Shown here: positions 1 through 64,000 of the stretch, in pieces | How the letters are laid out: every line of letters starts with the position of its first letter | Numbering within the stretch: position 1 is the stretch's first letter | DNA from: Bacteroidota bacterium | GTDB lineage: Bacteria; Bacteroidota; Bacteroidia; 2-12-FULL-35-15 | Length of the DNA: 64,000 nt | Reading direction: 5' to 3' | Assembly: GCA_025963715.1 (NCBI GenBank) | Contig: JAOQAG010000041.1 | Location: forward strand, 62,001 to 126,000 | The notes under the pieces: model-generated | Database searches by the model: none | Seen by the model: the letters and a program-made list of their open reading frames with translations, nothing else | What the model was told of the DNA's origin: nothing | Made by a program: the position numbers and the translations under genes

Positions 1-1
1 T

Positions 2-1303
2 GATGGCGACGGTAAACTCGATATGGTGGTTACAAATGCCTATGATAATAGTATTTCCGTATTTTTAAATACCAGTACAGCGGGTAGCATCTCTTTTGCT
101 GCAAAAGTTGATTTCACTGTGGGTGATTACCCGTACGGCCTGGCATTGGGCGACCTGGATGGAGATGGAAAGCTGGATGTTGCCGTAGCAAACGGAAGTT
201 CAATCGATATGTCCGTATTAAGAAACACATCCACCATAGGAGCCGTTTCCTTTGCTGCAAAAACAGATTATCCGGCAGTAGGAGAGCCTTATGCGGTAGC
301 GATCGGCGATTTGGATGCCGATGGAAAACCGGACATTGCACTTGCAAATTTCAGTACTCCCGGATACGTTTCAGTATTTAAAAACACAAGCGTAACCGGT
401 ACGATAGCATTGAATGCAAAAATCGATTTTTCAACCGGTGGAAACCCTAAAAGTGTTGCCATTTATGATATTGACAGGGATGGAAAACCGGATCTTACAT
501 TAGCAAATTATAATTCATCCTCCAATAGCATTTCCATTTTGAGAAATACTTCCCCAACAGGGAGCATTGCGTTTGCAGCTAAAGTGGATTTTACAACCGG
601 TGCAAACCCTTATGCTATTGCAGTTGGCGATCTGGATGGCGATTCAAAGCCGGATATTGCTGTGCCAAATAACAGTGATAACACGTTCTCGATCTTCAGA
701 AACACATCTACCGTTGGAACCATCTCTATGGCTGCCAGGGTAAACTATACAACCGGTAGTAGCCCGGTAACGGTTGTTATCGACGACCTGGATGGGAATG
801 GAAAGCTGGATGTAGCTGTTTCAAACCAGTTTTCAAATTCTGTTTCTTTGTATGAAAACAATTCCACAACAGGCCTTATTTCTTTTGCTGCAAAAGTAGA
901 TTTTACAACAGCAGCAGTTCCGTACAGCCTTGCCATTGGCGATCTGGATGGTGATCAGCGCCCCGATCTTGCCACAGCAAATGCAAGCGCCAATTCCGTT
1001 TCAACACTCAGAGATCTGGAATGCCCGGTAGGAATCCTCTCTTACGATAAACCTTCATCAGAAGTGAAAATTTATCCAAACCCTGCTATCTCACAAATAA
1101 CAGTGGAGATTGCCGAATTTAAAAAAGAAAATACGTATGAGGTATTGGTATATGATGTGTTAGGAAAAGTTGTTTTAACTGTAGGTGTAAACAACCAGTT
1201 AACAACCATCGATCGTGGAGCATTACCTGCAGGTATTTATTTTATCCAGGTACTTTCTAAAAAAGAAGTGGTCGCCAACGAAAAGGTGATCATTCAGAAT
1301 TAA
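2..1303 (+). CDS. FG-GAP/VCBS-repeat secreted protein with T9SS sorting domain (5' partial)
   Basis: The reading frame is open from base 2, so the N-terminus with its signal peptide lies outside the window. The visible ~433 residues hold about seven tandem FG-GAP/VCBS-type units of roughly 50 residues, each built around a calcium-loop-like GDLDGDGKLDVAVAN core (the first is cut by the window edge). Such units fold as beta-propeller blades in surface adhesins. The last ~75 residues (from about 'VKIYPNPAISQITVEI') are a type A T9SS C-terminal domain, ending in a basic/hydrophobic tail, so the protein is predicted to be exported through the SprA translocon and surface-attached or released. Ligand unknown. 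It converges on the Kelch gene with a shared terminator between them. Family assignment is firm; the exact role is not deducible. Confidence 0.9.
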   Translation, partial: DGDGKLDMVVTNAYDNSISVFLNTSTAGSISFAAKVDFTVGDYPYGLALGDLDGDGKLDVAVANGSSIDMSVLRNTSTIGAVSFAAKTDYPAVGEPYAVAIGDLDADGKPDIALANFSTPGYVSVFKNTSVTGTIALNAKIDFSTGGNPKSVAIYDIDRDGKPDLTLANYNSSSNSISILRNTSPTGSIAFAAKVDFTTGANPYAIAVGDLDGDSKPDIAVPNNSDNTFSIFRNTSTVGTISMAARVNYTTGSSPVTVVIDDLDGNGKLDVAVSNQFSNSVSLYENNSTTGLISFAAKVDFTTAAVPYSLAIGDLDGDQRPDLATANASANSVSTLRDLECPVGILSYDKPSSEVKIYPNPAISQITVEIAEFKKENTYEVLVYDVLGKVVLTVGVNNQLTTIDRGALPAGIYFIQVLSKKEVVANEKVIIQN

Positions 1304-1318
1304 CGCTTTTCAACTTTC

Positions 1319-1358
1319 AAAAAATGATGCCTGATCTATAGATCAGGCATCATTTTTT
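1319..1358. terminator. Bidirectional terminator between convergent genes
   Basis: A near-perfect hairpin with arms 1319-1337 and 1340-1358 and a 2-nt loop, flanked by A-runs on the left and T-runs on the right. It lies between the 3' ends of two convergent genes (stops at 1303 and 1392) and should terminate both. Confidence 0.85.
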
Positions 1359-1391
1359 TATTTAATTCCATCTGAAAAAACATTTCAATCA

Positions 1392-2588
1392 TTAATGCAG
1401 CACGGCTACTTTTGAGTAATAAAGCCTGTTTCCGGTGATGATCCGGAGGGAGTAAAACCCATTTGCAAGCGGAGCAGTATCCAGCTGGATTATCGCATCA
1501 CTTGTTTTTTCCTGCCGGATGATGCGCCCTGTTTCATCCATGATCTCAATGGTTACAAGCGTATTGTTGCGCTGTTCCAATGCGATCGTTAGTATTCCGT
1601 TGGCCGGATTCGGATATGCATTTATTTTTTCAATGCTGCTGTATTCCTCAATTCCTGTCGGGTTTTCCACTTTCCAGCTTTGTTTCAGCCGCGTGTTGGT
1701 CTGGTCGATGCCGGTAGTATAATACAAGGCAGATCCGTTTGTAAAACACATCCCGCCTTTGCGTCCCTGTGCCGGAATGCTGCCTAATTGCTGCCATACG
1801 GATGTGGTGATGGTATAGCGCCACATATCGTTGTAATACGTGTTGAGCGTATCCAACCCGGCCGTCACCAGCAGGTCGCCCGCAACCGCTTTCATTGCCG
1901 CGTAGCTTCTGCCCCTGTCGGGAAACGTGCTGATCTGCGTCCACGAATCCATTACCGGATCGTATTCAAATAATTCGTTGCAAAAACGGTTGTGTTCATC
2001 AATCCCGAATGCTAAATATCCTTTGTTTGCCAATGCTGTGGCAGATGCACGCCAACGCGACCCAAAAGGCAGGTCGTTTTTCCGCTGCCATGTATCGTTG
2101 GTCATGTCATAGGCCCATACTTCATTGATAGAAAGGCTGGTGGAGGTCCTGCCGCCAATGATGTAAGCAATCCCGTTGATCACAAAGGAAGCGCAGCCCA
2201 TCCGCCCCGCCGAAGGCAATGGGGTTTTTGAGCTCCAGCTGTTGCTAACGGTGTCGTACATCCACACATCATTCAGGTAGCCGCTGCCCAGTCCGCCCAC
2301 AATAAAACCAAAACCGGCATTTGAAAATCCCGAGGAATACTGGCGCTGGTTACCGGTTGGTAATGCTGCAATACTGCTCCAGGTATCATTATTCATGTTC
2401 AGCGCGTAAAAATCGCTGGCATACACAAAACCCGGTTCGCCGCCGGTGCCGCAATACGCTTTGTTTCCGATCACAAAGCTCACACCATCATCCCGCTCCG
2501 TAGCCGGAAAATCGGCGAGGGATTGCCATACCTGGCAAAAAGCCACATGTGAAAAGAGAATAAAAAGCAGAAGTAATTGTTTTTTCAT
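1392..2588 (-). CDS. Kelch-repeat beta-propeller protein with T9SS sorting domain
   Basis: 398 residues. A signal peptide (MKKQLLLLFILFSHVAFCQ) is followed by about six Kelch units recognisable by GG doublets with spaced Tyr/Trp (GNKAYCGTGGE, GFGFIVGGLGS, GIAYIIGGRTS), which form a galactose-oxidase-like propeller. The C-terminal ~75 residues (INAYPNPANGILTIAL onward) are a type A T9SS sorting domain. Predicted to be secreted to the cell surface. Kelch propellers of this sort are protein or glycan binding or sialate-epimerase-like; no catalytic signature is visible here, so no enzyme activity is claimed. ATG start at 2588 directly precedes the signal peptide. Transcribed alone. Confidence 0.9.
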   Translation of the reverse strand: MKKQLLLLFILFSHVAFCQVWQSLADFPATERDDGVSFVIGNKAYCGTGGEPGFVYASDFYALNMNNDTWSSIAALPTGNQRQYSSGFSNAGFGFIVGGLGSGYLNDVWMYDTVSNSWSSKTPLPSAGRMGCASFVINGIAYIIGGRTSTSLSINEVWAYDMTNDTWQRKNDLPFGSRWRASATALANKGYLAFGIDEHNRFCNELFEYDPVMDSWTQISTFPDRGRSYAAMKAVAGDLLVTAGLDTLNTYYNDMWRYTITTSVWQQLGSIPAQGRKGGMCFTNGSALYYTTGIDQTNTRLKQSWKVENPTGIEEYSSIEKINAYPNPANGILTIALEQRNNTLVTIEIMDETGRIIRQEKTSDAIIQLDTAPLANGFYSLRIITGNRLYYSKVAVLH

Positions 2589-2666
2589 AAAATGGAAAAT
2601 ATAAATTTTATTTTTTTTTTTGTGTTCTAATAAAATGTTGTTTTTTTACGATACTCATGAACAATA

Positions 2667-2748
2667 CTGTCATCCCGCACCTGTTGCGGGATCCCGTGAA
2701 TGTTTGTAGTATTAATTAACCGATCCCGCAACAGGTGCGGGATGACAG
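2667..2748. repeat. Palindromic dispersed repeat, family P1, copy 1
   Basis: Arms 2667-2693 and 2722-2748 are perfect 27-bp inverted repeats starting CTGTCATCCCG, around a 28-nt core containing TGTTTGTAGTATTAATTAAC. The same arms and a recognisable core recur at 16595 and 18572, so this is a mobile or amplified family, not a chance hairpin. It lies in the 420-bp spacer between the Kelch gene and the suf promoter; the rest of that spacer upstream of 2900 is AT-rich with no gene. Confidence 0.85.
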
Positions 2749-2910
2749 ATCAGAAAGGTGTTTCTGTTTCCATAACAACATTATTCTACAACATAACCAA
2801 TTTTTTAAATCCTTAATCCTCCCTCTCAAATCCTTAATTTCTTAAAAATTACAAGGAAAATCATACTTAAAACCATTCGTGCGCTTAAAACTCTTTTTCG
2901 GCTAAAATAT

Positions 2911-2941
2911 TTGTTACAATACCTTATTTTAGGTATTTTTG
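2911..2941 (+). promoter_or_regulatory. Promoter of the suf operon (Bacteroidota type)
   Basis: TTG at 2911-2913, a 20-bp spacer, then TATTTTTG at 2934-2941, an exact match to the Bacteroidota -33/-7 pattern TTG-N19-21-TAnnTTTG. It predicts a transcript start near 2948, about 60 nt upstream of the first suf ATG. Confidence 0.7.
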
Positions 2942-2947
2942 TATTCG

Positions 2948-2966
2948 ATTTAGATTCAATCTAAAT
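2948..2966. promoter_or_regulatory. Perfect palindromic operator at the suf transcript start
   Basis: ATTTAGATT-C-AATCTAAAT, two 9-bp arms around a single base, lies immediately downstream of the -7 box and would overlap the predicted transcript start. A repressor bound here would block initiation. The TTTAGAT/ATCTAAA half-sites loosely resemble DtxR/IdeR-type iron boxes; an Rrf2 (IscR-like) regulator is the other obvious candidate. The regulator itself is not in the window. Confidence 0.6.
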
Positions 2967-3008
2967 AAGCATAACACTCAATTAGTTCATATTCAAATAG
3001 ATATAAAA

Positions 3009-3335
3009 ATGATAACAGTTTCAGAAAATGCAAAACAACATGCATTAAATCTCATAAAAAGCGAAAATCGTCCGGAAGGAACATTTATCCGCGTAGGTGT
3101 TGATGGTGGCGGATGTTCAGGATTATCCTACAAGCTGGAGTTCGATAGTGTTTCCAAAGACGGCGACCAGGTGTTTGAGGACAAAGGGATCAAAATCGCG
3201 GTAGATAAAAAAAGTTTTTTATACCTCGTAGGAACCGAGCTGGATTACACCGGCGGCTTAAACGGAAAAGGGTTTGTGTTCAACAACCCGAATGCTTCCC
3301 GTACCTGTGGCTGCGGAGAAAGTTTTAGTGTATAA
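3009..3335 (+). CDS. sufA: A-type iron-sulfur carrier protein (HesB/IscA/SufA family)
   Basis: 108 residues, the usual length of A-type carriers, which receive Fe-S clusters from the SufBCD scaffold and pass them to apo-proteins in the cytoplasm. The three conserved cysteines are present: one in GGGCSGLSYKLEF (about residue 37) and the C-terminal CGCGESF pair (about 102 and 104). First gene of the suf operon, 70 bp before sufB, behind the palindromic operator at 2948-2966. IscA and ErpA are the same fold; sufA is chosen on context. Confidence 0.88.
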   Translation: MITVSENAKQHALNLIKSENRPEGTFIRVGVDGGGCSGLSYKLEFDSVSKDGDQVFEDKGIKIAVDKKSFLYLVGTELDYTGGLNGKGFVFNNPNASRTCGCGESFSV

Positions 3336-3405
3336 TTTTAGCGGTTAGCATTAAGCGGTTAGCAATTTGCCAACTGCCTGTTGCCAACTGCCTACTAAAA
3401 ATAGT
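3336..3405 (+). repeat. Short phrase-like repeats between sufA and sufB
   Basis: The spacer consists almost wholly of two doubled words: AGCGGTTAGCA twice, then TTGCCAACTGCC twice. It has no recognisable Shine-Dalgarno. It belongs to the class of word-like intergenic repeats seen across this window. A TTG at 3367 opens an N-terminal extension of sufB through this repeat, which is why that start is rejected. Confidence 0.6.
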
Positions 3406-4857
3406 ATGGCAAACGAGATATTAGAAGAGCACATTAACAGTGATTATAAATACGGTTTTGTTACCGACATTGAAGCTGATAGTGCGCCAAAAGGATTAAG
3501 TGAAGAGATTGTTCGCTTTATATCAAAGAAAAAAAACGAACCGGAATGGATGCTGGAGTACCGATTAAAAGCATACCGTTACTGGCTTACACTTGAAGAA
3601 CCAAACTGGGCACACGTTTCTTACAAAAAGCCCGATTTTCAGGACATCATTTATTATTCCGCTCCCAAACAGCAAAAAAAGCTCGACAGCCTGGATGAAG
3701 TGGATCCGGAGCTTTTAAAAACATTCGAAAAGCTGGGGATTTCTCTCGAAGAGCAAAAACGCCTGTCCGGTGTTGAAAGCCGGATTGCCGTGGATGCGGT
3801 CATCGACAGCGTTTCCGTAAAAACCACCTTCAAAGAAACACTTTCCGAAAAAGGAATTATTTTTTGTTCGTTCAGCGAAGCCGTTCAGGAACACCCCGAT
3901 TTAATTCGTAAATACATGGGTTCCGTGGTGCCGCACACCGATAATTTTTATGCAGCATTGAACGCCGCTGTTTTCAGTGATGGATCCTTCTGCTATATTC
4001 CAAAAGGCGTTCGCTGCCCGATGGAGCTTTCCACCTATTTCCGCATCAATGCATCCGGTACCGGTCAGTTTGAGCGTACCTTGCTCATCGCCGATGAAGG
4101 CGCCTATGTGAGTTACCTCGAAGGATGTACCGCTCCCATGCGGGATGAAAATCAATTGCATGCAGCCGTAGTGGAAATTATAGCGCATAAAAACGGGGAA
4201 GTAAAATACAGCACCGTGCAAAACTGGTATCCCGGCGATAAGAATGGAAAAGGCGGAATTTTTAATTTTGTGACCAAACGCGGAATTTGTTTGGGAGACA
4301 ATTCAAAGATCTCTTGGACACAGGTAGAAACCGGATCAGCAGTGACCTGGAAATATCCTTCCGTAATTTTAAAAGGTGATAATTCCGTTGGCGAATTTTA
4401 TTCTGTTGCGGTAACCAACAATTACCAGCAAGCCGATACAGGTACAAAAATGATGCACCTCGGAAAAAACACACGCAGCACCATCATTTCCAAAGGAATC
4501 TCGGCAGGCTTCAGCAACAATAGTTACAGAGGTTTGGTACGTGTTGCAAAAGGCGCTTCCAATGCCCGCAACTTTTCGCAATGCGATAGTTTGCTCATGG
4601 GTGATAAATGCGGCGCACACACGTTTCCATACATCGAGATAAAAGATAAAACAGCCATCGTAGAACACGAAGCAACCACTTCCAAGATCGGCGAAGACCA
4701 GTTGTTTTATTGCAAACAACGCGGCATCGATAATGAAAAAGCAATCGGTTTAATTGTAAACGGTTATTGCAAAGAAGTATTGAATCAATTACCGATGGAG
4801 TTTGCAGTGGAAGCGCAGAAATTATTGGCTGTGAGTTTGGAAGGAAGCGTTGGATAA
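3406..4857 (+). CDS. sufB: SufB, Fe-S cluster assembly scaffold protein
   Basis: 483 residues from the ATG at 3406, matching the family length (~480). SufB with SufC and SufD forms the cytosolic SufBC2D scaffold on which Fe-S clusters are built. Family hallmarks include [13 protein letters not shown]-like sequence near residue 120, [40 protein letters not shown] and the C-terminal [20 protein letters not shown] segment with the conserved Cys/Glu. The in-frame upstream TTG (3367) translates repeat DNA and is not used. Followed at once by a repeat-flanked four-helix-bundle cassette, then sufC. Very secure. Confidence 0.97.
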
Positions 4858-5451
4858 ATAAGTTCAAAGTTCAAGGTTCAAAGTTTGCTGTGTTTGAAGG
4901 ACTGGATGTAATAGATTTAAAAGGAGATGAGTAAGATAGAGAAGTTTGAAGATTTAAAGGTTTGGCAGAAAGCACGTGAAGTAAATCTCCATATTTATAA
5001 GCTGTCAAACAAGGGAACCTTTTCCAAAGATTTTGGATTAAGAGATCAGATTAGAAGAGCGAGCGTTTCGACACTATCAAATATTGCAGAAGGATTTGAG
5101 AGGAATGGGAATAAAGAGTTTAGTCAATTCTTATCTATTGCAAAAGCTTCTGCAGGTGAAGTAAGATCGCAGCTGTATATTGCAAAAGATCTGGAATATA
5201 TAACTGAAGAAGAATTTTCGTCAATCATAGAAGGCCTGCTTTCAATCAGTAGAATGATCAATGGTTTAATGAGCTATATAAAAACAACAGAAATGAAAGG
5301 CACAAAGTTTATGGAAGATGTTGTGCCTTATGGAATAATAGAAGAATAATTAATCAAAAGGGAAAATTTAAGTTTTGCAAACACAGTATCTGCGTACAGC
5401 AAAACCTTGAACCTTGAATCTTGAACCTTGAACTTTAAACTTTGAACTTAT
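4858..5451 (+). mobile_element. Repeat-bracketed cassette A (four-helix-bundle gene) inside the suf operon
   Basis: The insert starts at the base after the sufB stop (4855-4857) and ends one base before the sufC ATG (5453). Left end 4858-4895 and right end 5376-5451 are imperfect inverted repeats made of GTTCAAAG/CAAGGTTCAA words: the outermost 14 bases (4858-4871 and 5438-5451) are exact inverse complements, and inner blocks such as TTTGCTGT and TGTGTTTG also match, with the right arm expanded by extra copies of the word. The cargo is the four-helix-bundle gene. sufB and sufC are normally adjacent, so this looks inserted. Whether it moves as DNA or behaves as an RNA intervening sequence is inference. 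Confidence 0.65.
4927..5349 (+). CDS. Four-helix-bundle protein (23S rRNA intervening-sequence protein family)
   Basis: 140 residues with the family signature: FEDLKVWQKAREVNLHIYKL near the N-terminus, LRDQIRRASVSTLSNIAEGF and the helix with FLSIAKASAGEVRSQLYIA. The family (PF05635/TIGR02436) was first seen as the ORF of intervening sequences inside 23S rRNA genes and forms a pentameric helical bundle; its biochemical function is unknown. Here it sits between sufB and sufC inside an inverted-repeat-bracketed insert. An AAGGAG run directly abuts the ATG, an unusually close Shine-Dalgarno. Not expected to take part in Fe-S assembly. Confidence 0.93.
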   Translation: MSKIEKFEDLKVWQKAREVNLHIYKLSNKGTFSKDFGLRDQIRRASVSTLSNIAEGFERNGNKEFSQFLSIAKASAGEVRSQLYIAKDLEYITEEEFSSIIEGLLSISRMINGLMSYIKTTEMKGTKFMEDVVPYGIIEE

Positions 5452-5452
5452 A

Positions 5453-6205
5453 ATGTTATCAATTAAGAATCTACACGCATCCATCGACGGAAAAGAAATT
5501 TTAAGAGGAATAAACTTAGAAATAAAAGCAGGCGAAGTGCATGCGATTATGGGGCCGAATGGTTCCGGAAAAAGTACCTTATCAGCCGTACTTGCCGGTC
5601 GGGAAGAATACGAAGTAACAGAAGGCGAAGTGATCTTTAACGGAAAAAATTTACTGGAGCTTGCTCCGGAAGACCGCGCAAGAGAAGGTGTTTTTCTTGC
5701 ATTCCAATATCCGGTAGAAATTCCGGGTGTGAGCAATATCAACTTTTTGAAAACTGCGCTGAACGAAATTCGTGCTTACAAAGGCTTACCGCCGATGGAA
5801 GCAAAGGATTTTTTAGCCTTGGTAAAAGAAAAACAAAAACTGGTGGAGCTGGATGGTAAACTGGCAAACCGCAGTGTAAATGAAGGATTCAGCGGAGGTG
5901 AAAAAAAACGCAACGAGATTTTCCAAATGGCAATGCTTTCTCCAAAGCTGGCAATCCTGGATGAAACCGATAGCGGGCTGGACATTGATGCTTTGCGTAT
6001 TGTTGCCGGTGGCGTAAATACATTAAAATCAAAAGAGAATGCAACCATTGTGATCACACACTATCAGCGCCTGTTGGATTACATTATTCCGGATATGGTA
6101 CACATTCTTTACAAAGGACAGATCGTAAAATCGGGCCCGAAAGAATTAGCATTGGAGCTGGAAGAAAAGGGATACGATTTTATCAAAGAAGAAATAGGAG
6201 CATAA
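5453..6205 (+). CDS. sufC: SufC, ABC-type ATPase of the Fe-S scaffold
   Basis: 250 residues. ABC ATPase with Walker A GPNGSGKST (residues 34-42), the SufC form of the signature loop (FSGGEKKRNE) and Walker B LAILDETDSGLDID. ATP hydrolysis drives conformational change of SufBC2D in the cytoplasm. The ATG is only one base from the right arm of cassette A, so the sequence that would normally hold its ribosome-binding site is repeat DNA; translation may depend on the cassette or on coupling. Confidence 0.97.
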   Translation: MLSIKNLHASIDGKEILRGINLEIKAGEVHAIMGPNGSGKSTLSAVLAGREEYEVTEGEVIFNGKNLLELAPEDRAREGVFLAFQYPVEIPGVSNINFLKTALNEIRAYKGLPPMEAKDFLALVKEKQKLVELDGKLANRSVNEGFSGGEKKRNEIFQMAMLSPKLAILDETDSGLDIDALRIVAGGVNTLKSKENATIVITHYQRLLDYIIPDMVHILYKGQIVKSGPKELALELEEKGYDFIKEEIGA

Positions 6206-6217
6206 AATTAAATACAG

Positions 6218-6286
6218 CGCACAGTCTTCGACAAGCTCAGACTGACCATGCGCGCTGTCATATTGAGCCTGTCGAAATATTTGTGC
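6218..6286. repeat. REP-like palindrome, TTCGACA family, copy 1
   Basis: Two opposing copies of a ~30-bp element: 6218-6247 (GCGCACAGTCTTCGACAAG...) and its inverse ending 6286 (GAGCCTGTCGAAATATTTGTGC). The same element occurs at 16702-16779. It occupies the sufC-sufD spacer; an upstream in-frame ATG at 6248 falls inside it and is rejected as the sufD start. Confidence 0.75.
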
Positions 6287-6310
6287 AGCAGCATTGAAGG
6301 ATCATTCAAC

Positions 6311-7603
6311 ATGGAAACCATTACAAAAATAAATACAACAGAAAAGTTGATCAACGCATTCGAATCCTCAAAAAATTCGTTGTTCGGTGATCTTGAGTTG
6401 CGTGAACAGGCGATCGAAAGCTTTTCAAAACAAGGCATTCCAAACCGCAAACACGAAGAATACAAATACGTGAATGTGGAATTACTTTTAAAACGTGATT
6501 TTGCAATATCTACCGCAACTACTGTAACGGCGGAGCAAATGGCAAATGTACAAATGCTGAAAGACGCTTTTGTTGTGGTGATCGAAAACGGGAATTTTTC
6601 AAAAAACTTATCTTCTATTGCTTCACTTCCAAAAGGAATTAATATTCAAAACATCGCGGAAGCAACCGGTAATGCAGCATTTCAAAAGCATTATGCAAAA
6701 TATGCAGATGTAAATAACGATGCTTTTATTGCAATGAACACGGCATTTACAAGCGGCGGCGTGTTTATTCACATCGAAAAAAATACAGTGATCGAAAAGC
6801 CAATTCACATTTTGCATGTTTCATCTGCTGCTGAAAACGCGATCATCAATCCGCGTAATTTAATGGTGGTGGAAGAAAATGCGCAGGCAAAAATTGTTGA
6901 ATCGTTTGCAACTGTGGCATCAGCCGGTAAAGTGTTTAACAATGCACTGACAGAAATTTTTATCGGCGCAAATGCAAACCTTCAGCACTATAAAATTCAG
7001 GATGAAAATGAAGCAGGCATGCTGCTGAATACAACGCAGGCATACCAGGAAAAACAAAGCGTATTTTCTACCAATAATTTTACATTGAGCGGTTTATTTG
7101 TACGTAACAATTTAAACATTGTGCTCGATGATGAATTTATTGAAACACATCTGAACGGATTGTATTTAACAAGAGGAAACCAGGTGGTGGATAATCATAC
7201 ACTGGTAGATCACCGCAAGCCAAACTGCAACAGCAACGAGCTTTACAAAGGAATCATCGAAGATAAGTCAGCAGCGACTTTTAATGGAAAAATTTTCGTC
7301 CGTAAAGACGCACAAAAAACAAATGCATTTCAATCCAACAAAAATATTCTCCTGAGTGATGATGGAACCATTAACACAAAACCACAATTGGAGATCTATG
7401 CCGATGATGTAAAATGTTCGCATGGAACGTCTACCGGAAAACTGGATGAAGATAAAATATTTTATCTCCGTGCCCGCGGATTAAGCGAAACCAGCGCGAA
7501 AAAATTATTGATGCATGCCTTCGCTTCCGAAGTGGTGGAAAATATTAAAATTGAAGAATTGCGCGATTACGTGGAAGAAAAAATTACCGGGCGTTTCGCT
7601 TAA
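6311..7603 (+). CDS. sufD: SufD, Fe-S cluster assembly protein
   Basis: 430 residues from ATG 6311. SufD is the SufB paralogue of the SufBC2D complex. Typical features: N-terminal helical part with GIPNRKHEEYKYVN, central beta-helix (MVVEENAQAKIVESF), and the C-terminal VKCSHGTSTGKLDEDKIFYL motif with the family's conserved Cys and His. The alternative start at 6248 would translate a REP-like repeat and was not used. Last gene of the suf operon; no sufS or sufE follows, so they must be elsewhere. Confidence 0.95.
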   Translation: METITKINTTEKLINAFESSKNSLFGDLELREQAIESFSKQGIPNRKHEEYKYVNVELLLKRDFAISTATTVTAEQMANVQMLKDAFVVVIENGNFSKNLSSIASLPKGINIQNIAEATGNAAFQKHYAKYADVNNDAFIAMNTAFTSGGVFIHIEKNTVIEKPIHILHVSSAAENAIINPRNLMVVEENAQAKIVESFATVASAGKVFNNALTEIFIGANANLQHYKIQDENEAGMLLNTTQAYQEKQSVFSTNNFTLSGLFVRNNLNIVLDDEFIETHLNGLYLTRGNQVVDNHTLVDHRKPNCNSNELYKGIIEDKSAATFNGKIFVRKDAQKTNAFQSNKNILLSDDGTINTKPQLEIYADDVKCSHGTSTGKLDEDKIFYLRARGLSETSAKKLLMHAFASEVVENIKIEELRDYVEEKITGRFA

Positions 7604-7604
7604 T

Positions 7605-7803
7605 ACATTACGAATAACGAACAGAAACGAATTTTACGAATCCGTGTGTGACAGAACGCGGATGAGGCTGATAACGCGGATTCAAACGGATTTAATCTTG
7701 CTTAAGTTTTTACACAGCACTTTTTTTCTTTGCGCTTCCTTTGCGCCTTTGCGGTTAAATACACACAGCAAACACAGATTGGTATATTAGTAAAAATTAG
7801 CAT
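7605..7803. repeat. Intergenic block of phrase-like repeats after sufD
   Basis: No gene. The spacer is a chain of word-like repeats: ACGAATAACGAACAGAAACG (7613-7632), a 'GAACGCGGATGAGG...AACGCGGATTCAAACGGA' block (about 7655-7690), a CTTTGCGCTTCC/CTTTGCGCC/TTTGCGGTTAAAT run at 7721-7760, and phrase Q (CACAGATTGGTATATTAGTA then AAATTAGCATTTAGTA) from 7773, whose end overlaps the stop codon of the leftward gene at 7804. The 7721-7760 run resembles one arm of cassette C (51106-51148); phrase Q recurs at 14683 and 28279. Confidence 0.6.
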
Positions 7804-9669
7804 TTAGTAAATTACTTTCCACTCCAGATCCAGATCCCAGTTCGAGCGAACATTCATCTGTTCCGGATCATACAACACATTTTCCGGTTGGATATTTTTT
7901 AGGTAATTTCCCGTGTCCCATTTGCCATTGCCGTTTTCATCCACAATGATCTTCAAAATATATTTTCTCGGAAGTACATAATCATAGAGCAGGGTTTCAG
8001 AGCCGCGGATAATATCTTCCCGGTAAAAATTTTCTTTATCATCCAGCAGCTGCACAATATAACGTGGTATTCTTCCATTTGCACCGGGCTTTTGCAGCGA
8101 ATCCGGAATGGTGATCTTTAGCTTGATCGTGCCGTAATATTTTTGTTCCTGCGTTTTAAAATCAATTTTGATCGTATCATTTGTTAAACCAAAAATATCT
8201 GTGAACGTTCCCGGAGGAATAAATAAATGATACTTCGTACTTTCTTTCAGTGCAAATCTTATGTCTTTTATAGGTGCAGATATAAATGTTCCCGGATTAT
8301 TTGGATCTTCGGCCATGGACGTTGAATCCCATTTTGCAATAAAAACAGTAGGCGTAGGATACATTTCTACGTCGGGAACAAGCTCCGTGCTGCGGATAAA
8401 TGTTCCCGGATTATTCGGGTCTTCCGCCGCCTTGGAATCATACCGGAAACCATTGGCAGAAGCTATATACTGCAAGTCATATTTCCAGCCTTTTATCAGG
8501 ATCGAATCTTCTTTCAGATCTACTGCCGGTAGATTTATTTTTTCGATTGGTTGCGAAAAGATCAGCCTTATAGGTGCATCGAGATCGTATGTCTGAAAGC
8601 CGTTAAAGTTATTTGTAAGCCTTAAATGCAAGGGATTTTTTTTACTTTTTAGCGCATCCTCTTTTTTGATCAGCTTAAATTCCAGCGTGTCGATCACTGT
8701 GTGGCCATTGCTGATCTGCAGTTTCAGCGAATCTTTGTTGTAATCTTTCAGCCAGTAAATAAGCGTGTCTGCATTTTTCGAGAAAACAGGTAACGCCTGA
8801 TCGTTTGTAAAATCCGGTGCTAAATTTTTTACCTGCACACTATCGGAGTGCTGACTGAATATGACCATTACTTTCCCGTATTCCGAGTGCACGTATTTTT
8901 TTACATAAAATTTTGTGTTCGGCTCCTGGAACATATCGATCAGGATGCTTTTATTTTCCGATGCATCAATGGTTCCGGCAACAAAACCAAGGCTTTCGCC
9001 CACATCGTATTTGTAATTGGTGTTGTCATCTTTCAGCGCAAAGATCCTGTATTTCCCCGGCCGCACATTGCCGATCTGGAAGGTGCCGTCGCTGGTGGTT
9101 TTTGCAAAAAAATCGGGTTGTGTTTTGTAAACCACGCTGTCGTTTGTATCGCTGTAAAGCATTACCAGGATCCCTTTGTCGGTTTTATGATCAAACGCGG
9201 TGCGCACTTTCCCTTTCACATTCAGCGAATCAATATAATCGCCGGTAGAGAAAATATATTTAAAATTTTCGATCGGGTTTCCTTCGTTCAGATCCTGCAG
9301 CGCGTTGCCAAAGCTAATGGAATAAGTAGTATTGGGTTTTAATTTGGAATCGCTTAGGTCGATCGTCAGCGATTTGTTTTTTATTTTAATATCCGGTGTT
9401 TTTTCCATCGGCGGCGAAATGATCAATTGATTATTCAGATCTTTCAGCTGCACATATTCATCAAAATCCAGCTCCACTTTTTTGGAATTAAAATTAAGCT
9501 GGGCGCTATCGGGTGTGTATTTCAGGATCTTCGGAGCGCGAGTGTCTTTTGGCCCTCCGCCGGGAGCCACTATCTGGGCACAGGAAGCAACAAACAACAA
9601 CAAAACAAGCCAGTGCGCATTGCTGTACAACAATTTTAAAAAAGTATATGTTTTTTCTCTTGTGTTCAT
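7804..9669 (-). CDS. Ig-like domain lipoprotein (Big_5 type)
   Basis: 621 residues from ATG 9669; a further ATG at 9687 overlaps the upstream stop and is less likely. The N-terminus has a membrane segment ending in a lipobox (LLFVASCAQI), so the protein is probably a lipoprotein. Residues ~35-140 match the bacterial Ig-like Big_5 domain (APKILKYTPDSAQLNFNSKK ... KPNTTYSISFGNAL), followed by beta-rich modules. An 11-residue sequence, AEDPNNPGTFI, occurs twice about 44 residues apart (DNA 8398-8428 and 8284-8314), differing only at synonymous positions. Two bases after the GAF gene, so the two are probably co-transcribed. Function unknown; an envelope role is inferred. Confidence 0.85.
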   Translation of the reverse strand: MNTREKTYTFLKLLYSNAHWLVLLLFVASCAQIVAPGGGPKDTRAPKILKYTPDSAQLNFNSKKVELDFDEYVQLKDLNNQLIISPPMEKTPDIKIKNKSLTIDLSDSKLKPNTTYSISFGNALQDLNEGNPIENFKYIFSTGDYIDSLNVKGKVRTAFDHKTDKGILVMLYSDTNDSVVYKTQPDFFAKTTSDGTFQIGNVRPGKYRIFALKDDNTNYKYDVGESLGFVAGTIDASENKSILIDMFQEPNTKFYVKKYVHSEYGKVMVIFSQHSDSVQVKNLAPDFTNDQALPVFSKNADTLIYWLKDYNKDSLKLQISNGHTVIDTLEFKLIKKEDALKSKKNPLHLRLTNNFNGFQTYDLDAPIRLIFSQPIEKINLPAVDLKEDSILIKGWKYDLQYIASANGFRYDSKAAEDPNNPGTFIRSTELVPDVEMYPTPTVFIAKWDSTSMAEDPNNPGTFISAPIKDIRFALKESTKYHLFIPPGTFTDIFGLTNDTIKIDFKTQEQKYYGTIKLKITIPDSLQKPGANGRIPRYIVQLLDDKENFYREDIIRGSETLLYDYVLPRKYILKIIVDENGNGKWDTGNYLKNIQPENVLYDPEQMNVRSNWDLDLEWKVIY

Positions 9670-9671
9670 TC

Positions 9672-10178
9672 TTACTGACCCGCACATTTGCTGATGATCA
9701 TCATCACTTGTTCCAAATAAAATTTATCGGTTTCATCAAACGTTGCCAACTGTTCGCTGTCCACATCCAGCACCAGCATTACTTTTTCATTTTTATCAAA
9801 TGCGGGCAGTACAATTTCCGACCGCGATAAACTGCTGCAGGCAATGTGCCCCGGAAACTGTTTCACATCTTCCACAATGATCGTTTGTTGCTGTTCCCAG
9901 GATGCTCCGCAAACGCCTTTCCCAAAACCAATGCGTGTACAGGCAACAGGTCCCTGGAAAGGCCCTAAAACCAGTTCTTCTTTTGCCGGATTAATAGCCG
10001 GGCTTACAAAATAAACACCTACCCAAAAAAAGTCCATCCCGAACTTCAGCGCCGAAATAATATTGGAAATATTGGCAATAAAATCAGGTTCGCCTGCTAC
10101 CAGCGCATGAATTTGTGGTAAAAGCGATTCGTATTTTTCTTTTTTACTGGTTCCCGAAACAACTAAAGATTCCGCCAT
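9672..10178 (-). CDS. msrC: GAF-domain free methionine-(R)-sulfoxide reductase
   Basis: 168 residues, one GAF domain. It matches the fRMsr family, which reduces free L-methionine-(R)-sulfoxide in the cytoplasm using thioredoxin. The family core is intact: FWVGVYFV, LVLGPFQGPVACTRI, GFGKGVCGASW, FPGHIACSSLSRSEIVLP, including the three cysteines (ACTR, GVCG, HIAC) that act in catalysis and recycling. The stop codon overlaps the next gene's possible upstream start. Symbol msrC is by family equivalence. Confidence 0.92.
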   Translation of the reverse strand: MAESLVVSGTSKKEKYESLLPQIHALVAGEPDFIANISNIISALKFGMDFFWVGVYFVSPAINPAKEELVLGPFQGPVACTRIGFGKGVCGASWEQQQTIIVEDVKQFPGHIACSSLSRSEIVLPAFDKNEKVMLVLDVDSEQLATFDETDKFYLEQVMMIISKCAGQ

Positions 10179-10286
10179 TGTTCAAATTTTTGTGCTGTAA
10201 AGATAAATAAATGATGTGGATTTAAACGGCTTTATCCACTAAAACGAGGAGTAAAATCCGGCAGGCGGATAACAAATAACCTGCCG

Positions 10287-10970
10287 TTAATTATTGGCAA
10301 AAGCAATGGTGGCAATGCTCACTTTTACATCCGGGATCTGCAGCAGCATTTGTGCGCAGGCTTCCAGCGTAGCGCCCGTGGTAATCACATCATCCACCAG
10401 TAAAATGTGTTGTCCCCGCAGCGCTTCCGGGTTTTTCAGCCGAAATACCGTTTCCACGTTTTTCCAGCGGCTGAAACGCGATTTTTTTGTTTGCGTTTCC
10501 GATTCAAATTCCCTGTAAAGGGTTGTAAAATCAGTAGCTACATTCATGCTTTGCGACAATCCCGTGGCAAAAAATTCGCTCTGGTTATACCCGCGCCTTT
10601 TTTTCTTTTTTGGATGCAAAGGCACGGGAACAATGGTATTCACGGTATTAAATGCCTCGCTTTTGCGAAGGTCGTACCCGTAAAATTTTCCGATCGTGAT
10701 CCCGATATCTTTCTGGCCGCGGTATTTCAGCTGATGTACAAGATGCTGCACCTTGCCGCCTTTCCCAAAGTTGTAATAGGCAGAAGCAGAGAAAATATTT
10801 GTGCGTCCCCAGAAAATTTTTGCCACCGGATTTGCGTTATCCGTGTGATAGTTGGTTTTTGGCAGGTGATAAGCGCAATACGTGCAAATGCTTTGCTCGT
10901 TTTTATACAGGCTTTTGCCGCAGGAAACACATATTTGAGGAAATATCAGTGAAATAAAATCGTTTAGCAT
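10287..10970 (-). CDS. comF: ComF family phosphoribosyltransferase-like protein
   Basis: 227 residues from ATG 10970; a longer start at 11024 would run into the divergent promoter region. An N-terminal zinc-binding Cys4 cluster (C14, C17, C29, C32: CVSCG...CTYC) is followed by a type I phosphoribosyltransferase fold with the PRPP loop ILLVDDVITTGATL. In competent bacteria ComF acts in the cytoplasm during DNA uptake, bridging single-stranded DNA import and helicases; the enzymatic role is unsettled. Divergent from the coiled-coil gene. Confidence 0.93.
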   Translation of the reverse strand: MLNDFISLIFPQICVSCGKSLYKNEQSICTYCAYHLPKTNYHTDNANPVAKIFWGRTNIFSASAYYNFGKGGKVQHLVHQLKYRGQKDIGITIGKFYGYDLRKSEAFNTVNTIVPVPLHPKKKKRRGYNQSEFFATGLSQSMNVATDFTTLYREFESETQTKKSRFSRWKNVETVFRLKNPEALRGQHILLVDDVITTGATLEACAQMLLQIPDVKVSIATIAFANN

Positions 10971-11027
10971 ACCTTGCAGCGTAAAACTAAAATGTATTAA
11001 CTTTACGGCGCGAAAATATAACATTCA

Positions 11028-11951
11028 ATGACAATGGAAAACAATCAGGCAGAAAAAAAATCAAACAACAAAATCTTAATTATCTTATTGCTCCTTTTAC
11101 TCGGAGGAAATGGCGTTTTCGCTTGGTTATGGCTTCAGGAACGTGGCCGTGCCAATACTGTAGTGGTTGAAAAACAGGAAGTGGTTGTGGAGCGCGACAA
11201 TGTGAAAAAAGATTTGCTGGACCTGCAGCAGGAATATGCAACCCTGCAAACAAATGATGTGGGTGTACAAAAAGATCTGGAAGAAAAACGCGCGCAGATC
11301 GCAGATTTACTGGAACAGGCAGAGAAACACAAGGACGATAAATACATTATTTCCCAATTGCGCAAAGAAACGGAAACCCTGCGTAAGATCATGAAACATT
11401 TTGTGGTGGAGATCGATTCATTGAACACGCTGAACAAAACCATCATCGCTGAAAAAGATAAAGTGTCGGCCGATTTAACTTCCGAAAAAGATAAAACATC
11501 CAAACTTTCCAAAGATAAAGATGCATTGCAAAGCACGGTTAATTTAGGTTCGGTATTAAAAGCCGAAAACCCTACTGTGAAAGGTGTAAAATTTAAATCC
11601 GGTGGAAAAAAAGAGATCGAAACTACCAAAGCATCCCGTGTGGAACGCATCAAAGTTTCCTTTGTACTGGGTGAAAATAAAATTGCTAAAAAAGGCACAA
11701 AATCAGTTTACGTGCGCATTGTAACGCCGGATGGAAAAGAGCTGACCAAATCCATGGACGACATGAACATGGTGAAATTTAACGGTGGAAAAGGCTATTT
11801 TGCTGCAAAACAGGATGTGAGTTACAACAATGAAGATGTGGCCGTGGATATTTTCTGCGCAAGTCCTGCCGAATTTGTTCCGGGCAAATACCTGATAAAT
11901 ATCATCTGCGACGATGTTGTAGTAGGAGAATCCAGCATTACGCTGAAATAA
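11028..11951 (+). CDS. Membrane-anchored coiled-coil protein of unknown function
   Basis: 307 residues (a second ATG lies two codons in). A short basic N-terminus and one transmembrane helix (about 16-36, ILIILLLLLLGGNGVFAWLW) are followed by a long coiled coil (about 48-180, rich in E/K/Q heptads) and a beta-rich C-terminal domain (about 190-307). The topology suggests an inner-membrane anchor with a long periplasmic stalk and a globular head. I recognise it only as a Bacteroidota-type hypothetical protein. Precedes ruvB by 66 bp. Confidence 0.8.
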   Translation: MTMENNQAEKKSNNKILIILLLLLLGGNGVFAWLWLQERGRANTVVVEKQEVVVERDNVKKDLLDLQQEYATLQTNDVGVQKDLEEKRAQIADLLEQAEKHKDDKYIISQLRKETETLRKIMKHFVVEIDSLNTLNKTIIAEKDKVSADLTSEKDKTSKLSKDKDALQSTVNLGSVLKAENPTVKGVKFKSGGKKEIETTKASRVERIKVSFVLGENKIAKKGTKSVYVRIVTPDGKELTKSMDDMNMVKFNGGKGYFAAKQDVSYNNEDVAVDIFCASPAEFVPGKYLINIICDDVVVGESSITLK

Positions 11952-12017
11952 TTACAGAGCACGGGTATTGCTACTAATGAACCAATGAACAGGTAAACCA
12001 ATGAACTAAAAAACCGA

Positions 12018-13049
12018 ATGAATCCTAATATAGATCCTGAATCAGAAAATTTAAGTTCAGCTGAAAAAGAGTTTGAGAAAGTGCTGCGCCCTGCCGAATT
12101 TGGCGATTTTACAGGGCAGCATGAAGTGGTAGAGAATTTAAAAATATTTGTGCAGGCAGCCAAACAACGTGGCGAAGCACTCGATCATATTTTATTGCAT
12201 GGCCCTCCCGGCCTGGGGAAAACCACGCTTGCCAATATTGTTGCTGCCGAGCTGGGCGTAAATATCAAGATCACATCCGGTCCTGTGCTTGATAAACCGG
12301 GCGATCTGGCGGGTTTGCTTACCAACCTGGAAGAGCACGACGTATTATTCATTGATGAGATCCACCGTTTAAGTCCGATCGTGGAAGAATACCTGTATTC
12401 GGCCATGGAAGATTACAAGATCGACATCATGATCGATAGCGGCCCGAATGCACGCAGCGTGCAGATCAAATTAAACCCGTTTACACTGGTAGGCGCTACC
12501 ACTCGCAGCGGCTTGCTCACAGCACCTTTACGTGCCCGTTTCGGGATCAATTCCCGTTTGAATTATTACGATTCCAAATTATTGAAAAAGATCATCGTGC
12601 GCGCTTCCGGCATTTTAAATGTACCGATCAATGAAGAAGCAGCGTTCGAAATTGCCCGCAGGAGCAGGGGAACACCCCGGATCGCCAATGCATTGCTGCG
12701 CCGGATCCGCGATTTTGCACAGATCAAAGGCGACGGGCACATCGACATGGACATTGCACACATGGGACTTACCGCACTGAACGTGGATAAGAACGGTTTG
12801 GATGAAATGGACATCCGCATCCTTTCCACACTGATCGATAAATTTAAAGGCGGACCGGTTGGGATCACTACCATCTCAACAGCAGTAGGAGAAGAATCCG
12901 GCACCATTGAAGAAGTATATGAACCATTCCTGATCCAGGAAGGTTACCTCGTGCGCACGCCACGCGGCCGTGAAGCCACGGAGCTGGCCTACAAACATCT
13001 CGGACGCATTCCGCGTTCCTTCAAAGGAAGTTTGTTCGACACTGAATAA
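12018..13049 (+). CDS. ruvB: RuvB, Holliday junction branch-migration ATPase
   Basis: 343 residues, standard length. AAA+ motor that, with RuvA, drives branch migration of Holliday junctions. Walker [10 protein letters not shown] (about 63-71), Walker [11 protein letters not shown], sensor region [18 protein letters not shown] with the arginine finger region, and the C-terminal winged helix ending [18 protein letters not shown]. The partner ruvA is 19 kb away (31561), as is common in this phylum. The 66-bp upstream spacer contains an AATGAACCAATGAAC-type word repeat. Confidence 0.97.
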
Positions 13050-13129
13050 AATAATGGACAATTGAGAGTGGACAATTGATAATGCTCTACTGCCTACAAT
13101 CCAGTCGCGAAAGCGATAAAAATCTGTTA

Positions 13130-13367
13130 TAATTTATTTTCCGGAAAAAATCTGTGAATCTGTGGCTTTATTTGAACACACAGTATTACACTTCATCTTT
13201 TGAGATCTTTTGTTTTCTTTTGTGGTAAAAGTACACAGCTTCACACTTCGCCTTATGTGTTTTTTTGTGCCTTATGTCGTAGAAAAGCACGCAGCAAAAT
13301 TTCTCAGTGTTCTTAGTGCCTTAGTGGTTAAACAACACAGTACTCCTTTTTCTTTGCGGTTAAACCT
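13130..13367. repeat. Cluster of phrase-like repeats downstream of ruvB
   Basis: No gene in this ~320-bp spacer. It carries at least four degenerate copies of one phrase: TTTTGTGGTAAAAGTACACAG (ending 13240), CTTATGTCGTAGAAAAGCACG (about 13271-13291), TTAGTGGTTAAACAACACAG (13321-13340) and TTTGCGGTTAAACC (13352-13365). They resemble the outer part of the cassette C arm (TTTGCGGTTAAA followed by ACACA). An AATCTGTGAATCTGTGGC phrase sits near 13150. Confidence 0.55.
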
Positions 13368-14459
13368 TTATTCGTCCTGTGTAAATTTTTTCGAGTAAAT
13401 AAAAGGCACACCCAATTCCAGCACCGTCATTTTCTTTTTCTTCGGTGCAGCCGGATTTTGATATTCCGCATAGTAAATTTTCAGCAAAATAATAAAATAA
13501 GAAATGATCAGCGGGCCGAAGATCAAGCCTGTGATTCCTAAAAATTCCAACCCGAAAATAATTCCGAGGACGGTCACTACCGGATGAACATCCGCCATTC
13601 TTTTTGCGAGCATGAACCGGATCACATTGTCCATACTGCCCATGATCAGCGCGCACCAGGCGATCAGCACCACGCCCTGCCAGGTATGCCCGGTAATAAA
13701 AAGATACAAAGCCGCCGGGAGCCAGATAATGCCCGTTCCCACGATCGGGATTACCGAGCTGAAACCCGTTAATACCGCCCAGAATGCAGCTTCCGGCAAA
13801 CCGGTGATCAGGTAAATGATAAAGCCAAAAATTCCCTGCACCACCGCGATCAGCGGAACACCAATGGCATTACTGAATGTTTGCGCTTTTAATTCGGAGC
13901 CGAACATTTTTATTTTGCTTCTGCTGAAAGGCAATGATAGCAATATAGACGCTTCCAGGCGATTAAAATTGATCAGTAAAAAGTAAAGGAAAAAATACAT
14001 CATCGTGATCGTGGTAAATGCTTCCAATCCCTGGTTTACAATGCCCGAAACCAGCGTGGTGCTCATGGATTGAATGTCAGCAATATTTTTTTCGGACAGG
14101 ATCCTGATCCCGAATTTATCCATGACAGTTGCATCCAGCTGATTTAAATACGCTAACAAATCATCGGGATGCGAGATCACCGGCGCCACTTTGTTGTATA
14201 CCATCGAAATAAAAAGCGTGACCGGCAACAGGATGATAAAAAAGGAAACAACAATGATCAATATTGCAGCGCGGCCTTTTTTCCATTTATATTTTTTTAC
14301 AAGCGTTTCCATCCAGCCTTTAAACAGTACATAAAACATTACACTGCTCAGGAATGCCGTAAAATAATCGCGGAGCGAGAACAGCAGCAATAAACCAAAC
14401 GTAACGATCACGATCAGGAAAATAATTTTATTGGGCTTGTTTTCAGGATTTGTCTGCAT
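13368..14459 (-). CDS. AI-2E / PerM family membrane transporter
   Basis: 363 residues from ATG 14459; an upstream TTG at 14483 is possible but weak. Eight or so transmembrane helices, with the family's long mid-protein soluble loop and the signature region GFSSVIPIVGTGIIWLPAALYLF near residues 235-260. The family includes TqsA (AI-2 export) and PerM-like ion or small-molecule permeases; the substrate cannot be read from sequence. Single gene, convergent with ruvB. Confidence 0.9.
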   Translation of the reverse strand: MQTNPENKPNKIIFLIVIVTFGLLLLFSLRDYFTAFLSSVMFYVLFKGWMETLVKKYKWKKGRAAILIIVVSFFIILLPVTLFISMVYNKVAPVISHPDDLLAYLNQLDATVMDKFGIRILSEKNIADIQSMSTTLVSGIVNQGLEAFTTITMMYFFLYFLLINFNRLEASILLSLPFSRSKIKMFGSELKAQTFSNAIGVPLIAVVQGIFGFIIYLITGLPEAAFWAVLTGFSSVIPIVGTGIIWLPAALYLFITGHTWQGVVLIAWCALIMGSMDNVIRFMLAKRMADVHPVVTVLGIIFGLEFLGITGLIFGPLIISYFIILLKIYYAEYQNPAAPKKKKMTVLELGVPFIYSKKFTQDE

Positions 14460-14520
14460 GGCTAAAATTTGAAGGATTGACAATCGGTAAATATTTAGTA
14501 ATTTTAGTGTAAATATTTTA

Positions 14521-14723
14521 AACCAACAACTAATTAGTTCAGCGGTTCATTAGTTTACTGGTTCATTAGTGTACTGTGTTTAATAGCACACACAGAAAAT
14601 ACACAGATTCGTATATTTGTATTGATTTGTGATTTGTAACTACCCAGATTCGTAGTTTCGTTTCTGTTCGATATCTGTACCGCACAAAGATTGGTATATT
14701 TAGTAATAATTAGTATTTAGTAG
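14521..14723. repeat. Intergenic phrase-like repeats upstream of the holin-like gene
   Basis: No gene. Contains a GGTTCATTAGTTTACTGG/GGTTCATTAGTGTACTG doublet (14541-14577), a CAGATTCGTATATTTG word (14604-14619) that also contains TATATTTG, a good -7 box, and phrase Q at 14683-14724 (CACAAAGATTGGTATATTTA ... AGTATTTAGTAGA), which runs into the start codon of the next gene. The same phrase is at 7773 and 28279. Confidence 0.6.
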
Positions 14724-15098
14724 ATGGAAGAAAAAGAAGATTATTTTAATGAAACATACGAGTTACTGAAAAAATATTCGGATGACCGCCTGTTATTACT
14801 GAAAATTCAAACGGCACAAAAAACCGGGAAGCTGATCAGCAAGCTGGTATTGATCTCTGTTTCGGCGCTGCTGCTGTTTTTCCTGTTATTTTTTGTAAGC
14901 ATTATGCTCGGCTATTTTTTTGCAGCCGTTACCGGAAGTTTGTTTATAGGTTTTAGTATCGTTGCCGGAATTTATTTATTGCTCTTCATTTTATTTATCC
15001 TGTTATTTAAAAATTTTATTTCTAAAAAGATCATGGACATGATCGCGGTTATTTTCTTTGAAAATAATAATGCAGGGGAGGACGACGATGAAGAATAG
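14724..15098 (+). CDS. Holin-X-like small membrane protein (phage holin family, PF07332 type)
   Basis: 124 residues. A charged N-terminal helix (YFNETYELLKKYSDDRLLLL), two adjacent transmembrane helices (about 45-72 and 77-102) and an acidic C-terminal tail (GEDDDEE). It fits the DUF1469/holin-X family of cellular envelope proteins; despite the name there is no phage context here. The next gene overlaps it by 11 bp, implying translational coupling. Function unknown, possibly envelope stress. Confidence 0.8.
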   Translation: MEEKEDYFNETYELLKKYSDDRLLLLKIQTAQKTGKLISKLVLISVSALLLFFLLFFVSIMLGYFFAAVTGSLFIGFSIVAGIYLLLFILFILLFKNFISKKIMDMIAVIFFENNNAGEDDDEE

Positions 15099-15405
15099 CC
15101 CTAAAATTACCTGTTATGCCGATCTGGAACGTGAAGAAATGCGCGTGAAAAAACGCATTAAAAAACACGAAGAAGAATTGCAGGAACGCCTGAAAAAATT
15201 GCCGGAAGAAATAGTAACCATCGGTGTTACAAAAGTGATCACCGGCATTGTAAGCGGTAACTGGAAAAGAACCATTGTTTCGATCTTTAAAGGCGTTTTC
15301 TCTTACTTTTTTGGTAAAAAAGAACGCTCTTCCGGCGATGGCACATTGAAAAATATTCTTTCGAATGTTTTCGAAAGCTTTACAAACAAAGACGAAGAGA
15401 AATAA
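15088..15405 (+). CDS. Conserved small protein coupled to the holin-like gene
   Basis: 105 residues from ATG 15088, preceded by a GGGGAGGACGACG purine run inside the upstream gene; the in-frame ATG at 15058 is too far into that gene. Basic, helical N-terminal half (EEMRVKKRIKKHEEELQERL), then an amphipathic region with GIVSGNWKRTIVSIFKGVFSYFFGKK. Its overlap with the holin-like gene suggests a two-protein envelope unit. Not recognised beyond this. Confidence 0.75.
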   Translation: MKNSPKITCYADLEREEMRVKKRIKKHEEELQERLKKLPEEIVTIGVTKVITGIVSGNWKRTIVSIFKGVFSYFFGKKERSSGDGTLKNILSNVFESFTNKDEEK

Positions 15406-15433
15406 AATTTATACCATAAAAAAATACTTTAAG

Positions 15434-15529
15434 AACGTCATTGCGAGGGCTTTTCGCCCGAAGCAATCTCATACCAGAGTATAAACCAGAATGAGATTGC
15501 TTCGGGCGAAAAGCCCTCGCAATGACGTT
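15434..15529. repeat. Perfect 39-bp inverted repeat, family P2, complete copy
   Basis: Arms 15434-15472 and 15491-15529 are exact inverse complements (39 of 39) around an 18-nt loop. The arm starts AACGTCATTGCGAGGGC and includes an internal GGGCTTTTCGCCC mini-hairpin. A second half-copy with flanking sequence sits at 39681-39727. The element fills most of the 237-bp spacer before queG; nothing else is seen there. Confidence 0.9.
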
Positions 15530-15642
15530 ATGATTAAAGTTTTCGATAAAAAAAATAGGTCTGATAAACTTTCCAACAGTTATTTAAATTTTTGTAAAGT
15601 CCGAATCATCATTTATACTTACCTGATTGTTCCCGCCTGTAA

Positions 15643-16563
15643 ATGAATACTGCACAACATACGCTCTTAATTAAATCGGAAGCCAAACGGCTGGGATTTG
15701 ATTATTGCGGTATTTCAAAAGCAGACTTTTTAGAAGAAGAAGCACCCCGGCTCGAGAACTGGCTCAATAAAAATATGCAGGGGCAAATGAGCTACATGCA
15801 AAATCATTTTGATAAGCGTTTGGATCCGCGTATCCTTGTTCCCGGGGCAAAATCAGTGGTTTCCATGCTGCTCAATTATTATCCTTCGCAGGAACAGCAG
15901 GACAAAGCTGCACCAAAAATTTCCAAATATGCATACGGCGAAGATTACCATTTTGTGATCAAAGAAAAGCTGGCGCAATTACTTGAATTTATAAAAGAAC
16001 AGATCGGCGATGTGGATGGAAGAGCCTTTGTGGATTCGGCGCCGGTGATGGACAAAGCCTGGGCGAAAAAAAGCGGGCTGGGCTGGATCGGCAAACACAG
16101 TAATCTCATTAATAAAAGCAGCGGTTCCTTTTTTTTTATTGCAGAAATTATCATCGACCTGGAGCTTGAATACGACGGACCGGTAAAAGATTATTGCGGT
16201 ACCTGTACACGCTGTATTGATGCCTGCCCCACGGAAGCCATCGTAGAGCCAAACATTGTGGATGGCAGCAAATGCATCTCGTATTTTACCATCGAATTAA
16301 AAGAAAGCATTCCCGATTCCGTGAAAGGAAAAATGGATAACTGGATGTTCGGTTGCGATGTGTGCCAGGATGTATGTCCCTGGAACCGTTTCTCCAAGCC
16401 GCATTCCGAGCCTCATTTTAATCCAAACGGCGAATTGCTGCACATGACCCAAAAAGACTGGCAGGAAATAACCGAAGAAACATTTAAGCGCGTGTTTAAA
16501 AATTCCGCTGTAAAGCGTACCAAATTCAGCGGCTTAAAAAGGAATATTGAGTTTTTGAAATGA
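15643..16563 (+). CDS. queG: QueG, epoxyqueuosine reductase
   Basis: 306 residues. Cobalamin- and Fe-S-dependent reductase that converts epoxyqueuosine to queuosine in tRNA, the last step of the pathway. The ferredoxin-like motifs are complete: C185, C188, C191, C195 ([12 protein letters not shown]) and C211, C238, C241, C245 ([10 protein letters not shown]). The catalytic-loop aspartate lies in [19 protein letters not shown] (D131). Slightly shorter than proteobacterial QueG because the C-terminal HEAT-like extension is missing, as in other Bacteroidota. Stands alone. Confidence 0.96.
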
Positions 16564-16594
16564 ATTATCCCTCTAAATCTAATTTTAGATTTTA

Positions 16595-16655
16595 CTGTCA
16601 TCCCGGGCTTGACCCGGGATTTCATAGAATGTTAGCAGTATTTAATTAACCGATC
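16595..16655. repeat. Dispersed repeat family P1, copy 2 (one arm decayed)
   Basis: Left arm CTGTCATCCCGGGCTTGACC onward at 16595-16620 and core TTCATAGAATGTTAGCAGTA then TTTAATTAACCGATC to 16655. The right arm expected after 16655 is replaced by unrelated sequence, so this is a truncated copy. Compare 2667 and 18572. Confidence 0.75.
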
Positions 16656-16701
16656 TTTTCCGCCATCGCGGTCATGACTGATTCAATCAAAGCAGAATTT
16701 T

Positions 16702-16779
16702 GCGCGTTGTCATGTTGAGCCTGTCGAAACATGTGGGTTGGCCTGCGCACATTCTTCGACAGGCTCAGAACGACCAGCG
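16702..16779. repeat. REP-like palindrome, TTCGACA family, copy 2
   Basis: Opposed ~33-bp arms 16702-16734 (GCGCGTTGTCATGTTGAGCC...) and 16746-16779 (GCGCACATTCTTCGACAGGC...), imperfect inverse complements sharing GAGCCTGTCGAA. Same family as 6218-6286. With copy 2 of P1 it accounts for most of the 285-bp spacer between queG and the small gene. Confidence 0.75.
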
Positions 16780-16848
16780 CACTTCAACTCGAGCGGATTC
16801 GGAAACTTTGTACTACTAAAATAAATGTTGATTTTCTGAAATCGCGAA

Positions 16849-17043
16849 TTACGACTTCGTTACATTCTTAAAAACTTCCATGATCTCATTCTTGTACTGA
16901 TGGCCGAAAGTGGCAAGGCACCAAACTTTCAATAATGTTTTTTCATCAGGTTTAAGCCATTTAACGGCTTTCGTAAGCTCCTTGCGGAAAAGTGTCTTGT
17001 CAAAGCTCACTTTTTCCAGTATGTTTTTACTTAATTCGAACAT
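16849..17043 (-). CDS. Small conserved Bacteroidota protein
   Basis: 64 residues, start MFELSKNILEKVSFDKTLFR, with LKPDEKTLLKVWCLATFGHQY near the C-terminus. I recognise this as a short, well-conserved hypothetical protein of Bacteroidota; no domain function is known to me. Helical, basic, no membrane segment, so probably cytoplasmic. A TAACTTTG box (reverse strand, 17127-17134) 85 bp upstream fits the -7 consensus; no matching -33 was found. Confidence 0.75.
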   Translation of the reverse strand: MFELSKNILEKVSFDKTLFRKELTKAVKWLKPDEKTLLKVWCLATFGHQYKNEIMEVFKNVTKS

Positions 17044-17199
17044 GTATGCGTTGTATTAAGGGATGTTGTTTTCAATTAATCGTTGCGACAATCTAAGATA
17101 CTTATTCTTAAACGAAAAGTCAAGGGCAAAGTTACTTTTCAGGCCCCGAAATTACATCACAAATTGTGTTAAATTTTTGTGCCTGTTTTGTTAAAAATA

Positions 17200-17778
17200 T
17201 TACTTGTTTTCGCCCCAGCGGTAGCTGTTTTGCTGTAAGCCGCATAAATCAATGGCTCTGTCTACGACGGTTGCTGCAAGCTGTTCAAAACTTTGCGGTT
17301 TGCTGTAAAAAGAAGGGCTGGCCGGGCAAATAATTCCACCCGCTTCGGTTACCGTTTTCATATTGTTGATGTGGATCAAACTCAGGGGAGTGTCACGTGC
17401 GATCAGCACCAGCTTTCTGCGTTCCTTCAACATTACATCGGCAGCGCGGGTAGTAAGGTCGTTGCTTACGCCGGTAGCGATCCGCGCCAGCGTTCCCATC
17501 GAACACGGGCAAATGATCATACTGTTGTACCTGGCCGAGCCGGATGCAAAGGGTGCATAAAAATCATTTTTACTGTAGATCTTAAACGGAAATTTTTCAT
17601 AATCGGTATTATCCAGCTCAAATTTCCACACGTCTTTTGCATTGTCCGACATCACAATACTCACCGTTTCTATCTGCTCCTGCAGCGCCTGCAGCTTCTC
17701 CAATAATACTTTCGCATAAATGGCGCCACTTGCTCCTGTGATAGCTACAACAATTTTTTGCTTATTCTGATTTTGCAT
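17200..17778 (-). CDS. ubiX: UbiX family flavin prenyltransferase
   Basis: 192 residues from ATG 17778, overlapping the upstream PorT-like gene's end by 17 bp (a TTG at 17787 is less likely). UbiX attaches dimethylallyl phosphate to FMN to make prenylated FMN, the cofactor of UbiD decarboxylases. Family features: VVAITGASGAIYAKVLLEKL at the N-terminus, PCSMGTLARIATG and RRKLVLIARDTPLSLIHINN. UbiD is not in the window. The overlap suggests translational coupling with the barrel gene although the functions are unrelated. Confidence 0.95.
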   Translation of the reverse strand: MQNQNKQKIVVAITGASGAIYAKVLLEKLQALQEQIETVSIVMSDNAKDVWKFELDNTDYEKFPFKIYSKNDFYAPFASGSARYNSMIICPCSMGTLARIATGVSNDLTTRAADVMLKERRKLVLIARDTPLSLIHINNMKTVTEAGGIICPASPSFYSKPQSFEQLAATVVDRAIDLCGLQQNSYRWGENK

Positions 17779-18382
17779 CTGTACCAAATTGGTAAGTTAA
17801 AGTAAATGAAAGTACGTTGTTCCGCTGTCCCGGATTGTACCATCTCCATTCGCCTGATTTAAATGCGCGGATCGGAAACAATGAATTTGAATAGCGCCAG
17901 TCGATGGAAAAATTTTTAAAAATAGTATAACATATTCCCGATTGTCCGCTGAATTCCATTTTGTGAAACGGGAGTGCAGCGTACACTGCACCATTCTCAT
18001 CAAACTCTTTGCTGTTGATCAGGAAACCAAAACCCGGGCCTGCTTCAAACGTAAATTTTTGTAAATGATATTGTAATAACACCGGAACTTCCACATAGTT
18101 TAAACCGAGGTAATAATATCTCAGATCATTTTTATCGGGATTGGAATTGTGCTTGCTGCCTTTCTGGATAAAGATCATCTCAAATTGCGCCGTCCATTTT
18201 TCATTGAATTTTGCATTTAAAAAAATCCCGCCGTCAAATCCCGCTTTGTTAAAACCGCTGTACGAATCACCTTCCACCTGGCTGGTGCTGATGCCCGCTT
18301 TCAGTCCTACGTTAAAGCGTTTTTGTGCAACTCCGTTCAGGGCGATCAGCAAAACAAGAAAGAGGAAAATGTATTTTTTCAT
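17762..18382 (-). CDS. PorT-like outer-membrane beta-barrel protein
   Basis: 206 residues. Signal peptide MKKYIFLFLVLLIALNGVAQ, then alternating amphipathic strands typical of the 8-stranded OMP_b-brl_2 (PorT family) barrel, for example FNVGLKAGISTSQVEGDSYS and PVLLQYHLQKFTFEAGPGFG. Located in the outer membrane. The family includes the T9SS component PorT but also many generic barrels, so no T9SS role is asserted. Followed directly by ubiX. Confidence 0.85.
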   Translation of the reverse strand: MKKYIFLFLVLLIALNGVAQKRFNVGLKAGISTSQVEGDSYSGFNKAGFDGGIFLNAKFNEKWTAQFEMIFIQKGSKHNSNPDKNDLRYYYLGLNYVEVPVLLQYHLQKFTFEAGPGFGFLINSKEFDENGAVYAALPFHKMEFSGQSGICYTIFKNFSIDWRYSNSLFPIRAFKSGEWRWYNPGQRNNVLSFTLTYQFGTDAKSE

Positions 18383-18450
18383 GCTTCACAAAGTTACGGA
18401 TTTGCCATCAAGGTAAATGTTAAAAATGTTAATTTGAAGGATGTCGTATA

Positions 18451-18485
18451 AAAACAAAAGCGCCCTGTTGAGAGCGCTTTGTTTG
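18451..18485. terminator. Possible terminator or hairpin upstream of the PorT-like gene
   Basis: AACAAAAGCGC (18453-18463) faces GCGCTTTGTTT across a ~10-nt loop. It lies in the 407-bp spacer 18383-18789, between the head of the PorT-like gene and the tail of the leftward Omp28 gene, so it could end the Omp28 transcript, though 300 bp away. Weak. Confidence 0.3.
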
Positions 18486-18571
18486 ATTGGAATTTATTTA
18501 TTGAAATGCTAATTTATGTATGATGCAATTCGAACCAGGCAGTTACCTTTTCTATGCTTCCCCTTTCGGAG

Positions 18572-18669
18572 CTGTCATCCCGTGCTTGACACGGGATCTC
18601 ATAAATGTTAGCAGAATCCATCACAATAGTTCTTAATTAACAGATCCCGGGTCAGGCCCGGGATGACAG
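18572..18669. repeat. Dispersed repeat family P1, copy 3
   Basis: Arms 18572-18598 and 18643-18669 (27 bp, 24 matching) begin CTGTCATCCCG; the core holds AAATGTTAGCAGAATCC and TTCTTAATTAAC, related to the cores at 2694-2721 and 16621-16655 but 16 bp longer than copy 1. Also in this spacer: a tandem CCTTCCAA word (about 18757-18780). No gene. Confidence 0.8.
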
Positions 18670-18789
18670 TTAAAATTGAGATTTGATTTCTTTTACAGAT
18701 TGCGCAGTCTGAAATATAAATCAAAAATTGCAATTTTCAAACATCACAACTTTCAAACCTTCCAACCTTCCAACCTTCCAGCAATTTTC

Positions 18790-19677
18790 CTACTGCACCA
18801 CCTTGGCTTCCGCAGCCTGCAGCACCTCATAATTTGCCGTATTATAAATAAATGCTACCACGTGGCAATGGTTCTCATTGCAGGTAATTCCAAGATACGC
18901 GCCTGGCAATGTATACGTGTAATTTTTTGTGATCGATGCATTTGGTGTTACCGTTCCTGTTGTAAGCGCTTCGCCCCAGGTTCCGTTCACGTTGTCACGA
19001 AGCACATGCCTGTGTACGTAATTCGGGATGTGAGTAGTGCCATCCAGCTGCCAGTCAAGGATACTGTCCTGCGTGATCATCACGATCAAACTGTAAGAAC
19101 CCGTTACTAACGTATCGGCAATAAATTCTGATGATGTGTTGATGCTGATGCTTCTTGTGGAAGCATTATACGTATTGGTAATTTTAAGATCGGCCACCGC
19201 TGGCAATGCAAGCAACCCGGCAACTTCCGTATTCCAGCTGCCGTAGGATTTAATGTGTGTGGTAGTGGTGGGCGTGTAGTCTTTCCGGTTGATCATCCCG
19301 TTGGGGTTCCCCTGGTTGGAAATCCCGAAATACGTTGGACTGTCGTACGCAGTACCGGCAGTCGTTCTGAAATCCGCGAGGTAAGAACCCGCCGGAGCGC
19401 CAGCAGGTGTAGTTGGTGTTGCAAAAAAACCGGCATGTACGCCCACTACCACTACTTTTTCGCCGTACGTTGCCAGCAGCTGGTTCGCTTCAATTGCTGC
19501 CTGAGGACAAGCTGTGCATTTGTGGCCGGTGTAATCTTCTACCAGCACTACACGTTGGTGTACTGTGGAATCGCCTGATCCGCCGGAAGTAATCGCTTCA
19601 TTCGGATTGGATACATAATCGCAGGATTGAGCCAATACTGCAATGGAAAATAAAAGAATATAAAATAACTTTTTCAT
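18790..19677 (-). CDS. Omp28-related lipoprotein with thioredoxin-like CxxC
   Basis: 295 residues. Lipoprotein signal (LFSIAVLAQSC, Cys19), then an Omp28-type domain (PF11551): VVLVEDYTGHKCTACPQAAI carries a thioredoxin-like CTAC pair (about C54/C57), followed by the family's VVVVGVHAGFFA and DSPTYFGISNQGNPNGMINR. Probably anchored in the outer membrane. No T9SS sorting domain, unlike its neighbour at 22009. Last gene of a leftward TlpA-DUF6029-Omp28 set with 12-20 bp spacers. The CxxC hints at redox chemistry, but none has been shown for this family to my knowledge. Confidence 0.88.
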   Translation of the reverse strand: MKKLFYILLFSIAVLAQSCDYVSNPNEAITSGGSGDSTVHQRVVLVEDYTGHKCTACPQAAIEANQLLATYGEKVVVVGVHAGFFATPTTPAGAPAGSYLADFRTTAGTAYDSPTYFGISNQGNPNGMINRKDYTPTTTTHIKSYGSWNTEVAGLLALPAVADLKITNTYNASTRSISINTSSEFIADTLVTGSYSLIVMITQDSILDWQLDGTTHIPNYVHRHVLRDNVNGTWGEALTTGTVTPNASITKNYTYTLPGAYLGITCNENHCHVVAFIYNTANYEVLQAAEAKVVQ

Positions 19678-19689
19678 GATATTAAAATA

Positions 19690-21366
19690 TTAAAAACTGC
19701 TGGTAATCGTCAGCGTTACTCCGTTAGATGCAGGCACTGTGCGGCAAACACCGCCTACACAAAAAATTCCTTCGCGTTGTTTTCCGTACATCAGCTCAAT
19801 GCGGTTTGCATTTTTAATAAAGCCTGCGCTGATGTTGTAATAATGTAAACGATCTGCCACAATTTCATTGCCATAATTGTACTGGTCGCCCACGGCAATG
19901 TACCAGCTCGGGCTAATCGTGTATTCCATCAGAGCATACGCCCAATCCTGGTGATCCTGGCGCGTGGCAAGGTTTTGTACTTCCAGGCGGATCGCACTTT
20001 CCGGTTTAAATTTATAGGTAACATCCACCACACCAATGTGGGAATAGATCATCCCGCCGCCCGGTTTCTGGATCACATCTTTATTGTACACCTGGTACGA
20101 ATAAATAAATGTTGCTTTCCATTTTTTACTGAATTTTTTATTGATCTCCACATACACATCCCTGAAATATACCTGCTTACCGATCCCAAAATAATTGGTG
20201 CTGTACTGGTAATGGCGCGCATCCGTTACCGGATTCAGGTTGGTGGTGTCAATTGCATTTGATCCCGAATAATTGATCGTTAATTCGGTCCCGTATTTTC
20301 CTCCGAGGAATGTTTCCTTTTTAAATTTATAGATCAGCTCACTTGCATATTCCATTTCCCCTTTTGATTGGGAAGCGTAAGGATAAAATGCCAGCAAGCT
20401 ATACGTGTGTTGCTTGTTCAGCGCGGGAATGTAATTGATCAGCAAGTTGGTCAATTGCGCATTCCGGTCGGAACGGTAACTCATATTATCAATGCGGGAG
20501 CCGGAAAGCGAAAAGGCAAATCCTTTTTTAGCATAGCTGGCCTGTAATAAAGTGGCGTCGCCCGCTTTGTAATTGTATTTGTTATCCAGCGAGGGATCGT
20601 TGATTTTGTAAGCATATTCCCCGTTGATGGTAAAATTATTCCTGGAGATCTGGAAGCGTCCTGCCGATGTACCCACATTTTCAGGCAATACCAGCGTTGG
20701 ATCCTGATCCGCCTGGTATTTACTCACAAAGCTTCCGCCGATGGAAACCACTAATTTTTTATCTGCCAGCTTTTTAAATGCTTCATTCAGCTGGATCTCG
20801 CCGTCGAAACCGCGTACAAGCCCCGGTCCTGTTGTAAAATACGAACGCTGTTTTCCGATCAGTCCTTTCAGGTAAACACCCTTGATTGGTTCTGCTTTGA
20901 TGCGTACACCATCCAGCGCATTGTCCAAACCGAGTGTCCGTTCCTCATAACTTCTCAGCGTAAGCCCGCTTCCGAATTGTTCGTAAAAGCTTCCTACGGT
21001 CACTTCCAGGAAATCCGTTTTATACGTAGCGTAACGGTACGGAATACCCGTGCCTTTGTAGCCGGTAGGATATCCCTGCAAGGCGCTCAGGTAACTTTCG
21101 TAACGGATCCCCGCCGAAAATTTTCCTCTCGTATAAATAATATTTGCATACCCGTTAAAGCCCAGTTTTTCCGGCACATTTGCAGCACCGATCGTGGAAT
21201 CAGGAATGTAATATTGTGCCACCGCCTGAAAATTGCCGTGTACACTTCCCAGTTCCAGGTTGCTTAAATTGCTTAATGGATTGTTTTGAGCAGTGGTAGT
21301 GTTGCTATATAGTAAACCGCCAATAAATGCGGTAGTTGTAATCGTTTTTAAAAAAATATTTTTCAC
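19690..21366 (-). CDS. DUF6029 outer-membrane barrel protein
   Basis: 558 residues with a GTG start (21366) that immediately precedes a signal peptide (MKNIFLKTITTTAFIGGLLY ...TTAQ). The body matches DUF6029: LGSVHGNFQAVAQYY, KLGFNGYANIIYTRGKFSAG, VTVGSFYEQFGSGLTLRSYE, LDNALDGVRIKAEPIKGVYL, then long amphipathic strands to a terminal Phe, as expected of an outer-membrane barrel. Function unknown. Sandwiched between a TlpA thioredoxin (20 bp upstream) and an Omp28 lipoprotein (12 bp downstream), suggesting a common extracytoplasmic redox or export task. Confidence 0.88.
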   Translation of the reverse strand: MKNIFLKTITTTAFIGGLLYSNTTTAQNNPLSNLSNLELGSVHGNFQAVAQYYIPDSTIGAANVPEKLGFNGYANIIYTRGKFSAGIRYESYLSALQGYPTGYKGTGIPYRYATYKTDFLEVTVGSFYEQFGSGLTLRSYEERTLGLDNALDGVRIKAEPIKGVYLKGLIGKQRSYFTTGPGLVRGFDGEIQLNEAFKKLADKKLVVSIGGSFVSKYQADQDPTLVLPENVGTSAGRFQISRNNFTINGEYAYKINDPSLDNKYNYKAGDATLLQASYAKKGFAFSLSGSRIDNMSYRSDRNAQLTNLLINYIPALNKQHTYSLLAFYPYASQSKGEMEYASELIYKFKKETFLGGKYGTELTINYSGSNAIDTTNLNPVTDARHYQYSTNYFGIGKQVYFRDVYVEINKKFSKKWKATFIYSYQVYNKDVIQKPGGGMIYSHIGVVDVTYKFKPESAIRLEVQNLATRQDHQDWAYALMEYTISPSWYIAVGDQYNYGNEIVADRLHYYNISAGFIKNANRIELMYGKQREGIFCVGGVCRTVPASNGVTLTITSSF

Positions 21367-21385
21367 AATAGATCGCGCTGTTTGA

Positions 21386-21904
21386 TTATTCTATTTTTTC
21401 TCCTTTAGCTACTTTTTTGATGATCTCGTACAAATGCTCTTCCGAACCATCCGTGTATCCATCATGTTTCCACACAATTTCACCCTTTCCGTTGATCACA
21501 AAAGTAAAAGGAACCGTACTGATGTTCATCGCGCGTTTAAAATCCGAATTTTCATCAATGTACACTTCATATTCCCAGCCTTTGCTTTTTACATCTGTTA
21601 CCACTTTTGACGAGCTTTTTGAATCATCAATAGAGATAGCAATTAATTTTACACCTGTTTCTTTTTGCCAGTCGGCATATTCTTCTGCAATTGCATCCAG
21701 TTCTTTTTTACATGGTTTGCACCACGTAGCCCAAAAACTGATGATCATTGGCTTCCCGTCGTTCGAAAATGTAGCGGTATTTACCGTTTTTCCATCCATT
21801 GTTTTTACATCTACGGAGGGAAGAGTATTTCCTCCATTGTTTTGAGCTGTAGCTGAAACAATCATTGATAGAGCGATTGCAGCCGATAAAAAGATTTTTT
21901 TCAT
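21386..21904 (-). CDS. TlpA-family periplasmic thioredoxin
   Basis: 172 residues. Signal peptide MKKIFLSAAIALSMIVSATAQ, then a TlpA/ResA-type thioredoxin fold with the active-site WATWCKPCKKEL (C62/C65) and cis-Pro region STVPFTFVI. Periplasmic thiol-disulfide oxidoreductase; TlpA proteins usually reduce cytochrome c or other extracytoplasmic cysteines. The two flanking Omp28 proteins each carry a CxxC and are plausible partners (inference). Head of the TlpA-DUF6029-Omp28 unit, separated from the gene at 22009 by a strong hairpin. Confidence 0.92.
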   Translation of the reverse strand: MKKIFLSAAIALSMIVSATAQNNGGNTLPSVDVKTMDGKTVNTATFSNDGKPMIISFWATWCKPCKKELDAIAEEYADWQKETGVKLIAISIDDSKSSSKVVTDVKSKGWEYEVYIDENSDFKRAMNISTVPFTFVINGKGEIVWKHDGYTDGSEEHLYEIIKKVAKGEKIE

Positions 21905-21935
21905 AATTTTTGGTAGTAGTAAGGATTGGTTTAGA

Positions 21936-21993
21936 AAAAATAAATCAGCAGTGGGTTGTCAAAAAAACATACCTGAACTGCTGATTTATTTTT
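21936..21993 (-). terminator. Terminator after the Omp28-T9SS gene
   Basis: Perfect 17-bp arms (21936-21952 AAAAATAAATCAGCAGT; 21977-21993) around a 24-nt loop, ending in a U-run on the reverse strand. It lies 16 bp beyond the stop at 22009 and separates that gene from tlpA. Confidence 0.8.
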
Positions 21994-22008
21994 AGTAATT
22001 AAGATCTA

Positions 22009-23916
22009 TTATTTGCTGATAGATACTTTTTTAGTGATAGTGCTTGTGCCTACTTTAATGTTTAAGAAATATAAACCGTTGCTTAAAGATTCAGCATTCA
22101 GCGCATATTTTTGTTCACCTGCAGTCATTGTACCAAGGTCTTCATTGATCACAACCTGTCCAAGTTCATTTACCAATGTAACAGTTACTTTGTTTGATTC
22201 AACCATGTTGAAATCTACAGTAGCGTTGTTTGTCATTGGGTTTGGATAAACACTGATGTTGTTCACAGCATTGTTTTCTACAATACCTGTAGCAGCAGCA
22301 TTTGCAATGTTGATATTGTCGATGTACACGTTATTTCCATAAGCGCTCATTCCAACAAATTTGATCATTACACTTGCATTGCCTGTAAATGAATTTAAGC
22401 CTACAGTTTCTGTTCGCCATTGTGTAGCAGTTGGTGTATACGCAGCAGTAACAATTGTTCCGCCGTTAGTTACCAATGCAGCACCAGCTTTTGAATAAAC
22501 AGTGTTCCATGTTGCACCGCAATCAGTGGAAACCATAACATCCAGCTCATCAGCAACAGACGCATCGTACTGAGCGTAAGCAACGTCAAATTTCAAATTA
22601 GCAGTAGTCATACCAGTAAGGTCAACATTTTTTGCATAGAAATCATCTTCAGCTCCGTCCGGAGAATTATAGAAATCTAATTTAGCGCAAGCAGTTGAAG
22701 TTCCGAATCCGCCCGCACCTGTTTTACGTGCCCATGTAGCAGCGCCATCAGGGTTATCGATAAACCATCCGGCAGGAGGGAATGTAGTTGCAGTGTAACC
22801 TTCGATCAATGGAGCAGCAGCAGCAGTACCAACGATTGCGAAGTTTCTCACAGTCTGGTTGTTTGCAGCATCGTCATCCAAACCACCATTAGGAGCGCTT
22901 GTATAGCTTGTGAATGTGTGTCCGCCTGCAGTTGCAGTTTGCATTGGCAACGCAACTACCTGTGAAGCACCTGTAGCTAAAGAACCAGTCCATGGCTGTG
23001 TCATAACAGTACCAGCATCAGTTTTGTAATTGATCGTACAGCTGGTTAATGAAGTTGTACCGAAGTTTTTGATAGTCACGCTGGGAGTGAATGATGTAGC
23101 GCACTGATACAAAGGAACACCAGCTAAATTTGTTGTTCCGATATCAGAAGGCAATGCTTGTGGTTGGCTGAATGCAGCTTGTTGCACTTGTTTGTCAACA
23201 TCGCTTTGGATAAATGCAACCACACCAATTTGTGCTTTGCTGTAAATGTAAGAAGGGATCGGAGCAGCAAACGTGATTGTTTGTGTTTGTCCGCTTGTCC
23301 ATGTAGCACCAAGTGTTGTACCTGCTGCAGATGGGTACATTTTACGCATTACATTGTAAAAAGTAGTTTCCCCGTTTGTTCCCGGTGCAGATGGAAAAGA
23401 AACTGTTTTCTCCACCATTGCAACATGTGCTTTCAAAGCGCCGGTTGTAGTAAAATTTTGAGAAGCAGTAATCACACACGTGATAAAAATAGAATCGTAA
23501 TCAGAAGAGAAAGTGTGACTTACGTTGATCGTAAACGGTGCAGGTACTGCATACTCCGTGTTGATCTTTGTCTGCGTGTAATTTGCAGGAGCGCCTAAAT
23601 AAGCAGAACCGGACTGTTCCGTACCATCCATTGGCGAATCAGGAACACCCGATACGTTATAATAAGTAACGCGGGTAGCAACATCCGAAGGGTTTTGAAG
23701 ATTCATCGGATCGTATCCAGGCCAGCTGGTTTGATACTTAATAGATACAACTTTAGTAGTATTTACATTTAATAATGCATTGTATGCCGGATTTTGAGCA
23801 GCGCAGGGAGGGCACGATGCCTGCGTAAATTCTTCGGCAAGAACCATACGCTGGGATTGCCCGAAAGCAACAGTTCCCAGTGCCAGCATGCCGACTAATA
23901 AGGTAGATTTTTTCAT
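22009..23916 (-). CDS. Omp28-related secreted protein with T9SS sorting domain
   Basis: 635 residues from ATG 23916; an in-frame ATG at 23952 lacks a signal peptide directly after it. Signal peptide MKKSTLLVGMLALGTVAFGQ, an Omp28-type domain with QRMVLAEEFTQASCPPCAAQN (CPPC, thioredoxin-like), Ig-like strands in the middle, a MAM/lectin-like segment (about 360-540, 'PPAGWFIDNPDGAATW') and a type A T9SS C-terminal domain (ISVYPNPMTNNATVDF). Predicted cell-surface or secreted. Own promoter at 23956-23986 and own terminator, so likely monocistronic. Confidence 0.9.
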   Translation of the reverse strand: MKKSTLLVGMLALGTVAFGQSQRMVLAEEFTQASCPPCAAQNPAYNALLNVNTTKVVSIKYQTSWPGYDPMNLQNPSDVATRVTYYNVSGVPDSPMDGTEQSGSAYLGAPANYTQTKINTEYAVPAPFTINVSHTFSSDYDSIFITCVITASQNFTTTGALKAHVAMVEKTVSFPSAPGTNGETTFYNVMRKMYPSAAGTTLGATWTSGQTQTITFAAPIPSYIYSKAQIGVVAFIQSDVDKQVQQAAFSQPQALPSDIGTTNLAGVPLYQCATSFTPSVTIKNFGTTSLTSCTINYKTDAGTVMTQPWTGSLATGASQVVALPMQTATAGGHTFTSYTSAPNGGLDDDAANNQTVRNFAIVGTAAAAPLIEGYTATTFPPAGWFIDNPDGAATWARKTGAGGFGTSTACAKLDFYNSPDGAEDDFYAKNVDLTGMTTANLKFDVAYAQYDASVADELDVMVSTDCGATWNTVYSKAGAALVTNGGTIVTAAYTPTATQWRTETVGLNSFTGNASVMIKFVGMSAYGNNVYIDNINIANAAATGIVENNAVNNISVYPNPMTNNATVDFNMVESNKVTVTLVNELGQVVINEDLGTMTAGEQKYALNAESLSNGLYFLNIKVGTSTITKKVSISK

Positions 23917-23955
23917 TTCAGTTGGGTTTTGGTTATTAATTTTTTTTAGCAATAA

Positions 23956-23986
23956 CGAATTTACTTTAAAATAAACACTTTAACAA
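23956..23986 (-). promoter_or_regulatory. Promoter of the Omp28-T9SS gene
   Basis: Reverse strand: TTG (complement of 23984-23986), 20-bp spacer, TAAATTCG (complement of 23956-23963), one mismatch from TAnnTTTG. The predicted start is ~35 nt upstream of ATG 23916. Confidence 0.55.
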
Positions 23987-24113
23987 GTATTGAGAGGCAT
24001 TTTCGAAAATTGTTATTTCAAATGTAGTTTCCAGTTGAGATAAATCAATAGCGAATTAAATTTATAATTAGTATTCGGAACCTTAATTTTATGTTATTAT
24101 TTAATAAAATTAA

Positions 24114-24121
24114 TATATTTG
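24114..24121 (+). promoter_or_regulatory. -7 box of the helical-repeat gene
   Basis: TATATTTG matches the TAnnTTTG consensus exactly, 23 bp before ATG 24145. No clear TTG is found 19-21 bp further upstream, so only the -7 element is supported. Confidence 0.45.
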
Positions 24122-24144
24122 GACGGTTTTAAATTTAGTACTCG

Positions 24145-25671
24145 ATGAAAACATCTGACAACCTTTTTAAGCTGATAAAGTCGTTAAATAAGTCCGAAAA
24201 GGGTTATTTTAAGAAGTATGCAAATTTCCATGTGCGGAATGAGCAGAACAATTACACCAAGATTTTTGATGCTATCGATCTGCAAAAAGAATACGATGAA
24301 AAAAAGGTGCTGAAAAAATTCAGGAACGAGCGCTTTATCAATCAATTTGCGGTTGCCAAGAACTATTTGTACGAGATGATCCTGGAAAGCCTGGAAGCAT
24401 ACCACAAGAATTCCACCACCGAGATCCGCAGTATTTTAAACCGGATCGAGATCCTGGTGGATAAAGGATTAAGCACACAGGCAAAAAAGCTTCTGAAAAA
24501 AGTCAAGGAAATGGCCATCACGCACGAAAAACTCACGTATATCCCGGAGATCAACCTGATGGAGCAAAGCATTTACAGGATGCAGTACGATGTTGGCGAT
24601 CTGAAGGATAACTCCGATAATTTAATTGAAGAGATCGAGATCTGCGCCATGAAAATCAAAAATATGGCGGAATACGAAAGCATGAAGAACCGTTTGTACG
24701 TGCAGCGGATCGAAATGGGCGTATTGCGGAATGAAAAAGAAATAAAGAGTTACGATTGGGTGCTGCGCTCGCCGTTAATGAAAAATGATAAGCAGGCGCT
24801 TTCCATTAATGCGAAGATCCTGTATTATGAAATGTTTACCAGCTACTATAATTATGTAGACGATTCTGAAAAATGTTATGAATTTTCGTCCAAGCTCATC
24901 GAGCTGATCGAGGAGCATACCGATGTGATCGAAACCAACGTGAACTTTCCGACCCACTTTTTATACCGCCACAGCATCCAGTGTTATAACATGGGAAAAT
25001 ACCACGAGGCGCTCGAATATATTTCCAAGATGGAGATTCTGAAAGTAAAAAGCGATGTGCAAAAGCTCAACATTCTTTTAAAAGCATACAATACAAAACT
25101 GAACGTGTATTTCCGAATGGGAAACATGAAAAAATGTTTGCAACTGATCCCGCAGATCGAATTGCTGCTGGAGAAAAACAAGGATTCTGACAAACATTTA
25201 AAAGAAATCATTTACTGGCAGGTTACTTCCCTGCTGATGATCTCGGAACAATACAAGCTGGCGCTGAAATGGCTGGTAAAAGCCAACATTGCGGAGGATT
25301 CTACCATCCGGCACGATCTGGAATGCATCGGCCGTATCATGGAAATTGTATTGCATTACGAATTAGGCAAATTTGATGTGATGGAATACCGGATCAAGTC
25401 CACTTACCGTTTTTTGGCATCGAAACAAAAGATGTATCAGCTGGAAAAGATCATCCTGACCTCCATCCGGAAACTGATCCATGTAAATTCAAAAACCGAA
25501 TCCATTCAGTTTTTCAAACAATTGCAGGCATCGCTGGAACCCATTGTAAAAGACCCTTTGGAGAGTAAATTCCTGGTTTATTTTGATATTATGTCCTGGC
25601 TGGAAAGCAAGATCGAAAAGAAAAAATTTGAAGAAGTGGTAAAAAGCAAATTAAAGCCGCTGAGTATATAA
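24145..25671 (+). CDS. Conserved helical-repeat (TPR-like) protein
   Basis: 508 residues, no signal peptide or membrane segment, almost entirely predicted alpha helix with paired-helix periodicity (YHEALEYISKMEILKVKSDV, YRMGNMKKCLQLIPQIELLL). The N-terminus (DNLFKLIKSLNKSEKGYFKK YA) is a conserved Bacteroidota signature I have seen in uncharacterised proteins. Probably a cytoplasmic TPR-like scaffold; no enzymatic motif. Monocistronic, divergent from the Omp28-T9SS gene. Confidence 0.8.
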   Translation: MKTSDNLFKLIKSLNKSEKGYFKKYANFHVRNEQNNYTKIFDAIDLQKEYDEKKVLKKFRNERFINQFAVAKNYLYEMILESLEAYHKNSTTEIRSILNRIEILVDKGLSTQAKKLLKKVKEMAITHEKLTYIPEINLMEQSIYRMQYDVGDLKDNSDNLIEEIEICAMKIKNMAEYESMKNRLYVQRIEMGVLRNEKEIKSYDWVLRSPLMKNDKQALSINAKILYYEMFTSYYNYVDDSEKCYEFSSKLIELIEEHTDVIETNVNFPTHFLYRHSIQCYNMGKYHEALEYISKMEILKVKSDVQKLNILLKAYNTKLNVYFRMGNMKKCLQLIPQIELLLEKNKDSDKHLKEIIYWQVTSLLMISEQYKLALKWLVKANIAEDSTIRHDLECIGRIMEIVLHYELGKFDVMEYRIKSTYRFLASKQKMYQLEKIILTSIRKLIHVNSKTESIQFFKQLQASLEPIVKDPLESKFLVYFDIMSWLESKIEKKKFEEVVKSKLKPLSI

Positions 25672-25708
25672 TTCCCCTTCGAATCCTAATAATATTTTAT
25701 AATTTACC

Positions 25709-25739
25709 TTGGAATAATTGTAACATAATTGTATATTTG
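25709..25739 (+). promoter_or_regulatory. Promoter of the T9SS cargo gene at 25788
   Basis: TTG (25709-25711), 20-bp spacer, TATATTTG (25732-25739): a full consensus Bacteroidota promoter about 50 bp before the ATG. Confidence 0.75.
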
Positions 25740-25787
25740 AAGTACAAAATAAAAATTACGTCCCTTACAATTTAAATTTTATATACA

Positions 25788-26552
25788 ATGAAAAAAATCT
25801 TTACTACTGTTTTTGCATTAACTCTTACTTCGTTTGGCTTTAGCCAAAGCTTACACATCATTAATGATGGTACAGACGTTACAAACGGTACTTTTACCGT
25901 TGAGATCGACGCTTCTACGCCGTATGTGAACGAACTGGAATTATTAAATACCACTTCCAGTTCTGTGAATTACCAGGTAAACCGTACCGTATTGAGCGGC
26001 CCTTTGGATGCTGATGCGATGTTGTATTTCTGTACAGGCACACAATGCTACAGCCCGCAAACAGCTATTACCTGGACACCTACCAGCTTACCTTCAGCAT
26101 TAGGCCCTAATGCAAGCTTACCAAGCGGTTCCGGAACATACGGGATCTCTGCGCATTACGATGTGGGTGCTGTAAACAACAACATGACGGTAATGTACCG
26201 CGTATACAATACCGCTGCAAGCACTGTGGATACTGCCTATGTAACTATCCATTATGTATCATCAACAGCTGGGATCGAAGAAAATCAGCTTCCTTCCGGA
26301 AATGTTTCTGCAGCATATCCAAACCCTGCAAGCTCTGTAGCTTCCATTAAATATGATATGAATGAATTTTCCTCAAAAGGAAAGATCACTTTCTATGATA
26401 TGCTGGGTAAAAAAATGAAAGACATCGTATTAACTGATAAACAAGGCGTTGCGAAAATTGATGTTTCCGATCTTACACCGGGAATTTACTTTTATTCCTT
26501 TATTGTAAACGATAAAGTAATGGCAACAAAAAAACTGATCGTTAGCAAATAA
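25788..26552 (+). CDS. Secreted protein with T9SS sorting domain
   Basis: 254 residues. Signal peptide MKKIFTTVFALTLTSFGFSQ, one Ig-like/beta-sandwich domain of about 150 residues (VNELELLNTTSSSVNYQVNR; VTVMYRVYNTAASTVDTAYV-like strands), then a type A T9SS C-terminal domain beginning SAAYPNPASSVASIKYDM and ending in KKLIVSK. The single sandwich plus sorting domain resembles small surface structural proteins. Strong promoter and terminator suggest a highly expressed single gene. Confidence 0.9.
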   Translation: MKKIFTTVFALTLTSFGFSQSLHIINDGTDVTNGTFTVEIDASTPYVNELELLNTTSSSVNYQVNRTVLSGPLDADAMLYFCTGTQCYSPQTAITWTPTSLPSALGPNASLPSGSGTYGISAHYDVGAVNNNMTVMYRVYNTAASTVDTAYVTIHYVSSTAGIEENQLPSGNVSAAYPNPASSVASIKYDMNEFSSKGKITFYDMLGKKMKDIVLTDKQGVAKIDVSDLTPGIYFYSFIVNDKVMATKKLIVSK

Positions 26553-26571
26553 TCCCTGATATTTAGTATTT

Positions 26572-26609
26572 AAAGCCAGCTTTTCTATTATTGAAAAGCT
26601 GGCTTTTTG
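26572..26609 (+). terminator. Rho-independent terminator
   Basis: AAAGCCAGCTTTT (26572-26584) pairs with AAAAGCTGGCTTT (26594-26606), followed by T's, 20 bp after the stop of the 25788 gene. The hairpin sits only 20 bp before the next ATG, so the downstream gene is fed either by read-through or by a promoter hidden here. Confidence 0.85.
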
Positions 26610-26627
26610 TTTCATCCCGTTTTCGAA

Positions 26628-28043
26628 ATGTTCAGATTCACATTTATATTTTTGCTTCTTCCCTTTTCAATACTGTCCCAAAACACGTATTACGAGAAAG
26701 TATTCGGAACCTCCGGTAATGATGCGGCACGCTCTGTAAAACAGTTGAGCAGCGGCAGTATTTATGTGCTTGGCAGCTCCGATACGCTTGGAGGAGGAGA
26801 CATAACGCTCAGTAAGCTCGACAGAAACGGAAATTTGTTGTGGACCAATTATTACGGGACACCCAATCCCGACAATGGTTTTTATCTGAACCTAACATCC
26901 GATGGAAACCTTGTGTTTACAGGTGAAAGCCAAACAGCTTCTAATAATATGGATGTATTGATCTACAAAGTAGATACAACCGGTGCTGTGATCTGGAACA
27001 AGACATACGCCACTGCCGTGAATGAAACGCCTAAATACATTGAGCAAACAGCCGATGGAGGTTATATCATTGCAGGATCGCAAAATGATGTGTTTGGCTT
27101 TTACGACATGCTGGTGCTAAAGTTGGATGGTAACGGGGATTACCAATGGAATCAAACGTTTGGACGGAACAACAACGATGTCGCAGACATGGTACGCCAG
27201 GTAAACGGTACGTATATTTTAACAGGCGATACAAAAAGTTACGGTGCCGGAGGCAATGATGTAATGCTCTATGATCTTGATTCGCTGGGAAATGAGATCT
27301 GGTCGCACACGTATGGCGATTCGCTGCAAAACGGCTGCCAGGGGGTGTTTGTAACATCCGACACAAACCTGATTTCATACGGTGAAACAGAAATTTATTC
27401 TTCTTCTGCATTTGATTTTTATCTGCAAAAAATTGATCTGAACGGAAATAGTGTGTGGCGTTACACGTATGGTGGAACCGGTGCGGATGCCGTTTTTTCT
27501 GTCAGGGAAGATGCCGATGGCGGTTTTGTGTGTACCGGCTACAGCAATAGTTACAACGGTTTTAATCCATTGGATCTGGTGATCTTTAAAGTGGATCGTG
27601 ACGGGCATTTTTTATGGGAGCAAACGTATGGCGGCCCCGGGATCGATATTGGTTATGAACTCATCAAATCGGTGGACAATGATGGTTTTATTATTGCCGG
27701 ACAAACATTTTCCAACAACAATGATTATTATTTATTGAAGCTCAATAATGCAGGTGTGATCAGTGGAATTACCAATTATGAAAATCAATCCGGGTCATTA
27801 TCCGATGCATTTCCAAATCCTGCTAATGATGTGATGTCTATCAATTACAAATTAAATGATCCTGCAAAAAAATACACGATGGTGATTCGCGATGTGTGTG
27901 GAAAAATGCAGCAGCAAAAAACAATTGATGCTTCTGAGAATACAGTTAAAATGGATGTTTCGGCGCTAAGCCCCGGAATGTATTTTTATACGTTGATGAT
28001 GAATGATGCTGCAATTGTTACGAAGAAATTTGTTGTGAATTGA
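26628..28043 (+). CDS. Beta-propeller-type secreted protein with T9SS sorting domain
   Basis: 471 residues from ATG 26628; the in-frame TTG at 26607 lies in the upstream terminator and is rejected. Signal peptide MFRFTFIFLLLPFSILSQ, then ~6-7 repeats of about 50 residues with the pattern G(G)YI..G.......D.ll.K.D..G...W...yG (EQTADGGYIIAGSQND, REDADGGFVCTGYSNS), characteristic of SBBP/delta-60-like propellers. The C-terminal domain (SDAFPNPANDVMSINYKL) is a type A T9SS signal. Surface or secreted; ligand unknown. Confidence 0.88.
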   Translation: MFRFTFIFLLLPFSILSQNTYYEKVFGTSGNDAARSVKQLSSGSIYVLGSSDTLGGGDITLSKLDRNGNLLWTNYYGTPNPDNGFYLNLTSDGNLVFTGESQTASNNMDVLIYKVDTTGAVIWNKTYATAVNETPKYIEQTADGGYIIAGSQNDVFGFYDMLVLKLDGNGDYQWNQTFGRNNNDVADMVRQVNGTYILTGDTKSYGAGGNDVMLYDLDSLGNEIWSHTYGDSLQNGCQGVFVTSDTNLISYGETEIYSSSAFDFYLQKIDLNGNSVWRYTYGGTGADAVFSVREDADGGFVCTGYSNSYNGFNPLDLVIFKVDRDGHFLWEQTYGGPGIDIGYELIKSVDNDGFIIAGQTFSNNNDYYLLKLNNAGVISGITNYENQSGSLSDAFPNPANDVMSINYKLNDPAKKYTMVIRDVCGKMQQQKTIDASENTVKMDVSALSPGMYFYTLMMNDAAIVTKKFVVN

Positions 28044-28093
28044 GAATTTTTTTGAGTAAAGAGATTTTAATTTATAAAATTAACATCGCAATT

Positions 28094-28239
28094 ACACACC
28101 CCTAGCCCCTCTCAAGAGGGGAATTTGGCGCTTCAGGCATAAAAATCAGTACACCTGAAAATTAATTACCAATAAAAACTATAAATATGAATGTTGCAGA
28201 ATGATTCGGTTCCCCTCTTGAGAGGGGTCAGGGGTGTGT
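28094..28239. repeat. 146-bp palindromic element, family P3
   Basis: Arms 28094-28123 and 28210-28239, 30 bp with 28 matching, start ACACACCCCT; inside each arm is a smaller CCCCTCTCAAGAGGGG hairpin. The ~86-nt interior is AT-rich and has no ORF. The CTCCCTTGTGGAGAGGGCG stretch at 31488-31516 is a distant relative. Sits in the 339-bp spacer between the propeller gene and the sirtuin, which otherwise holds phrase Q. Confidence 0.8.
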
Positions 28240-28278
28240 CCCACCCAGCAAACCAATGAACCATTGAACACAGCACCA

Positions 28279-28332
28279 CACAGATTAGTATATTCGTAAA
28301 AATTAGTATTTAGTAGATTAGTAGATTAGTAG
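28279..28332. repeat. Phrase Q, copy 3, with 8-bp tandem repeat
   Basis: CACAGATTAGTATATTCGTA followed by AAAATTAGTATTTAGTAGA matches the copies at 7773 and 14683; here the tail TTAGTAGA is repeated in tandem about three times (28309-28332). A CAGATTCGTTTTTCGTTCC word follows. Confidence 0.6.
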
Positions 28333-28382
28333 ATCCACAGATTCGTTTTTCGTTCCTGTTTGTTATCTGTACAAAGGAAAAA

Positions 28383-29069
28383 TTATTTTAGCAGTTCTTT
28401 CACCAACGTTGGCAATCCAACACTCGCCTTTTCCCTGATCACGTTAAGATTTTCAATCCCGTTTACTTTTACTTCGCTCGGGTCGATCAGGTATTTTTGA
28501 ATGTTTGCAGGAGTAAAATCAATCAATCCCGCTGCAGGATAAACTACCATAGAAGTGCCTACCACCATAAAAATTTCGGCGCTTTCCGCGATCACATATG
28601 CATTGTCCATGAGCGGCACCATTTCGCCAAACCATACAATGTGCGGACGCAGCTGCGATCCTTTTTCACATTTATCGCCAAGCTTCAAATCAGCGCCTTT
28701 TATTTTATAGATCAGCGCAGGATCAACCGTGCTACGGCTTTTGATGATCTCGCCATGCAGGTGCAACACCTTTTTTGAACCGGCACGTTCATGCAGATCG
28801 TCAATGTTCTGGGTAATGATCTGCACATCGTATTTTTTCTCCAGCTCAACCAATGCAAAATGAGCCGCATTTGGCAGTGCTTCCAACACCTGTTTTCGCC
28901 TTTTATTGTAAAATTCCAGTACCAGTGATTTGTTTCTTTCCCAGGCTTGCGGAGTCGCAACCTCATTTATGTCATATTCTTCCCACAATCCATTACTGTC
29001 GCGAAAGGTTTTGATCCCACTTTCAGCACTGATTCCGGCACCTGTAAATACAACTAATTTAGGCTTCAT
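28383..29069 (-). CDS. Sirtuin-family NAD-dependent deacylase lacking the zinc tetrad
   Basis: 228 residues. SIR2 fold: FTGAGISAESGIKTFRD (NAD binding), TQNIDDLHERAG, catalytic His105 in LHLHGE, RPHIVWFGE and VVGTSMVVYPAAGL. Y54 and R57 (FYNKRR) match the acyl-pocket Tyr/Arg pair of SIRT5/CobB, pointing to desuccinylase or demalonylase activity as well as deacetylation. The region that normally carries four zinc cysteines (after His105, before RPHIVW) has only C134, so the structural zinc is absent. Cytoplasmic. Divergent from maeB. Confidence 0.9.
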   Translation of the reverse strand: MKPKLVVFTGAGISAESGIKTFRDSNGLWEEYDINEVATPQAWERNKSLVLEFYNKRRKQVLEALPNAAHFALVELEKKYDVQIITQNIDDLHERAGSKKVLHLHGEIIKSRSTVDPALIYKIKGADLKLGDKCEKGSQLRPHIVWFGEMVPLMDNAYVIAESAEIFMVVGTSMVVYPAAGLIDFTPANIQKYLIDPSEVKVNGIENLNVIREKASVGLPTLVKELLK

Positions 29070-29208
29070 TTTCGGGGTCTATTTTGACAGATAATCCATA
29101 AAAATAGAAATTTAAATTCATTGCGCAATTTTACCCTCCAAAATTCATTCTTTGGCTTATGTTGACTGATAAATTGTTATATTCGCAATTCAAAAATTTT
29201 TAAAGAAG

Positions 29209-31479
29209 ATGGCAAAGTTCAGAAAGCAGGATGCACTCGATTATCACTCACAGGGAAGGCCTGGAAAAATTGAAGTTATACCAACAAAACCACACAGCTC
29301 GCAACGGGACCTGTCGCTGGCATATTCACCGGGCGTTGCAGAACCTTGCCTGGAAATTGAAAAAAATCCGGAAGACGCTTACAAATACACCGCAAAAGGA
29401 AACCTGGTAGCGGTGATCTCCAATGGTACCGCCGTATTAGGGCTGGGCAACATCGGGGCACTGGCTTCCAAGCCGGTAATGGAAGGAAAAGGCTTGTTGT
29501 TCAAGATCTTCGCGGATATTGATGTATTTGACATAGAAGTGGATGCAACCGATATTGATACCTTTGTAAACACTGTAAAGGCTATTTCTCCCACGTTTGG
29601 CGGGATCAACCTGGAAGATATAAAAGCACCGGAATGTTTTGAGATCGAACGCCGCTTAAAAGAAGAATTGAAAATTCCGTTAATGCACGATGATCAGCAT
29701 GGAACGGCCATCATCTCCTCTGCGGCTTTGCTGAATGCCTGCGAAGTAGCGAAGAAAAAAATTGAAAAAGTGAAGATTGTTGTCAATGGTGCCGGTGCTT
29801 CCGCGATCTCCTGCGCAAAGCTGTACATTGCAGTGGGCGCAAAAAAAGAGAACATTGTGATGCTCGATAGCAAAGGTGTTTTATCGCCCGGCAGGACCGA
29901 CCTTGATGAACAAAAAACATATTTTGCCAACGCCGGTACAAAAGCAAAAACGCTGGAAGAAGCCATGAAAGATGCCGATGTTTTTGTCGGGCTTTCCAAA
30001 GGAAATGTGGTAACCCCGGCAATGGTGCAATCCATGGCAAAAAATCCGATCGTGTTTGCACTCGCCAATCCTGATCCGGAAATTCCGTATGCCGATGCAA
30101 TGGCTGCGCGTAAAGATATCATCATGGCAACAGGCCGCAGCGATCATCCTAACCAGGTGAACAATGTGCTGGGCTTTCCGTTTATTTTCCGTGGAGCACT
30201 GGATGTACGTGCCACGCAGATCAACGAAGCAATGAAGCTGGCTGCAGTATATGCGATTGCAAATCTTGCAAAAGAGCCGGTGCCTGATACCGTGAACTTA
30301 GCATACGATTCCAAAAATATTTTCTTCGGTCCGGAATACATCATTCCAAAACCGATCGATCCGCGTTTGATCTATACTGTTGCACCGGCAGTAGCCAAAG
30401 CAGCAATGGAATCGGGCGTTGCACAGCATCACATCACAAACTGGGATGGGTATGTGAATGAGCTGATCAACCGCCTTGGTTTGGATAATAAGCTGATCAG
30501 GAACGTTACCAACAAAGCAAAACAAAACCCGAAACGCGTAGTATTCACCGAAGCGGATCATTATAAAATTTTAAAAGCAGCGCAGCAGGTAGCGGATGAA
30601 GGCATCGCAAAACCAATCCTGTTGGGTGATGTAGAGAAGATCAGGAAACTGATCGCAGAAAATAATCTGGATCTTGGTGATATTCCGATCATTGATCCGC
30701 GCAGCAAAGAAGAAGAAGAAAGACGTTATGCATTTGGCGACCTGTTCTTTAAAAAGCGCCAGCGCCGCGGATTTACGCTGTATGAAGCGCGTAAGATCAT
30801 GAAAGAGCGCAATCACTTTGGCGCAATGATGGTGGAAACCGGCGCTGCAGATGCAATGATCTCGGGCTTAACGCGCAAGTATGCCGATCCGATCCGCCCT
30901 GCATTGCAGATCATCGGTGTGCAGGAAGGCGTGAGCCGTGTAGCCGGGATGTATATTTTAAACACCAAACAAGGCCCGTACTTTTTTGCAGATACCACCA
31001 TGAACGTAAATCCTACGGCTCAGGAACTGGTTGATATTACTGTGCTTACAGCCAATAGCGTAAAACAATTTAACATTACGCCGCGCATTGCCATGTTGTC
31101 GTATTCCAATTTCGGTTCGGCCGAAGGAGAATTACCGAACAAAGTGCGTGATGCCGTAGAGCTATTGCACAAAAATTATCCGGGAATGATCGTGGATGGC
31201 GAGATGCAGGCCAACTTTGCATTGAACAATGAATTGTTAAAAGAACAATTTCCGTTCTCCGATCTGGTAGATAAAAAAGTAAACACATTAATTTTTCCTA
31301 ACCTGGCTTCCGGAAACATCGCGTACAAGCTGATGCAGGAAATGGGCAATGCCGAAGCGATAGGTCCGGTATTGATCGGGATGAAAAAACCGGTGCATAT
31401 TTTACAGCTGGGCAGTTCCGTGCGCGAGATCGTGAACATGGTGACCATTGCGGTAATTGATGCACAGGCAAAAAAATAA
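29209..31479 (+). CDS. maeB: NADP-dependent malic enzyme fused to phosphotransacetylase-like domain
   Basis: 756 residues, the normal MaeB architecture. Residues 1-~420: malic enzyme (SLAYSPGVAEPCLEI, NGTAVLGLGNIGALASKPVM, MHDDQHGTAIISSAALLNA, Rossmann VVNGAGASAISCAKLY), which decarboxylates malate to pyruvate with NADP. Residues ~430-756: PTA-like regulatory domain (PKRVVFTEADHYKILKAAQ), where acetyl-CoA usually binds as effector rather than substrate. Cytoplasmic. First of the maeB-ruvA-sprA-gcvH order; 81 bp to ruvA. Confidence 0.95.
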   Translation: MAKFRKQDALDYHSQGRPGKIEVIPTKPHSSQRDLSLAYSPGVAEPCLEIEKNPEDAYKYTAKGNLVAVISNGTAVLGLGNIGALASKPVMEGKGLLFKIFADIDVFDIEVDATDIDTFVNTVKAISPTFGGINLEDIKAPECFEIERRLKEELKIPLMHDDQHGTAIISSAALLNACEVAKKKIEKVKIVVNGAGASAISCAKLYIAVGAKKENIVMLDSKGVLSPGRTDLDEQKTYFANAGTKAKTLEEAMKDADVFVGLSKGNVVTPAMVQSMAKNPIVFALANPDPEIPYADAMAARKDIIMATGRSDHPNQVNNVLGFPFIFRGALDVRATQINEAMKLAAVYAIANLAKEPVPDTVNLAYDSKNIFFGPEYIIPKPIDPRLIYTVAPAVAKAAMESGVAQHHITNWDGYVNELINRLGLDNKLIRNVTNKAKQNPKRVVFTEADHYKILKAAQQVADEGIAKPILLGDVEKIRKLIAENNLDLGDIPIIDPRSKEEEERRYAFGDLFFKKRQRRGFTLYEARKIMKERNHFGAMMVETGAADAMISGLTRKYADPIRPALQIIGVQEGVSRVAGMYILNTKQGPYFFADTTMNVNPTAQELVDITVLTANSVKQFNITPRIAMLSYSNFGSAEGELPNKVRDAVELLHKNYPGMIVDGEMQANFALNNELLKEQFPFSDLVDKKVNTLIFPNLASGNIAYKLMQEMGNAEAIGPVLIGMKKPVHILQLGSSVREIVNMVTIAVIDAQAKK

Positions 31480-31560
31480 CCTTCTTCCTCCCTTGTGGAG
31501 AGGGCGAGGGGAGGGGTACAAGCAACCATTTAAAAAATAAGCGTCTAAAAAAAGCAGCGT

Positions 31561-32148
31561 ATGATCAATCACATTGACGGGAAATTAGTTGAGAAAACAC
31601 CCACGTATGCCGTAATTGAAGCAGCAGGAGTGGGTTACATCATGCAGATCTCGTTGAATACATTTACGAAGATCGGTGATGCCGAACATTGTAAATTATA
31701 CACAGAGCAAATGTATGTGCGGGATGATATGCCGCGTTTTTTCGGGTTTGCAGATATAGCGGAACGTACATTGTTCCGTCATTTGGTATCTGTTTCAGGA
31801 GTAGGTGGAACCAGCGCATTGCTGATGTTGTCATCCTTGAGTGCTATTGAAATTCAGACAGCAATTGCAACCGGAAATGTAGCATTAATTAAAAGCGTAA
31901 AAGGCATTGGCGAAAAAACAGCACAGCGTATAATCGTTGATTTAAAAGGGAAACTGGGCAAGGAAGAATTATCATCCGACTTTTTTGTAGGAGCAGGCAA
32001 TACTTTAAAAGAAGAAGCGTTATCTGCACTCGTGATGTTAGGCTTCAATAAATTAGCAGCAGAAAAAGTACTGGATAAGATCATTAGAACAGAAGGTGCA
32101 GGACAAACAGTAGAACAATTAATAAAAGGCGCATTAAAGAATTTGTAA
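31561..32148 (+). CDS. ruvA: RuvA, Holliday junction-binding protein
   Basis: 195 residues. N-terminal OB domain (MINHIDGKLVEKTPTYAVIE), central tandem helix-hairpin-helix motifs (VSGVGGTSALLMLSSL; VKGIGEKTAQRIIVDLKGKL) and C-terminal UBA-like domain III (EALSALVMLGFNKLAAEKVL) that contacts RuvB. Tetrameric junction binder. Ends 25 bp before sprA, so the two are probably on the same transcript. Confidence 0.96.
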   Translation: MINHIDGKLVEKTPTYAVIEAAGVGYIMQISLNTFTKIGDAEHCKLYTEQMYVRDDMPRFFGFADIAERTLFRHLVSVSGVGGTSALLMLSSLSAIEIQTAIATGNVALIKSVKGIGEKTAQRIIVDLKGKLGKEELSSDFFVGAGNTLKEEALSALVMLGFNKLAAEKVLDKIIRTEGAGQTVEQLIKGALKNL

Positions 32149-32173
32149 AACCAAACCATTTACAATTTAAAAA

Positions 32174-35100
32174 TTGAGTTTTAAAGTATCAAAATATATA
32201 GTTGTTGGTGTAGTTTCTGCGGCATTGTTATCAATGATTGTGGGGTCTGATGCAAAAGTTCCCGGCTATTCGCATGCTTCGAGAAGTGATGTAGAGATGC
32301 CAATGATGGCTGTGGATACACCAGATCCGGAGGATGCTACGCCTATCATACTGCCTTATCATTTTTCCGACCAATCCACCGGTGACCCGCTCAATTACCC
32401 TAACGGCGGTGGTTTAATGCTGAACAATCCGGCTAACGTAAATACAAATGTAGAATACGATCCTACAACCGGTAATTACAACATCAATCAAAAAATGGGA
32501 AACATGGACTATCGCCCGCCAACATACATGGAGAGCGAAGAGTACCAGGATTACCAATTTAAAAAACAAACCAAAAATTACTGGAACCAGCGTGCTCATG
32601 CCGAATCGGCCAACAGTCAGAATAATGCGGTGATCCCGAAGCTGCGTGTAGGTGGTGAGATCTTCGATAGGATCTTTGGTGGAAACACCGTGGATATCCG
32701 CCCGAATGGTTCTGCCGAATTGATCTTCGCGTACCAGGGAACAAAAACAGAAAACCCTGCTTTACCTGAAAAACAAAGGAAGATCAGCACATTCGACTTT
32801 AACGAAAAAATTCAGCTGAACGTAGTCGGTAAGATCGGTGATAAATTAAAATTAACAACCAGCTACAATACCGAAGCAACATTTGATTATGAAAATCAAA
32901 TGAAGCTGGAATATACCGGTTATGAAGATGAGATCATTAAAAAGATAGAAGCCGGTAACGTAAGCATGCCGCTAAACGGAACGCTGATCACCGGTAGCCA
33001 GACCTTGTTTGGGGTGAAAACACAATTGCAGTTCGGACGATTAACGGTAACCAGTATCTTATCACAACAAAAAGGAAAAAAATCGGAAGTAGATGTAACC
33101 GGTGGTGCGCAGGTGAGCAGGTATGAAATTGCAGGTGACGCTTATGAAGCTAACAAACACTTTTTCCTTGGCCAGTTTTTCCGCGATCATTTTAATGATG
33201 CGTTAGCGGGTTTGCCGTTCATCAATTCTTCTGCAAACATTAACAGGATAGAGGTATGGGTTTCTAATACAACCGGCGCTACCAACGATGTACGTTATGC
33301 AGCATCATTTGCCGATCTGGCTGAGGATGGAAGCCACATTGTGGGCACAGCTTCCACTTACATTGCAGATATGAGCACGGCCGTGCCTGCATTGCCTTTT
33401 AATGATCAGAACAATTTGTATTCACAGATGGTGGCGTTGGGTACAGCTACAGGTGGTGGTACGAGGGGAATAACGACCGCAAGTACCACTATTGATAATG
33501 CCAGTACGCATCGTATGCAATCTTCCATAAATTACCTCACGGGAAATATGCGAAAGCTGCAGCCATCGGAATACACGCTGAATGCGCAATTAGGATTTAT
33601 TTCCCTGAACCAGCAGCTGAATCCGGAGCAGGTGCTTGCCGTTGCATACCAGTATACGTATTTGGGACAAACCTATACGGTGGGTGAGTTTTCAGACGGC
33701 GGGATCAGCGCGCCACAAATGCTGTTCCTGAAAATGCTGAAAGCAGATGCGCCGAACACCAAGTTCCCGATCTGGAATTTGATGATGAAAAACGTATATT
33801 CCATTGGTGCATACCAGGTAAGTGCAAAAGATTTTAAGCTGGATGTGTATTATACCAATGCCGCAACCGGTACGGATATTAATTACCTGCCTGTTACCGG
33901 CGAGCCATTGTTAACTTCCAAACCATTGATCCAGGTGTTAAACCTTGATAGGTTGAACAAACAAAACGACCAATCGCCGGATGGAGTGTTCGATTACGTG
34001 GATGGAGTAACGATCAATTCCAACAACGGGCGCGTTATTTTCCCGGTAGTAGAGCCTTTCGGAGATTTTTTACGAACGAAATTTGTTAATAATCCCACAC
34101 TTGCAAACGATTACGTATTTGATCAGTTGTACGATTCCACAAAAGTGTCAGCGCAGCAAACGGGTTTGCGGCTCAACCGCTTTAAACTCAAAGGACAATA
34201 CCAGTCGGCATCCGGCTCCGATATTTCCCTTGGTGCGCCAAATGTACCGCAGGGTTCTGTAACGGTTACTGCCGGTGGTGTTCAGCTTACGGAGAATGTG
34301 GATTATACCGTGGATTATACGCTCGGCCGTTTGAAGATCATCAACGAAGGGATCCTGAATTCCGGTACACCGATCAAGATCTCGCTCGAAAGTAATGCCT
34401 TGTTTGCGATCCAGTCCAAAACACTTTTTGGGACGCATTTGGATTACAAGATCAATAAAGATTTTAATATCGGTGCCACCATCATGAATTTAACCGAACG
34501 GCCGCTGACCAAAAAAGTAAACATCGGTGATGAGCCGGTAAGCAATACCATTTGGGGATTGGATGGAAACTACAGGACCGATGCGCCTTTCCTGACGCGT
34601 TTGGTGGACAAGATCCCATTGATCGAAACGAAGGAGATGAGTACGATTACTGCCGCCGGTGAGTTTGCATATTTAATTCCCGGTCACAGCAAGGCGATCG
34701 GTAAGGATGGAAACTCCTACATCGACGATTTTGAAGGCAGCCAGTCTACAATTGATATGCGTTCACAAGGCTCCTGGAGCATTGCGAGTACGCCGCAGGG
34801 GCAGCGTGCGCTTTTCCCGGAAGCAGATTCGGTGAACAGCCTGGCATTTGGCTATAACAGGGCACGATTGAACTGGTATGTGATCGATAACATTTTATTA
34901 CGTCCGCAAACTGGAACTCCCGGGAATGACAATAGCACCATGATGTCGAATAACTTCATGCGTGAAATTCCGGAAACGGAGGTATTTCCGAACAAACAAT
35001 CGCCATCCGGGCAAACCGCCAATATTGCCACGCTGGATCTTGCCTATTACCCATCGGAGCGTGGGCCTTATAATTACAACGTGGATCCAACTGCAACTGC

Positions 35101-38100
35101 CGCCGGGTTAACACCTGCCGGAAAGCTTGCAAATCCTGCATCACGCTGGGGTGGAGTTATGCGTGCCATTACCACCAACGATTTTGAAGCAGCAAATATT
35201 GAATACATCCAGTTTTGGGTAATGGATCCGTTCAATTCGGATCTGCCTGCAGCCAGCCGTAACTCTACCGGTGACTTGTATTTCAACTTAGGAAACGTAT
35301 CGGAAGATGTACTGCATGACGGTTTTAAAAGTGCAGAAAACGTATTGCCTGCGCCAAGTACAGCGGATCAGAATTCAGGACAGAATTTACCGACCGATAC
35401 TACCATTTGGGGACGTGTACCATTGGTGCAGCCATTGGTAAATGCGTTTAACAGCTCCAATGGCGACAGGGCATCACAGGATGTGGGGCTTGATGGATTT
35501 AACGATGCACAGGAAGCAGGTTTTTTTAATCAGTACGTGAGCAGGGTGCAAACAGTTGTAACAAATACTGCTGCACGTGATAGTATTGTAACCGATCCGT
35601 CGGGAGATGATTTCCATTATTTCAAAGGAAGCTCTTATGATGGTGCTGCAAATTTTACTACGCTTGACCGCTATAAAGAATGGAACGGGATGGAAGGAAA
35701 TTCCAGGACAACGGAACAATCGCCGGAAAGTTACCCGACTCCGGGACCAACTTCGGGAACACCAAACGTAGAGGACATTAACAGGGATAATAACTTAAGT
35801 ACATCCGAAAGTTATTTCCAGTATCACATCAGCTTAAAGCCAAGCGATTTTGGTGCAGTGGGTAGTAATTACATTACGGATATTTATGAAACTACCGGCC
35901 AGAATATCAAAGACGGAAGTACAAAACCGATCAAATGGTACCAGTTTAAAATTCCAATTAAAGTTCCGGAAGCCAGGGTTGGTACGATCGAAAATTTTCA
36001 GTCGATACGCTTCATGCGTATGTTCTTTAAAAATGTGGACAAACCGATCGTAATGCGTTTTGCACGATTGGAGCTGGTGCGTGGAGAATGGCGTAAATAC
36101 GGCTTTGACCTGGAATCGCCGGGCTTGTATATTCCGAATGATGACAACACCACACAATTTGATATCGGCGCGGTGAACATTGAAGAGAACGGAAGTAAAA
36201 CACCGGTAAACTATGTATTGCCTCCGGGTATTGAGCGTGAGGTAAGTGCGGCATCTGCGGCATTGATCAAACAAAATGAGCAGGCCATGTCGCTTACCGT
36301 TTGTAACCTGAAAGACGGTAATTCGCGTGCTGCATATAAAAATACCGACCTGGATGTACGTTCCTACAAAAAAATGAAAATGTACATTCACGGTGAAGCA
36401 TCCGCAAACACAAGTGATCAGCTGCATGATAACGATCTTCGTGTATTCATTCGTTTGGGTACCGATTACACGGATAATTATTACGAGTATGAAATTCCAT
36501 TAGCGATTACACCTCCCGGAAATTATAACGGAACCAATTCCGACGACCAGTACAAAGTATGGCCGGAAGGAAATGAAATGATCCTGGAATTTGCAAAATT
36601 ACAGGCGGCGAAACAGAAGCGGAATATTGATATGGCCGGAAACCCTGCCATTACACTGGCTTCGGAATATACGGTGGCGGATGCTAACCGTGTGATCACG
36701 ATCAAGGGGAACCCGAATTTAAGTGCGATCAAAACGATCATGATCGGGGTGCGCAATCCGAAAAAGAACAGCCCGGGTGATGTAGCGGACGATGGACGCT
36801 CGAAATGTGCGCAGGTGTGGGTAAACGAACTTCGTTTGAGTGATTTTGACCAGTCGGGCGGCTGGGCTGCAAACGCACGTGTAACTGCTAAATTAGCAGA
36901 TTTTGGAACCGTTTCCGTTTCCGGGAACATGTATACGCCGGGGTTTGGAAGTATTGAAGATAAAGTGGGCGAGCGTAAAAAAGAAACGCTCAAACAATAC
37001 GATCTGTCATCGAGCCTGGAGCTTGGTAAATTTATTCCGCAGGAGTACAATGTTCACATCCCAATGTACGTAGGCTATTCCGAAACATTTATCACGCCGC
37101 AGTATAATCCGCTTGACCCGGACATTTTACTGGCGCCTACGTTGAAGGATCCGTCGATTCCGAAAGCACAGCGCGATTCGATCAAGCGTGTAACCGAAGA
37201 TTATACGAAACGGAAGAGCATCAACTTTACCAATGTGAAAAAAGACAAAGGAAAGAATGCAAAGAAACCGCACATTTATGATGTAGAGAATTTTGCTGCC
37301 TCGTATTCTTACAACGAGATCTACAAACGGAATGTAAGCATTGAATACAACTCAGAAAAAACGTATCATGGCGGATTGAATTATAATTATTCGCCGCAGC
37401 CGAAGAACATTAAACCGTTTGCAAAAACAAAAATTTTCCAGTCGAAATATTTAACGCTCATCAAGGATATTAACTTTTATCCGTATCCGAACAAGTTAGG
37501 ATTCTCAACGGATGTCAACCGCGATTACAGCTTATCGAAAAGCAGGAATACTACCGGCGATGACATTATTATTTTACCGACGTTCAGTAAAACGTTCAAT
37601 GTAAACCGTAATTACGACCTGAAATACGACATTACGAAAAACCTGAAACTGGATTTTGTAGCCACTAACCAGGAACGCTTACTGGAGCCGGATGGAGAAA
37701 TAACCGGCGCTATCAGGGATACTGTGAAAAAAGAATTTTTTGAAAGGTTGAAAAAAACACAGTACAACCAGCAAATCAATTTAAATTACACGATCCCGAT
37801 CAATAAAATTCCATTGCTGGATTTTACCACTGCAAGTGTGCGTTATTCGGGAACGTATAACTGGACCCATTCTCCGTTGTACAATACGGAGAAGGATGCT
37901 GAAGGAAAATGGATCGGTAAGGATTCGATTGGAAACACGATCCAGAACTCGCGTAATATTTCCTGGACGGGACAAGCGAACATGGTAACGCTGTACAATA
38001 AGATTCCGTACCTGAAAAAGATCAACCAGAAACAGAATAAAAACAGCACCGGCAAGGGTGGAAGAGGATTGCCACCGCCAAGAACATCCGCCAGTGCAAA

Positions 38101-39508
38101 ACCGGCTGCGGATTCTACAAAAAAGAAGAATGATAATTTTGAGATCCTGGAATATGTAGCGCGGGTCGTCATGAGCTTAAAGACCGTGAATGTAACTTAC
38201 TCAGATAATGCGGGGACCTTGCTGAACGGCTACAAGCAAACCACGCAGATGATGGGAATGGATGAGAATTTCCAGGGACCTACACCGGGCTTTGTGATTG
38301 GAAGTCAGAAAGACATCCGGGAAACCGCGATAAAGAACGACTGGCTTGTCAAGACGGGATCGCTCAATACGCCGTACACCACGATCAGCTCAAAAAACCT
38401 GAATATACGTGCAAATGCGGAGCCTTTGCCGGATCTGAAAATTGAGTTGACGGCAACACGAACGCAATCGCGGAGCAATAATGAATTTTTCCGCTGGAGC
38501 GACGGAGCGCAGCGTTATGTACACGATGCGCCAACGGAAACGGGTACGTTCAGCATGTCGTATTTAACATTTAAAACATCGTTCAAAAACGGAGATAAAA
38601 CATTTCAGCAATTTTTGGATGCCCGTCCGAACGTATCAGCGCGGTTGGGTGCGGAGAATAGAAACTCGGTGGGTACCGTAAACGGTTATGCTGAAGGCTA
38701 TAACTCCACTTCACAGGATGTATTGATCCCTTCATTTCTTGCAGCGTATTCGGGTAAAAATCCAAACAGCGTGAGCTTAAATCCGTTCCCGAAAGTTCCG
38801 AAACCGAACTGGCGTGTAACGTACGATGGGTTATCGAAACTGGAAAAAGTAAAAAAATATTTCAAATCATTTACATTAAGTCATGCTTACCGCTCCACGT
38901 ATAGTGTGGGAGGTTATGCTTCCAACTTATTGTTTATGGATGAGGGCGATGGTTACACGGCTGTAAGAGAAGCGGTTTCCAGTGTGGCAAATAATCCTAA
39001 CTTTTTAACGCATAACCAGATCAATTCCATTTCTATATCGGAACAGTGGAGCCCCTTGATAAAACTGGAAATGACCATGAACAACAGTATTCTTGTGAAT
39101 TTTGAATACAAAAAAGACAGAACGCTGGCGCTTGGCTTAACGAGTAAAACAATTACGGAGCTTACCGGCCGCGAGATCATCGGCGGATTGGGCTACAGGA
39201 TCAGGGAACTGCCGTTGGGTAAGCTCAAGATCAAGGGTAAACAGATCAAGAGCGACCTTAACTTAAAAGGAGATCTTTCGTTCCGTAAGAATGAAACCAT
39301 CATTCGCCAGATTGTTGAACAGGTAAGTCAGTCGACAGGTGGAACCAACATTATCTCCATCAAATTATCGGCGGATTATGTGATCAGCGAGCGGATCAAT
39401 ATCCGGATCTTCTATGACAGGATCATTAACAAGCCTGTTATTTCCACATCGTTCCCGACAACAAACACCAACGCGGGTGTAAGTTTGAGGCTGACGCTTT
39501 CGAATTAA
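32174..39508 (+). CDS. sprA: SprA (Sov), T9SS outer-membrane translocon
   Basis: 2444 residues, about the size of characterised SprA (~2400). SprA is the giant single-chain beta barrel through which T9SS cargo crosses the outer membrane, required for gliding and adhesin secretion. No in-frame ATG precedes the signal-like segment; TTG at 32174 gives SFKVSKYIVVGVVSAALLSM, a plausible signal peptide, so a TTG start is called. Recognisable blocks: FNEKIQLNVVGKIGDKLKL, DGNSYIDDFEGSQSTIDMR, QVWVNELRLSDFDQSGGWAA and a barrel C-terminus ending in LRLTLSN. At least seven T9SS cargo genes occur in this window. Downstream is gcvH. Confidence 0.95.
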   Translation: MSFKVSKYIVVGVVSAALLSMIVGSDAKVPGYSHASRSDVEMPMMAVDTPDPEDATPIILPYHFSDQSTGDPLNYPNGGGLMLNNPANVNTNVEYDPTTGNYNINQKMGNMDYRPPTYMESEEYQDYQFKKQTKNYWNQRAHAESANSQNNAVIPKLRVGGEIFDRIFGGNTVDIRPNGSAELIFAYQGTKTENPALPEKQRKISTFDFNEKIQLNVVGKIGDKLKLTTSYNTEATFDYENQMKLEYTGYEDEIIKKIEAGNVSMPLNGTLITGSQTLFGVKTQLQFGRLTVTSILSQQKGKKSEVDVTGGAQVSRYEIAGDAYEANKHFFLGQFFRDHFNDALAGLPFINSSANINRIEVWVSNTTGATNDVRYAASFADLAEDGSHIVGTASTYIADMSTAVPALPFNDQNNLYSQMVALGTATGGGTRGITTASTTIDNASTHRMQSSINYLTGNMRKLQPSEYTLNAQLGFISLNQQLNPEQVLAVAYQYTYLGQTYTVGEFSDGGISAPQMLFLKMLKADAPNTKFPIWNLMMKNVYSIGAYQVSAKDFKLDVYYTNAATGTDINYLPVTGEPLLTSKPLIQVLNLDRLNKQNDQSPDGVFDYVDGVTINSNNGRVIFPVVEPFGDFLRTKFVNNPTLANDYVFDQLYDSTKVSAQQTGLRLNRFKLKGQYQSASGSDISLGAPNVPQGSVTVTAGGVQLTENVDYTVDYTLGRLKIINEGILNSGTPIKISLESNALFAIQSKTLFGTHLDYKINKDFNIGATIMNLTERPLTKKVNIGDEPVSNTIWGLDGNYRTDAPFLTRLVDKIPLIETKEMSTITAAGEFAYLIPGHSKAIGKDGNSYIDDFEGSQSTIDMRSQGSWSIASTPQGQRALFPEADSVNSLAFGYNRARLNWYVIDNILLRPQTGTPGNDNSTMMSNNFMREIPETEVFPNKQSPSGQTANIATLDLAYYPSERGPYNYNVDPTATAAGLTPAGKLANPASRWGGVMRAITTNDFEAANIEYIQFWVMDPFNSDLPAASRNSTGDLYFNLGNVSEDVLHDGFKSAENVLPAPSTADQNSGQNLPTDTTIWGRVPLVQPLVNAFNSSNGDRASQDVGLDGFNDAQEAGFFNQYVSRVQTVVTNTAARDSIVTDPSGDDFHYFKGSSYDGAANFTTLDRYKEWNGMEGNSRTTEQSPESYPTPGPTSGTPNVEDINRDNNLSTSESYFQYHISLKPSDFGAVGSNYITDIYETTGQNIKDGSTKPIKWYQFKIPIKVPEARVGTIENFQSIRFMRMFFKNVDKPIVMRFARLELVRGEWRKYGFDLESPGLYIPNDDNTTQFDIGAVNIEENGSKTPVNYVLPPGIEREVSAASAALIKQNEQAMSLTVCNLKDGNSRAAYKNTDLDVRSYKKMKMYIHGEASANTSDQLHDNDLRVFIRLGTDYTDNYYEYEIPLAITPPGNYNGTNSDDQYKVWPEGNEMILEFAKLQAAKQKRNIDMAGNPAITLASEYTVADANRVITIKGNPNLSAIKTIMIGVRNPKKNSPGDVADDGRSKCAQVWVNELRLSDFDQSGGWAANARVTAKLADFGTVSVSGNMYTPGFGSIEDKVGERKKETLKQYDLSSSLELGKFIPQEYNVHIPMYVGYSETFITPQYNPLDPDILLAPTLKDPSIPKAQRDSIKRVTEDYTKRKSINFTNVKKDKGKNAKKPHIYDVENFAASYSYNEIYKRNVSIEYNSEKTYHGGLNYNYSPQPKNIKPFAKTKIFQSKYLTLIKDINFYPYPNKLGFSTDVNRDYSLSKSRNTTGDDIIILPTFSKTFNVNRNYDLKYDITKNLKLDFVATNQERLLEPDGEITGAIRDTVKKEFFERLKKTQYNQQINLNYTIPINKIPLLDFTTASVRYSGTYNWTHSPLYNTEKDAEGKWIGKDSIGNTIQNSRNISWTGQANMVTLYNKIPYLKKINQKQNKNSTGKGGRGLPPPRTSASAKPAADSTKKKNDNFEILEYVARVVMSLKTVNVTYSDNAGTLLNGYKQTTQMMGMDENFQGPTPGFVIGSQKDIRETAIKNDWLVKTGSLNTPYTTISSKNLNIRANAEPLPDLKIELTATRTQSRSNNEFFRWSDGAQRYVHDAPTETGTFSMSYLTFKTSFKNGDKTFQQFLDARPNVSARLGAENRNSVGTVNGYAEGYNSTSQDVLIPSFLAAYSGKNPNSVSLNPFPKVPKPNWRVTYDGLSKLEKVKKYFKSFTLSHAYRSTYSVGGYASNLLFMDEGDGYTAVREAVSSVANNPNFLTHNQINSISISEQWSPLIKLEMTMNNSILVNFEYKKDRTLALGLTSKTITELTGREIIGGLGYRIRELPLGKLKIKGKQIKSDLNLKGDLSFRKNETIIRQIVEQVSQSTGGTNIISIKLSADYVISERINIRIFYDRIINKPVISTSFPTTNTNAGVSLRLTLSN

Positions 39509-39621
39509 CCGGCTGTTTTTTATAAACGTTTTTCCGACGACGGGCGCCAACACGGGCGCAGGCCGGAAGAAACATTTTCAAAGATCCTTACATCACATTT
39601 TAAAACTTTGTGCCAGCTTAG

Positions 39622-39643
39622 TTGGGGAAATTAATTTTCCCAA
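39622..39643 (+). terminator. Possible terminator after sprA
   Basis: TTGGGGAAA (39622-39630) faces TTTTCCCAA across a short AT loop about 110 bp after the sprA stop. No strong U-run follows. The 418-bp spacer 39509-39926 otherwise holds repeats and the gcvH promoter. Confidence 0.35.
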
Positions 39644-39680
39644 TTTGTTTTCCGGCAAAAATGTATCACACAAAGAAATT

Positions 39681-39727
39681 TACTTTAAGAACATCATTGC
39701 GAGGGCTTTTCGCCCGAAGCAATCTCA
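39681..39727 (+). repeat. Half-copy of repeat family P2
   Basis: TACTTTAAGAACATCATTGC onward matches 15426-15471 with about one mismatch over ~45 bp, including the flank upstream of the arm. The opposite arm is missing: the next base pairs lead straight into another inverted repeat (39730). Confidence 0.8.
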
Positions 39728-39729
39728 AG

Positions 39730-39840
39730 GCAGGCGTGAGTGTCTCACTCGTGCCATTTATTCTGAGAGCGTCCCGCTCTTATTTCACTATGGCAAGATG
39801 CCATAAAATAGTTTGGCACGAGTGAGACACCCGCGCCTGC
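39730..39840. repeat. 111-bp inverted-repeat element, family P4
   Basis: Arms 39730-39756 and 39814-39840 (27 bp, 25 matching) start GCAGGCGTGAGTGTCTCACT. The interior has two more small hairpins (GAGCGTCCCGCTC; ATGGCAAGATGCCAT). Joined head-on to a half P2 element, forming a composite. A 67-codon ORF through here is spurious. Confidence 0.8.
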
Positions 39841-39868
39841 ATTAACCATTAATTTTTATAACAATATT

Positions 39869-39897
39869 TTGTGGTTATAGAATTAACTATAAATTTG
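39869..39897 (+). promoter_or_regulatory. Promoter of gcvH
   Basis: TTG (39869-39871), 18-bp spacer, TAAATTTG (39890-39897), 29 bp before ATG 39927. Indicates gcvH is transcribed independently of sprA. Confidence 0.55.
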
Positions 39898-39926
39898 TGC
39901 TACTAAAATTTAAAACACTATTTAAG

Positions 39927-40307
39927 ATGAATTTTCCTGAAAATTTAAAGTACACAAAAGATCACGAATGGGTTCGTGTGGAAGGCAATGTAGCATTTAT
40001 CGGTATTACAGAATTCGCCCAGGGCGAATTAGGTGATATTGTGTATGTTGATATTCAGACAGAAGGCGAAGAGCTTGCTCACGAAGAAGTTTTCGGAACA
40101 GTAGAAGCCGTAAAAACAGTATCTGACCTGTTTATGCCGGTATCCGGTAAAATAGCAGAAGTAAATAAAGGCCTGGATTCAAATCCTGAGGCTGTAAATA
40201 AAGATCCTTACGGAGCAGGCTGGATGGTAAAAGTAGAAATGAAAAATGCTTCGGAAGCGGATGCTTTATTAAGCGCTGCAGATTACAAAGCATTGATCGG
40301 ACATTAG
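39927..40307 (+). CDS. gcvH: GcvH, glycine cleavage system H protein
   Basis: 126 residues from ATG 39927; the longer frame from 39897 begins inside the promoter. Lipoyl-bearing carrier of the glycine cleavage complex, shuttling the aminomethyl group between P, T and L proteins. The lipoyl-lysine is K63 in [13 protein letters not shown]. Strand pattern [20 protein letters not shown] and C-terminal [19 protein letters not shown] are typical. P, T and L genes are not in the window. Confidence 0.96.
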
Positions 40308-40340
40308 TAATCCATCTTTTCCGGAAGGGAAAGAACAACA

Positions 40341-40736
40341 ATGTTTTTCAACTATACTAAATGGGCAATGCTGTGGGCATTGATCATTCTTATCTTATGC
40401 GGAATTCCCGGAAGGGATATTCCGCATATTTCTTTTTTGGAGCTGCTGAGTTTTGATAAGTTTGTGCATACCGGAATTTTCTTTGTGCTGATCTTATTAA
40501 CGGTTCGCGGGTTTATACTGCAAACCCGTTTTGAAGCTTTGCAGAAAAAAGCAAAGCTAACTGCTTTTGTGTTGTGCGTAGTATACGGCGGTTCATTGGA
40601 GATTTTGCAGGGAACTGTATTTGAAGGCAGAAGTGCGGATATTTTTGATTTTATCGCGAATAGCTTTGGCTGTACGATGGGTTTGATCCTGTACAAACAG
40701 GCGGAGCGTTTGGCGCTGGCAAAATTTATAAAGTAA
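40341..40736 (+). CDS. VanZ family membrane protein
   Basis: 131 residues, four transmembrane helices. VanZ features: FDKFVHTGIFFVLILL in TM2, EILQGTVFEGRSADIFDFIANSFG between TM3 and TM4. The original VanZ confers low-level teicoplanin resistance; the role of chromosomal homologues is unknown. 33 bp after gcvH and 23 bp before the acetyltransferase gene, likely one transcript. Confidence 0.9.
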   Translation: MFFNYTKWAMLWALIILILCGIPGRDIPHISFLELLSFDKFVHTGIFFVLILLTVRGFILQTRFEALQKKAKLTAFVLCVVYGGSLEILQGTVFEGRSADIFDFIANSFGCTMGLILYKQAERLALAKFIK

Positions 40737-40759
40737 GTGTACATTTATAAAAAAAGGAA

Positions 40760-41230
40760 ATGATTATTTTTTGGAAATTAAAAAAGTTTGAGGCACTTTC
40801 TGTAAAGGAATTGTACACGATCATGCAGCTGCGGAGCGAAGTATTTGTGGTAGAGCAAAATTGCCCTTATCAGGATGCGGATGGAAAGGATCTGAAAGGA
40901 TTTCATTTAATGGGTTACGATCAGGATGGTTTGCTGGTAGGGTATTGCAGGTTGCTGCCGCAGCATGTTTCTTACGATGAAGTATCGATCGGGCGGGTGG
41001 TTTCGTCACCAAAAGTGCGTGGAACCGGCGTGGGAAAAGCATTGCTGGAGCAGTCGCTGCTGGAGATCGAAAAATTATTCGGGAATGTGCCGGTACGCAT
41101 CGGAGCGCAATTATACCTTGAAAAATTTTACGAAAGCTTTGATTTTGTAACAGAAGGAGAGCAATATCTTGAAGATAATATTCCGCATGTGATCATGCTC
41201 CGGAAAGCCACACCGGCAAATGATGAATAG
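40760..41230 (+). CDS. elaA: ElaA-type GNAT acetyltransferase
   Basis: 156 residues. GNAT fold with the ElaA N-terminus (WKLKKFEALSVKELYTIMQLRSEVFVVEQNCPY split here: VKELYTIMQLRSEVFVVEQN) and the acetyl-CoA loop VVSSPKVRGTGVGKALLEQS. Cytoplasmic; acceptor unknown. AAAAGGAAA serves as ribosome-binding site just before the ATG. Confidence 0.9.
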   Translation: MIIFWKLKKFEALSVKELYTIMQLRSEVFVVEQNCPYQDADGKDLKGFHLMGYDQDGLLVGYCRLLPQHVSYDEVSIGRVVSSPKVRGTGVGKALLEQSLLEIEKLFGNVPVRIGAQLYLEKFYESFDFVTEGEQYLEDNIPHVIMLRKATPANDE

Positions 41231-41233
41231 AAG

Positions 41234-41265
41234 AAATTATAAATTATAAATTATAAATTATAAAT
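41234..41265. repeat. 7-bp tandem repeat (AAATTAT)
   Basis: Four and a half copies of AAATTAT directly after elaA, then a degenerate AATTATAAAT. A short downstream ORF (41264-41467) that crosses the terminator is not considered a gene. Confidence 0.8.
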
Positions 41266-41355
41266 GCTGAATTATAAATGGCGCTGGTATTTTCTGCGCT
41301 GTTTTTGTTTGCTGGCCGCGAGCGTTGCGCTCTTGCCTGATTTATTAAAAAACAT

Positions 41356-41393
41356 AAAAAAATCCTCCTTACAAATCGCAAGGAGGATTTTTT
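41356..41393. terminator. Bidirectional terminator
   Basis: AAAAAATCCTCCTT pairs with AAGGAGGATTTTTT around a 9-nt loop. It lies 17 bp beyond the leftward stop at 41410 and 126 bp beyond elaA, and has U-runs on both strands. Confidence 0.88.
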
Positions 41394-41409
41394 ATTGTGT
41401 GAATGCTGC

Positions 41410-43197
41410 TTACTGGATCACCAGTTTTTTCATCCGGATATTTTTACCGGTATTTAATTTTATGTAGTAAATACCTTTCGCTAATCCTTCGGTACTGATC
41501 GTTTTACGGTATTCAGCCGAATTATTTTTGTCATAAAAGCTATACACTTCTTTTCCTTGTATATCAGTGATACTGATGATGAGGTGATCAAAATCCGCAT
41601 TTGTAAATACAATGTTAAACATGCCCTTGGCCGGATTTGGATAAACGTCTAATTCGCTTGCATTGCTGCTTGCAATTCCTGTACAAATGTCCACCATGAT
41701 GCTGGTGCTATCCATGCTGGTACAGCTGTTACTATCGGTAACAGTATACGTTACAACAAAAGTTCCTGTACCTGCCATCGCAGGATCAAATGTGGAAGCG
41801 CTTACACCTGTTCCTGTATATGTTCCGCCTGCGGGAGTTCCTGTTAATGTAAATGCAGGATAATTTTCACATACAGTGGATACAGGATCGATGGTAACCG
41901 TTGGAATAGCATTGATCGTTACGTTGATGCTGCTACTCGCGGTGCAGCTTCCATTTGTAACCGTTACGGCATACATTCCGCTTGTTGCAGAAGTTAATGT
42001 TTGCGTTGTTGTTCCATCGTTCCATAAATACATCAGGCCGGTATTTCCTGCATCAAGCACAATTGTTCCGCCGCATTGCGTGGTGTCCATTCCCAGGTTT
42101 ACTACCGGGATGCTGTCGATGGTAACCTGTATGCTATCTGCTGCATGGCAAGATGTAACCGGGTTGGTAACAGCTATATAATACATTCCGCTGGTGGAAG
42201 CCGTTAATGTCTGCATCATGGTAGAATCGTTCCACAGGTAGTTGGATCCGGCGTTACCGGCGTCCAGTACAATTGTTCCGGTACATTGTGTGGTATCCAT
42301 TCCCAGGTTCACAACCGGGATCGTATTGATTGTTACCTGAACAGTATCGCTGTTGATACAACCATTCGCATTTGTTACGGTAACGGAATATTGTTGAGTG
42401 GAACCGACAGACAACGTTTGCGCAGTGGTACTATTGTTCCATAAATAAGCAGCGCCTGCATTTCCTGCATTCAGCAGCACCATGCCGCCGCATTGCGCGG
42501 TATCATTACCTAAATTACGTGTTGGTACAGGATAAGCTGTTACTACTAATGTATCGCGCACAGGGCAATTGTTTGCATCTTTCACAAGCAATATGAACGA
42601 TGTGGTAGTGTCGATTGTTGCTGTTGGCTCAACCAATGAGGTATCGTTGAGGTTAGCGGTTGGCATCCACATATATCTGTACGGAGGAGTGCCGCTGCTT
42701 ACCGTGGTTGAATCACCGATCACTACCGGGATTCCCGGGCAGGTTGCCGTATCGTGTAAAGCAGTAATTGTTGGCAGAGGACCTGGCGCGCTGTTCATGC
42801 TCATGGTAACTGTTGCAGTTAATCCGCTTCCGTTGCAGGAGTATTGCATCAGGATGACGCGTACATATCCACAAACAGGCGGAGTAAAGGAGGTGTTGGA
42901 TTGTAGTCCGCAATAATCATCGTTGTAAGCATAAAATGCCCCGGAAGCATCGTCATACACTGTTAGCTGTGTATCATAAGAGCTGCTGCCGCAGGTAGTA
43001 ACGCTGTAGTTTGCACCTGCCTGTACATAGGCCAGTACATACTGTCCGGCACCGTAAGTAACTGCTGTTGGGGAGCCAACGCCCGAAGGAGTAAGATTAC
43101 CGGGAGTAAATGCTGCAGAGTTAGCACACTGAGCGAACGCATTTGTTGCTGTTAGTGAGGTAACAGCAATCAACAAAAAGAGTAATTTTTTTTTCAT
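41410..43197 (-). CDS. Secreted repeat protein with T9SS sorting domain
   Basis: 595 residues from ATG 43197. Signal peptide MKKKLLFLLIAVTSLTATNAFAQ; a beta-sandwich domain (CGSSSYDTQLTVYDDASGAF) of the kind that binds calcium or glycans; then three near-identical ~75-residue PKD/SprB-like repeats (IPVVNLGMDTTQCGGTIVLD; YLWNDGTTTQTLTSATSGMY), one GGTYTGTGVS-type Ig module shared with the protein at 53001, and a C-terminal T9SS domain (LDVYPNPAKGMFNIVF). Cell-surface adhesin-like. The internal DNA repeats may vary in number. Confidence 0.9.
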   Translation of the reverse strand: MKKKLLFLLIAVTSLTATNAFAQCANSAAFTPGNLTPSGVGSPTAVTYGAGQYVLAYVQAGANYSVTTCGSSSYDTQLTVYDDASGAFYAYNDDYCGLQSNTSFTPPVCGYVRVILMQYSCNGSGLTATVTMSMNSAPGPLPTITALHDTATCPGIPVVIGDSTTVSSGTPPYRYMWMPTANLNDTSLVEPTATIDTTTSFILLVKDANNCPVRDTLVVTAYPVPTRNLGNDTAQCGGMVLLNAGNAGAAYLWNNSTTAQTLSVGSTQQYSVTVTNANGCINSDTVQVTINTIPVVNLGMDTTQCTGTIVLDAGNAGSNYLWNDSTMMQTLTASTSGMYYIAVTNPVTSCHAADSIQVTIDSIPVVNLGMDTTQCGGTIVLDAGNTGLMYLWNDGTTTQTLTSATSGMYAVTVTNGSCTASSSINVTINAIPTVTIDPVSTVCENYPAFTLTGTPAGGTYTGTGVSASTFDPAMAGTGTFVVTYTVTDSNSCTSMDSTSIMVDICTGIASSNASELDVYPNPAKGMFNIVFTNADFDHLIISITDIQGKEVYSFYDKNNSAEYRKTISTEGLAKGIYYIKLNTGKNIRMKKLVIQ

Positions 43198-43233
43198 GGA
43201 GATGTGAGAGTATAAGTTAAATTGTTCGAGACG

Positions 43234-43265
43234 CAAACATAAAACTTTCTCCTCAATTTATCCAA
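43234..43265 (-). promoter_or_regulatory. Promoter of the T9SS repeat protein gene
   Basis: Reverse strand: TTG (complement of 43263-43265), 21-bp spacer, TATGTTTG (complement of 43234-43241), an exact -7 match. It lies between the cysN stop (43286) and ATG 43197, so the gene is not simply the tail of the cys operon. Confidence 0.65.
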
Positions 43266-43285
43266 AAGTCAGAAAAAAAATTACT

Positions 43286-44560
43286 TTAGTTGATCATTCC
43301 TGCACCAACCGTTACGTTGGTGGCTTCATCTATAAGAATAATGCTGCCGGTGTTCCTGTTTATATTGTATTTATCAACTGCCAGCGGTGCAGTGGTGCGC
43401 AATGTAATGCGCGCAATGTCGTTCAGGCCGATGGTTTTATCATCTTCCATTTTTTCGAGCGTGCTGATGTTTACTTTGTATTGAATGTCTTTTACAATGC
43501 AGCGCACATCTTTCGAAGTATGTTTTAAAAGATATTTTCCGTTGGGTTGTAATTTTTTTTCTGTAAGCCAGCAAATCATCACATCAATTTCCTGTGTCGC
43601 TTCAATTACATTGGTTGATTTCACGATCAGGTCGCCGCGTGAAATATCAATTTCATCCTGCAAGGTAAGAGTTACACTCATCGGTGCAAATGCTTCTTCG
43701 AGTGAAGCGCCAGCAAAATCAATGGATTTGATGGTGCTGGATGATCCGCCGGGCAATACCGTAACAGCATCTCCCTTTTTGAAAATACCTCCCGCCACTC
43801 TTCCTGCATATCCCCTGTAATCGTGATATTCGTTATTCATTGGCCGGATCACATACTGCACCGGAAAACGTGCATCATTCAAATTCTGATCATTTGTAAT
43901 GTCAATGCTTTCCAGTGAATTCAACAATGCAGGCCCTTTGTACCAGTTCATTTTCTTTGATGCATCTACCACATTATCGCCGTTCAGGGCGCTGATAGGA
44001 ATAAACTTTACATCAATAGGATCAAGCTTTGCAGCGAATGCTTCGTAATCCTTTTTTATTTTTTTGAATACCTCTTCCTTGTATTCTACCAGGTCCATTT
44101 TATTGACACATACAATGATGTGTGGAATTTTTAATAAAGATGCAATGTAAGTATGTCGCATCGTTTGCTCGATCACGCCTTTGCGTGCATCTATCAGGAT
44201 AAGCGCTACATTGGCTGTGCTGGCGCCTGTTACCATGTTGCGTGTGTACTGGATATGTCCGGGCGTATCCGCGATGATGAACTTCCGTTTTGGCGTAGCA
44301 AAATAGCGATAAGCCACATCAATGGTAATTCCCTGTTCGCGCTCCGCACGCAAACCATCCGTAAGTAAAGCAAGATTCACATATTCTTCGCCGCGCTTTT
44401 CGCTGGTTGCCCTGATGGCTTCATACTGGTCTTCAAAAATCGATTTTGAATCGTACAGTAAACGTCCGATCAACGTGCTTTTGCCATCATCGACAGAACC
44501 GGCTGTGGTAAAGCGAAGTAAGTCCATATTCAAATATCCTTGTGTAGAGAAATCGGTCAT
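43286..44560 (-). CDS. cysN: CysN, sulfate adenylyltransferase GTPase subunit
   Basis: 424 residues from ATG 44560; an ATG seven codons upstream is possible. Translation-factor-like GTPase that powers ATP sulfurylase (CysD), making adenosine 5'-phosphosulfate. P-loop GSVDDGKST (21-29), DTPGH, NKMDLVE, and EF-Tu-like domains after residue ~230. No C-terminal APS kinase; a separate cysC lies upstream. Transcribed last in cysC-cysD-[GxxExxY]-cysN, split from cysD by cassette B. Confidence 0.96.
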   Translation of the reverse strand: MTDFSTQGYLNMDLLRFTTAGSVDDGKSTLIGRLLYDSKSIFEDQYEAIRATSEKRGEEYVNLALLTDGLRAEREQGITIDVAYRYFATPKRKFIIADTPGHIQYTRNMVTGASTANVALILIDARKGVIEQTMRHTYIASLLKIPHIIVCVNKMDLVEYKEEVFKKIKKDYEAFAAKLDPIDVKFIPISALNGDNVVDASKKMNWYKGPALLNSLESIDITNDQNLNDARFPVQYVIRPMNNEYHDYRGYAGRVAGGIFKKGDAVTVLPGGSSSTIKSIDFAGASLEEAFAPMSVTLTLQDEIDISRGDLIVKSTNVIEATQEIDVMICWLTEKKLQPNGKYLLKHTSKDVRCIVKDIQYKVNISTLEKMEDDKTIGLNDIARITLRTTAPLAVDKYNINRNTGSIILIDEATNVTVGAGMIN

Positions 44561-44577
44561 AATTAAATTGTTTTTAA

Positions 44578-44870
44578 TCAACGAAAAACGAAAACATGCG
44601 AAATGAACGAAAGAAATGATCTCGTTTCAATTTAGGTTTTTTAGTCAATCTTTATTGTTGTTATACATTTAGTAAAAAAATTAATCAACGAAAAACGAAA
44701 ACATGCGAAATGAACGAAAGGAATGATCTCGTTTCAATTTAGGTTTTTTAGTCAATATTTTGTTGTTATACATTTAGTAAAAAAATTAATCAACGAAAGA
44801 TGAACGTTTAAGAAATGAAATTCCGTTTCATAATCTAAGTTTTTAAGTCGAAATTTATTATTCTTTTACA
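44578..44870. repeat. ~105-bp tandem repeat derived from the end of the GxxExxY gene
   Basis: Three units start with TCAACGAAA at 44578, 44685 and 44790 (periods 107 and 105). Units 1 and 2 are nearly identical; unit 3 is diverged and runs into the true 3' end of the GxxExxY gene. Read on the reverse strand, unit 1 still encodes C-I-T-T-I-K-I-D-stop-K-T-stop, aligned with the gene's C-K-R-I-I-N-F-D-L-K-T-stop, so the units are decayed duplicates of the gene tail plus downstream sequence. Confidence 0.75.
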
Positions 44871-45236
44871 CGTTGCGCCTTCTTTCCCGAAATTAATGAG
44901 CAACGCAAGCTTTAAGTTCGATACTTTTAAATAATTCAATACCTGGTCAATGTGTGCTTTTGAAAAGTGCATGTCTTTTTTTAGTTCAACCACAATTTTA
45001 TCATCGATCAAAAAATCAAAAAAATTCTTTCCAATGGTTTTATTCATAAACCGAACCGGATAATACACCTGTTCTTTAAAATTTATATTGTTTTCTTTTA
45101 ATAACATCGCGTAAGCCCTCTGATATATCACTTCTTTATGACCGCTTCCGATCTGTTTGAAAATCTCAAACGAAAATCCGACTATCCTATAACTCAACTC
45201 CGCATACACCAAATCATCCCTTCTCAACTCCGTCAT
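44835..45236 (-). CDS. GxxExxY protein (PD-(D/E)XK-like)
   Basis: 133 residues. The family motif is G32-H-K-E35-V-I-Y38, and the PD-(D/E)XK nuclease-like core is D74...E84-L-K86 (FFDFLIDDKIVVELKK). The family (PF13366/TIGR04256) is of unknown function; the intact core suggests a nuclease fold, activity unproven. Cassette-borne between cysD and cysN. A paralogue of clearly different sequence sits in cassette C at 50652, so the two are not a recent duplication of each other. Confidence 0.92.
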   Translation of the reverse strand: MTELRRDDLVYAELSYRIVGFSFEIFKQIGSGHKEVIYQRAYAMLLKENNINFKEQVYYPVRFMNKTIGKNFFDFLIDDKIVVELKKDMHFSKAHIDQVLNYLKVSNLKLALLINFGKEGATCKRIINFDLKT

Positions 45237-45290
45237 ATTTTATTATAATATTTTTATTTTTTATTGGTTAAAATTAATAGCACTTCGTTT

Positions 45291-45410
45291 TTTCTGCGTA
45301 CAGCATCCACACAGTTTCGTTCATTTCGCATGTTTTCGTTTTTCGCTGATTTTCTGCATACAGCATTTACACAGTTTCGTTCATTTCGAACACTTTCGTT
45401 TTTCGCTGAT
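45291..45410. repeat. 60-bp tandem repeat at the cysD end of cassette B
   Basis: Two exact-length 60-bp units (45291-45350 and 45351-45410), starting TTTCTGCGTACAGCATCCAC and TTTCTGCATACAGCATTTAC, with changes concentrated in the CGCATGTTTT/CGAACACTTT segment. Each unit contains the cassette B arm sequence. Because 60 is a multiple of three, a repeat-encoded reverse-strand ORF (45254-45469) stays open; it is not regarded as a gene. Confidence 0.85.
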
Positions 45411-46316
45411 TTAAAAATACCCTGCTTTTTTTCTGTCTTCCATCGCTGCTTCCGAGCGTTTATCATCAATCCTGCTGCCGCGTTCCGTTACACGCGTTGA
45501 AGCCACTTCATCCACAATTTCTTCCAGCGTAGTTGCTTTTGAAAGTACGGCTCCTGTACAGCTGATGTCACCAATGGTACGGAAACGCACCTGCATCTTT
45601 TCTACTTTTTCCGTTGGTTTTAACGGGATCACATTGGAGTGCGCGTAAATAACGCCATCCCTCATAAAACATTCGCGCTCATGCGTAAAATAAATACTTG
45701 GGATCTCAATTTTTTCCTGCAGGATGTATTGCCATACGTCCATTTCCGTCCAGTTGCTGATCGGAAATACACGGAAATGTTCGCCCAAATGTTTTTTACC
45801 ATTGAATAAATTCCAAAGTTCGGGGCGTTGATTTTTCGGGTCCCATTGTCCGAATTCATCCCGGTGCGAAAAGAAACGCTCTTTTGCACGCGCTTTTTCC
45901 TCATCCCTGCGGGCACCGCCAATACAGGCATCAAATTTATAATTCTCGATCGTGTCCAGTAATGTTACTGTTTGTAGGGCATTCCGGCTGGCATTAAATC
46001 CTTTTTCTTCCGTTACCCTTCCCGTATCAATACTGTCCTGTACGGAGCTGACAATTAAATGAGCGCCGTATTTTGCCGCCAGATCATCGCGGAAAGTAAG
46101 CGTTTCCTCAAAATTATGGCCGGTATCGATGTGTACCAATGGGAATGGGATTTTGGCCGGTGCAAATGCTTTACGCGCCAGGTGGAAACAAACTATGCTG
46201 TCTTTTCCGCCCGAAAAAAGCAATGCCGGTTTTTCGAACTGTGCCGCTACTTCGCGCAGGATGTAGATGCTCTCGCTTTCCAGCTCTTTTAAATGGGTAA
46301 GGTTATGATTTTTCAT
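45411..46316 (-). CDS. cysD: CysD, sulfate adenylyltransferase catalytic subunit
   Basis: 301 residues. PP-loop ATP pyrophosphatase-type enzyme that transfers sulfate to ATP; P-loop SGGKDS (35-40), GGARRDEEKARAKERFFSHR and the C-terminal ERGSRIDDKRSEAAMEDRKK GYF-type tail are hallmarks. Heterodimer with CysN. 24 bp downstream of cysC on the same strand. Its stop codon abuts the repeat of cassette B. Confidence 0.97.
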   Translation of the reverse strand: MKNHNLTHLKELESESIYILREVAAQFEKPALLFSGGKDSIVCFHLARKAFAPAKIPFPLVHIDTGHNFEETLTFRDDLAAKYGAHLIVSSVQDSIDTGRVTEEKGFNASRNALQTVTLLDTIENYKFDACIGGARRDEEKARAKERFFSHRDEFGQWDPKNQRPELWNLFNGKKHLGEHFRVFPISNWTEMDVWQYILQEKIEIPSIYFTHERECFMRDGVIYAHSNVIPLKPTEKVEKMQVRFRTIGDISCTGAVLSKATTLEEIVDEVASTRVTERGSRIDDKRSEAAMEDRKKAGYF

Positions 46317-46340
46317 ACTTTAATTTGTAATGTCGATTTT

Positions 46341-46928
46341 TTATGCGCGCTGCACTTTTATATTTTCTAAAATTATTCCCACACAATCATCCACCGTCCA
46401 CTCGTTTGCTTTTAGTTCTATATCCGGATTTGCAGGCGTTTCAAACGGTGCGTTGATGCCTGTAAAATCTTTGATTTCTCCTTTTCGTGCTTTTGCGTAC
46501 AAGCCTTTTACATCGCGTTGTTCGCAAATAGCGATGGGAGTGTTTACAAAAATCTCTACAAAATCAGCGGCACCAATAATGTTTTTTGCCGTGTTCCGGA
46601 TCTCTTCCGTAGGGCTAACAAAGCAGCAAATAGTGATGATGCCGGTATTTACAAACAATTTTGTGACTTCCGCAATGCGGCGGATATTTTCAATCCGGTC
46701 GCTTTCGCTGAAACCCAAATTATTGTTGATCCCAGCACGGATATTATCCCCGTCCAGCACTTGTGTGAGCAATCCTTTTTTATGCAATTCCTTTTCCAGC
46801 GCAATGGCAATCGTTGTTTTGCCGGAACCGCTCAGACCGGTAAACCAGATGGCAATACCTTTTTGCTCCAGCAATTTTTCTTTGTCGGTACGTTGTAAGA
46901 TCTGATCTGTCGGAAAAATATTATCCAT
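46341..46928 (-). CDS. cysC: CysC, adenylylsulfate kinase
   Basis: 195 residues. Phosphorylates APS to PAPS. P-loop GLSGSGKTT (31-39), LDGDNIRAGINNNLGFSESD, and FVNTPIAICEQRDVKGLYAK are typical. First gene of the leftward cys operon. With CysQ at 52109 (PAP/PAPS phosphatase) but without any visible PAPS reductase, the pathway may feed sulfotransferases rather than only cysteine synthesis (inference). Confidence 0.96.
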   Translation of the reverse strand: MDNIFPTDQILQRTDKEKLLEQKGIAIWFTGLSGSGKTTIAIALEKELHKKGLLTQVLDGDNIRAGINNNLGFSESDRIENIRRIAEVTKLFVNTGIITICCFVSPTEEIRNTAKNIIGAADFVEIFVNTPIAICEQRDVKGLYAKARKGEIKDFTGINAPFETPANPDIELKANEWTVDDCVGIILENIKVQRA

Positions 46929-47035
46929 TTTTTATTCGTTTTTTCATCCGGTAAACGGACGGGAAATATTCATTTTTCAATCATTAAAAGTACTAAAACT
47001 ATTCTGCATTTTCAGCATCTGTTGATACAAAGCAA

Positions 47036-47068
47036 AAAAGGGTTTTTCCTACCCGGAAAGACCCTTTT
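47036..47068. other. Strong hairpin between divergent cysC and deoC
   Basis: AAAAGGGTTTTTCC (47036-47049) pairs with GGAAAGACCCTTTT (47055-47068) around a 5-nt loop. A terminator-like hairpin between two divergently transcribed genes is unusual; it may be a leader attenuator of the cys operon or the end of a small RNA. Nothing else is seen in this 342-bp spacer except the -7 box at 47238. Confidence 0.5.
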
Positions 47069-47237
47069 ATAAATAAGTTCAGATTAAATATACAGTCTTC
47101 CGATAATTTAAATGCAACACATCATGCAGCACATCATTGTGCAGCAGCTGTTCATTGTTTTATGGAAGTTATTTGTGTTCATTTTATGTTGCAAATGTAA
47201 TCCTATTTTTTTTAAAATGAAAGAAGAAATTTTTGAA

Positions 47238-47245
47238 TACCTTTG
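47238..47245 (+). promoter_or_regulatory. -7 box upstream of deoC
   Basis: TACCTTTG is an exact TAnnTTTG match 25 bp before ATG 47271. No TTG at the expected distance. It supports the downstream start, since the longer frame from 47112 would be translated through this box. Confidence 0.45.
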
Positions 47246-47270
47246 TTATCCATTTATTTTACAGCAGATA

Positions 47271-48182
47271 ATGACTACAAAAATAACAATACCTGATTTT
47301 AGGAACACACCTACTGTAGACCAGGTAGGGATTGAAGAACGAGTGGCAAGGTTCAGCACCCGGAGCATCAAAAAAGGATCGAAAATGGAGGGGCTTAAAA
47401 TGGCTTTGAACATGATCGACCTGACCACGCTGGAAGGAAAAGATACACCGGGAAAAGTAAAACAAATGTGTTACAAAGCCATGCATTTGCATGACGTTAT
47501 TCCCGGGTTGCCAACCGTGGCAGCAGTTTGTGTATATCCATCGATGGTAAAAACGGCAAAAGAAGCGCTGAAGGGCAGTAATGTAAAAATTGCCTCTGTT
47601 TCCACGGCTTTTCCAAGCGGGCAATCCACCCACGAAATAAAAATTGCGGATACAAAATTTGCGATCGATAATGGTGCTGATGAAATTGACATGGTGATTT
47701 CACGCGGTGAATTTTTAAGCGGGAATTACAATTTTGTATTTGATGAAATTGCTTCCATAAAAGAAGCATGCGGAAAAATACGGTTAAAGGTGATCTTCGA
47801 AACGGGCGAGCTTTCCACGCTGGACAATGTGCGCAAAGTGAGTGATATAGCGATGTATGCAGGTGCCGATTTTATAAAAACATCCACGGGAAAAATTTCC
47901 CCGGCTGCAACTATGCCGGTTACATTGGTAATGCTGGAAGCGATCCGCGATTATTATTACGCTACCGGAAGAATGGTGGGAATGAAGCCTGCAGGCGGGA
48001 TCTCCACTTCGAAGCTGGCATTACAATACCTGATCATGCTCAATGAAACGCTGGGTGCGGATTGGCTGAGCAACGAATGGTTCCGCTTTGGCGCGAGCAG
48101 CCTGGCGAATGATATTTTATTACAGATCGCGAAAGAAACGTATGGCGTTTATCAGAGCGGGGATTATTTTTCGAAAGACTAA
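47271..48182 (+). CDS. deoC: Deoxyribose-phosphate aldolase
   Basis: 303 residues from ATG 47271; upstream in-frame ATGs (47112, 47217) precede the -7 box and add an unrelated tail. Cleaves 2-deoxyribose-5-phosphate into glyceraldehyde-3-phosphate and acetaldehyde. TIM-barrel catalytic residues visible: D50 (MIDLTTL), Schiff-base K203 (FIKTSTGK) and K239 (GMKPAGGIST). The aldehyde dehydrogenase two genes on could oxidise the acetaldehyde, giving a deoxynucleoside catabolic module. Confidence 0.95.
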   Translation: MTTKITIPDFRNTPTVDQVGIEERVARFSTRSIKKGSKMEGLKMALNMIDLTTLEGKDTPGKVKQMCYKAMHLHDVIPGLPTVAAVCVYPSMVKTAKEALKGSNVKIASVSTAFPSGQSTHEIKIADTKFAIDNGADEIDMVISRGEFLSGNYNFVFDEIASIKEACGKIRLKVIFETGELSTLDNVRKVSDIAMYAGADFIKTSTGKISPAATMPVTLVMLEAIRDYYYATGRMVGMKPAGGISTSKLALQYLIMLNETLGADWLSNEWFRFGASSLANDILLQIAKETYGVYQSGDYFSKD

Positions 48183-48257
48183 ATTTTTTTAAGAACAGGG
48201 GTAAAATAAGCGTTTAGCACGATAAGCAAAAAAGAGAACTAAAATTAAGGAAAGATA

Positions 48258-48932
48258 ATGGCAGTAGGCACAACACATTTATTACCCAATAAATTTTATC
48301 ACATTTATAATCACGCAAACAGCGATCAGAATATTTTTTCAGAAGAAAGCAATTATATTTATTTTTTAAAAAAGTACAAAGAATATATTTCTCCAATTGC
48401 TGATACGTATGCATATTGCCTGATGCCGAATCATTTTCATTTTTTAATCCGGATCAAATCTGAAGAAACGATCTTTGAATTTTTAAAACAAAATAATAAG
48501 TTGCCGGAACCTAAAATGACGCTGGAAGAATTTGAATTGTTGTTTAAAGACAATGATGCGATCAATCTTTTCAGCTTGCATATCAGTAAACAGTTCTCGA
48601 ATTTTTTTAACGGGTATACGCAGGCGTTGAATAAGCAGGAATCAAAAAAAGGAAGTTTGTTTCTTCATTCATTTAAAAGGAAAGAAATTGAGTCAACAGA
48701 TTATTTAAAATCACTGATTCTATACATTCATTTAAATCCTGTTCGTCATGGTTTTGTAGAAAAAATTACTGGCTGGAAATATTTATCCTATCATTCTTTT
48801 GTTTCTGAACAGGAAACCATGTTGAAACGAAAAGAAGTGATTGGATTATTTGAGAATGTGGAAAATTTTAAATTTTCACATGAACAAATCAATCAACATG
48901 TAATGAATGAAATAGAATCACAATTTAACTAA
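48258..48932 (+). CDS. REP-associated tyrosine transposase (Y1/HUH superfamily)
   Basis: 224 residues. HUH-type nuclease of the TnpA-REP class: N-terminal NKFYHIYNHANSDQNIF, metal-binding CLMPNHFHFLI (H59, H61), and the C-terminal helix LILYIHLNPVRHGFV that carries the family's catalytic tyrosine region. Full length with no frame break. Such domesticated transposases nick single-stranded REP hairpins rather than carrying a full IS. Hairpins of the expected kind lie directly downstream, and the last codons of this gene are part of the first repeat unit. Confidence 0.92.
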   Translation: MAVGTTHLLPNKFYHIYNHANSDQNIFSEESNYIYFLKKYKEYISPIADTYAYCLMPNHFHFLIRIKSEETIFEFLKQNNKLPEPKMTLEEFELLFKDNDAINLFSLHISKQFSNFFNGYTQALNKQESKKGSLFLHSFKRKEIESTDYLKSLILYIHLNPVRHGFVEKITGWKYLSYHSFVSEQETMLKRKEVIGLFENVENFKFSHEQINQHVMNEIESQFN

Positions 48933-49101
48933 ATGTTATTTTAAAAATACCCCTTCAAGGGTTTCAAACCCTTGAAGGGGTGCTAAGTGTTAAGTACTTA
49001 ATTATTATAGAATCTCAATTGAACTGAATGTTATTTAGAAAGCCCCTTCAAGGGTTTTTAATCCCTTGATGGGGTAGATAAGCGTTTAGTACTTCAACTT
49101 A
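48913..49101. repeat. Two tandem 95-bp REP-like units after the RAYT gene
   Basis: Unit 1 (48913-49007) starts in the last codons of the RAYT gene; unit 2 starts at 49008. Each has a hairpin: 48950-48980 (CCCCTTCAAGGGTTT, 1-nt loop, perfect inverse) and 49043-49074 (CCCCTTCAAGGGTTT, slightly imperfect), then a GTTAAGTACTT/GTTTAGTACTT tail. Unit 2 still encodes I-E-S-Q-L-N-stop, mirroring the gene end I-E-S-Q-F-N-stop, so the gene tail was duplicated with the REP. Confidence 0.85.
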
Positions 49102-49120
49102 AAAAGGACAATATTACAAG

Positions 49121-50584
49121 ATGAGCAAAAAAGAACCGAAATTAAAATTTAACGCTGCATGGGAATTAGCACCAGCACCGGAAGATACAAAGCATATCTC
49201 CATCAAAAAACAATATGACCTGTTTATTAATGGTGAGTTTGTAAAACCCAACAGCAAAAAATATTTTGCAACCTATAATCCTGCTACCGAAGAAAAGATT
49301 GCGGAAGTGGCAGATGCGGATGAAAGAGATGTTGACAAAGCGGTAAAAGCAGCACGTGTTGCATTTAACAGCTGGAGCAAATTATCGGGTGCCGAACGCG
49401 GAAAATACATTTACCGCATTGCGCGCCTGATGCAGGAACGTGCACGCGAATTTGCCGTGATCGAAACAATGGATGGCGGTAAGCCTATCCGCGAAAGCCG
49501 TGACATTGATGTACCACTGGCTGCCAATCACTTTTTTTATTATGCCGGTTGGGCCGATAAATTAGAATATGCTTTTCCAAACCGTAATCCAAAACCTTTG
49601 GGTGTAGCCGGACAGATCATTCCATGGAATTTTCCATTGCTGATGGCTGCCTGGAAAATTGCGCCTGCATTGGCTGCCGGAAATACTGTAGTATTAAAAC
49701 CTGCTGAAACAACGCCATTAACAGCATTAAAATTAGCAGAATTAATTCGCGATAGCGGATTGCCGAAAGGCGTGGTAAACATTATTACCGGTGCAGGCAA
49801 AACCGGTGCTGCCATTGTCAATCATCCTGATATCAATAAAATTGCATTTACCGGTTCTACCGATGTTGGAAAGCTGATCCAGAAATCCATCGCGGGAAGC
49901 AACAAAAAATTAACGCTGGAGTTGGGCGGAAAAGCAGCGAATATTATTTTTGAAGATGCGCCGTTAGATCAGGCGGTGGAAGGAATTATTAACGGGATCT
50001 TTTTTAACCAGGGACATGTTTGTTGTGCAGGTTCGCGTTTGTTCATCCAGGAAAGTGTTGCTGATGTAGTGATCCGCAAATTGAAAGACCGTATGGAAAC
50101 ATTACGCGTGGGTGATCCGATGGATAAAAATACAGATGTGGGCGCGATCAATTCGAAAGAGCAATTGATGAAAATTTCGGAATATATTAAGATCGGAAAA
50201 AATGAAGGTGCCGAGATGTATCAATCATCGTGCAGCATTCCGAAGAAAGGATATTTTTGCAAGCCAACACTTTTTCTGAATACATCACAGTCGCACCGCA
50301 TTGTACAGGAAGAAATTTTTGGGCCGGTGCTTGCCATCCAAACATTCCGCACCATCGAGGAAGTGATCGAAAAAGCCAACAACATTCCCTACGGTTTATC
50401 CGCAGGAGTGTGGACGGATAAAGGATCGAAAATATTTAACCTCACAACTAAATTGCGTGCAGGAGTAGTGTGGGCGAATACGTATAACAAGTTTGATCCT
50501 ACGTCACCATTTGGAGGATACAAGGAAAGCGGATTTGGAAGAGAAGGCGGATTGCATGGGTTGGCGGCTTATTTGGAGCTGTAG
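49121..50584 (+). CDS. NAD(P)-dependent aldehyde dehydrogenase
   Basis: 487 residues, full-length ALDH. Catalytic set complete: N170 (IIPWNFPLLM), E268 (LTLELGGKAAN), C301 (GHVCCAGSR), plus the Rossmann FTGSTDVGK motif. Oxidises an aldehyde to the acid in the cytoplasm; next to deoC the likely substrate is acetaldehyde. Its stop codon (50582-50584) is directly followed by cassette C. Confidence 0.94.
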   Translation: MSKKEPKLKFNAAWELAPAPEDTKHISIKKQYDLFINGEFVKPNSKKYFATYNPATEEKIAEVADADERDVDKAVKAARVAFNSWSKLSGAERGKYIYRIARLMQERAREFAVIETMDGGKPIRESRDIDVPLAANHFFYYAGWADKLEYAFPNRNPKPLGVAGQIIPWNFPLLMAAWKIAPALAAGNTVVLKPAETTPLTALKLAELIRDSGLPKGVVNIITGAGKTGAAIVNHPDINKIAFTGSTDVGKLIQKSIAGSNKKLTLELGGKAANIIFEDAPLDQAVEGIINGIFFNQGHVCCAGSRLFIQESVADVVIRKLKDRMETLRVGDPMDKNTDVGAINSKEQLMKISEYIKIGKNEGAEMYQSSCSIPKKGYFCKPTLFLNTSQSHRIVQEEIFGPVLAIQTFRTIEEVIEKANNIPYGLSAGVWTDKGSKIFNLTTKLRAGVVWANTYNKFDPTSPFGGYKESGFGREGGLHGLAAYLEL

Positions 50585-51148
50585 TTTAACCGCAAAGGGC
50601 GCTAAGAAGACGCAAAGATCGCAGAGGAAATAAAAAGAAGGAAAGAAGAGTATGAAAGAGAATGAAATTGCAAAAAAAGTGATAGGTTGCGCGATCAATG
50701 TGCATAAAACTTTGGGGCCGGGTTTATTAGAATCGTCGTATGAAGAATGCCTTGTATATGAAATTAAAAAAGCGGGAATGCAGGTGGAACGACAAAAACC
50801 GTTACCGCTGATCTACCAGGAAATAAAAATGGAGATAGGTTATCGGATCGATTTGTTAGTGGAAAACAAAGTAATAATTGAAATAAAAGCTGTGGAAGGA
50901 TTGAATGATATTCACCTGGCTCAGATTTTAACATATTTAAAATTATCAGATTGTAAATTAGGATTACTAATGAATTTCAATGTTACAAAAGTAGTCGATG
51001 GTATAAAAAGGGTAGTAAATAATTTATAAAATCTCCGCGAAGCGGCTTAGCGTTCTTAGTATTTAAAAAAGCATAACATTCGTAATAAAATTTATAATAA
51101 TTTAACCTCCGCGACCTTTGCGCCTTCTTAGCGCCCTTTGCGGTTAAA
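50585..51148 (+). mobile_element. Repeat-bracketed cassette C (GxxExxY gene) between two ALDH genes
   Basis: Arms 50585-50627 (TTTAACCGCAAAGGGCGCTA...) and 51106-51148 are inverse complements at 40 of 43 positions. The left arm begins at the base after the ALDH stop codon; the right arm ends nine bases before the next ATG (51158). A decayed inner copy of the arm (CTCCGCGAAGCGGCTTAGCG) lies at 51033-51052. The only cargo is a GxxExxY gene. Same plan as cassettes A and B but with unrelated arms. Confidence 0.8.
50652..51029 (+). CDS. GxxExxY protein (PD-(D/E)XK-like)
   Basis: 125 residues. Motif G24-L-L-E27-S-S-Y30 in HKTLGPGLLESSYEECLVYE and nuclease-like core D67...E77-I-K79 (YRIDLLVENKVIIEIKA). 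Complete family features, function unknown. Lies in cassette C between a complete and a truncated aldehyde dehydrogenase gene. It differs considerably from the GxxExxY protein at 44835, so the two cassettes arrived independently. GGAAAGAAGAG upstream provides a ribosome-binding site. Confidence 0.93.
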   Translation: MKENEIAKKVIGCAINVHKTLGPGLLESSYEECLVYEIKKAGMQVERQKPLPLIYQEIKMEIGYRIDLLVENKVIIEIKAVEGLNDIHLAQILTYLKLSDCKLGLLMNFNVTKVVDGIKRVVNNL

Positions 51149-51157
51149 AAACACAAC

Positions 51158-52042
51158 ATGTCAAGATTGGAAATATTGAAAACATACAAGATCTACATCG
51201 GCGGACAATTCCCACGAACCGAATCCGGAAGATATTATCCATTGAAAAATAAAAAAGGAGAAATAACAGCCAACATCTGCTTATCCTCCCGCAAGGATTT
51301 TAGAAATGCAGAAGTAGCTGCGCGCGGTGCTTTTGGCGGATGGAGCGGAAAAACGGCGTTCAACCGCGGACAAATTTTGTACCGCATTGCCGAAATGCTG
51401 GAAGGTCGTAAAGAACAATTTATTGCCGAGCTGATACTGCAAGGCGCTACCACGGCTGCGGCAAAACAGGAAGTGGAATTGTCCATCGACCGCATGGTAT
51501 ATTATTCCGGCTGGTGCGATAAATTCATGCAGGTATACAGCTCTGTGAATCCTGTAGCGTCTTCGCATTTTAACTTTTCGGTTCCCGAGCCAACCGGCGT
51601 TGTTGCCATCATTGCAGATGAAAATTCTTCCCTGCTTGGTTTGGTAACAGCCATTGCGCCGGTAATTGCCGGTGGAAATACCTGCATAGTGCTGGCATCG
51701 GAAAGCAAACCTTTGTGTGCGGTTACGTTCGCGGAAGTATTAAATACATCGGATCTTCCGGGCGGCGTGGTAAATATTCTTACCGGCGCTTCCGCAGAAT
51801 TGCATCCGCATTTTTCGTCCCACATGGATGTAAATGCAATGATCTATTACCGCAACAATAAAGCGGAAATAAAAACGATCAAAGAAAACGCATCTCTGAA
51901 TGTAAAACGCATTTTTGTATACGATCAGTTAAATCTGAATGCTGCATCGGCGCAAAGCCCGTATTTTATTTTGGATACACAGGAAACAAAAACCACCTGG
52001 CATCCGATCGAAAATATCGGTGCTGCAAAAGCGGGGTATTAG
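51158..52042 (+). CDS. Truncated aldehyde dehydrogenase-like protein (probable non-catalytic subunit)
   Basis: 294 residues against ~480 for a full ALDH. It keeps the N-terminal NAD-binding half (GGQFPRTESGRYYPLKNKKG; AVIAGGNTCIVLASESKP) but the catalytic Asn motif is degraded (IIADENSSLLG instead of PWNFP) and the sequence stops before the Glu and Cys regions. The frame is clean with a proper stop, so it is not an obvious pseudogene. Paired with the full ALDH at 49121, it may be a regulatory or structural partner. Separated from it by cassette C. Confidence 0.85.
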   Translation: MSRLEILKTYKIYIGGQFPRTESGRYYPLKNKKGEITANICLSSRKDFRNAEVAARGAFGGWSGKTAFNRGQILYRIAEMLEGRKEQFIAELILQGATTAAAKQEVELSIDRMVYYSGWCDKFMQVYSSVNPVASSHFNFSVPEPTGVVAIIADENSSLLGLVTAIAPVIAGGNTCIVLASESKPLCAVTFAEVLNTSDLPGGVVNILTGASAELHPHFSSHMDVNAMIYYRNNKAEIKTIKENASLNVKRIFVYDQLNLNAASAQSPYFILDTQETKTTWHPIENIGAAKAGY

Positions 52043-52108
52043 CATTTAATTTTTACCGGTATTTTTTAATTCCGGCATATAAATTTACCGGAAATTAAAA
52101 AAGACAAA

Positions 52109-52906
52109 ATGATAATGAACGATCTGTTGCTTAGCGCGATCAAAGCTTCTTTAGAAGCCGGTGATGCAATACTCAATGTATACGATTCCGGGGATTTCGG
52201 GATCGAGAAAAAAGAAGATGCATCGCCGCTGACACGTGCGGATAAAAATGCACACACGGTGATTTGTGATGTGTTAAAATCAACCGATTACCCGGTATTG
52301 AGCGAGGAAGGAAAAAGCATCGCCTACGCCGAGCGCAGCAAATGGGATTATTTCTGGATGGTGGATCCGCTCGACGGCACCAAAGAATTTGTAAAACGCA
52401 ATGGTGAATTTACCGTAAACATTGCGCTCATTCACCAACAAAGATCCATACTGGGCGTGATCTACGTTCCGGTTACCAAAACACTTTATTTCGCAGCGCA
52501 GGGCATTGGCTGTTTTAAATTCCAGATCAATGAATCCGTAGCCGATAACCTGGACGGGATCCTCCTGCAATCCGTAAAATTACCAATTGAAATCCCGCAT
52601 AAAAAATTTACCGTGGTTGCCAGCCGTTCGCACCTTTCGGAAGAAACCGAAATGTTTATCGACGGGTTAAAAACCAAACACAAAGACCTTGATTTTCTTT
52701 CCTCCGGGAGTTCCATTAAATTATGCCTGGTAGCAGAAGGAAGTGCCGATGTATATCCGCGTTTTGCGCCCACCATGGAATGGGATACCGCTGCAGGCCA
52801 GGCCATCTGCGAAATTGCCGGAAAACAGGTTATTGACTACACCACCAACAAACAACTGCTGTACAACAAAGAAAACCTTCTAAATAATTGGTTTATAGTG
52901 CAATAG
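52109..52906 (+). CDS. cysQ: CysQ, 3'(2'),5'-bisphosphate nucleotidase
   Basis: 265 residues (a second ATG is two codons in). Mg-dependent phosphatase of the inositol monophosphatase superfamily that hydrolyses PAP to AMP and controls PAPS level. Metal-binding motifs: SEEGK (about 70), DPLDGTKEF (about 92-100) and the C-terminal MEWDTAAGQAI. It complements CysC/CysD/CysN 6 kb away. 66 bp after the truncated ALDH gene, so probably on the same transcript. Confidence 0.95.
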   Translation: MIMNDLLLSAIKASLEAGDAILNVYDSGDFGIEKKEDASPLTRADKNAHTVICDVLKSTDYPVLSEEGKSIAYAERSKWDYFWMVDPLDGTKEFVKRNGEFTVNIALIHQQRSILGVIYVPVTKTLYFAAQGIGCFKFQINESVADNLDGILLQSVKLPIEIPHKKFTVVASRSHLSEETEMFIDGLKTKHKDLDFLSSGSSIKLCLVAEGSADVYPRFAPTMEWDTAAGQAICEIAGKQVIDYTTNKQLLYNKENLLNNWFIVQ

Positions 52907-52937
52907 TTGCTTAAACCTGCTTTTTTTGCTACCTTCA
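52907..52937 (+). promoter_or_regulatory. Candidate promoter of the T9SS gene at 53001
   Basis: TTG (52907-52909), 20-bp spacer, TACCTTCA (52930-52937), two mismatches from TAnnTTTG. Overlaps the end of cysQ and lies ~65 bp before the ATG. Confidence 0.4.
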
Positions 52938-53000
52938 CGATCCCTTAAAAAAGAGGGAATTAAAATATTTTTAAAATAAACCATTAATAAAAAATAAAAC

Positions 53001-54956
53001 ATGAAAAAACAATTACTTATTGCGTCGTTGATGCTTGCTGCAGGTACAGGTGTATTTGCACAAACTTCCGGACGCAATTTTACTCCCGTAACAGTAAATA
53101 ACATCACACGCCCCGTAACTAACCACGACCGTAATACCACTTGTACTGCGGATACATTAAGATATGCGCTTATAAAAGAGTACGCTCTGAATGCAACTCC
53201 TGCTTTTAATGCAGCACCAATCAATCCGGGAGAGGAACAATCGCAGGCTTTTATTTCTCCGGGAACAGTAAATGTAACCGGTATTGACTTTCGCGCAAGG
53301 GTAAACTCTGCAAATGCAGCAGCTATCGTTCCGGTTAAAGTTTATCTTTATTCGGTAGATGCTGCCTACAAACCATTGGCACGCCTGGATTCTGCTTCTT
53401 TAACCGTAGCAACCACGGTAGCAAAATATTACCACGCAAATTTCAGCTCAGCTCATGCTATCAGCGGAAATTACGCGGTGGCGGTAGCTTCAACTGCAAC
53501 CGGAACGATCAAATTTGATTTCATTGCAAATGACCGTGATGCCGGTACAGGCGGAGAAGGCTTATCCTATAACAGATGGAACCCGGGAACCGGATTAACC
53601 TGGTTTGCAAATGCTGACGCAACCAGCGGCTGGGGACAGGATTTTGATGCAGACATCAGCCCAATTGTTTCTTACGCGATCAACACAAATTACACAGTAA
53701 GCGCAACAACCGTTTGTACCGGTACTGCATTAACATTTACCAACACTACCACTCCAATGAATACGCTTTCAAGCAAAATGTATAACTACAATACGTTTGT
53801 TTATTCTCTTGGAGGAAGTACACAGGATTCTACTTTTGCATGGGATATGGACGATGCTTCTCCAATTATCTGGAGCCCGGCTACAACAACGTATACATAC
53901 GCTGCTGCAGGAACTTATAACGCTACATTGTATACCCTGAGTGGATTCTGGAACTCTTGTACAGACACCAAAGTAAGCACCATTACTGTATTGGCAGCAC
54001 CGGTTCTTGCAATCACATCTCCTGCTGCTGTTTGTTCTCCGGCAACGGTTGACATCACTGCATCCGGAGTTACTGCAGGAAGCACAGGCGGCGGAACATT
54101 GTCATACTATACTAACGCTGCCGCAACAATGGCTTTATCAACTCCAAATGCAGTTTCAGCAAGCGGAACTTATTATATCAAAGCTGATAACGGAACCTGC
54201 TCTGATCTTGAAGCGGTTATCGTAACCATCAATGCTACAAGCGATGCAACGATCACAACTGCTCCGGCATCCATTTGTGCTAACGCTACTGCTGTTACCC
54301 TTAACGCTGCAACAAGCGGCGGAACATGGAGCGGAACAGGCATTACCAATTCATCCACAGGAGTATTTGATCCTTCGGTTGCAGGTGCAGGCACATACGT
54401 GATTTCTTATACAACCAGCGGAACATGTACAAGCACAGGAACAGCTACTATTGCTGTAACTGCTGCTGATAATGCTACCATCACCCAACCGGGAATGATC
54501 TGCAGCAATGCAGCAGCGTTTACCTTAACTGCAGCAACAGCTGGCGGAACATGGAGCGGAACAGGTATTACTGATGTTTCAGCCGGAACATTTGATCCTG
54601 CAACAGCAACAGTAGGTGCAAACACAATCACTTACACTACAGCAGGTGCTTGTCCTGATGCAGATGCAATTACAATTACTGTAAGCGTTTGTACCGGGAT
54701 CCAGAACTACGACAATGCTTCGGCAGTAAACGTATATCCAAATCCTTCTTCAACAGGAGTATTTACAGTGGATTTAGGAACAGCTGAAAAATCAATACTG
54801 GAAGTATACAATGTGGTTGGTGCCAGCGTATTTGCAAAACAATTTAATACACAGGTGATTTCACTTGAACTGAATGATTTTAAAACAGGAGTTTACTTCT
54901 TAAAAGTAACAACTGACAAAGGGCAGATCACTAAAAAAATCACGATTACAAAGTAA
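53001..54956 (+). CDS. Secreted Ig-like/PKD protein with T9SS sorting domain
   Basis: 651 residues. Signal peptide MKKQLLIASLMLAAGTGVFAQ; an N-terminal domain of ~200 residues; a PKD-like domain (STFAWDMDDASPIIWSPATT); three Ig-like modules, two with GGTWSGTGIT...GVFDP/GTFDP repeats; C-terminal type A T9SS domain (VNVYPNPSSTGVFTVDL ... KKITITK). Shares the GGTxxGTG module with the protein at 41410. Predicted surface protein. Own candidate promoter and terminator. Confidence 0.9.
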   Translation: MKKQLLIASLMLAAGTGVFAQTSGRNFTPVTVNNITRPVTNHDRNTTCTADTLRYALIKEYALNATPAFNAAPINPGEEQSQAFISPGTVNVTGIDFRARVNSANAAAIVPVKVYLYSVDAAYKPLARLDSASLTVATTVAKYYHANFSSAHAISGNYAVAVASTATGTIKFDFIANDRDAGTGGEGLSYNRWNPGTGLTWFANADATSGWGQDFDADISPIVSYAINTNYTVSATTVCTGTALTFTNTTTPMNTLSSKMYNYNTFVYSLGGSTQDSTFAWDMDDASPIIWSPATTTYTYAAAGTYNATLYTLSGFWNSCTDTKVSTITVLAAPVLAITSPAAVCSPATVDITASGVTAGSTGGGTLSYYTNAAATMALSTPNAVSASGTYYIKADNGTCSDLEAVIVTINATSDATITTAPASICANATAVTLNAATSGGTWSGTGITNSSTGVFDPSVAGAGTYVISYTTSGTCTSTGTATIAVTAADNATITQPGMICSNAAAFTLTAATAGGTWSGTGITDVSAGTFDPATATVGANTITYTTAGACPDADAITITVSVCTGIQNYDNASAVNVYPNPSSTGVFTVDLGTAEKSILEVYNVVGASVFAKQFNTQVISLELNDFKTGVYFLKVTTDKGQITKKITITK

Positions 54957-54971
54957 TTTTTAGTATCCCAT

Positions 54972-55010
54972 AAAAAATCCCGCTTCGGATCATTCCGGAG
55001 CGGGATTTTT
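54972..55010 (+). terminator. Rho-independent terminator
   Basis: AAAAATCCCGCTTCGGA faces TTCCGGAGCGGGATTTTT around a short loop, ending in a T-run, 15 bp after the stop at 54956. Confidence 0.88.
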
Positions 55011-55065
55011 GCTTTTTAAACGCTTTTATTTCGTATTATTGCATACGTTAAAATAATACTAAAAC

Positions 55066-56154
55066 ATGAGTAAAGTAGCATTAATCACAGGAATTACAGG
55101 GCAGGATGGCGCTTATCTGGCCGAACTACTTTTGAGCAAAGGTTACACCGTGCATGGCGTAAAGCGCAGAAGCTCATTATTCAATACCGATCGTATCGAT
55201 CATTTATACAAAGATCAGCATGAAAAGCAGGTGAAATTTTTCCTGCATTACGGCGATCTTACCGATTCCACCAACCTGATCCGCATCATCCAGGAAACAC
55301 AACCGGATGAAATTTATAACCTTGCGGCACAATCGCATGTAAAAGTTTCGTTTGAAACTCCGGAATATACTGCTAATGCCGATGGAATTGGGACATTGCG
55401 CATCTTAGAAGCGATCCGTATCCTCGGGATGGAAAAAAAGGCCCGCTTTTACCAGGCATCCACTTCCGAAATGTACGGATACGTGCAGGAGATCCCACAA
55501 AAAGAAACCACACCGTTTTACCCGCGTTCGCCATACGGCGTTGCAAAGGTATACGGTTTCTGGATCACTAAAAATTACCGCGAAGCATACGGAATGTATG
55601 CCTGCAACGGAATTTTATTTAACCACGAAAGCCCTTTGCGCGGCGAAACCTTTGTAACCCGTAAAATTACCCGCGCAGCAGCAAAAATACATTTGAATTT
55701 GCAGGAAAAATTATTCCTTGGTAACCTGGATGCAGAGCGCGATTGGGGTCACGCCAAAGATTATGTGGAAGGCATGTGGATGATGCTGCAGCAGGAAGAA
55801 GCGGATGATTTTGTACTGGCTACCGGTAAAAAAATTACCGTGCGTAAGTTTGTGGAGCTTGCTTTCGCAGAAGTGGGAATAACCCTTAAATGGGAAGGAA
55901 AAGGAGTGGACGAAAAAGGAATTGACCCGGTTACCGGTAAAACCCTGGTAGAAGTTGATCCTGCTTATTTCCGCCCGACGGAAGTTGATTTGCTGGTTGG
56001 CGATGCCACCAAAGCCAAAGAAAAAATGGGATGGGAGCCAAAACATACGCTGGAACAACTGGTAAAAGAAATGATGGCAAGTGATCTTAAGATCTTCAAA
56101 AAAGACAAGTATCTGCTGGATGGTGGACACGATGTGTTGAATTTTCACGAATAA
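55066..56154 (+). CDS. gmd: GDP-mannose 4,6-dehydratase
   Basis: 362 residues. Converts GDP-mannose to GDP-4-keto-6-deoxymannose, the first step to GDP-L-fucose. Extended SDR with [14 protein letters not shown], the Gmd-specific [25 protein letters not shown] and the catalytic Y-x3-K in [13 protein letters not shown]. Cytoplasmic. Followed after 95 bp by fcl. Confidence 0.96.
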
Positions 56155-56249
56155 CAACAAGCTGTGCTTGCCGTTCTCAGGCAAAAGAAGCACAATAGAT
56201 GACGATATAATTACAACCTGCTCTTGCCGGTAAAAGAGTAAAATTCAAA

Positions 56250-57176
56250 ATGAATAAAACAGATAAAATATACATTGCCGGTCACCGCGGAATGGTGGGT
56301 TCTGCAATTATCCGCCGCTTACAAACCGATGGTTTCACCAATATAATCACCCGTGTTTCCACTGAACTTGATTTAAGAAATCAGCAAGCAGTTGCTGATT
56401 TTTTTGCATCCGAAAAACCGGATCACGTTTTTTTAGCAGCAGCCAAAGTGGGCGGTATTGTTGCAAATAATACCTATCGTGCCGATTTTATATATGAGAA
56501 CATTATGATCCAGAGCAACGTGATCCATCATGCGTATCTGAACGGCGTAAAAAAATTAATGTTCCTCGGTTCCTCCTGCATCTACCCGAAAATGGCGCCA
56601 CAGCCATTAAAGGAAGATTATTTGCTTACGGGATTATTGGAACCAACCAACGAACCGTATGCGATCGCGAAGATTGCCGGAATAAAAATGTGTGACGCGT
56701 ACCGCAGTCAGTACGGTTGTAATTTTATTTCTGTAATGCCTACAAACCTGTATGGTCCCAACGATAATTACGATCTGAAAAACTCGCATGTATTGCCCGC
56801 ATTGATCCGCAAATTCCATACAGCCCAAAAAGAAAATGCAGCAAGCGTGGAGATCTGGGGAACCGGCTCACCCATGCGCGAATTTTTGCATGCAGATGAT
56901 CTGGCAGATGCCTGCTTTTACCTGATGCAAAATTACAATGAACCCGGCTTGGTAAACATCGGCGTAGGTGATGATGTAAGCATCAAAGACCTGGCATTGC
57001 TGGTAAAAAAGATCGTTGGTTTTGAAGGCGGGCTTACATTTGATACCACCAAGCCCGACGGAACACCCCGTAAATTAATGGATGTAAGCAAGCTGCACTC
57101 ATTCGGCTGGAAACATAAAATTAATTTGGAAGAAGGCATTACAAGCGTTTACGCCGAAGTAAAAGATAAATTGTAA
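56250..57176 (+). CDS. fcl: GDP-L-fucose synthase
   Basis: 308 residues. Epimerase/reductase that turns the Gmd product into GDP-L-fucose using NADPH. SDR motif [28 protein letters not shown] and catalytic Y-x3-K in [13 protein letters not shown], all typical of Fcl/WcaG. The stop at 57174-57176 is 3 bp from the next ATG, so it is co-translated with the following barrel gene. Confidence 0.96.
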
Positions 57177-57179
57177 TTG

Positions 57180-58916
57180 ATGAAGAACAGCTACACGAAA
57201 CACTTTAACAAAAGCAGCAGGACAAAGATCCTCGTTTTTGTGCTTTGTGTTTTGTGTATGAATGCAGCTTTCTCACAACAAAATGTGCAGCTTAACCGCG
57301 AGTGGGGATTGAATTTTGAAAGCCAAAAAGATCGCATTTTTTTGCTGCCGGAGAAACCAGACACGATTATTAATTCAATGACGGGAGATCCAACTGTTTT
57401 AGTAATGCAGCATTTGTCAACCGACCCTTCCTGTTTTAAGCCTTACATTGTTGAACCAACCTACCGGCAAAAAGATAAATCCGTTAATTGGTTCATTCGC
57501 AAGTTAAAAAAGGAAAGCCTCATTCTGGTTAACGATACCGCTGATAAATTCCATTTCACGATCGATCCGCTTTTTAATTTTCAATACGGGAAAGACCTTG
57601 CCGACAAAACCGGTGAAAAGCTCTACACCAATACCCGTGGAGCGATTGTGCGGGGAAGCATCGGCAAAAAATTTGCATTCGAATCTTCATTTTATGAAAA
57701 TCAGGCTACGTTTCCTAAATACATGGATAATTATATTGCCGCTACCAATAAATTATTTCCACAGCGGGCAAATTATATTTACAATGTAATTCCCGGGCAG
57801 GGCCGCTCCAAAGCCTTTCGTGTCCACGGCTACGATTACGCAATGGCATCGGGATACATTTCCTATTCTCCAAATAAAATCCTGAACATTCAGTTAGGCA
57901 ACGGTAAAAATTTTGTAGGGGATGGCTATCGTTCGCTGTTATTATCCGACAATGCATTCAATTATCCCTATGCGCGCATTACCACTACGTATAAAAATTT
58001 CCAATACACCAATTTATACACTTCCTTTATGAATCTTACGAATGGCGGCGTACAAACACCACCGCATACCGAGCGTTTGTTTCAGAAAAAAGTGGGAAGT
58101 TTCCAGTTTGCCAGCATCAATTTATTTCATCGTTTGCAATTGGGTTTGTTCCAGGGAATGATCTGGGAAGCAGCCGATTCTACCAACAAACAACATGTGA
58201 ATTTTAACACGTTTGATCCTGTGATTGGCGTTAACACTGCTGTGTATGGTTTACATAGTACCAATAACATTTTGTGGGGACTTACCGGCAAATTAAAGAT
58301 CACCAATTCCATCTCGTTATACGGACAATACATGCTGGACGATGTGTATTCGAAAAGCAATGGCGGCGATGTCAGTAAAAAAAGCGGTTACCAGCTTGGC
58401 TTTAAATATTATAATTTATTTACCGTCAAAAATTTACACCTGCAGGTGGAATACAATACTGTTCGTCCGTACGCGTATTCCTCCGAAAATCAGTACCAGA
58501 GCTACACGCATTACAACCAGCCGTTGGCACATCCTTTGGGTGCAAACTTCCAGGAACTGGTGGGTTTTATCAATTACAGGATCGCGGATTTTTTTATCCA
58601 GATCCAGGGAAATTACATCATCAAAGGCAATGATAGTGCAGCGTTTAATTATGGCGGCGACGTGTTCAGATCTTCCGGTAGTTTTCCCATTGCACAACAA
58701 CAGCAATTACAGGATATAAAAACAACGCAAGGTGTAAAAAGCACCATCATGTATGAAGATATACATATCGGTTATTTGGTAAATGCTGCGGCTAATTTTA
58801 ATGTAATAGCAGGCCTGACCAACAGAACCGAACAAACATACAAAGGCACAACAAATTCGCAGGTAGTTTATTTGGGGATCCGTACCTCGCTTGCTAATTT
58901 GTATTACGATTTTTAA
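57180..58916 (+). CDS. Wzi/RemB-like outer-membrane barrel protein (paralogue 1)
   Basis: 578 residues from ATG 57180 (a TTG sits just before). Signal peptide ending CMNAAFSQ, then repeated amphipathic strands. The block LNIQLGNGKNFVGDGYRSLLLSDNAFNYPY (57880-57970) and a C-terminal IRTSLANLYYDF match the capsule-assembly Wzi-like family that, by my recollection, also includes the gliding protein RemB. Likely outer-membrane attachment or organisation of surface polysaccharide. Its paralogue at 60061 shares this block and the C-terminal signature. The fcl gene is 3 bp upstream. Confidence 0.78.
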   Translation: MKNSYTKHFNKSSRTKILVFVLCVLCMNAAFSQQNVQLNREWGLNFESQKDRIFLLPEKPDTIINSMTGDPTVLVMQHLSTDPSCFKPYIVEPTYRQKDKSVNWFIRKLKKESLILVNDTADKFHFTIDPLFNFQYGKDLADKTGEKLYTNTRGAIVRGSIGKKFAFESSFYENQATFPKYMDNYIAATNKLFPQRANYIYNVIPGQGRSKAFRVHGYDYAMASGYISYSPNKILNIQLGNGKNFVGDGYRSLLLSDNAFNYPYARITTTYKNFQYTNLYTSFMNLTNGGVQTPPHTERLFQKKVGSFQFASINLFHRLQLGLFQGMIWEAADSTNKQHVNFNTFDPVIGVNTAVYGLHSTNNILWGLTGKLKITNSISLYGQYMLDDVYSKSNGGDVSKKSGYQLGFKYYNLFTVKNLHLQVEYNTVRPYAYSSENQYQSYTHYNQPLAHPLGANFQELVGFINYRIADFFIQIQGNYIIKGNDSAAFNYGGDVFRSSGSFPIAQQQQLQDIKTTQGVKSTIMYEDIHIGYLVNAAANFNVIAGLTNRTEQTYKGTTNSQVVYLGIRTSLANLYYDF

Positions 58917-58952
58917 ATCAGTTGATAATAAACATTATTTGTAATTAAGAAA

Positions 58953-60068
58953 ATGGAATTTTTAATACTTGTTTTTATAACTTCTTTTTTTGTGGTGCTG
59001 CTCTCAACACCATCACTGATTAAAGTAGCTATTTTAAAGCGCCTGTTTGATGCGCCGGGCGATACACGTAAGCTGCATACACGCATGATCCCTACGATTG
59101 GCGGGATCATTATTTTTGCAGGCACTGTGTTTTCGTATTCGCTGTGGTTTCCTACAGCGCGTATCAACGAGCAGCACAATACAGCATTGCTCATGAAAGC
59201 CATGGACGATTATAAATTTATTTTGTCCACATTGCTCGTTATGTTTTTTGTAGGTGTAAAAGATGATATCATCGGAACAGCACCGGTAAAAAAACTGGTA
59301 GCGCATGTATTGGTGGGTATGGTGCTGGTGCTCATGGCAGATATCCGCATCGTAAGCATGCACGGTATTTTCGGGATCGAAGTATTGCCGTATTGGGCAA
59401 GCGTATTTTTATCACTCTTTACCTACATCGTTGTTGTGAATGCGTTCAATTTAATTGACGGAGTTGATGGGCTTGCCGGTGGTGTCGGATTTATTGCATC
59501 CTCTGCATTCGGTGCCTGGTTTGCACTTGCCGGTGATTATGCAATGGCAGGATTGGCAATTGCATTATCTGGTTCACTGTTCGGATTTTTATTTTTTAAT
59601 TTTTCCCCTGCAAAAATATTCATGGGCGATTCCGGTTCGCTTACCATCGGGCTTATTATTTCCATTCTTGCCATTAAGCTTATCAGCTATGACGTAAGCG
59701 CCATTCACAACGAATTTATTTTGAACGTTTCCAAACCTATTTTTGCAATGGCTGTGCTCGTGTATCCACTGATCGATACGCTGCGTATTTTTATTTACCG
59801 CGCTGTGCAGGGCGTATCGCCGTTTTCAGCAGATCGTAATCACCTGCATCACCGTTTGATCGACATCGGCTGCAGCCATAAAAAAGCAGTGATCATTATT
59901 TACACGGTAAATATTTTTATGATCGGCTTAACGCTTGCATTGTCAGCGATCAGCTACATGAACGCAAATTATTCCTTGATAATTGTTGCTGTTACCGCTT
60001 TGTTTATTGCACAAATTCCATTTTTTATCAGCAAAAAGAAAAACCGCGGCGCTTCAGAAAATGATTAA
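58953..60068 (+). CDS. WecA/MraY-type polyprenyl-phosphate sugar-1-phosphate transferase
   Basis: 371 residues, about 11 transmembrane helices. Catalytic motifs of glycosyltransferase family 4: VGVKDDIIGT, NAFNLIDGVDGLAGG, KIFMGDSGSLTIG and DRNHLHHRLIDIG. Starts polysaccharide or O-antigen synthesis by transferring a HexNAc-1-phosphate to undecaprenyl phosphate at the inner membrane. Lies between two Wzi-like barrel genes; its last 8 bp overlap the start of the second. Confidence 0.94.
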   Translation: MEFLILVFITSFFVVLLSTPSLIKVAILKRLFDAPGDTRKLHTRMIPTIGGIIIFAGTVFSYSLWFPTARINEQHNTALLMKAMDDYKFILSTLLVMFFVGVKDDIIGTAPVKKLVAHVLVGMVLVLMADIRIVSMHGIFGIEVLPYWASVFLSLFTYIVVVNAFNLIDGVDGLAGGVGFIASSAFGAWFALAGDYAMAGLAIALSGSLFGFLFFNFSPAKIFMGDSGSLTIGLIISILAIKLISYDVSAIHNEFILNVSKPIFAMAVLVYPLIDTLRIFIYRAVQGVSPFSADRNHLHHRLIDIGCSHKKAVIIIYTVNIFMIGLTLALSAISYMNANYSLIIVAVTALFIAQIPFFISKKKNRGASEND

Positions 60069-61659
60069 AAAAAATCTATATAGAATCGTCTGCTCATCTG
60101 TCTTAATGGTGTTGCTGCTGCTGAATATTTCTGCATCGGCACAGCAGACGAACTATACACTCAGTCGTGATTTTTTGTGGGGACTTGATAATTATTACAA
60201 TAGCAAAGACATCAATTTTCAAACATTTGTAAAGCCGTACCGTTTTGCAGACGTTGCAAAAGTAACTGATTCCACCGCCACATTCCCGCGCCTGCTTGCC
60301 GGAACAAAAGCCGAAGAATACGATAAAAAGAAAAAAGGATTTACATTCGATGCCTTCCCGCTCATCTCGGCGCAGGCCGGATACCAGGCCACTTCGCCCT
60401 CGCGTTTCACCAATGACCTGGCAATCGGCGGTATGCTCACCGGTAATATCGGCAATAAATTTTCATTCAATTTTAAAATGCTTGCCGGAAAAGAAACGTT
60501 CAACAGCTACCAGGATTCTGTGGTGAAACAAACGCAGGTGATTCCGGGTATTGGTCGTGCTTACCGCGATAATAACGATCCAACGCTGACGCGTTATTCA
60601 TACCAGTATTATTCCGGATACTTATCGTATTCCCCCAATAAAATTTTTAATGTGCAGGTGGGGCAGGATAAGCATTTCTGGGGAGATGGTTATCGCTCCT
60701 TGTTCTTGTCGGATGTTTCAGCGCCGTATCCGTACATGAAGATCACCACCAACGTATGGCATTTTACTTACGTAAATTTATACACCATCATGAAGGATGC
60801 AACCAATCCTTCCGGCTTGAAAAAAGATGAATTAACCAAATATGCCACCTTTCATTATTTGGGATGGAATGCTACCAAACGCATCAATATCGGGCTTTTC
60901 GAATCCATCGTTTGGCAGGGTTCCGATAGCACCCGTCACCGCGGATACGACGTGAATTATCTGAACCCGGTTATGTTCTTCCGCCCGACGGAATATTCGC
61001 TTGGCTCCAGTGATAATGCTTTTCTGGGTTTTTCATTCAAGATAAAACTGTTTAAGAAACAACAGTTGTACGGACAATTATTACTGGATGAATTTTTGTT
61101 AAAAGAGATCGTAGCACAAAACGGTTGGTGGGGCAATAAACAAGCGTACCAGGTAGGATTCAAAAGCTTCGATCTGTTTAAGATTAAACATCTTAATTTT
61201 CAAACCGAATTTAATTATGTGCGGCCATACACCTATTCGCATGGAAGTGTTCAGCAGAATTATTCCAACATGAACGAGCCGCTGGCAGCTCCACTGGGTG
61301 CAAACTTTATTGAATCGGCTTCGTTCCTGAATTATCGTTACAAACGCTTGTTTATTGAGGCAAAATTTGTGTATGCTATTTACGGCGGCGACAGCGCCGG
61401 AACAGATTACGGGAAAAATATTTTTATTTCCTATGTGAACCGTCCTGCGGAATACGGAAATTTTACCGGACAGGGTTTTCAAACAAAATTAATTACTGCT
61501 TCGCTGCGTGGCGCTTACATGCTGGATACGCACATGAATTTAAAAATAGAACTGGGTTTTGCCGACAGGATCGAGCAAACCAGCTATGCGACAAAACAAA
61601 CTCCTTACATTTTTGTCGGGATCCGCAGTGATCTCAGCAATTTGTACAGCGACTACTGA
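60061..61659 (+). CDS. Wzi/RemB-like outer-membrane barrel protein (paralogue 2)
   Basis: 532 residues from ATG 60061, which overlaps the end of the transferase gene (ATGATTAA); an in-frame ATG at 59983 lies well inside that gene. Signal peptide MIKKNLYRIVCSSVLMVLLL ...ASAQ. Shares with the protein at 57180 the block SPNKIFNVQVGQDKHFWGDG/YRSLFLSD, PLAAPLGANFIESASFLNYR and the C-terminal GIRSDLSNLYSDY. Outer membrane, probably tied to the polysaccharide made by the neighbouring genes (inference). Confidence 0.8.
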   Translation: MIKKNLYRIVCSSVLMVLLLLNISASAQQTNYTLSRDFLWGLDNYYNSKDINFQTFVKPYRFADVAKVTDSTATFPRLLAGTKAEEYDKKKKGFTFDAFPLISAQAGYQATSPSRFTNDLAIGGMLTGNIGNKFSFNFKMLAGKETFNSYQDSVVKQTQVIPGIGRAYRDNNDPTLTRYSYQYYSGYLSYSPNKIFNVQVGQDKHFWGDGYRSLFLSDVSAPYPYMKITTNVWHFTYVNLYTIMKDATNPSGLKKDELTKYATFHYLGWNATKRINIGLFESIVWQGSDSTRHRGYDVNYLNPVMFFRPTEYSLGSSDNAFLGFSFKIKLFKKQQLYGQLLLDEFLLKEIVAQNGWWGNKQAYQVGFKSFDLFKIKHLNFQTEFNYVRPYTYSHGSVQQNYSNMNEPLAAPLGANFIESASFLNYRYKRLFIEAKFVYAIYGGDSAGTDYGKNIFISYVNRPAEYGNFTGQGFQTKLITASLRGAYMLDTHMNLKIELGFADRIEQTSYATKQTPYIFVGIRSDLSNLYSDY

Positions 61660-61727
61660 TTTGTCTGACTACGTTCCACTTTGATGTGATATGCTTTCAC
61701 ATTACGCTCACTCTTAAAAATAATTAA

Positions 61728-62324
61728 ATGGCTAAAAAAGCTGCACTGGTGATTCCTGATGAGATCATCATGAACAAAATTTATTACATCCGTGGACACA
61801 AGATCATGCTGGACAAAGATCTGGCAGAACTTTACGGAGTAGAGACAAAACGCTTGAAAGAACAAGTGAAAAGAAACATGGAGCGCTTCCCGCCTCATTT
61901 TATGTTTGAGCTAACCAAAGAAGAAGATGAAATTCTAAGGTCGCAAAATGCGACCTTAGAATTAGAACAAGGCAGATTTTCAAAATACCTCTCTTTTGCA
62001 TTTACGGAGCATGGTATTTTAATGCTGTCCAACGTATTGAAAAGCCAGCAGGCAGTAAAAGTGAGTATCAAGATTATTGACGTTTTTGTAAAAATAAGGC
62101 AAATGCTGATGGATAATACCGAACTGCGCCTGGCGATAGAAGAGATCAGCAAAAGCAGCAATATCAATTCGAGGAATATTGAACGGATCTTTAAATACCT
62201 GGATGAGTTGAATGAGAAAAAAGAAAAGGAAGAAAAGGAAGAACCTCGAATATTAATTGGGTATAAAATCCCTAAGAAAAAGATCCTCAAGAAGAAGATC
62301 CCAAAGAAGAAGATAAGAAGATGA
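61728..62324 (+). CDS. ORF6N-domain DNA-binding protein
   Basis: 198 residues. ORF6N/KilA-N-associated domain: YYIRGHKIMLDKDLAELYGV, RLKEQVKRNMERFPPHFMFE, LSFAFTEHGILMLSNVLKSQ. Such proteins, common in phages and scattered in Bacteroidota genomes, are presumed DNA binding. A perfect 33-bp palindrome lies within the coding region (61931-61963, encoding ILRSQNATLEL) and a near-identical one immediately after the stop, so the gene may bind or be controlled at these sites. The C-terminus is a Lys-rich tail with a tandem PKKKI(L) motif. No phage genes nearby. Confidence 0.88.
   Translation: MAKKAALVIPDEIIMNKIYYIRGHKIMLDKDLAELYGVETKRLKEQVKRNMERFPPHFMFELTKEEDEILRSQNATLELEQGRFSKYLSFAFTEHGILMLSNVLKSQQAVKVSIKIIDVFVKIRQMLMDNTELRLAIEEISKSSNINSRNIERIFKYLDELNEKKEKEEKEEPRILIGYKIPKKKILKKKIPKKKIRR
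61931..61963. promoter_or_regulatory. Perfect 15-bp-arm palindrome inside the ORF6N gene
   Basis: AATTCTAAGGTCGCA, loop AAA, and the exact inverse arm. The inner GGTCGCAnnnTGCGACC is shared with the post-stop hairpin at 62324-62358, where the loop is TTT. Confidence 0.7.
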
Positions 62325-62358
62325 AATCTTAAGGTCGCATTTTGCGACCTTAAGATTT
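62324..62358 (+). terminator. Post-stop hairpin of the ORF6N gene (terminator or operator)
   Basis: AAATCTTAAGGTCGCA and its exact inverse (16-bp arms, loop TTT), starting on the last base of the TGA stop, followed by TTTA. It shares the GGTCGCA half-site with the intragenic palindrome. Confidence 0.7.
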
Positions 62359-62389
62359 TACTTATATTTAGTTAGAGTTTACAGCGCTT

Positions 62390-62806
62390 ATGAAACAGTT
62401 TGGAATCATATTATTTTGCGTTACCGGTTTATTTGCTTGTAAAAAAAGCAAAAAGGAACAATTCATTTACAACCTTACCGGCGGTTCTTATAAATATTGG
62501 GATGTAGTGGAAGATCATAATTATAATAAAAAGAAAGCAAACCGTTTTCCCACAATGAGTTATTATTTTGATGTGAACGGAACTTACCAATTCTATTTAT
62601 ATTATAAAAAAGACAGAAGTCAGCGGTTGCCATCTCCTTACGATGATGTAATAGAGTACCACAACTGGAAATATAAATCCTGTTCTTCCATTGAAATAGA
62701 ACGCAACGATTTTTATGTGGAAAAGCTTACGGAAGATAGCCTGATCATTAGAGATCTGAAATACCGGGGCGGGCGATCGGTATACGTAAAAAGCGAAAAG
62801 CAATAA
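62390..62806 (+). CDS. Small lipoprotein of unknown function
   Basis: 138 residues. Lipoprotein signal MKQFGIILFCVTGLFACKKS with lipobox Cys17. The mature part has a lipocalin-like beta pattern (WDVVEDHNYNKKKANRFPTM; FDVNGTYQFYLYYKK; EVEKLTEDSLIIRDLKY-type strands), suggesting a small DUF-type lipoprotein in the envelope. Not recognised further. Follows the ORF6N gene by 65 bp and ends in a shared terminator. Confidence 0.75.
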   Translation: MKQFGIILFCVTGLFACKKSKKEQFIYNLTGGSYKYWDVVEDHNYNKKKANRFPTMSYYFDVNGTYQFYLYYKKDRSQRLPSPYDDVIEYHNWKYKSCSSIEIERNDFYVEKLTEDSLIIRDLKYRGGRSVYVKSEKQ

Positions 62807-62818
62807 ATAAGTTGTATG

Positions 62819-62855
62819 AACTGCTTGAGGTCACAAATCGTGACCTCAAGCAGTT
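62819..62855. terminator. Bidirectional terminator between convergent genes
   Basis: AACTGCTTGAGGTCAC and its exact inverse around a 5-nt AAATC loop, between stops at 62806 and 62859. The inner GGTCAC...GTGACC is reminiscent of the ORF6N palindromes but differs at several positions. Confidence 0.75.
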
Positions 62856-62858
62856 TCT

Positions 62859-64000
62859 TTAATCTTCAGCAAGTACGATCACTTTATCGTTTTCGCCCAA
62901 TGTGATTTTTGCAGATTTTACAGGATTTACCACCACGCCATACGCTTTCTCCGGATTTTTTGCCTGCGAATGAATTCGGTAACCGATAGCGGTTTCTCCC
63001 CTGTTGGCAGCAGATTCCATGATGGTATAAAAATTCAGCGCATTACCCGGTTGTACATAATCTTTGGCCGGGCGTAAATAAATCTCCGATCCTTCGGCAG
63101 CAAATAACGTAGAAAATACTTTTTGTAAATGCTTGTTTTCCGATAATTGCGAAAGCATCAGGCTGATCAGTTTATCGCTTACAATAAAATCATCGGCCTT
63201 TGTAACCTCTGCCAGTTCACGGTTTCGTACATCCAGCATTTCGCTTACAATACTGATGTCTTTTTTATTCGTATCCGAAATGTTGCGTAAATGCAGCAGT
63301 GTGATCAGCGTTTTTGCATCCGCATCCTGCATTTCCATGTTGGTATAACATAAAATAATAATGTGATTGTATGTTGCAATATCCAGTGATAACAACACCG
63401 CTTTCTCCGTAGTGTTGGCCTTTTTGAATGTTACACCAATATTTGTAAGCGTTTTTTTTAATTCGTTCAGCTCCTCGCCGATCGTTGCATTCTCCGCAAC
63501 AACAAGCACTTCCGAACCGGCAGAAACATAATTGTCCAGTTCCTTAATGATCGAATTTCCTTTTTCATTCCAGCCCAGGATCAGTGTTTTTTCTTTTTCG
63601 GATGTTTTTTCGGTCTTCGCCAGCACCGCTTTCAGCTCCAGCTCAAATGTGCTTTTCCCGGATAACCGGATCGTATCATCGTCCTCCGAAATAGCAATCA
63701 CCTGGTCGCCTTTATCCAGTATTTTATTCATTGCCGGATTGATCGACACATCGCCGTTTGCATGAAAAAGGCCCATGATCGCAGAATTTTCGTACGCAAA
63801 CAACGCGTCTTTATACGTTTTGCCGTAGAGAGATGGCTCGTCTCTAAAATAAATTTCGGCGCCGTCAAAATCAAGCAGCTCGGTGTATACCACGCTCAAG
63901 CCCGACTGGCGGCATGTTTGCGCGGTAACACGTGCGATCAGATCGCCGGCAAGCACCAATACCGCTTCATCTCCACCAACCAGCTCAGCTGCTTCCATAT
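62859..64000 (-). CDS. CASTOR/POLLUX-type ion channel, C-terminal part (5' partial)
   Basis: About 380 residues visible; the frame is still open at the window edge, and the first visible Met (63998) is probably internal. Two RCK/TrkA-N-like modules: one with EKTLILGWNEKGNSIIKELD (Rossmann) and an earlier VGGDEAVLVLAGDLIARVTA block, as in CASTOR/POLLUX-related putative ion channels. The missing N-terminus should hold the transmembrane pore. The C-terminal ~80 residues resemble a TrkA-C domain. Inner membrane, cation conductance inferred from the family. Confidence 0.82.
   Translation of the reverse strand, partial: MEAAELVGGDEAVLVLAGDLIARVTAQTCRQSGLSVVYTELLDFDGAEIYFRDEPSLYGKTYKDALFAYENSAIMGLFHANGDVSINPAMNKILDKGDQVIAISEDDDTIRLSGKSTFELELKAVLAKTEKTSEKEKTLILGWNEKGNSIIKELDNYVSAGSEVLVVAENATIGEELNELKKTLTNIGVTFKKANTTEKAVLLSLDIATYNHIIILCYTNMEMQDADAKTLITLLHLRNISDTNKKDISIVSEMLDVRNRELAEVTKADDFIVSDKLISLMLSQLSENKHLQKVFSTLFAAEGSEIYLRPAKDYVQPGNALNFYTIMESAANRGETAIGYRIHSQAKNPEKAYGVVVNPVKSAKITLGENDKVIVLAED

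Follow-up and report, generated by a model that had tools for sequence, protein, structure and literature searches.

Cas4 nucleases carry four conserved cysteines for an Fe–S cluster, and miniature inverted-repeat transposable elements (MITEs) are moved in trans. The GxxExxY family is, to our knowledge, a protein model to which no function has been assigned. In the open-access literature we found incidental mentions of GxxExxY and, under TIGR04256, PF13366 or PDDEXK_3, no functional account. The same literature yielded no prior account of GxxExxY genes as repeat-bounded units, in agreement with the original prediction for this locus and, among the matches listed, no description of such an element under the topics of arm words, intervening sequences (IVS) and four-helix proteins, or intergenic repeats. 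For the Coxiella IVS, a report describes a 28-bp terminal stem, tandem GACAGAT heptamers and excision by RNase III (PMC4990558).

Here we describe a GxxExxY gene enclosed by inverted repeats (arms) in the gap between two aldehyde dehydrogenase genes, ALDH1 and ALDH2, in the window, the 64,000-nt stretch of bacterial DNA that was analysed. The cassette is very probably a discrete, mobile unit, and on balance we favour the view that it belongs to a widespread family of approximately 0.5-kb single-gene mobile elements with inverted word-array ends.

Two GxxExxY cassettes in the window

The arm cores of the ALDH cassette (50585–50627 and 51106–51148) are inverted and identical at 40 of 43 positions (93%), as had been read from the sequence, and extend to 48-nt arms (50580–50627 and 51106–51153) that are 90% complementary. 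The coordinates also confirm the tight fit between the host genes that had been pointed out: the ALDH1 stop codon, TAG, ends at 50584, immediately before the left arm, and nine bases separate 51148 from the ALDH2 ATG at 51158, within a stop-to-start gap of 573 nt. Profile searches recognised a single gene between the arms, GxxExxY, which bears out its proposed status as sole content, and no known transposase; Rfam gave no match across 50400–51300. The match of ALDH2 to the Pfam ALDH model is confined to the model's first half, but ALDH2 is native to the genome, with close orthologues having open frames of 266–327 aa in 27 of 35 genus relatives. An inverted-flank score of at least 20 was reached at all six GxxExxY genes of the window genome that exceed the family cut-off, against 4 of 184 control places.

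Table 1 Positions of the two cassettes, their parts and neighbouring genes in the window
Feature	Position	Strand	Remarks
ALDH1	49121..50584	+	upstream gene, full-length aldehyde dehydrogenase
Left arm	50585..50627	+	words CCGCAAAGG / CGCTAAG / CGCAAAG / CGCAGAG, directly 3′ of the ALDH1 stop
GxxExxY gene	50652..51029	+	125 aa, predicted PD-(D/E)XK nuclease fold
Possible degenerate extra arm	51030..51066	-	right-arm sense, by eye
Right arm	51106..51148	-	40/43 identical to left arm, inverted sense
ALDH2	51158..52042	+	downstream gene, half-length, 294 aa
Second cassette	44576..45411		doubled arms built of AATCAACGAAAAACGAAAACATGCGAAATGAACGAAA
Second-cassette arms, CysN side	44576..44719	+	two copies, 44576–44612 and 44683–44719
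Second GxxExxY gene	44835..45236	-	133 aa, between CysD (45411–46316) and CysN (43286–44581)
Second-cassette arms, CysD side	45315..45411	-	two copies, 45315–45351 and 45375–45411
REP-associated tyrosine transposase-like gene	48258..48932		between DeoC and ALDH1; 60.9 bits, under the 80-bit cut-off

The arm region of the second cassette has 11 matches in the window genome, itself included.

The protein of the ALDH cassette matched TIGR04256 (GxxExxY) with 154.6 bits (cut-off 35) and PF13366 (PDDEXK_3) with 148.4 bits (cut-off 22). G24, E27, Y30, D67, E77, K79, Q91 and Y95 are invariant across 47 sequences, and the intact PD-(D/E)XK-like core that had been proposed is borne out by D67 and E77-x-K79 among them and by a confidently predicted fold (pLDDT 95.9, pTM 0.88). 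The best VIA structure match was Cas4 SSO0001 (4ic1_G; Z 9.9, r.m.s.d. 3.7 over 99 residues), followed by BpuSI (Z 8.1) and then by many PD-(D/E)XK proteins at close scores; Foldseek returned nothing at E ≤ 0.001 for the predicted structure, and a sequence search of solved structures gave no match, whether run with the protein on its own or with the 47-row profile. PADLOC produced only weak Cas4 profile matches (E 0.0098 for the window protein and 0.0038 for the second protein), and the second protein weakly matched a PHROG named homing endonuclease (E 0.0056). The set of D, ExK and QxxxY residues is similar to the motifs of RecB/Cas4. The 47 sequences contain no invariant or nearly invariant cysteine and therefore show no sign of an Fe–S cluster. 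The confident fold thus points to a minimal PD-(D/E)XK protein whose nearest structural relative is Cas4 and which would act as a nuclease. The median dN/dS is 0.07 (29 of 137 close pairs, those with dS under 2), so purifying selection keeps the protein functional. Of 99 sampled genomes, the window genome among them, 78 contain GxxExxY genes, with up to 20 matches in a single one.

Occupied junctions, empty junctions and dispersed arms

At the ALDH1–ALDH2 junction, 25 of 30 loci were parsed, own included, and eight of these are empty sites with only 10–11 nt from stop to start. Three parsed loci carry a GxxExxY cassette (the window genome, G034 and G013), and the remaining ones hold short inserts, some palindromic, one of which (G009) resembles part of an arm by eye. 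A fourth cassette occupies the junction in G044, which belongs to another family of the same class. The arms differ between the window, G034 and G013 cassettes, being built of CGCAAAG, of CCGCAAAG...CACTAAG and of CACAGATT, respectively, and the window protein is 45% identical to that of G034, 35% to that of G013 and 68% to that of G044; each of the four proteins is matched more closely by another member of the set. In G034 and G044 the stop codon of ALDH1 is part of the arm. Several relatives have a palindrome like CCCTGACAGGGTTTCAAACCCTGTCAGGG in this gap (six loci), which, read by eye, is another small intergenic repeat at the same sites.

At the CysD–CysN junction, a candidate CysN start, defined as the first in-frame Met and not a proven start, was found in 26 of 30 loci, own included; among the 25 relatives that were parsed, 10 have this Met no more than 25 nt away, against at least 850 nt in the window genome. 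One relative (G038) has an arms-only pair here, and two (G015 and G040) have arm-like single repeats, by eye.

The DeoC–ALDH1 junction provides a near-isogenic pair. In G007 and G026, DeoC is 99.7% identical and the flanks are 96.1% identical over 3,169 bp and 96.7% over 1,724 bp; the difference is one whole cassette, present only in G007, whose limits coincide with the arms. No target-site duplication was obvious by eye in this pair. G010 has a related cassette, 78% identical, at the junction, and G029 has a GxxExxY gene there whose right end is similar, so G007 and G010 (and G029, judged by its right end) may share the cassette by descent, and G026 may represent a loss rather than G007 a gain. 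The same gap that holds a GxxExxY gene in G007, G010 and G029 holds the transposase-like gene in the window. Two further GxxExxY matches, one each in G026 and G007, have an internal TGA and are either decaying copies or sequencing errors.

The units are thus present or absent as wholes, and the three junctions lie between unrelated genes; a homing endonuclease gene would be expected to split one conserved recognition site. That GxxExxY is a normal operon gene, passed on vertically and flanked by repeats of the kind that chance gives, would fit the cassettes that may be shared by descent; empty sites, non-orthologous occupants, the absence of two-sided words at 54 control genes (below) and, above all, its contradiction by the near-isogenic pair make this explanation scarcely credible. 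With empty sites at two window junctions, a filled and empty pair at the third and arms that recur genome-wide, the discrete repeat-bounded cassette of the original prediction is strongly supported and has withstood the refuting outcome named there, a gene and spacer shared by all relatives with arms at this place only.

A DNA search of the window genome with the insert returned 66 matches, all of which, except the insert itself, lay in or around arms. The arm core, allowing up to one mismatch, occurs in 52 copies (26 per strand), so the arms are not confined to the ALDH junction. The 58 relatives have 0–6 copies each (29 copies in total, in 14 genomes), and a reversed-pattern control found a single copy across the 59 genomes taken together. 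Arms without the gene abound, and this amplification is particular to the lineage of the window genome. In the stretches of that genome that were examined, 63 strong arm copies were found, including both arms of the ALDH cassette; 60 are intergenic, of which 27 lie antisense and 10 in sense within co-directional gene pairs, 16 between convergent and 7 between divergent genes. Most copies stand outside close inverted pairs, and a few form such pairs with no gene recognised between the arms. Five gene-less inverted pairs, a set that leaves out a wider pair with arms 2.1 kb apart, contained no convincing GxxExxY remnant (best tblastn E 0.003, over short stretches). At one locus (L092:10575-10980), CGC arms surround a short CACAGATT-type inverted pair together with apparent pieces of two further arm types, which by eye look like nested insertions. 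One GxxExxY member of the genome (L011) lacks a 60-aa frame that starts with ATG, GTG or TTG and may have decayed.

Arm words across GxxExxY and IVP genes

The arms of other GxxExxY genes were analysed in a set of best-scoring matches, not a random sample, that comprised 6 loci of the window genome (a seventh match, at 22 bits, was dropped), 29 in relatives, 40 further regions with 41 genes, the best 80 of 229 matches and two junction loci. The 40-region set leaves out four matches of the same score range, among them one with an internal stop and two near contig starts. The resulting 158 genes were reduced to 153 by removal of identical ones, and 151 had usable flanks. At the strict threshold, inverted arms flank 83 of 151 genes against 3.7% of 3,000 mismatched flank pairs, and direct repeats flank 38 of 151 against 2.0% of 3,000 mismatched pairs; 101 genes have either repeat type, 18 direct repeats only and 50 neither. 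Before duplicate removal, an inverted score of at least 20 was reached in 23/29, 33/40 and 47/78 GxxExxY loci and in 19/29 loci of IVP genes (PF05635, four-helix), and a direct score of at least 20 in 13/29, 9/40 and 25/78 of the same GxxExxY sets, 10/29 IVP loci and 7/184 controls. Raising the cut to 30, again before duplicate removal, retained 46/153 inverted and 33/153 direct GxxExxY loci and 0/184 controls of either type. Control places, mismatched flank pairs and control genes together rule out chance repeats.

The arms are arrays of a word with the consensus C[A/G]CN[A/G]A[G/T], mostly spaced 8–10 bp, which peaks at up to 50 bp from both gene ends and points in opposite directions at either end. 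Two or more words per side within 150 bp, in inverted sense, were found at 95 of 151 GxxExxY genes, at none of 54 controls (orthologues of ALDH2 and CysD) and at none of 28 IVP genes. Positive loci made up 35/62 in Bacteroidota, 4/4 in Ignavibacteriota, 2/3 in Balneolota, 1/2 in Chlorobiota, 1/1 in Planctomycetota, 1/1 in Lentisphaerota, 1/1 outside named phyla and 50/77 among the remaining relatives, where single cases may be misplaced contigs, because many of the genomes are metagenome bins.

No phage record matched the protein, and eight plasmid records did. Six plasmid places were examined, two of which have clear inverted arms. On a Gemmatirosa plasmid (Gemmatimonadota) the gene is flanked by arm-loop-arm hairpins of CGCAGAG words, and since these stand on each side, inverted and direct scores are both high. 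The arms on a Bernardetia plasmid are clearly inverted. A Sphingomonas plasmid has a GxxExxY gene in the fabD–fabG gap with words on its left side only, and the other places have short (Treponema), direct (Fusobacteria) or no (Persicobacter) repeats.

The IVP genes are bounded by a comparable arrangement. Among the 28 usable of 37 loci, 23 have inverted and 3 direct repeats, with random IVP flank pairs reaching the threshold in 10.4%, and 27 of 28 genes read with both neighbours. Their arms, at loci between protein genes, are made of other words, such as TTTGAGATGTGAGAT and AGTTCAAGGTTCAAG, and in the window genome 7 of 8 IVP genes have inverted flanks scoring at least 20 with visibly different words. 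By this layout, IVP units may form a parallel class of elements resembling the rRNA IVS.

The arm word follows the protein lineage. On the protein tree, the CGC/CAC label changes 16 times, whereas 300 shuffles gave a mean of 42.6 and a minimum of 33 (n = 127); in the genus of the window genome it changes 3 times against a mean of 11.4 and a minimum of 7 (n = 33), and the 16 changes compare with a mean of 23.0 and a minimum of 17 when labels are shuffled only within genomes. A word-ending label gave 15 changes against a mean of 39.3 and a minimum of 32 (n = 102), and arm k-mer similarity correlates with protein identity (r = 0.175; maximum of 1,000 permutations, 0.017). Because the word tracks the protein clade, also against within-genome shuffles, the arms are not explained by the host genome and belong to the element. 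Recognition of the words by the protein is, from these comparisons, a likely cause of the coupling, which is no proof of it since co-inheritance alone would give the same pattern. Across 232 residue tests of CGC against CAC, the best positions among the matches listed are C-terminal (122–125, phi about 0.6–0.67), and because only 3 supported independent pairs are available, we claim no specificity residues.

These patterns also bear on the idea that a different enzyme, such as a Y1 transposase of the REP-associated type, mobilises the arms as repeats in their own right, with GxxExxY as a passenger between two copies. Such an origin would suit the excess of single arms, which far outnumber cassettes, and the presence in the genome of three REP-type transposase matches, of which two exceed the family cut-off and the weakest is located 1.7 kb from the ALDH cassette. 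We consider it quite improbable, given that the words track the GxxExxY clade, that they flank GxxExxY on both sides and not the examined control or IVP genes, and that a single arm is not palindromic by eye. The arms and the transposases share no flanks (one transposase copy has different palindromic flanks and the other two have no clear ones), and the transposases were accordingly rejected as the mover.

Position among host genes and level of action

Most copies are oriented in sense within co-directional gene pairs and fill tight gaps. The gene reads in the sense of both neighbours in 107 of 138 cassettes and against a co-directional pair in 8 of 138; because ordinary small genes show a similar bias (84 same sense and 4 antisense of 137), this is striking only against random insertion. 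Gap filling, pointed out for the ALDH junction in the original prediction, is common by the word-to-stop distances in 52 cassettes, chosen for at most 200 nt upstream, at most 250 nt downstream and two or more words per side: the median distance from the upstream stop to the first word is 10 nt, and outside the outermost words a median of 26.5 nt remains. The neighbours are of unrelated function (ALDH, cys, fab), which speaks against a gene that benefits its host through defence, DNA repair or regulation, travels by ordinary transfer and has arms that are transcription or translation signals. Purifying selection, the weak similarity to Cas4 profiles and the operon position agree with such a role; the dispersal of the arm family in tens of copies and the arms-only and single-arm forms at the same junctions (by eye) do not, and we regard it as very improbable.

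According to the original prediction, the arms would form a long RNA stem that loops the gene out of the message. The folding part of this claim stood: the transcript fold has z = −6.69, none of 100 shuffles was as stable, and the predicted stem is about 40 bp. Selection for such pairing found no support. In strict alignments of 83 elements, 70 arm mismatches are wobble-compatible and 99 incompatible with sense-RNA pairing, against 103 and 115 in mismatched pairs; loose alignments, which ran into A/T-rich sequence, gave 188 and 283. Selected sense-RNA pairing was therefore discarded as an explanation, the mismatches having no bias to the G-U-compatible class.

The same data weigh on an RNA-level element like the 23S rRNA IVS, in which RNase III would cut the stem and the cassette would be tolerated through its removal from the operon mRNA, mobility being incidental or RNA-based. 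The long predicted stem and the prevalence of sense insertions fit this model, as does the arm plan shared by IVP genes, the gene type of known IVS; the Coxiella IVS, with its stem, heptamers and RNase III excision, supplies a precedent (PMC4990558). Set against these points are the arm mismatches, the 18 elements with direct repeats only and the many arm copies of the window genome that are not closely inverted-paired, which the model leaves unexplained, and we judge it unlikely. Because the mismatches do not favour G-U pairs, we place the main action at the DNA level; RNA cutting is plausible as a side effect that may make insertions tolerable.

These observations allow us to propose how the cassettes spread. 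We think it somewhat more probable than otherwise that the cassette is a small, selfish mobile element driven by its own nuclease through the arm words. The GxxExxY nuclease would bind its own arm words and nick or cut at these words; the unit so released, or a bare arm mobilised in trans in the manner of MITEs, could then be captured in other gaps between genes, perhaps by way of short homology and repair by the host, and copies would survive where they interrupt no reading frame and where the gene is transcribed with a host operon. More tentatively, and with slightly less than even confidence, the elements may constitute a new class of bacterial transposable element, in which a minimal Cas4-like nuclease reads phased short words at the ends and moves both cassette and bare arms, with a word specificity that diverges by clade, and S23/IVP elements form a second, parallel class. 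Were this two-class reading true, the classical 23S rRNA IVS would be one member of a far larger group of single-gene mobile elements. GxxExxY as the motor would explain dispersed intergenic repeats, the remodelling of operon gaps and perhaps the origin of IVS, and the coupling of arm word and protein makes the idea directly testable.

The element shares with the 23S rRNA IVS a size of about 0.4–0.6 kb, one small ORF, terminal inverted repeats, a location inside a host transcript and short tandem words near an end, as with the Coxiella heptamers (PMC4990558); it differs in encoding an unrelated nuclease (PF13366) instead of the S23p/four-helix ORF (PF05635), in occupying a gap between protein genes, in its arm words and in the dispersal of single arms through the genome. 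Inverted ends, presence or absence as a unit and arms-only derivatives recall insertion sequences and MITEs, whereas the lack of a known transposase and the word-array ends set it apart; no target duplication was obvious by eye. REP/RAYT systems likewise have short intergenic repeats in tens of copies, but here the single arm does not look hairpin-like, the enzyme class is another and the one transposase copy with clear repeats beside it has different ones. With Cas4 and lambda-exonuclease-like nucleases the protein would have in common the predicted core fold with D67, E77-x-K79 and Q91-xxx-Y95; unlike Cas4, it is shorter, lacks a conserved cysteine and is encoded immediately beside ALDH genes. 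The gene itself is a clear member of TIGR04256/PF13366, and what is added here is the element that surrounds it.
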